DNA from: a virus
Length of the DNA stretch: 20,382 bases
Virus record (IMG/VR): IMGVR_UViG_3300032046_000264
Coordinates: 1 to 20,382 of that record
Strand: one strand, 5' to 3'
A model generated the notes under the pieces. It saw only the letters and a program-made list of their open reading frames with translations, did not search any database and had not been told where the DNA came from. The position numbers were made by a program, and so were the translations under genes. Positions 1 through 20,382 of the stretch are shown piece by piece (position 1 is the stretch's first letter; each line of letters begins with the position of its first letter).

Positions 1-37
1 TGCTTGTCTTAAATAGTTCTACTGTTTGTCTTGTCAT
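1..37 (-). CDS. Start of a minus-strand gene, cut by the window edge
   Basis: Only the first 12 codons are visible, reading MTRQTVELFKTS. The ATG is preceded by GGAGGA at 45-50 with a 7-nt gap, an excellent ribosome binding site. A TATA-like box lies at 111-118 on the same strand, which would give a leader of about 50 nt. The function cannot be judged from 12 residues. The gene reads away from the structural genes and faces the repeat-rich gap, so it may belong to an early or replication/regulatory operon; that is inference. Confidence 0.7.
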   Translation of the reverse strand, partial: MTRQTVELFKTS

Positions 38-110
38 GGTGTTTTCCTCCGAGAATGGAAGCTTTTGCTCTCCATCTCACACACACATATAGCGAGGGAA
101 TACAGCTATG

Positions 111-118
111 TTTATATA
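111..118 (-). promoter_or_regulatory. TATA box for the minus-strand gene at 37
   Basis: On the minus strand this reads TATATAAA. Archaeal initiation about 25 nt downstream would fall near 85-90 and give a leader of about 50 nt that carries the GGAGGA site. Inferred from position and sequence only. Confidence 0.45.
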
Positions 119-219
119 CTTATCTATATTTTACCTATATCCCAATTGTTATTACTTAGTTGTGACACATTGTTAGCCTAAATGCTTTCTGTCGTAATTG
201 TCGCAACGGTCGCTTGTCA

Positions 220-410
220 AACATATATATCACAACATATAGGTTTTCCTTGTCACGTCGTCGATAGATGACTTGTAGAACATATATATTGTAGAATACA
301 TTATGCCAAAAGCAGTTGCGACATGATACCCAAACATATATATCACAACATATAGAATGAATAGCCATTACGGGAACATTACAACATGATGTATGGTTTA
401 GAACATATAG
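220..410. repeat. Cluster of six AACATATA motifs (iteron-like)
   Basis: The motif AACATATA begins at 220, 234, 279, 333, 347 and 402. The pairs at 220/234 and 333/347 lie in a perfect 25-nt direct repeat at 218-242 and 331-355, which begins CAAACATATA and ends CAACATATAG. Spacings are 14, 45, 54, 14 and 55 nt. Repeated short sites in a non-coding gap next to a gene start are typical of replication initiator or repressor binding arrays. No CRISPR-like regular spacing is present. Confidence 0.65.
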
Positions 411-482
411 ATTTTAACATTCACATTAGAAAAGCGATAAACAGGGGTAAGTCATGTAATAAAAGCGTAGGTAACAGAATGT

Positions 483-752
483 TTAATCTTGTTTCGATTC
501 TTTATATGCTTTGATGATTTTTTCGAGTGATCCTATTCCGTGTTCCTTGAAGTAATCGTAGTGCAGTTTGCATATTCCTTGCTCATAATGTTTGTATTTT
601 TTGACTGGTGGCTTTAATGGGACTTCTTCTGGTGCTGCCTTTGTAGTCTGCCATTGATATGGGTATTGTAGTTCAAGTTCTTGGCATATTTGACATATGC
701 CTACCATTTGTGCCTTATGATATGCTTTTATGATTTTATGTTTCGTGGTCAT
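483..752 (-). CDS. Small Cys-rich protein, zinc-ribbon-like
   Basis: This 89-residue protein has a Cys-x2-Cys pair (CQIC, about residues 20-23) and a Cys-x2-His pair (CKLH, about residues 61-64), spaced as in a small zinc-binding fold; the C-terminal part is helical and Lys-rich. It could bind nucleic acid, but no named family is recognised. There is no ribosome binding site before the ATG at 752; instead a TATA-like box lies about 28 nt upstream at 776-785, which fits a leaderless transcript. It diverges from the gene at 840. Presence of a gene is likely, function is unknown. Confidence 0.65.
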   Translation of the reverse strand: MTTKHKIIKAYHKAQMVGICQICQELELQYPYQWQTTKAAPEEVPLKPPVKKYKHYEQGICKLHYDYFKEHGIGSLEKIIKAYKESKQD

Positions 753-775
753 GTTTTGTTCTTTTAGGTAGTAAT

Positions 776-785
776 GTATAAAAAT
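776..785 (-). promoter_or_regulatory. TATA box for the minus-strand gene at 752
   Basis: On the minus strand this reads ATTTTTATAC. Its centre is about 28 nt before the ATG, the distance expected between TATA box and transcription start in archaea, so the mRNA would begin at or near the start codon. Confidence 0.45.
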
Positions 786-809
786 TTTTTTATTATTTTT
801 TGGAAAATC

Positions 810-818
810 TTATATATT
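810..818 (+). promoter_or_regulatory. TATA box for the DUF3307 gene
   Basis: The sequence TTATATATT is centred about 27 nt before the ATG at 840. This supports the leaderless start at 840 rather than the in-frame ATG at 774. Confidence 0.5.
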
Positions 819-839
819 ATTGGCATATATATTACCTAT

Positions 840-1157
840 ATGATTATTTTTTGGTTATTGTTTGCGCACTGCTTGGGTGATATGGTTTTCCAGACAGAAT
901 TCTTGTTTAAGTATAAGTCGAGTGTTCTGTTCTGTATGCTTAGTCATGTGTTCATTTGGACAGGTTGCATCGTGCTGGTGTTGAGTTGGTTTGGGTTATT
1001 TTCTTATTGGAAACTTATATTTCTGTTTTTGGGCCATTGGGCTGTTGATGCATGGAAGAGTCGGCAGCCGAAAGACTTGGCGCATTTTCGTTATATCTAT
1101 TATGACCAGGGGCTTCATGTGTTGCAGTTAATCATTGTCTGGCTGTTACGGTGCTGA
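840..1157 (+). CDS. DUF3307-family membrane protein
   Basis: The product has about 105 residues and hydrophobic segments at the N-terminus, the middle and the C-terminus. It shows the DUF3307 pattern: AHCLGDMVFQTE near the start, an isolated His in the second helix (LSH), a GHWAVDAWKS segment and a DQGLHVLQL segment near the end. The function of the family is not established; conserved His, Asp and Gln in the membrane suggest an enzyme or metal site, which is only inference. An in-frame ATG at 774 would add 22 hydrophobic residues, but family members start shortly before the HxxGD motif and a TATA box fits a leaderless start at 840. The radical SAM gene follows at once, so the two are likely co-transcribed. 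Confidence 0.75.
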   Translation: MIIFWLLFAHCLGDMVFQTEFLFKYKSSVLFCMLSHVFIWTGCIVLVLSWFGLFSYWKLIFLFLGHWAVDAWKSRQPKDLAHFRYIYYDQGLHVLQLIIVWLLRC

Positions 1158-1159
1158 CG

Positions 1160-2104
1160 ATGGCTGTTATTATTGCTGCTGGTGAGCGTTCAATTTATTC
1201 TCCTGCGCATTATAAGATCCTTCAGCTATTGAAGAGTGATCCGATTGTTATTATTGACATGCTTTTCACATGGGAATTAGCTAAGGCGAAAGAGATTGCT
1301 GTGGCTCAAAATTTTTTTCGTCCTGACCATAAGGTTATTATTGACGGGATCGGCTGGGTGAATTTGGGCAATAAATCTTACTTTGATTGGTCTGAATTGG
1401 ATCGGATGAGCGACTGCTGCCAGCCTGAGAAGATTGATTATCTCGTTACGCATGTAACTGTCGGTTGCCCGAAGCAATGCGAATATTGCTTTTCACAGGA
1501 TTTTCGGTTCCATCAGTATCCCGAGGTTAACCGCAACAAGGTTTTTCTGACGGATGAGAATCTGTTGGCATTGAAAGATGTCGAGGCTATGCTTTATCGG
1601 CTCGGTGAAGAACGTGTCAATGCTAAGGTTGTTTATTATGAATTGATTGCTGGGCTTGACAAGGATTATTTAACTTCTCGCAATGCTGTCGCTTTATATA
1701 AAAATAGGTTCAAGTCTGTCAAGTTTTCTTGGGACAATAGTTATGCTGCAGATGCTAAGAAGGTCTGTATCGCATTGGGGCTGCTTGAAGGTGCTGGGTA
1801 TCGGCTTCGTGATTTGAAGGTCTTCATGCTCTGTAACCATCAGATAACATTCGCCGAGAATCTCAGGAAGCTCAGATATCTATGGGAGCGTGGTGTGCAG
1901 GTTGCTGACTGCTGGTTTCGGGAGGACTATTATTGGCCTGATGCTGAACGCAAACTGTTCAGGTTTTTGTGCAGGCGCATGAACATGCTTATTCGTGCAG
2001 ATTGTCAGGACTTGGAATTGTTCATTTCATATGGTGGGAATGATGGCAAAAGATACAGGCTTGATAGCGAGTTCAAACGCCTGTTTGTCCAATCACATAG
2101 ATAA
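1160..2104 (+). CDS. Radical SAM protein
   Basis: The protein (314 residues from ATG 1160) carries the Cys-x3-Cys-x2-Cys cluster motif CPKQCEYCF at residues 103-111, which binds the 4Fe-4S cluster that cleaves S-adenosylmethionine. The first 100 residues include a Rossmann-like stretch (MAVIIAAGERSIYSP; DPIVIIDMLF). The C-terminal part resembles a partial TIM barrel without obvious extra cluster cysteines. The substrate cannot be told; nucleoside, lipid or peptide modification are all possible. A GTG at 1151 would add three residues and overlap the previous gene by 7 nt; ATG 1160 gives a 2-nt gap. Neither has a clear ribosome binding site, which suggests coupling to the DUF3307 gene upstream. 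Confidence 0.85.
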   Translation: MAVIIAAGERSIYSPAHYKILQLLKSDPIVIIDMLFTWELAKAKEIAVAQNFFRPDHKVIIDGIGWVNLGNKSYFDWSELDRMSDCCQPEKIDYLVTHVTVGCPKQCEYCFSQDFRFHQYPEVNRNKVFLTDENLLALKDVEAMLYRLGEERVNAKVVYYELIAGLDKDYLTSRNAVALYKNRFKSVKFSWDNSYAADAKKVCIALGLLEGAGYRLRDLKVFMLCNHQITFAENLRKLRYLWERGVQVADCWFREDYYWPDAERKLFRFLCRRMNMLIRADCQDLELFISYGGNDGKRYRLDSEFKRLFVQSHR

Positions 2105-2130
2105 AATACATATAATCAATCACCATAATA

Positions 2131-2138
2131 TTTATATA
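2131..2138 (+). promoter_or_regulatory. TATA box upstream of the HNH/terminase operon
   Basis: The sequence TTTATATA is a near-ideal archaeal TATA box. Initiation about 25 nt downstream would start the mRNA near 2160, giving a leader of roughly 105 nt that contains the long hairpin at 2188-2265. Confidence 0.45.
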
Positions 2139-2163
2139 GATAATATATGTATCGAAAGTGTTA

Positions 2164-2184
2164 TGGGCTTAAACCCCCTTTTTT
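2164..2184 (+). terminator. Possible T-tract terminator after the radical SAM gene
   Basis: A short GGG...CCC pairing (GGGCTTAAACCC) is followed by a T6 run at 2179-2184. Archaeal transcription often stops at T-runs. The hairpin is weak, and the same segment may lie in the leader of the next operon, so this is a tentative call. Confidence 0.35.
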
Positions 2185-2187
2185 AAG

Positions 2188-2265
2188 GCCGACTCCAATA
2201 CACGGAATCTTCTTAGTGTTGGTCCCCACCTGCTCGATTTGGATGTCAAGCATATTGGAGTCGGC
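2188..2265 (+). promoter_or_regulatory. Long leader hairpin covering the HNH ribosome binding site
   Basis: GCCGACTCCAATA at 2188-2200 is perfectly complementary to TATTGGAGTCGGC at 2253-2265, a 13-bp stem. Within the 52-nt loop, AATC/GATT and GGT/ACC pairings can extend the structure. The only ribosome binding site for the HNH gene, GGAG at 2257-2260, lies in the 3' arm, 7 nt before ATG 2268. The fold would block translation until opened, so it may be an RNA switch or thermometer, a structured RNA, or a protein binding site. It is not a tRNA: no T-arm motif is present. Confidence 0.6.
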
Positions 2266-2267
2266 TC

Positions 2268-2585
2268 ATGATGGACAAGGAATATGAAGAATACCTGGCA
2301 AGCCCTGATTGGCGACGTGAACGACAAGCACGTATCGAAACATCTGGCGGACTGTGCGAGATTTGTCGCTGGCCGTTAGGATATAAAACACCGCATGTTC
2401 ATCACGAAACTTATGCTAATATCGGGCATGAGTTGATCCCTGATACAAAAGTCTGTCATGCTAAATGTCATGCGAACAAACATCGCAACCGAATAGAAGA
2501 TAAACAGGAGGTAGAAGAGAATGAGTTTGATAACAGAAGAGAAGGAAGAGCGGAGAGCACGGATTTTGAAGGGCGCAGCGTTTAA
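2268..2585 (+). CDS. HNH endonuclease next to terminase
   Basis: The 105-residue protein has an N-terminal YLASPDWRRER helix, then the HNH metal-finger core: CEIC at residues 30-33, HVHHETY at 43-49 and CHAKCHANKH at 63-72. This is the small phage-type HNH nuclease usually found beside the large terminase, where it can nick DNA and is needed for packaging in some phages. The last 30 residues are acidic and charged and overlap the next gene by 65 nt. The ATG at 2268 is followed directly by a second ATG at 2271; the first has GGAG 7 nt upstream. That site lies in a hairpin. A free-standing homing HNH is less likely because of the terminase context. Confidence 0.88.
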   Translation: MMDKEYEEYLASPDWRRERQARIETSGGLCEICRWPLGYKTPHVHHETYANIGHELIPDTKVCHAKCHANKHRNRIEDKQEVEENEFDNRREGRAESTDFEGRSV

Positions 2586-2811
2586 GATTCGTGTGTCTGA
2601 TAAACAGGAAGCTACCTGGAAAGGACAGTTTGATAAGAAGCCGAAAAAGACCGCTGACGAGATCCTTGCAGCAGTGCAGGCACGAATGCGCAAGTTTCAG
2701 TCTGGCAGCACAAACGGTAAAGTTTGGGACGAGGATTGGAAAGCATTGAGCGCTAAAATATTAACCTTAGTGACAGGCAAATCTAAACAGCGGAGGCTTA
2801 TTTCATCATGA
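2521..2811 (+). CDS. Small charged protein of unknown function
   Basis: A 96-residue basic protein with a strong ribosome binding site (AGGAGGT at about 2507-2513) before its ATG. The first 65 nt overlap the end of the HNH gene in another frame. It is rich in Lys, Glu and Arg and mostly helical by composition, with a KKPKKTADEIL segment in the middle. Its place between HNH and the large terminase would suit a small terminase or packaging accessory subunit, but there is no clear helix-turn-helix and no family is recognised. The stop overlaps the next start as ATGA, implying translational coupling. Confidence 0.65.
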   Translation: MSLITEEKEERRARILKGAAFKIRVSDKQEATWKGQFDKKPKKTADEILAAVQARMRKFQSGSTNGKVWDEDWKALSAKILTLVTGKSKQRRLISS

Positions 2812-2942
2812 ACCAAGATATGAAAGAAGTGCAGAAGCTTGCCGAAGAGAAGGGTTATGAATTAGTGCGGTATGACGAACATAACATAAAAAAGGATGAA
2901 GAAATCAAGGACAGGTTTCTGTTCATCTTCGAAAAGAAGTGA
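2808..2942 (+). CDS. 44-residue protein of unknown function
   Basis: A very small gene starting in an ATGA overlap with the previous stop and with GGAGG at 2792-2796. The product begins MNQDMKEVQKLAEEKGYEL and ends FLFIFEKK; it is charged, with a predicted helix followed by strands. The overlap, the ribosome binding site and the tight fit between neighbours support it as real. The function is unknown. Confidence 0.55.
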   Translation: MNQDMKEVQKLAEEKGYELVRYDEHNIKKDEEIKDRFLFIFEKK

Positions 2943-2953
2943 GGTTGATACCC

Positions 2954-3103
2954 ATGAATATCCTGACAATTACGGTGCTGGACGAGATAACAGGCAACGG
3001 TGTTGATGCCACATTCGTTGTAGATAATGATAACAGGATTGTGCGCAAGCATGTTGAGCGGATTACAAAAGAAGATTGGCAGCAGCAACAGAGGGAAGAA
3101 TAA
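2954..3103 (+). CDS. 49-residue protein of unknown function
   Basis: A small gene preceded by TGAGGT (2940-2945) about 8 nt before ATG 2954. The product begins MNILTITVLDEITGNG and ends in EDWQQQQREE. It looks like a short beta-strand-rich domain with a charged helical tail. It fits exactly between the stop at 2942 and the next start at 3105. No family is recognised. Confidence 0.55.
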   Translation: MNILTITVLDEITGNGVDATFVVDNDNRIVRKHVERITKEDWQQQQREE

Positions 3104-3104
3104 C

Positions 3105-3335
3105 ATGACAACAGCAGAAGAAGAAAAGACAATAATCAATACGAGGGAAACTTCTGTGCAAAGATTATTAAGTTCAGAGAACTTAAAGAACGTGTTCAAG
3201 GAAATATTTAGCAACGCTGTGGTCATATCAACAGAAGTCAAGCGTGGCGCAAAAAGCTCGGCAAATATTTATGTCAATAGGAAATATGAAGGATTAAATG
3301 CGACGGTGATAATATGGACGGAGAAGACGAAGTAA
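3105..3335 (+). CDS. DUF2080-like / AbrB-like small protein
   Basis: The start at 3105 is chosen because GAGGG lies just upstream (3091-3095) and the previous gene stops at 3103; an earlier in-frame ATG at 3027 lies inside that gene. The 76-residue product ends with ISTEVKRGAKSSANIYVNRK and then YEGLNATVIIW, which resembles the DUF2080 'transposon-encoded' family and AbrB-like swapped-hairpin domains (K-x-G-x-S-x-x-I-Y-V-P-x-x-x-x-G-x-x-V-x-V). DUF2080 proteins are common in archaea and small enough to act as DNA-binding regulators. The usual Gly-Asn before Ser is altered here to Ala-Lys-Ser, so the match is moderate. Confidence 0.6.
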   Translation: MTTAEEEKTIINTRETSVQRLLSSENLKNVFKEIFSNAVVISTEVKRGAKSSANIYVNRKYEGLNATVIIWTEKTK

Positions 3336-3544
3336 CAAACAACAGGCCACAATTCAATGAGCCGAATTTCAGGCTAAATGTTAAGCGGAACTATAAAGGC
3401 GATTTCGGGTTTGAATACACCATCAAGGGCGACACTATCCTGCAGATACAGCAGAATGATTTTGATATGCAGCTGCATCTTTACGACCAGGGATTGATAG
3501 GCAAGAAACCGAAAAAATCGGGTGAAGTTAGTGCGAACACTTGA
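3314..3544 (+). CDS. 76-residue protein of unknown function
   Basis: This gene overlaps its upstream neighbour by 22 nt and the terminase start by about 23 nt, which fits a tightly packed viral operon. The acidic N-terminus (MDGEDEVTNNRPQF) is followed by a beta-rich part with the segments NFRLNVKRNYKGDFGFEY and LQIQQNDFDMQLHLY. No ribosome binding site is clear; translation is probably coupled. It could be a small terminase-associated or regulatory protein, but nothing in it decides this. Confidence 0.55.
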   Translation: MDGEDEVTNNRPQFNEPNFRLNVKRNYKGDFGFEYTIKGDTILQIQQNDFDMQLHLYDQGLIGKKPKKSGEVSANT

Positions 3545-4958
3545 TGAGATTTATCAAGGCATGAATGAGGTCGAGTTTGCGACACGGGCAAGAGAATATA
3601 AATTCTTCACTGAGCGTGTAATCGGCTGGGAAGCGCAACCGTTCCATATAGAATGGATTGACATGGCGATCAAGAACAAGCGTGTTTCTATCCAAGCGCC
3701 GACAGGCTTCGGCAAGACATCAATACTTGGCGTGGCATTCTGTTTATGGATCGGGACTAACCAGCGTGATAAAGAGATGTGCATTGTTTCTAAAGCCATG
3801 CATCAGTCTACAAAGATACTTAATCAGATACGGACAATTATTGAGGATAATGAGTTCCTGCGTGACTTGATCCCGAAGAACAGGCCGATGGGTAATTGGT
3901 GTTCAGCTACATTCATGGAATTATCAACGGGCTGTAACATTTTTTGCAGGCCATACTCAGAAAATATCAAAGGGATCCATGTTGATTATCTGCTCGGTGA
4001 TGAGGTAGCATCATACGATGATTATTCTATTTGGTTTCGTTTTGTGGTAACACGAGTCAACGCCAAGAATGGCACTGTCGTAGCAATATCAACACCAGAT
4101 AACATTGCTGACCTGATGCAAGAATTACAAGCTAATCCTGAATATATTGCCAAGACATACCCTGCAATCATGAACGGTAAATCTATCTGGCCGTCACGGT
4201 TCCCGCTTAATAAGCTTGAGCGGATTAAGAATGAGATAGGTTTGGCAGCTTTTGAGCGTGAATATATGTGTAACCCGAGAGCAGAAGTAGAAAATGCCGT
4301 GTTCCCGCCACACCTGCTCACTGAATGTTTTGCATACACTGAAACATTCACTCAGGCGCCAAGGCAAGGTTTCACGATCATTGGCTGTGACTTTGCGATA
4401 GCTTCCGGGCCTCGGGCAGATTTTGACGCATTCATCGTGATTAATAAGTTCGGCAGGAAAGCTACTATCTTGCATGGCGAGACGCATCGTGGGTTTACTA
4501 TTGCAGCCAAGATTGCCAGGCTGGAAGAATTATACTTGACATATGCCTATAAAATTCGTGATGAGACTGCTAAAGAAGAACAAACTGCTTCAATGATTAG
4601 GTTTGTAATTGATCCGAGTTCAGTAGGTCAGGCTGTCTATGATGCGCTCAGGAGTAAGGGTTATCCTGTTGAGGCAGCTAAATTCGATGCTTTTAATCGT
4701 AATGCCATGATAATAAATCTTCGGCAGATGATTGAGAACTGCGATTTAGTGATCCCGAGGAATGCTGATGATCCAATGTGTATGACTTTTACGGATAAAC
4801 TTATTAAGGAGTTAATCAGCATGATGGAGACGAAGACTAAGAGCCAGCAGATTTCCTACCAGTCACGAGCACCGCATGATGATACTGTGATGGCATTGGC
4901 TATGGCATGTCATGGTGTTGCACAACAAAAAGAATTCTTGGATTGTATGGCTTTCTAA
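3522..4958 (+). CDS. terL: Terminase large subunit (TerL)
   Basis: This is the ATP-driven motor and nuclease that packages viral DNA through the portal. With GTG 3522 as residue 1 the length is 478, normal for the family. The ATPase has Walker A APTGFGKTS (59-67, Lys65), a Walker B ending in LLGDE (Asp160, Glu161) and a coupling motif near VVAISTPDN. The RNase H-like nuclease carries the three acidic sites: GCDFAIASG (Asp290), RFVIDPSS (Asp364) and PHDDTVMA (Asp453/454). A GTG at 3531 has a better-placed site (GGTGA at 3521-3525) and may be the true start. It overlaps the preceding gene. All catalytic motifs are present. Confidence 0.96.
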   Translation: MKLVRTLDEIYQGMNEVEFATRAREYKFFTERVIGWEAQPFHIEWIDMAIKNKRVSIQAPTGFGKTSILGVAFCLWIGTNQRDKEMCIVSKAMHQSTKILNQIRTIIEDNEFLRDLIPKNRPMGNWCSATFMELSTGCNIFCRPYSENIKGIHVDYLLGDEVASYDDYSIWFRFVVTRVNAKNGTVVAISTPDNIADLMQELQANPEYIAKTYPAIMNGKSIWPSRFPLNKLERIKNEIGLAAFEREYMCNPRAEVENAVFPPHLLTECFAYTETFTQAPRQGFTIIGCDFAIASGPRADFDAFIVINKFGRKATILHGETHRGFTIAAKIARLEELYLTYAYKIRDETAKEEQTASMIRFVIDPSSVGQAVYDALRSKGYPVEAAKFDAFNRNAMIINLRQMIENCDLVIPRNADDPMCMTFTDKLIKELISMMETKTKSQQISYQSRAPHDDTVMALAMACHGVAQQKEFLDCMAF

Positions 4959-4960
4959 AA

Positions 4961-5035
4961 TGGGATAGCCAAGATTTGAACTTGGATCTTTCGGTCTGGA
5001 GCCGATTAGGTTGCCTGATTGCACCCCACTATCCC
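4961..5035 (-). tRNA. tRNA-Trp (CCA)
   Basis: The minus strand folds as a full tRNA: acceptor GGGATAG/CTATCCC, D-stem GGGT/ACCT, anticodon loop CTCCAGA with anticodon CCA and U33, and T-arm CCAAG-TTCAAAT-CTTGG. The discriminator is A. No CCA tail is encoded; TTTT follows directly and may end transcription. Position 27:43 is an A:A mismatch. It follows the terminase stop with 2 nt between them on the opposite strand. Confidence 0.93.
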
Positions 5036-5070
5036 AAAAATATTACGGATACATAATATATTACGGAATC

Positions 5071-5084
5071 CCTAATATATTAGG
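5071..5084. repeat. 14-bp perfect palindrome between two tRNAs
   Basis: CCTAATATATTAGG is its own reverse complement. It sits in the AT-rich 77-nt spacer between the two tRNAs. Nearby ATACATA (5049-5055) and TATGTAT (5092-5098) form outer arms, and ATATTACGGA-like sequence occurs on both sides of ATACATA. It may hold the TATA box of the tRNA-Trp gene or be a dimeric protein binding site. Confidence 0.5.
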
Positions 5085-5112
5085 AATTTCCTATGTATAT
5101 ACAGGATATACA

Positions 5113-5185
5113 TTGCGGTGGCAGGACTCGAACCTACTTTCTCTGGCTCATGGGGCCAGCGGGTTATCCAATACCCTACACCGCA
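5113..5185 (-). tRNA. tRNA with CAT anticodon (Met, or Ile2)
   Basis: A complete 73-nt cloverleaf: acceptor TGCGGTG/CACCGCA, D-stem GGGT/ACCC, anticodon stem CTGGC/GCCAG, loop CCCATGA, T-arm GTAGG-TTCGAGT-CCTGC, discriminator A, no CCA. The anticodon is CAT. Position 33 is C instead of the near-universal U. The three-GC anticodon stem signature of initiators is absent (31:39 is C:G), so it is an elongator Met or an Ile tRNA whose C34 is modified to agmatidine. The first pair is U1:A72. Confidence 0.9.
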
Positions 5186-5215
5186 GTTTAACCGTGCCGA
5201 ATTCGACACCTTTAA

Positions 5216-5288
5216 AGCCGCCAGCCGGATTTGAACCGACAGCCTTGGAGTTACAGGCTCCTCGCTCCACCGATTGAGCTATGACGGC
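5216..5288 (-). tRNA. tRNA-Thr (TGT)
   Basis: A complete 73-nt cloverleaf: acceptor GCCGTCA/TGGCGGC with one wobble, D-stem GCTC/GAGC, anticodon stem GGAG/CTCC, loop CCTGTAA, T-arm GTCGG-TTCAAAT-CCGGC. The discriminator is U, as known for archaeal Thr tRNAs. No CCA is encoded. The 27:43 pair is A:A and position 33 is C. The TGT anticodon reads ACA Thr codons. It is first in the minus-strand tRNA cluster. Confidence 0.88.
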
Positions 5289-5464
5289 AACATGAGTCGC
5301 CTCCTTCAAGGCAATGTTAGCGAAGAAATCATCGGCGATTGGGGGATTATCAATTATCAAAAACTGTCCATCTCGTCCGATTGGTATATCTGATGTCCAC
5401 TTAATCACCTATAACATGTGATAACATTAAATCTTCACTATTTAAATTTTACGAAAATGGAAAA

Positions 5465-5476
5465 AAATATATATAG
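5465..5476 (+). promoter_or_regulatory. TATA box for the small membrane protein/portal operon
   Basis: AAATATATATAG, preceded by a purine-rich BRE-like stretch (GGAAAA). Its centre is about 35 nt before ATG 5506, so the mRNA would have a leader of only about 8 nt. The identical 12-mer occurs at 15557-15568 before the glycosyltransferase gene. TACGAAAA at 5450-5457 also recurs at two other promoters. Confidence 0.6.
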
Positions 5477-5505
5477 CTGGCACTAAGTAGCGATATATAA
5501 CGATT

Positions 5506-5799
5506 ATGGCCTCTCCAAAACAATCTTCTAAAGATAAAACTTCTTCTAAGCCTAAAAAGACGTTTAAGGATTTTACGACCACACATTCAGAACAAATCAA
5601 ATATGTCTATGAATTTGCTTTCACCGTTATTGTCTATGGGATATTACTGAACATAATTGCAACAACGATATTTAGTGCGCAATTTGCCATTAAAAACATT
5701 CTGGCTCTGGGGATAGCTTTTTATTTTATTAAGGAAGAATTGCCAAGGATAATAAACAGGTGTATCCCGAGACCACCAAAAAATCTACAAATGATGTGA
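5506..5799 (+). CDS. Small membrane protein with two predicted helices
   Basis: The 97-residue product has a Lys/Ser/Thr-rich cytoplasmic-looking N-terminus (1-35), then two hydrophobic segments (about 37-58, FAFTVIVYGILLNIIATTIF; and about 62-80) and a short basic tail (RIINRCIPRPPKNL). There is no ribosome binding site; the promoter at 5465-5476 gives an almost leaderless mRNA. It is the first gene of the portal operon, 10 nt before the portal. Size and topology would suit a holin-like or membrane-anchoring protein, but no family match is recognised. Confidence 0.65.
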   Translation: MASPKQSSKDKTSSKPKKTFKDFTTTHSEQIKYVYEFAFTVIVYGILLNIIATTIFSAQFAIKNILALGIAFYFIKEELPRIINRCIPRPPKNLQMM

Positions 5800-5809
5800 G
5801 GTCATAATC

Positions 5810-7063
5810 ATGAGAACGATAGAAGAGGTATATTTAGTGGGGAATGCTGTCCCTAAATTCGGGCCTGCAAGTATTCCGTCTGGTGAAACTGGCGAACCTA
5901 CTTCGCAAAAAACTACACCTACCGTAGTCAGAATATTGCAACAGGAATTAGAACTCACCTATATGCATAACCCGACAATCTTTAACGGTATCAATAAGAT
6001 TGTCCAAACAGTTATGTCAGCAAAACATGAGCTTTCTTGTGTTGATCCGAAAGTTCTCGAATATTTCAATGCATTTATTGAAAATCTCGGTAATTCTGGT
6101 TCAGAAATATCATGGGAGGAAATGCTTACTCAGATATATAAATTTCAATGCATTTATGGGAAAGCATTCATAGAAAACATCTGGAATAAAAAAGGCAATA
6201 GGATTGTTGATTGGGATATCATTGATCCTAAAAAAATGGATTATGTCAAGGACAGTCAGCAGAGAATTGCACTCGATAAGTTTGGCAGGCCGTTAGGTTA
6301 TGTTGAAATCCTGCCTTGGGGCTATAATGCACCAGAGCAAATAATTCCGCCAGAAATCGCACAGCTTATCACATTACCGCCAAATTCTATTTTCTTATAT
6401 CCGAAAAAAGTAGCACAGGTCAAATTATTTACTGTGGGTGACGGGTTTTATCCTATAGGCTTGATAGAGCCAATCTATCGAACATCGCTCAGGAAAATGA
6501 ATATAGAAGAAGCGCTTGCTAATGCTATTTGGAGGCACGGGTTCCCGATCATAGCAGCTGCGGTTGGCGATGCCAACCATGAGCCGACACCAGCGCAAGT
6601 GCACTCCATCTTAGAAAAACTGCGTGATGTAAGTTATAAGCAAGAGATTTCTTATCCATATTATTATGATTTAAAGTTTCTTGAATCCAAGAAGGCTGAA
6701 AAGCTCAAAGAGCATCTCGATTATTTCAGGGAACAGGAGATAGCAGGATTGGGTATCCCTAAGCCATTCGCCACGGGTGGCGGAGAGGCAACTAATAGAG
6801 CAACCTTGGGAAACCAGAGCGGAATGTTTCAGCTTACCTTAAGGGACCTTATAGAACGAACTGCAGAATCTATACGCAAATATATGTTCAAGCCAATTTG
6901 CGAATTGGAAGGGTTCAAAGCAATTCCGAAACTTACTTGGGATGTAGTCGGCACAGATGAACTTGACAAGAAAGCCAAACGATTAGTGGCATACATGAAA
7001 GCTGGCGTGATCACACCCGAAGAAGTTAGGGCATTTGTAAAAAGCATTGAGAAGTTGACCTAA
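5810..7063 (+). CDS. Portal protein
   Basis: The 417-residue protein fits a phage portal, the dodecameric ring at the capsid vertex through which DNA enters and leaves. Typical features are the N-terminal HNPTIFNGINKIVQTVMSA helix, the ISWEEMLTQIYKFQCIYGKA segment with 'YGKAF' before the wing strands, WDIIDPKKMDYVKD with the clip-like LGYVEILPWG strand, and a long C-terminal stem region ending in AGVITPEEVRAFV, the usual 'G-V-I-T-x-x-E-x-R' helix. The ribosome binding site GAGGT lies just before the ATG. It sits between terminase and protease/capsid, as expected. DUF935/HK97-like portal families are the likely relatives. Confidence 0.88.
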   Translation: MRTIEEVYLVGNAVPKFGPASIPSGETGEPTSQKTTPTVVRILQQELELTYMHNPTIFNGINKIVQTVMSAKHELSCVDPKVLEYFNAFIENLGNSGSEISWEEMLTQIYKFQCIYGKAFIENIWNKKGNRIVDWDIIDPKKMDYVKDSQQRIALDKFGRPLGYVEILPWGYNAPEQIIPPEIAQLITLPPNSIFLYPKKVAQVKLFTVGDGFYPIGLIEPIYRTSLRKMNIEEALANAIWRHGFPIIAAAVGDANHEPTPAQVHSILEKLRDVSYKQEISYPYYYDLKFLESKKAEKLKEHLDYFREQEIAGLGIPKPFATGGGEATNRATLGNQSGMFQLTLRDLIERTAESIRKYMFKPICELEGFKAIPKLTWDVVGTDELDKKAKRLVAYMKAGVITPEEVRAFVKSIEKLT

Positions 7064-7066
7064 AAT

Positions 7067-10000
7067 ATGGAGATAGTATTTCTCGGGACAGGGCCGAATA
7101 AGAAAGTAGAGAATGATGGTAGAACAAGAAGCTCGTTGGCAGTGAATACAAAAAATACCCCATTCTTAATAGATTGCAGTCCAGATTTTTCTGAGCAGGT
7201 CGAAAGAGAAAATATCAATGACATCAGTTTTATTCTATTCACGCATGGGCATAATGATTGCACTGGCGGGATCCCACAACTACATACTTGGATGAAAAAG
7301 AAAGATATGGATTCCATGCCTGTCTTTTTGGAGCCTGCAACATGGAAACGGATCAAGGAAGATTATAAAAATGTCAGTTTTTTATCGCCCAGATTTGTCC
7401 AGCCTGATGTAGCTACCAATGTTAATGAAATCCATATAATCCCGTTCCGAGTGGAGCATTCTATCCAACCAGGCTATCCTGCAGTCGGATACAGGATAGA
7501 TGATGGATTAGTCTATTCAGAAGATGTCGGGGATATTCCAAAAGAGAACATGAAATATTATTCAAATGCCGATGTTGTTATTTTTGATGCAGCAATGTGG
7601 TTCGGTAAAGAAATCAAGGGACACCAAAATACAGCAGACGCATTGAAATTTGCCAAAGATATCAAAGCTAAAAAATTTATTCTGATGCAAGCAGGTCATA
7701 CTTATCCTGCACAATCTGATGCTGAGGCACAGATAAACCAATATTGGAAAGAGATAGGCGGAGCCGACTCTGAGATTATACTTGCTCATGATGGCCTGCG
7801 CCTTAACATTAAAGAAAATGTTTCTCAAATTTTAAGCGAAGCAAGAGAAGGAATTTATATGGTAAGACCGCACGGAAGCATGATTTATAGTGGCGATAAA
7901 AGTCTTATCATCAAAGCCAAAAATTACAAGAATAAAATCGGCAAATTACTTTATCTCATTGAAGATTCATTATGCTACGGTATCATCAGGCTCAAAATGC
8001 CAGACAAGATTGGTGTAACGGAATTTAATGAGTTCCAGAAAAAACATCAAGTGACCGATGCCGAGAGAACCAAATGGTGGCCAAATAAAGAAGTCCTATA
8101 TTCTTATCCTTTCGATGTTATTGAAAGGTTCCCTAAACCAAAACGAGTGAGCGTCCCGCAAGGTGTCCAAACATTCGTCAAAGATTTTGAATTTTTGGTT
8201 GAGATTGAGCAGGAGATGATACATAACATCAAAGAATATGATCCTGCAAAATTAAATATTGACGTTCTAAAGGATGATTGGCGGATTGCGCACGCATGGT
8301 ATTCTTCTATCAAGAATGGCAGGAAAATGATCCATTCGCTTGAAGATGTGCTCCATATAGCAAGACTAATTTATATGGAACTTAAGAAACGTGGGATAGA
8401 ATTTCATCCAGATAGGATGAAGCCATATTCCTTAGAATTATTCAGGATAGTATCTGGTGGAACAGAATTATCCGATTTATCAGATCCTAAATTATTGGAT
8501 GAGTTGCAGGATAAAATAATCATTAAAGATTTTATGTCGGTTTGTGGCTCATATGCTATAGGAAAACAAAAACCGAATGATATTGATGTGCTTATCCGAA
8601 TGACCGAGCCAACCGATTATATAAAACGTGCTGTAGAGGTTAGATTTTTGAAAGATATTGGCTGGTCGGATAAAGTGCATTTCATTTGGGGAGATCCAGA
8701 AGGCCCGCATGATACATATATACCTATATATGATTTACAGCTTACCAGGATAAAGCCGTTAAAGATAGTCAAGATGGAGGAAGAAGTCCTTATTTTAGCT
8801 GGTGCAGCACCATTCTTTCCGATGAAACCGTCAAAACGATTTTACCAGATTGATGAAGCGCTTGGTTATTTATTCCCGAATGGTAAATACGCTATCGAGA
8901 AGAAATATAATGGGTTCCGTGCAGTCCTGATGAAATCGGGCAGTGTAGTTAAGATATACTCTGACCAGAAAAGAGATATCAGCAAACATTTCCAGACTAT
9001 TTTGAATGAGGCCAAGGAATTATCGAATAAGGATTTTGTCTTGGATTCCGAGATTGTCTATAAAGATGGCGGGCGTTCTGAGATATTAAAATATGTGATA
9101 GGGAAATCCGAGTTGGATGATAGCAATATCGCATTGCATTCTTTTGATTTGATTACTTTTGATGGCAAGGACATAACAGATTTAGCATGGTATGAGCGCA
9201 AAAGTATGCTGCATAAACTTAATTTTACTAAGCATATTAAAGAAGTGGAAAGCATGATGGTTGACACTCCTGAGCAGGCAAAAAAAGCGATCACGTTTGC
9301 ACGAAACCTAAATGGTTCCGAAGGAGCTATGATTAAACGTTATGAGGGAAAATACACCAAGAACAGCCATTCTGACGCTTGGATAAAATTCAGGAACGAA
9401 GATTCATTGATTGTTCGGGTAATGAATGTTTCAAACAAGGAAGGTGGGAATAGTTACCTAATGGGGATAGAGGCGCCACCAAAAGCTAATGCGAAGTATG
9501 TTGATAATGGCTATCTGATTTTGGGGAATACGTTTGTTAGCAAAGAGCCTGCTAATGAAGGCGACCATCTGGAAGTTAGCATTGAAGAAGTTTGGAGGCA
9601 TACTTATCCTAAAAATGATGATACTATTAGGTATAGCATCCATAAACCGAGAGTGATCGGTAAGAGTAGCAAACCATTAACTAATTGGCAGCATTTAGAT
9701 GATCTTGCAGTTTCTAAGGGCGAAGAAGTGATAGAGAACGAGGAAGAATGCGAGGAATGCTCATTAACAGTTGACGAATTAGAAGGAATTATTGTTCAGG
9801 AAATGACCGTAGAGAAGCGTGGCGGATACTGGTGCGTGTTGCATGGCCACCCAAAAAAGCCGGGCAGCAAAACAGACAAGCCGTTCGGGACTCCTATCAA
9901 ATGCTACTCAATAGCCCAATATGGTGATGATGTTGCAAGGCGCAAGGCTTTTGCGATGCACTATGCTATCCAGAAAAGTGAGGGTTTGACAGAAGGTCCC

Positions 10001-10693
10001 ACCATAACAGCACTGATCCCTGATATTCAGGGTAAGGTTTGGAAACCGAGATTGATTAAAGGCCCGAAGAAGTTGATAGAAGAAGAACTTGATAATGAAG
10101 TCAAAGGGGATATTTCTAATTTTCCTGACAGGATGCAGCGTGCTTTCAAGGCTGTAAAAGAATCGGGTAAATGGCTGCCGTATGTAATGCAATGGCATTT
10201 ACGGGGCACGGAATCCCTGCATACTGATTTGAGAATGGATGCTGGTGAAAACTTGGAAGGATTTACTTTGTTCACTCCGCCATCAACCGCTAAACCTGAC
10301 CTTTTAGATTCAGACCCGCATAACATAAGAGGGACAATCAAGGTTCCACAGCCTAAAGAATGGCTGACCGTGCAGGGCGGGATGCAACGTGGTGCACCAG
10401 GGACTACAACAGGCCATAATGCCTATTTTGCTATAGTAAGCAAGGGTAAATATAGACCGATTGAGGTATCCGATCATAAGATAGTCTTGGAATTTAATTC
10501 TGATATAGGTGCGACCAAACAGGTCAAACCAATAAATCCTGATGATGCTTCTGCTATTGATGGGCTTAATAGCAAGCTCCCTGATAAGCTTAAAGCAATT
10601 AATGGCTGCTTTTCGTATCATGTTGCGCATATTGGCGATAGGCATATCATGTTATTCGATAAATTAAAAGAGTGTCCTAAAAATGAAGGGTAG
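7067..10693 (+). CDS. Five-domain DNA end-processing and ligase fusion protein
   Basis: One 1208-residue chain, starting 3 nt after the portal stop. Domains: (1) about 1-245, metallo-beta-lactamase fold like PhnP/RNase Z, with THGHNDC (His60, His62, Asp64; Cys65 where His is usual), then VEHS, YSEDVGD and GHQNTADAL; (2) about 262-375, an unnamed domain (PHGSMIYSGDKSLIIKAK to WWPNKEVLYSYPF) found in phage structural proteins; (3) about 430-580, pol-beta-type nucleotidyltransferase, GSYAIG...DID (Gly494, Ser495, Asp505, Asp507); (4) about 590-870, ATP-dependent DNA ligase with Lys613 in KYNG, LDSEIV (659-664), EGAMIK (752-757), WIKFR (772-776) and an OB fold; (5) about 1035-1170, LigD-like 3'-phosphoesterase, QWH...LHTDLRM (His1044, His1052, Asp1054, Arg1056). 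CxxC at about 903-906 and a phage-type linker precede (5). Likely roles are trimming, filling and sealing DNA ends; in virion or packaging is inferred. Confidence 0.88.
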   Translation: MEIVFLGTGPNKKVENDGRTRSSLAVNTKNTPFLIDCSPDFSEQVERENINDISFILFTHGHNDCTGGIPQLHTWMKKKDMDSMPVFLEPATWKRIKEDYKNVSFLSPRFVQPDVATNVNEIHIIPFRVEHSIQPGYPAVGYRIDDGLVYSEDVGDIPKENMKYYSNADVVIFDAAMWFGKEIKGHQNTADALKFAKDIKAKKFILMQAGHTYPAQSDAEAQINQYWKEIGGADSEIILAHDGLRLNIKENVSQILSEAREGIYMVRPHGSMIYSGDKSLIIKAKNYKNKIGKLLYLIEDSLCYGIIRLKMPDKIGVTEFNEFQKKHQVTDAERTKWWPNKEVLYSYPFDVIERFPKPKRVSVPQGVQTFVKDFEFLVEIEQEMIHNIKEYDPAKLNIDVLKDDWRIAHAWYSSIKNGRKMIHSLEDVLHIARLIYMELKKRGIEFHPDRMKPYSLELFRIVSGGTELSDLSDPKLLDELQDKIIIKDFMSVCGSYAIGKQKPNDIDVLIRMTEPTDYIKRAVEVRFLKDIGWSDKVHFIWGDPEGPHDTYIPIYDLQLTRIKPLKIVKMEEEVLILAGAAPFFPMKPSKRFYQIDEALGYLFPNGKYAIEKKYNGFRAVLMKSGSVVKIYSDQKRDISKHFQTILNEAKELSNKDFVLDSEIVYKDGGRSEILKYVIGKSELDDSNIALHSFDLITFDGKDITDLAWYERKSMLHKLNFTKHIKEVESMMVDTPEQAKKAITFARNLNGSEGAMIKRYEGKYTKNSHSDAWIKFRNEDSLIVRVMNVSNKEGGNSYLMGIEAPPKANAKYVDNGYLILGNTFVSKEPANEGDHLEVSIEEVWRHTYPKNDDTIRYSIHKPRVIGKSSKPLTNWQHLDDLAVSKGEEVIENEEECEECSLTVDELEGIIVQEMTVEKRGGYWCVLHGHPKKPGSKTDKPFGTPIKCYSIAQYGDDVARRKAFAMHYAIQKSEGLTEGPTITALIPDIQGKVWKPRLIKGPKKLIEEELDNEVKGDISNFPDRMQRAFKAVKESGKWLPYVMQWHLRGTESLHTDLRMDAGENLEGFTLFTPPSTAKPDLLDSDPHNIRGTIKVPQPKEWLTVQGGMQRGAPGTTTGHNAYFAIVSKGKYRPIEVSDHKIVLEFNSDIGATKQVKPINPDDASAIDGLNSKLPDKLKAINGCFSYHVAHIGDRHIMLFDKLKECPKNEG

Positions 10694-10844
10694 AAAGCTC
10701 GGTCAGATTGATGTTACAATAGACGAAATCCAGACAATTGCTACAATGACTGCGGATAATTTTACACGAAGACAGATAGCCGAAGCGATAAATCGGTCAC
10801 AGGATACTGTCTGGCGCTATCAAAAGAAGCATAACTTATTCTAA
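10683..10844 (+). CDS. 53-residue helix-turn-helix protein
   Basis: The start ATG 10683 overlaps the previous gene's end by 11 nt, so translation is likely coupled. The C-terminal half is a classic helix-turn-helix: FTRRQIAEAINRSQDTVWRY, with the turn at INRS and a recognition helix of QDTVWRYQKK. The size and fold would fit a tiny transcription regulator, or the DNA-binding part of a small terminase. It stands right before the promoter of the protease-scaffold gene, so it may control that promoter; this is inference. Confidence 0.75.
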   Translation: MKGRKLGQIDVTIDEIQTIATMTADNFTRRQIAEAINRSQDTVWRYQKKHNLF

Positions 10845-10858
10845 TTCTATTATAGCAA

Positions 10859-10876
10859 TTTATATAAATACGAAAA
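10859..10876 (+). promoter_or_regulatory. Promoter of the protease-scaffold/capsid operon
   Basis: TTTATATAA followed by ATACGAAAA; TATA centre about 30 nt before ATG 10893, and GAGGT directly touches the start codon so it cannot serve as a ribosome binding site. The mRNA is probably leaderless. The 15-nt ATATAAATACGAAAA (10862-10876) recurs exactly at 18077-18091. Confidence 0.65.
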
Positions 10877-10892
10877 ATTGAATTAATGAGGT

Positions 10893-12104
10893 ATGAACCA
10901 AGACATACCCATAGAAGAGCTATATTCTCATCCTATTGTGCAGCAACTTCTGGATAAGCTCAAGAAAGAAAATAATAATAAAGACGACCTTGAAAATATC
11001 AAGATTCCGTATATTATCAAGGACAAGACTCTTATGAGCCCTGGTGTCTGGAACAATTATTTCTATAGTTCAGAAGAAATCAACAAGGCATTCTTAGGGA
11101 CACCATGGGATAACAAGGAAATCCGCTCATTATTTCTGGACCATGCCGATAAAAGTTCAAGGGAATGGATTGGCGAAATACAAAACCCGAGATTGCAAGG
11201 CGATACGCTTATCGGAGATTTAGTTGTGGTTGACAAACCGACAGCACAAAAACTTGCTTATGGTGCAAAGATGGGCATATCTCCAAAAGTTCATGGTTCA
11301 GAAGATAACAGCAAGATGATTGATTTTAGATTCGATAATTTCAGCGTGGTTATTAATCCTGCAGTTAAGACAGCATATATCAATAATGCGCTGATTGATG
11401 AAGTTGGCACGCAACTTAATATAAACAAACCAGAGGAGGTCACTAAAATGGCTGATAAAGAACAACAGAAGATGGCCGATCAAGCAAAGGAGAAGCCAGC
11501 TATTGATGAGATGTCAGAGCTGATGGAAACTTTGGGCACGATCGAAGTAAAGAATGCCAGTGTAGGCGAGATTGCTAAAAAGGCCAAAGAGATCCGCAAA
11601 GAAGGCGAGAAATGGTCGGATGCAATCCAGCGGGCTGCTAAGATGATGTCAGAGGCAGCACTTGCAGCAGTAGCAGACGAAGAGATCAAGAAAAAGAAAT
11701 GTGAAGAAGAGGAATTGGCAAAGAAGAAAGAATACCCATATCCTGAAGAACAGATGGCTGAACAGGACATGGTGAAACAGATACTAAAACTTGCAGATTT
11801 GCTGAAAAAGAAGTATCCTGCTCCAGAGGAGAAGATGGCTGCTAAAACTCCAGAGGAAATAAAGGCAGAAGAAGACAAGGCAGCAGCAGCGAAGGCAGCA
11901 GAGAACAAGAAACTCGAAGAAATGGGCAATACAATAGCAACACTTTCTGAGAAACTACAGAGCGTGGAAAAGAAATTGAACGAGCCAGCTGACAGAGCAA
12001 CCCTCAAGACAGCAGAACTTTCAGCAATGGACACCGAGAAACTTGTCTCAGCAGATCCGGACTCAGCATTTTTATCCATACTACAAAGGATGGGAGGTCT
12101 ATAA
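10893..12104 (+). CDS. Prohead protease fused to scaffold
   Basis: The 403-residue protein has two parts. Residues about 35-170 fit the phage prohead protease fold (XkdF / S78-like, herpesvirus-assemblin type): GVWNNYFYSSEEIN, LFLDHADK with the likely catalytic His84, GDTLIGDLVVVDKPTAQKL and GAKMGISPKVHG with the likely Ser130. Residues about 186-403 are Lys/Glu/Ala-rich, coiled-coil-like and without Trp-rich core, as in scaffolds. The protease cuts the scaffold and other head proteins during capsid maturation. It precedes the major capsid gene, as in HK97-type phages. A strong internal start at 11448 may give the scaffold alone. Confidence 0.87.
   Translation: MNQDIPIEELYSHPIVQQLLDKLKKENNNKDDLENIKIPYIIKDKTLMSPGVWNNYFYSSEEINKAFLGTPWDNKEIRSLFLDHADKSSREWIGEIQNPRLQGDTLIGDLVVVDKPTAQKLAYGAKMGISPKVHGSEDNSKMIDFRFDNFSVVINPAVKTAYINNALIDEVGTQLNINKPEEVTKMADKEQQKMADQAKEKPAIDEMSELMETLGTIEVKNASVGEIAKKAKEIRKEGEKWSDAIQRAAKMMSEAALAAVADEEIKKKKCEEEELAKKKEYPYPEEQMAEQDMVKQILKLADLLKKKYPAPEEKMAAKTPEEIKAEEDKAAAAKAAENKKLEEMGNTIATLSEKLQSVEKKLNEPADRATLKTAELSAMDTEKLVSADPDSAFLSILQRMGGL
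11448..12104 (+). CDS. Probable separate scaffold from an internal in-frame start
   Basis: Within the protease-scaffold gene, GGAGGT at 11435-11440 stands 7 nt before an in-frame ATG at 11448, which would make a 218-residue protein starting MADKEQQKMADQ. That is exactly the scaffold part without the protease. The same nested arrangement is known for lambda C/Nu3 and herpesvirus protease/assembly protein. The ribosome binding site is better than anything at the 10893 start, so the scaffold could be made in excess over protease. Confidence 0.65.
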   Translation: MADKEQQKMADQAKEKPAIDEMSELMETLGTIEVKNASVGEIAKKAKEIRKEGEKWSDAIQRAAKMMSEAALAAVADEEIKKKKCEEEELAKKKEYPYPEEQMAEQDMVKQILKLADLLKKKYPAPEEKMAAKTPEEIKAEEDKAAAAKAAENKKLEEMGNTIATLSEKLQSVEKKLNEPADRATLKTAELSAMDTEKLVSADPDSAFLSILQRMGGL

Positions 12105-12105
12105 A

Positions 12106-13044
12106 ATGAAACAAACAGTCCAAGAATTGGCGAGTGGAAACACTACTACGGACACAGCTGGATTCAACTCCATTGCAACAGGTGTAGTTGGCAAAATCTG
12201 GCTTAAGGAATTGCTTGCAGCAGCTAAGAAAAAGATGTTTTTTGAGCAGTTTGCATACGCAACAACAGCACCGAAAGGCGCAAAGGATGTCGCAGTGCCG
12301 TTATACACGACAAACCTTGACTTTGATATAACGACAACACAGGCAACAAAGAGAACCAAGACACAGATAAACAACCTAACTACAGTTGTTTTCTCACCAA
12401 CCACACAGAAGATGGGCGTAGAAATCTCAAAGGATGTTGTAAGGACATCACAGATTGATACCGTCAGGTTCGCAAGAGAACAGCTGGTCTATGACGCATC
12501 ACTGAATATTGATGTGGCATTCGATACAGTCTTGAAGACAGCAACAACTAACACACCGCTCTGGGGCGGGGGTAGAGCATCAGAGGGCGCTCTGGTCGCA
12601 GGAGATACCTTAGATACTGATCTGATTGCTAAGGCAAGCAGAGTCCTGAAATCTAACGGATGGTATCCTGAACCTGATAAGCCATTTGTCTTGTTCCTAC
12701 CAGCAGTGGCAGAAGAAGCACTATTGAAGGACTCACAGTTCGTCAATGCAGCAGAATACGGCAGTAATGAAGTCGTGATGAATGGTGAAATCGGCAGATA
12801 TCTTGGGATCAAGGTAATCTCTACTGAGCAGTGTTCAGCAGGAACATTCAACTCATTGGCAGGCCATTATTGCTACCTACTGAAAGGCAAGGTTGCATAC
12901 GGGATCTGTTATGGAGAAGAGCCTACACTTGACTTTGAGTATCTGAAAGATGAAGCAACATATAATGTCTATTTGGACATGTGCTATCAGTGTAAACTGC
13001 TACAGGACACAGCAATCCAGGTATTGAAAGTATTGGATGCTTAA
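12106..13044 (+). CDS. Major capsid protein, HK97 fold
   Basis: Start ATG 12106 has GGAGGT 7 nt upstream and follows the scaffold stop directly; a longer in-frame reading from 12043 overlaps the scaffold gene and is rejected. The 312-residue product shows features of HK97-fold capsid proteins: an N-terminal helical arm (WLKELLAAAKKKMFFEQFA), a long spine-like segment, an A-domain stretch AKASRVLKSNGWYPEPDKPF and the NGEIGRYLGIKVISTEQC motif near the end. It assembles the icosahedral shell. T-tracts follow the gene, which may set expression of downstream genes. Identified by motif pattern and position. Confidence 0.88.
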   Translation: MKQTVQELASGNTTTDTAGFNSIATGVVGKIWLKELLAAAKKKMFFEQFAYATTAPKGAKDVAVPLYTTNLDFDITTTQATKRTKTQINNLTTVVFSPTTQKMGVEISKDVVRTSQIDTVRFAREQLVYDASLNIDVAFDTVLKTATTNTPLWGGGRASEGALVAGDTLDTDLIAKASRVLKSNGWYPEPDKPFVLFLPAVAEEALLKDSQFVNAAEYGSNEVVMNGEIGRYLGIKVISTEQCSAGTFNSLAGHYCYLLKGKVAYGICYGEEPTLDFEYLKDEATYNVYLDMCYQCKLLQDTAIQVLKVLDA

Positions 13045-13055
13045 TTTGCATCTAA

Positions 13056-13072
13056 TTTTTTTTATTTTTTTT
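13056..13072 (+). terminator. T-tract terminator or attenuator after the capsid gene
   Basis: Two T8 runs separated by one A lie 12 nt after the capsid stop, with no strong hairpin. Such T-tracts stop archaeal RNA polymerase. Some read-through is likely because the next gene has a good ribosome binding site. Confidence 0.6.
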
Positions 13073-13114
13073 AATTGTTTAGACCTCGCCGACAGTAGTA
13101 AACTGGGCGTGGAG

Positions 13115-13122
13115 TTATAAAA
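13115..13122 (+). promoter_or_regulatory. Weak TATA-like box before the fibre gene
   Basis: TTATAAAA lies 27 nt before ATG 13143, but would give a leaderless mRNA although GGAGG is present at 13130-13134. It is flanked by GAGTT/AACTC arms (13112-13116, 13125-13129). Either a promoter or a leader hairpin; weak. Confidence 0.25.
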
Positions 13123-13142
13123 CCAACTCGGAGGCAAATAAT

Positions 13143-14024
13143 ATGGCAAATAAAAGATTTGGATGGCATGCAGGTTCTTTAAACTGCAGAAATGTTACTG
13201 TATCAAATAATATGACTATTGAAGGTAGTCTTACATTCGGTGATGCTTCTACAGATACTTTGACTGTAAATGGAGCAGCAACGTTCAATGCAAACGTAAC
13301 TATGGCATTAGCTGCAACAGAGCGCCTTAGTATAACCAACTCTACGTTAGGATCTGACACAAAAGGTGTTTATGTTGAGATGGAAGCTGGTTCAGCAACA
13401 GTCGGATGCAAACAAGGTGCTGTAAATATTGAATTAGGCAGGAGTATATTAATGACAGGAACAGATGGAAACCCTGATGTTGCCCTGAAAATATCTAATT
13501 CAGATTGGACAGATGGTGGAAGTGGTTTTGCAAGGATTAGGGGTCTGGATTTGAAGGCTCAGAATGATGGTGAAAATGCGAATAGCACAGTATTCATTAA
13601 TGCTGCATACATAACAGCAGAGAACGCAACAGGAATGTTAAATAGCGGAAGTATGTCTGTAGCTGAGCTAAATATGAAAAATAATGGAACAATAACTGGA
13701 GAGAATATTGGTTTATTGATCCAAGACCAATCGCAAGGCGCAACAACAGGAGACGTATATGGTATCAAGATTACTGCCAGTAATTATGCTATAACCAGAG
13801 AGCATGCCCTTAGTGTTGAGTCTACTGGTGGCAGCTGGACTAATGTTTTACATTTAGTTGACGACAACCACACTAATTTGATCGATGCAGATGTTGAAGG
13901 CGGATGTGTAGGGGCTACAAGAGCTTCCCCAAATTCAACAGCAATATGTGATGGCTCATTAGTTGTGCTTGTTGGAGCAAAAACATTACGCATTCCATTA
14001 TATAATGCAGTAACAGTAGCATAA
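13143..14024 (+). CDS. Capsid fibre or decoration protein, beta-rich
   Basis: GGAGG about 8 nt upstream supports ATG 13143. The 293-residue product has few charged clusters and strand-rich repeats such as GSLTFGDASTDTLTVNGAAT, typical of phage fibre shafts and beta-helix decoration proteins. It has at least nine N-X-S/T sequons (for example NVT, NMT, NST, NAT, NGT, NHT), well suited to archaeal N-glycosylation at the surface. It lies between T-tracts just after the major capsid gene, so it is likely a capsid-surface protein. The exact family is not recognised. Confidence 0.65.
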   Translation: MANKRFGWHAGSLNCRNVTVSNNMTIEGSLTFGDASTDTLTVNGAATFNANVTMALAATERLSITNSTLGSDTKGVYVEMEAGSATVGCKQGAVNIELGRSILMTGTDGNPDVALKISNSDWTDGGSGFARIRGLDLKAQNDGENANSTVFINAAYITAENATGMLNSGSMSVAELNMKNNGTITGENIGLLIQDQSQGATTGDVYGIKITASNYAITREHALSVESTGGSWTNVLHLVDDNHTNLIDADVEGGCVGATRASPNSTAICDGSLVVLVGAKTLRIPLYNAVTVA

Positions 14025-14025
14025 A

Positions 14026-14045
14026 TTTTTTATTTTTTATTATTT
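14026..14045 (+). terminator. T-tract terminator or attenuator
   Basis: Two T6 runs separated by A, followed by TTATTTTT, begin 2 nt after the fibre stop codon. Same arrangement as after the capsid gene; read-through to the next gene is probable. Confidence 0.55.
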
Positions 14046-14078
14046 TTAAATGAAGAAGAGAACGGAGGTTTGAAGAGA

Positions 14079-14399
14079 ATGAGGAAAATCAAGTTAGTTG
14101 CATGGAAGGCAGCATTGCCAAACGGAGAATTCAGAGACGAAGATTTGCTTGCTGCAATCAATGTGCTGGTCGGAGCAAAGAAACCAGAAGAAATCCCAAG
14201 AGGGATCGCAGCATTTCAAATCATGGGCAACATTGCCAAGGCATTTGATAAAGCACTCGAAACACAGGTGCTTGAATTAGAGGAAAGGGAATATAAATTC
14301 CTGAAAGATACTATTGAACGGGACGTTCCATCAACATGGGCACTAAATAAAAATATTTCACAAGCGATTAACGATTTCCTTAGTGCTAAAGAAGAATAG
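14079..14399 (+). CDS. Small helical protein of unknown function
   Basis: The ATG at 14079 has GGAGGT at 14064-14069 with a 9-nt gap; an in-frame TTG at 14070 is too close. The 106-residue product is mostly helical, beginning MRKIKLVAWKAALPNGEFRD and ending in IERDVPSTWALNKNISQAI. No family is named. Proteins of this size after the capsid gene are often head-completion or tail-joining proteins, but this one could equally be an assembly chaperone; the sequence does not decide. Confidence 0.65.
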   Translation: MRKIKLVAWKAALPNGEFRDEDLLAAINVLVGAKKPEEIPRGIAAFQIMGNIAKAFDKALETQVLELEEREYKFLKDTIERDVPSTWALNKNISQAINDFLSAKEE

Positions 14400-14411
14400 G
14401 AGGTTTTGAAT

Positions 14412-14582
14412 ATGGTAACAATCAAAGGACCGATTAAAATCACGGGCGGATTTAATTCAGAAGAATTCCTTAAGGAGCATGCTAAAGAAGTTAAGGTTAA
14501 ACTTCCTTTTACAGCAACAGGATGGAAGAGCACTAAGACTCCTGCAGCAGCAGATATGTCTAATATAACAGTCAATAAGTGA
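14412..14582 (+). CDS. 56-residue protein of unknown function
   Basis: A short gene with a strong ribosome binding site (GGAGGT, 14399-14404) and ATG 14412. The product begins MVTIKGPIKITGGFNSEEFL, has a central helical HAKEVKVK part and ends DMSNITVNK. Tight spacing to both neighbours supports it. It may be a small virion component. Confidence 0.6.
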   Translation: MVTIKGPIKITGGFNSEEFLKEHAKEVKVKLPFTATGWKSTKTPAAADMSNITVNK

Positions 14583-14588
14583 TTAAAA

Positions 14589-14744
14589 ATGGTATTGTCA
14601 AGAACAACGCAGGGTGCATGGCACAGAATCACAGGATCAACAGTAGAAGTCCTTACGGAATTGAGCACAGCTGGTATCCATCCAAGAGAAATATCCTATA
14701 TGGCTTCGGATGCTACAGTCTGCATTTATAGGCGAGGCAACTAA
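14589..14744 (+). CDS. 51-residue protein, first of a tandem pair
   Basis: ATG 14589 follows the preceding stop by 6 nt. The product begins MVLSRTTQGAWHRITGSTVE and continues VLTELSTAGIHPREI. The next gene encodes a clear relative (MALTRMDVGTWHYITGTADE, VLTELKTVGIKAENI). The alignable W-H-x-I-T-G and VLTEL positions show a local duplication. The function is unknown; a small decoration or head protein is possible. Confidence 0.6.
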   Translation: MVLSRTTQGAWHRITGSTVEVLTELSTAGIHPREISYMASDATVCIYRRGN

Positions 14745-14746
14745 AA

Positions 14747-14950
14747 TTGGCATTAACCAGAATGGATGTAGGGACTTGGCATTACATAACAGGGACAGCC
14801 GATGAAGTCCTTACAGAACTTAAAACTGTCGGGATAAAAGCAGAGAACATAGCAAACATTGCAGACAGTTCGACATCAGCAGTATTTTATCACGGACGGG
14901 CTATGTTAAATAAGAAGGTTATGTTAGAGTCAGGTAGTGAAATAGCATAA
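14747..14950 (+). CDS. 67-residue protein, second of a tandem pair
   Basis: The start is TTG at 14747, accepted because the first residues align with the paralogue just upstream (MALTR against MVLSR) and because GAGGC lies about 8 nt before it. The product then shows WHYITG and VLTEL as in the partner and ends in a longer tail (NKKVMLESGSEIA). It is co-transcribed with its partner. The function is unknown. Confidence 0.6.
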   Translation: MALTRMDVGTWHYITGTADEVLTELKTVGIKAENIANIADSSTSAVFYHGRAMLNKKVMLESGSEIA

Positions 14951-14987
14951 CTAAGATTAAGAAAAACAATTGTGAGGAGGTATTAAA

Positions 14988-15512
14988 ATGGTAGCAACAT
15001 TCAGCTGGGTAGAATACAACACCCAAGCAACGGATACAGGTATCCCAACAAACCTAAACTTGGGAAGCGCAAACGCAAGGAACCTTGCACCGAGCACATA
15101 CCCTATTACAGCAGGAACATACTCGTATAGCAAATGGGTAAGAGGAGTTTGGTCAGGCGCATTCACAAGAATTGATAACTTGCAGTTTTGGATGAGCGCA
15201 TCAGGGACAGGTTACGTGACAGGCGAAAGCTTGAAATGCACTGCAACAACAGGAACATATGCAGGAACAAGCACTTATCATGCACCAACAGGCGTAGCTA
15301 AACAGGACACTAAAGCTGTAAAGACTATGCCGATAGCAGACCCTGGAGCAGCAAACATCGGTATCGCTGGAAGCTTGAGCGGAAGCATAACAACTTCAAC
15401 AGCAGGCTCTAATTCGAGCGACTTTATAGTTGTGCAGGCAAGCATAACTACTGCAGCAAGCGCAGGCGCAGTCCAGCAGAAGACGTTCACACTGCAATAC
15501 GACGAAGTATAG
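14988..15512 (+). CDS. Ser/Thr/Ala-rich virion protein (decoration or tail)
   Basis: AGGAGGT at 14975-14981 gives a strong start at ATG 14988. The 174-residue product is low in charge and rich in Thr, Ser, Gly and Ala, with strand-like segments such as GSLSGSITTSTAGSNSS and a single-domain beta-sandwich appearance; it contains Trp/Tyr-rich turns (YSYSKWVRGVWSGAF). This suits a structural protein such as a tail or decoration subunit. It is the last gene before a hairpin terminator and directly precedes the sugar-transferase gene, so it may be a glycosylation target; that is inference. Confidence 0.65.
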   Translation: MVATFSWVEYNTQATDTGIPTNLNLGSANARNLAPSTYPITAGTYSYSKWVRGVWSGAFTRIDNLQFWMSASGTGYVTGESLKCTATTGTYAGTSTYHAPTGVAKQDTKAVKTMPIADPGAANIGIAGSLSGSITTSTAGSNSSDFIVVQASITTAASAGAVQQKTFTLQYDEV

Positions 15513-15544
15513 GAAAAGAGATTCTTTTCTTTTTTTCTTTTTTC
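15513..15544 (+). terminator. Hairpin and T-run terminator
   Basis: GAAAAGA (15513-15519) pairs with TCTTTTC (15523-15529) over a 3-nt loop and is followed by a T7 run and more T's. It directly follows the stop codon at 15512 and is the clearest terminator in the window. Confidence 0.75.
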
Positions 15545-15556
15545 AGTATATGCGTA

Positions 15557-15568
15557 AAATATATATAG
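15557..15568 (+). promoter_or_regulatory. TATA box for the glycosyltransferase gene
   Basis: AAATATATATAG, the same 12-mer as at 5465-5476. Initiation near 15589 would leave a leader of about 34 nt that includes the AAGGAGGT ribosome binding site at 15609-15616. Confidence 0.6.
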
Positions 15569-15622
15569 AGGTCTCTCTGTTACCTATTTCTATTTGAAGA
15601 GAATTTTAAGGAGGTAATCCCG

Positions 15623-18082
15623 ATGGAAGACGAAGAGAATGTAACTATGAAGGGCGGACAAAATTATCAGGTTGCTGCACCCAAAACAAATGATTTCTTG
15701 GCGGGGCAAATCAATCCGACTGCTGCTGCAGAATATATCCAGACAAGGCGTGGCATCGGGATTTGTATCATAACCAGAGGCACTGTCCCTATCAAATGGA
15801 GTATGCATCTGAACGAGGTTTCTAAATGTTTTCCTGGCGGGCTGTTCTGGAAATTTCTTATTGTTGAACGTATGAGCTGGGCTGCTGCAAGAAGCGAATG
15901 TGTCAGGAAATGCCGAGCCAATAATTTTGAATGGCTAATGTTTGTTGATGATGATGTTTTCATACCTAAAGATTGCTTGCAGAAGATGATGGCTGCTGGC
16001 AAGAAAGTTATCTCGGGAATATACTGGACAAAGACCGAGCATCCTGCACCAGTCATATTTGAAGAATTTGGTAAAGGCCCGATGTTTGAGTTCGAGCCTG
16101 ATAGGATAATCCCGATTGCTGGGAGCGGGCTCGGCTGCACGCTTATCCATATGGACGTGTTCGATAAATTCGATGAAAAAGGATTAGCTTATTTTGTTGA
16201 GAATTGGGTGTTTGTTGATCCGTTGGGCCAGAAGATGAAATGCCCAATAGGTGAAGACCATTATTTCTTTTTAAAAGCTAAAGAAGTCGGGTTCCAGCCT
16301 TATGCGCATACGGGTATCCTATGCGACCATTATGACTATAAAGAGGACAAATTCTTTCCTGGCGAGGATATTGTAAGAGATTTCTGTAAAACGCAATTGA
16401 AGAAAGCTGGCAGGGAAGACATTGTAAAAGATTATGACCATAGGATGCTTGATACCGAAAAGAAGACTATTGTTATCTATAACGATGTTGTGCCATTCGC
16501 TGGTGATGAAATCGCAAGGCGTGGTGTGGGTGGCAGTGAAGGCGACATCATCTATCTTGCACGGGAATTTGCACGGCTTGGCACATATAATGTCCGAGTC
16601 TATTGCCGATGCCTGCGTGAAGGCTTCTATGATAACGTGTTATACAGGGATAACAAGAAAATGTTTATCGATATGCAGAAGATGCAGACAGATTTATTTA
16701 TCAGTTCTCGAAACCTGCAGCCATTCTTTGATCCAGATTTTAAACAGAAGCATAACGTGGCTCAATCCATTTATTGGGCGCATGATATCTCGGAAGATCC
16801 AATGTCGTTGGGCATGGAACGTGCAATAGTAGACAAGATTGTGGCATTGACAGAATATCATAAACAGGATCTTATCAATGCGTTCAAATTAGACCCGAAG
16901 AAAATAATTGTTATTCCGAATGGTGTTGACATCAATAGGTATAAGGATAGGGCAAACATATCCAAGATTCATGGCAAATGCATCTATTCTTCAACGCCAT
17001 ACAGAGGGTTGGATGTTTTGCTCAGGATATGGCCTACTATCAGGCTACGTGTGCCTCATGCCGAATTGTCCATTTTCAGCAGCATCAAAGTATATGGCGA
17101 GTTCTTTGATGATTCTCCATGGGAAGACTTGTATGCTTATGCTAAGAGGCTTGAAGGGATTAAATATCATGGGTCAGTGAAGCATGACAGGCTGGCAAAA
17201 GAACAGATGGAAGCCCAGCTTTGCTTATATCCTAACCATTTCCCTGAAACATGTTGTGTGACTGCTATGGAATGCCAGACTGCAGGGACTCCGATCATAA
17301 CAACTGATAAAGCGGGATTAAGAGAAACAATTAAGCCTAACTGTGGCATTTTGATTGGCGGAGAACCGCATAATTCTGAATACCAGCAGGCTTTTATTGA
17401 TGCAGCCGTGGACTTGCTTATCGATCCTGAGAAGTATGCTCTAATGCAGCAAGAATGTTATAAGCATGATTTCAGTTGGGCAACTTTGGCAAAGCAATGG
17501 CTCAGTAAATTCTTGAATCTGCAAGAAATAGTGCCGATACAGGATTGGGATAAAGTCTACATAAAGGAGCTTGAAAGGCAACAATTCCACATAGACAATG
17601 CAAGATTCAACTATCTCAAACAGTTTGTTAAGGGCCAGCATGACAGGGTGCTTGATATCGGCTGCGGATTGGGCGCATTCCCGAGGTTCTTAAGACAAGC
17701 GTTCCCTAAGATTGAATTATGGGGGCATGAATTATCCATGTTTGCACAGGACCATAATCGGCAGAGCGATAAAACTATCCTGTTTGCGAACCATCCGATT
17801 GAAGCCAAAGATTATGAAGCAGAATATTTCGATTTGATATTCTGTCAGCATGTGCTACAACATGCACAAAAGCCTGATGAATTATTGGCTACCTGCAAAA
17901 GATTAATAAAGCCCCACCATCTGGATGGTAAGATAGTGGTCGTTGTCCCGAAAGCATGGAATAATAATCTTGTTGCGCTTGCTGAAACCTTGAATTTTGA
18001 GATTGAGAATCACGGGATCACCGGCACTGCAGACCCGGATATCATAGCAGTAATCCAGTTCAATCCACCAAAATTAATATAA
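15623..18082 (+). CDS. Two-glycosyltransferase plus methyltransferase fusion
   Basis: One 819-residue protein with three enzymes. Residues about 40-265 are a GT-A (GT2-like) glycosyltransferase; FVDDDVF (107-113, Asp109-111) is the metal/sugar-nucleotide site. Residues about 280-640 are a GT-B (GT4-like) glycosyltransferase with GVGGSE (301-306), PNGVD (432-436) and the EX7E motif FPETCCVTAME (Glu542, Glu550). Residues about 660-815 are a class I SAM methyltransferase with VLDIGCGLG (676-684). Together they could build and methyl-cap a short glycan. It has its own promoter and ribosome binding site and lies between virion genes, so virion proteins or host surface glycans are likely substrates. 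Fusions of this kind are not typical of phage structural modules. Confidence 0.9.
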   Translation: MEDEENVTMKGGQNYQVAAPKTNDFLAGQINPTAAAEYIQTRRGIGICIITRGTVPIKWSMHLNEVSKCFPGGLFWKFLIVERMSWAAARSECVRKCRANNFEWLMFVDDDVFIPKDCLQKMMAAGKKVISGIYWTKTEHPAPVIFEEFGKGPMFEFEPDRIIPIAGSGLGCTLIHMDVFDKFDEKGLAYFVENWVFVDPLGQKMKCPIGEDHYFFLKAKEVGFQPYAHTGILCDHYDYKEDKFFPGEDIVRDFCKTQLKKAGREDIVKDYDHRMLDTEKKTIVIYNDVVPFAGDEIARRGVGGSEGDIIYLAREFARLGTYNVRVYCRCLREGFYDNVLYRDNKKMFIDMQKMQTDLFISSRNLQPFFDPDFKQKHNVAQSIYWAHDISEDPMSLGMERAIVDKIVALTEYHKQDLINAFKLDPKKIIVIPNGVDINRYKDRANISKIHGKCIYSSTPYRGLDVLLRIWPTIRLRVPHAELSIFSSIKVYGEFFDDSPWEDLYAYAKRLEGIKYHGSVKHDRLAKEQMEAQLCLYPNHFPETCCVTAMECQTAGTPIITTDKAGLRETIKPNCGILIGGEPHNSEYQQAFIDAAVDLLIDPEKYALMQQECYKHDFSWATLAKQWLSKFLNLQEIVPIQDWDKVYIKELERQQFHIDNARFNYLKQFVKGQHDRVLDIGCGLGAFPRFLRQAFPKIELWGHELSMFAQDHNRQSDKTILFANHPIEAKDYEAEYFDLIFCQHVLQHAQKPDELLATCKRLIKPHHLDGKIVVVVPKAWNNNLVALAETLNFEIENHGITGTADPDIIAVIQFNPPKLI

Positions 18083-18091
18083 ATACGAAAA
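18077..18091 (+). promoter_or_regulatory. Promoter-like element before the paralogue pair
   Basis: ATATAAATACGAAAA, identical to 10862-10876, overlaps the stop codon of the previous gene. If used as a TATA box the start would lie close to ATG 18108, yet AGGGAGGT (18093-18100) is also present. It may serve as promoter or as a regulator site. Confidence 0.5.
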
Positions 18092-18107
18092 TTAGGGAGG
18101 TATTACT

Positions 18108-18518
18108 ATGGCAGAAGGATATACTTGGAAAATAACCTTAGCTGATGATACGGTTAAGGATGAAAGCCTTGGAGATAAATACGCTTTAGCTTGGGAAATT
18201 GCAGGTGCGATAAAATCTATCGAGCTTGTGAACGATGGCAAATCGTTTAAGTGCACGCTTGCGACTGGCGAATTTAATATGAATGGTGATGTGCAGACAT
18301 TAGGCGCAGCCGTTCCAAATAAGCGTATGTTTTTCAGAAAGCGAAGACAGATACGCACTGATGGTAACGTGATCCTCGGAGCAAGAACCGAATATGTGTT
18401 CGGGTTTGTAGCGCCAGGAGATTATGAATACACTGCCTCAGTCCAGCCTGCTCTCGAACAATTACCAGAAGCGATCAAGAACCCGTCACAAAAACCTAAA
18501 TCGTCACCGTCACTTTAG
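18108..18518 (+). CDS. Virion-type small protein, first paralogue
   Basis: Strong GGGAGGT upstream supports ATG 18108. The 136-residue product begins WKITLADD and contains a beta-rich core with FKCTLATGEFNMNGD and NKRMFFRKRRQI, ending in a low-complexity Pro/Ser tail. The following gene encodes a related protein with the same layout. The two likely adopt one fold; position before a fibre gene suggests a tail or baseplate component. The family is not recognised. Confidence 0.65.
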   Translation: MAEGYTWKITLADDTVKDESLGDKYALAWEIAGAIKSIELVNDGKSFKCTLATGEFNMNGDVQTLGAAVPNKRMFFRKRRQIRTDGNVILGARTEYVFGFVAPGDYEYTASVQPALEQLPEAIKNPSQKPKSSPSL

Positions 18519-18519
18519 A

Positions 18520-18891
18520 ATGCCTTGGCACACATTATACCATAATGGGAAATTAGTCAAGCAGTTCAATGGTGTTCAAGAGACATTATTCAAGGAGCTT
18601 GATTTAGAGCAAGTGAATATCTTTGAAGTTGAACTGCAGGGACAGATTTTCGGTGTATGCCTGAAAGAAGCTGCATTCAGGATCGGTGATAAGATTTTCC
18701 AGTTTGAAGGTTTCATCGGTCAGAAGCTTCAATTAATCTATTTCAGACGAGTAAGAAAGGTCATAGGCGCTGATGGTGGCGACACCGTGCAGCATTGTTT
18801 AGGCTTTCAATCGAAAGGTTTAAATCCTAACAAACAAATCATCATGAAAGTGTCAGAGCCAGGGTATGCGGTCACTTTCGAGCTTAAATAA
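18520..18891 (+). CDS. Virion-type small protein, second paralogue
   Basis: ATG 18520 lies 1 nt after the previous stop; a longer reading from 18424 runs through that gene and adds a low-complexity Arg/His-rich leader, so it is rejected. The 123-residue product shares with its neighbour a W-x-x-TL start, a central FGVCLKEAAFRIGD strand block and a QLIYFRRVRK segment matching RMFFRKRRQI. Duplication and divergence of a structural subunit is the likely history. Function unknown. Confidence 0.65.
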   Translation: MPWHTLYHNGKLVKQFNGVQETLFKELDLEQVNIFEVELQGQIFGVCLKEAAFRIGDKIFQFEGFIGQKLQLIYFRRVRKVIGADGGDTVQHCLGFQSKGLNPNKQIIMKVSEPGYAVTFELK

Positions 18892-18926
18892 AACCAATCC
18901 AATGGTCAATACGGAGAAGCAATACA

Positions 18927-19151
18927 ATGCCAGAAGAAGAACTGATTAAAGAACCGATTTCTGTTAAACGTGAGGTTGAAGTATTAATCTCTGCTCAGGC
19001 AAGACGAGTTCTTATCGAAGCAAATATCAAAGAAGAAGATTTTATCAATTGGGCGCTCCAAGAGAACAAGGTATCTTACGGGGGCCATCATGTGATGTTA
19101 TACATGGAAAAGCTCTATGAAGAAAAACGACGAAAAGGTGATCCTAAATGA
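18927..19151 (+). CDS. Small helical protein of unknown function
   Basis: A 74-residue, charged protein with a GGAG site about 10 nt before ATG 18927. It holds a ISAQARRVLIEANIKEEDFI helical segment and a C-terminal Lys/Glu-rich helix. The stop overlaps the next start as ATGA, so the fibre protein is translationally coupled to it. It could be a chaperone or connector for the fibre; this is only inferred from position. Confidence 0.6.
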   Translation: MPEEELIKEPISVKREVEVLISAQARRVLIEANIKEEDFINWALQENKVSYGGHHVMLYMEKLYEEKRRKGDPK

Positions 19152-20275
19152 GTCCGCCACTTGCAGAAAGAAACACAGGGGATATAATTCCTGCTGCAGA
19201 TCATAATGATGTTAAAGATTATATTGAGGATGGAACTTATCGAGTCAAGACTGCTTATCTTCTTACCGTCCCAGGCTCAGCGCCGTCTGCTGCTAAAGGG
19301 ATAATCTATTATGACAGTGGCACTGATAAATTCAAGCAATGCACTGACGGCAGCAACTTTACAGATTTGGGCGGTGGCTACCAGCCTACTTATATTGTTA
19401 AGACTGGCGGGACTGTGGGTGTGGACTGCACGCATACAACAATTGCTGCTGCTATATCAGATGCACAAACAGGGCTCAAATATATTTACATAAAAAACGG
19501 AACTTATGCTGAAACGTTGACTATTAATTGGGCAGATGTTTCTCTCGTTGGTGAAAGTAAAGCGGGTGTTCAGATTCAACCGCCAAGTGGAAACGGTATA
19601 AATATAAGGTCTACAGGAATCACCATAAAAAATCTTACCGTGAACAATCCAACAGGGGGACATGTATCTTTTGGGATAGACTGCTCAACTACAAGCGATT
19701 TCAGTAATTTGCTTGTGGAGAATTGTGTTATATCAGGAACCTTTTATGCTTGTTTTGAGATTGTCCCGAACAATATAGCCGTAACGAACATTAAGATTAT
19801 CAATTGCACTATTCAGCCAGAATATTTGGTAGATTATGCGCCAGGTCCCGAAGGAATAGAGATGTATAGTAATGGCACAGCTACTATAAGAGATGTTTGG
19901 TTTACAAATAATAAGATTATTACTACTGGAACTTTTAGCGGAAATGCGTATGGCATTGCCATATTTGGTTATGGCTCCCATGTTGAGCGTATTTATGTCC
20001 AGAACAACACTATTAAGCTGGACGCTACCGTAACGAAGCAGATTGCCTTTGATTTCAGGACAACAAACCCAGCAATATTATCTAAGATTTTCATTGATTG
20101 CAATACTATAGACGTGACAGGCTCTACCGATGATTATTGTATGCGTCTCGGTGTAGGAACAGTGGACAGTATTTTATTAATTAATAACTATGTCAAATGT
20201 GATGTTGGCTTGGTTATTAGCTATGGAGCTGGCACTTATACCAATATAGTAGATGTGTGGAATATACTTGGGTGA
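19148..20275 (+). CDS. Beta-helix tail fibre or spike protein
   Basis: The 375-residue product starts with a phage-fibre N-terminus (residues about 1-75, including GIIYYDSGTDKFKQCTDGSNF). Residues about 85-360 show repeated strand turns of a right-handed parallel beta-helix: TIAAAISDAQTGLKYIYIKN at its opening, then regular NNTI, NCTI and NNKI turns about 20-30 residues apart, like pectate-lyase-type spikes. Such proteins bind or cleave surface glycans. No conserved catalytic residues can be assigned. Six N-X-S/T sequons are present. It likely recognises the host. Confidence 0.78.
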   Translation: MSPPLAERNTGDIIPAADHNDVKDYIEDGTYRVKTAYLLTVPGSAPSAAKGIIYYDSGTDKFKQCTDGSNFTDLGGGYQPTYIVKTGGTVGVDCTHTTIAAAISDAQTGLKYIYIKNGTYAETLTINWADVSLVGESKAGVQIQPPSGNGINIRSTGITIKNLTVNNPTGGHVSFGIDCSTTSDFSNLLVENCVISGTFYACFEIVPNNIAVTNIKIINCTIQPEYLVDYAPGPEGIEMYSNGTATIRDVWFTNNKIITTGTFSGNAYGIAIFGYGSHVERIYVQNNTIKLDATVTKQIAFDFRTTNPAILSKIFIDCNTIDVTGSTDDYCMRLGVGTVDSILLINNYVKCDVGLVISYGAGTYTNIVDVWNILG

Positions 20276-20331
20276 ATTATTCGTGATCATATAGTTGATT
20301 CTTCTTTTGGTAGGTTGTAAAGAGAAGAAGA

Positions 20332-20370
20332 GACTAATACAATAGTCTTGCGAGGAGCTAATACAATAGC
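20332..20370. repeat. Two tandem hairpins with an identical loop
   Basis: GACTA-ATACAA-TAGTC (20332-20347) and GCTA-ATACAA-TAGC (20357-20370) share a 12-nt core CTAATACAATAG 24 nt apart, while the outer stem base pair differs but still pairs. They lie in the gap after the fibre gene at the window edge. No function is known; they may be RNA structures or protein sites. Confidence 0.55.
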
Positions 20371-20382
20371 CAAATGACAGCC

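Follow-up and report, generated by a model that had tools for sequence, protein, structure and literature searches.

A viral family of single-chain nucleotidyltransferase-ligase-phosphoesterase proteins encoded among head genes, with a possible role in genome repair

A single gene located among the head genes of a tailed virus encodes a 1208-residue protein in which MBL, ASCH, helical hairpin, pol-beta-type nucleotidyltransferase (NTase), ATP-dependent DNA ligase with a probable OB fold, and LigD-type phosphoesterase (PE) domains follow one another in this order. The gene lies in the window analyzed here, that is, the entire 20,382-base virus record IMGVR_UViG_3300032046_000264 (positions 1-20,382). 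It belongs to an apparently undescribed viral family whose core, judging from domain profiles, is NTase-ligase-PE, with MBL, ASCH, uracil-DNA glycosylase (UDG) and DNA methylases as interchangeable additions. We give about an even chance to the possibility that the window protein is a head-associated DNA-repair multitool of the polyvalent type that would act on gaps and blocked ends in viral DNA.

Domain architecture of the window protein

The gene (7067..10693; this and all domain coordinates below are on the plus strand) is one uninterrupted frame of exactly 1208 codons, in agreement with the original prediction, which was made from the sequence alone and postulated a single chain of MBL fold, an unnamed domain, NTase, ligase and PE, encoded between portal and protease. 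Profile searches and structure prediction, the checks proposed there, support the MBL, NTase and PE assignments, albeit to different extents.

The N-terminal MBL domain (residues 1-250, 7067..7816) matches PF12706 over residues 33-207 (3e-21) and is closest to PhnP-like Lactamase_B_2 proteins, with 6b9v (1e-10) and related "beta-lactamase-like" structures among its PDB matches. In the alignments, metal site 1 is present (H60, H62, H131, D153); at metal site 2, both His ligands are gone, replaced by C65 and Q208 in the window protein, and the window clade likewise lacks both histidines. The complete set of HxHxDH and distal His ligands that characterizes dinuclear MBL hydrolases of the PhnP/RNase Z kind is accordingly not found in the window MBL. 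This domain had been described as an added nuclease; given that site 2 lacks both histidines, we reject a DNA nuclease role for it. His is kept at each of the two site-2 positions in 13 of 22 relatives, L015 being an intact example.

The unnamed domain is an ASCH domain. Residues 261-372 (7847..8182) adopt the ASCH fold in the AF2 model (pLDDT about 90 or more), for which Foldseek retrieved TTHA0113 (2dp9; 1.3e-6) and ZmASCH (5guq; 5e-5), and PF04266 matches the corresponding region of the relative L011. Downstream is a putative helical hairpin (residues 398-441, 8258..8389; model helices with pLDDT about 85) that, by alignment, recurs beside the NTase in relatives. Both MBL and ASCH seem to be accessory parts that bind or cleave nucleic acids or nucleotides.

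The pol-beta-type NTase (residues 476-582, 8492..8812; GS...D505xD507...D556) is the weakest of the domain calls. The segment matches NTP_transf_2 at 9e-4, just short of the curated cut-off (2e-4 for the best relative), and this profile matches 7 of 22 relatives; DNA_pol_B_palm reaches 6e-3, below its cut-off. All 44 matches in a PDB profile search are X-family polymerases, none of them significant (best E 0.18). The residue pattern of X-family polymerases, GS...DxD plus a third Asp, is present, and in the enlarged family set, the two Asp residues of DxD occur in 116 and 119 of 119 sequences, respectively, and the third Asp in 90. Because the confidence of the predicted model is low in this region, we make no claim on the NTase fold.

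The adenylation domain of an ATP-dependent DNA ligase (residues 594-785, 8846..9421; motif I K613-Y-N-G) is recognized by PF01068 with 1.4e-24, as anticipated, and its closest matches are LigD-type and archaeal DNA ligases. The residues expected of this enzyme class are in place, namely, the motif I Lys (109 of 115 relatives), motif IV Glu (111 of 115) and motif V Lys (109 of 115); the KxDG motif reads KxNG in the window protein and 45 relatives. The region past the ligase core (residues 786-870, 9422..9676), conserved in most relatives, is a probable ligase OB fold.

The C-terminal domain (residues 1033-1208, 10163..10690) is a LigD-type 3'-phosphoesterase domain that keeps the HxR and HxDxR motifs. 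A single-sequence Pfam search with the window PE yielded no match, and the LigD-like assignment draws on three other comparisons: the PE family profile matches the archaeal LigD PE 3p43 (1e-6), PF13298 matches 9 of 18 PE family members, and all 7 Foldseek matches below 0.001 for the window PE model are LigD PE structures, which places the model within this fold (best match 3p43, 1.8e-6, TM 0.77 by target). The Mn ligands His42, His48 and Asp50 are found in 136-138 of 141 sequences, that is, in every sequence ungapped there, and Arg52 likewise in every sequence ungapped at that position. The position of the catalytic His84 holds His in 4 of 140 sequences and mostly Gln or Glu in the rest, and that of Tyr88 holds Trp in 140 of 141; in the window protein, these residues are Q and W. 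Both His84 and Tyr88 are essential in the PaLigD phosphoesterase (PMC8656161). Thus, of the 3' clean-up step proposed originally, the metal ligands and Arg52 are kept and the two essential residues are gone; 3' clean-up by the window PE is plausible.

Head-gene neighborhood

The ATG of the multidomain gene lies 3 nt past the stop of the portal gene (5810..7063, plus strand; PF06074, 1.8e-12), and the terminase large subunit is encoded farther upstream (3522..4958, plus strand; PHROG 38, 1.8e-42). Downstream, also on the plus strand, are a 53-residue helix-turn-helix-like ORF (10683..10844) that overlaps the 3' end of the multidomain gene, a putative prohead protease/scaffold (10893..12104), and the major head protein (12043..13044, start probably near 12106; PHROG 1357, 8.6e-17). 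The predicted domain order and location among head genes are supported, with the portal upstream and the major head protein downstream. With regard to the placement between portal and protease, the portal is secure, and the protease is assigned by position, as a conserved neighbor, the gene at 10893..12104 having no significant family match, XkdF included. Promoter and terminator scans gave nothing above chance.

The small helix-turn-helix-like ORF, flanked by the ligase and protease/scaffold genes, is conserved: similar short ORFs occur in L004 (9613-9819) and L005 (6661-6855), and additional genes are inserted at this spot in L005 and L006. Three tRNA genes (Trp, Met, Thr; 4960-5288) lie between terminase and portal on the minus strand of an otherwise plus-strand head operon. 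Elsewhere in the window, a radical SAM-like protein (1151-2104, plus strand; PHROG 9298, 8.5e-12) adjoins a DUF3307 protein, and an 819-residue protein with glycosyltransferase (GT2-like, GT4) and SAM methyltransferase domains is encoded downstream of the head genes (15623-18082, plus strand).

Spread, architectures and selection in the family

A single-sequence scan with the window protein recovered one locus in viral contigs and none in genome contigs, and one with the ANMV-1 homolog recovered no locus, the query being too narrow where an NTase-ligase alignment succeeded. The latter detected 26 loci in IMG/VR, and two PE scans detected 76 and 72 partly overlapping loci. Altogether, the family is found in more than 100 IMG/VR contigs, in ANMV-1 and in archaeal MAG contigs. 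Among the loci examined from a second genome scan, L032-L036 and L039 belong to the family; L037, L038, L040, L043 and L046-L049 were set aside as ordinary DNA ligases. Also excluded was L028, a small ligase-like ORF devoid of other domains.

Our census comprises 148 distinct complete ORFs with PE, or with NTase plus ligase. Domain profiles detect NTase in 105, ligase in 104 and PE in 129 of these ORFs, shares that are biased by the queries, along with XkdF in 65, ASCH in 36, UDG in 30, MBL in 24 and Dam in 12. NTase and ligase are both present in 79 of the 129 PE-bearing ORFs, and in several contigs PE is a separate gene adjoining the NTase-ligase gene. Judging from L005 and L007, which keep NTase-ligase without OB and PE, the full domain set is not obligatory. 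The MBL-ASCH-NTase-ligase-PE order, for which a search of viral metagenomes had been suggested, recurs in L004, L008, L009, L012 and L015; L011 shows it as well, with Dam inserted. In L020, L013, L011, L019, L022 and L032, the same chain carries extras, among them Dam, C5 methylase, UDG, Rossmann methyltransferases and other domains; Pfam confirms XkdF, UDG, D12 and C5 methylases in sampled members, the C5 methylase in L019. Many relatives are fused at the C-terminus to XkdF, a phage serine protease (PF14550). Its matches in L013, L020, L021 and L027 reach 5e-32, and in 62 of the 65 ORFs that contain it, it is located at most 60 residues from the C-terminus; in the window, it is not fused.

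The gene directly upstream matches a portal profile in the window, ANMV-1, L004-L009, L011 and L012, and so does an upstream gene in L010, L016 and L020. In the archaeal MAG loci L033, L034, L036 and L039, the upstream gene is likewise a portal match. Because the family occurs beside the portal in MAG contigs of Methanosarcinales and Methanophagales, its hosts probably include archaea.

When five family members were compared by tblastn with 50,697 deposited phage genomes, the core was matched, among the matches listed, in ANMV-1 alone, the remaining ones being single-domain. Searches of open-access papers yielded no description of this NTase-ligase-PE family. The original prediction knew of no viral protein that combines these domains, which seems right for described proteins; the core itself is present in ANMV-1 and many IMG/VR contigs.

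The family is under strong purifying selection, with dN/dS of 0.007-0.043 in NTase, ligase and PE for the close pairs L009/L010 and L023/L025. Far from being disrupted in most relatives, the catalytic residues of NTase and ligase and the PE metal ligands are conserved.

Relationship to known systems

The ANMV-1 protein AJP62006 (KP703175), annotated merely as "ATP-dependent DNA ligase", resembles the window protein in combining NTase, ligase and PE in a single chain directly downstream of the portal. It differs in its length of 866 residues, the lack of MBL and ASCH in front, and an additional PE-like C-terminal segment, and the two proteins are about 23% identical. In ANMV-1 (L003), the portal (1913-3193) is annotated "MutT-like phage hydrolase" and matches Phage_portal_3 at 3e-22; the gene after the ligase (5868-9368) encodes a 1166-residue protein of cysteine-rich repeats that is similar to head-morphogenesis proteins at its C-terminus.

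Bacterial LigD likewise unites an ATP-dependent ligase and PE in one protein, and the window PE has the fold seen in the PE structures of PaLigD and archaea. In the window protein, however, a pol-beta-type NTase takes the place of the primase-polymerase, for which there was no Pfam or NCBIfam match, in line with the original comparison to a LigD with a different polymerase; the gene belongs to a viral head operon, the PE lacks His84 and Tyr88, and no Ku was found in 15 virus records, some of them fragments. The ASFV repair set (AsfvPolX, ligase, AP endonuclease) is also a virus-encoded combination of a minimal PolX and a ligase for short-gap repair (PMC5330486), but consists of separate genes, in a eukaryotic virus, and has no PE; the comparison is limited by the non-significant similarity of the NTase to PolX. 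AsfvPolX fills gaps without the thumb and 8-kDa domains (PMC5330486). By analogy, the window protein would work like LigD and the ASFV set, yet it is not a LigD because of the missing primase-polymerase, the absence of Ku from the 15 records and the altered PE site.

Polyvalent proteins combine many unrelated enzyme domains per chain, occur in portal-terminase phages and are likely packaged (Iyer et al. 2017, PMC5512222). The window protein fits this description, with domains for several activities in one chain encoded among the virion genes of a portal-terminase virus, but differs in that its core domains are those of DNA end repair. In the main text on polyvalent proteins, LigD, XkdF and ASCH domains go unmentioned, as does any DNA-ligase module in these proteins, and few of them are reported in archaea (PMC5512222).

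Possible functions

The head-operon position together with the XkdF fusions in relatives suggests that the protein is synthesized along with the head and taken up by the prohead. The UDG-carrying relatives suggest short-patch base excision repair, and the combination of enzymes suggests that short gaps and blocked ends are repaired. Under this scenario, the protein would be made together with the head proteins, enter the prohead either alongside the protease or by way of it, and act on the DNA of the virus itself, within the particle or upon entry; blocked 3' ends would be cleared by PE, a short gap filled by the minimal NTase, for which AsfvPolX is a precedent, and the DNA sealed by the ligase. 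We infer from the XkdF fusions in relatives that packaging and ejection, both raised originally, become more likely. The repair reading has to contend with the non-significant polymerase matches of the NTase, the PE without His84 and Tyr88, the lack of a protease fusion in the window protein, and a downstream gene that is not demonstrably XkdF. More tentatively, and with some doubt, the family might be a virion-borne, single-chain excision and end-repair machine of tailed viruses of archaea and bacteria, processed by the head protease or delivered through it and ejected along with the genome, that removes blocks at 3' ends (uracil too, in relatives) and then fills and seals the DNA before host repair can act, using a new PE active-site set (Trp and Gln/Glu for Tyr88 and His84).

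The family members are the only ATP-dependent ligases in all 15 virus records searched, one per record, and could therefore serve replication. A late, intracellular replication and repair ligase with fused helper domains, never packaged and placed in the head operon by accident of genome modularity, would also be compatible with the retention of NTase-ligase without PE in L005 and L007 and with the extra genes between portal and ligase in L010. We consider this rather unlikely: diverged virus contigs, archaeal as well as bacterial, preserve the same slot between the portal and the head genes, where one would expect a free replication gene to change its place, and the C-terminal XkdF fusion is common.

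Still less probable is an injected counter-defense protein, in which MBL would destroy nucleotide signals, ASCH would cut or bind RNA, and NTase-ligase-PE would mend the damage that defense nucleases inflict on nucleic acid, possibly RNA, of the host or the virus. The Lactamase_B_2 affinity of the MBL, the weak match of P0002 to the anti-Pycsar enzyme Apyc1 (0.018), the likeness of the ASCH fold to ZmASCH, the RNA_ligase match of the L011 ligase (3e-5) and the methylase modules, which suit anti-restriction, all agree with such a role. The dinuclear MBL site is broken in the window clade, however, though intact in 13 of 22 relatives, the ligase finds its best matches among LigD-type and archaeal DNA ligases, and the UDG modules point to DNA repair.

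An NHEJ role like that of LigD, in which the protein would circularize the ejected genome or join its ends, we regard as very improbable despite the LigD-like ligase and PE: no LigD-type primase-polymerase domain was found, and excision repair is a better fit to the UDG fusions. Ku (PF02735) is absent from all 15 records, several of them fragments, and NHEJ with a virus-encoded Ku is rejected. Finally, a structural or scaffolding protein with relic enzyme domains, which the loss of MBL site 2 in the window clade, the missing ligase Lys of L027 and the head-protease fusion in relatives might evoke, is hardly credible given the more than 90% conservation of the NTase DxD, ligase Lys and PE metal ligands and the dN/dS of the family.

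Implications

If the repair reading is true, injected polyvalent proteins would come to include genome-repair proteins and to occur in archaeal viruses, a group in which they are reported to be scarce, and the LigD phosphoesterase fold would acquire a viral lineage marked by active-site residues of its own. Enzymes that unite glycosylase, NTase, ligase and PE in one chain could, in addition, serve as reagents. The question whether tailed viruses carry in-particle repair enzymes to survive environmental DNA damage becomes testable: the viruses with this family may repair their genome by enzymes made as part of the particle.
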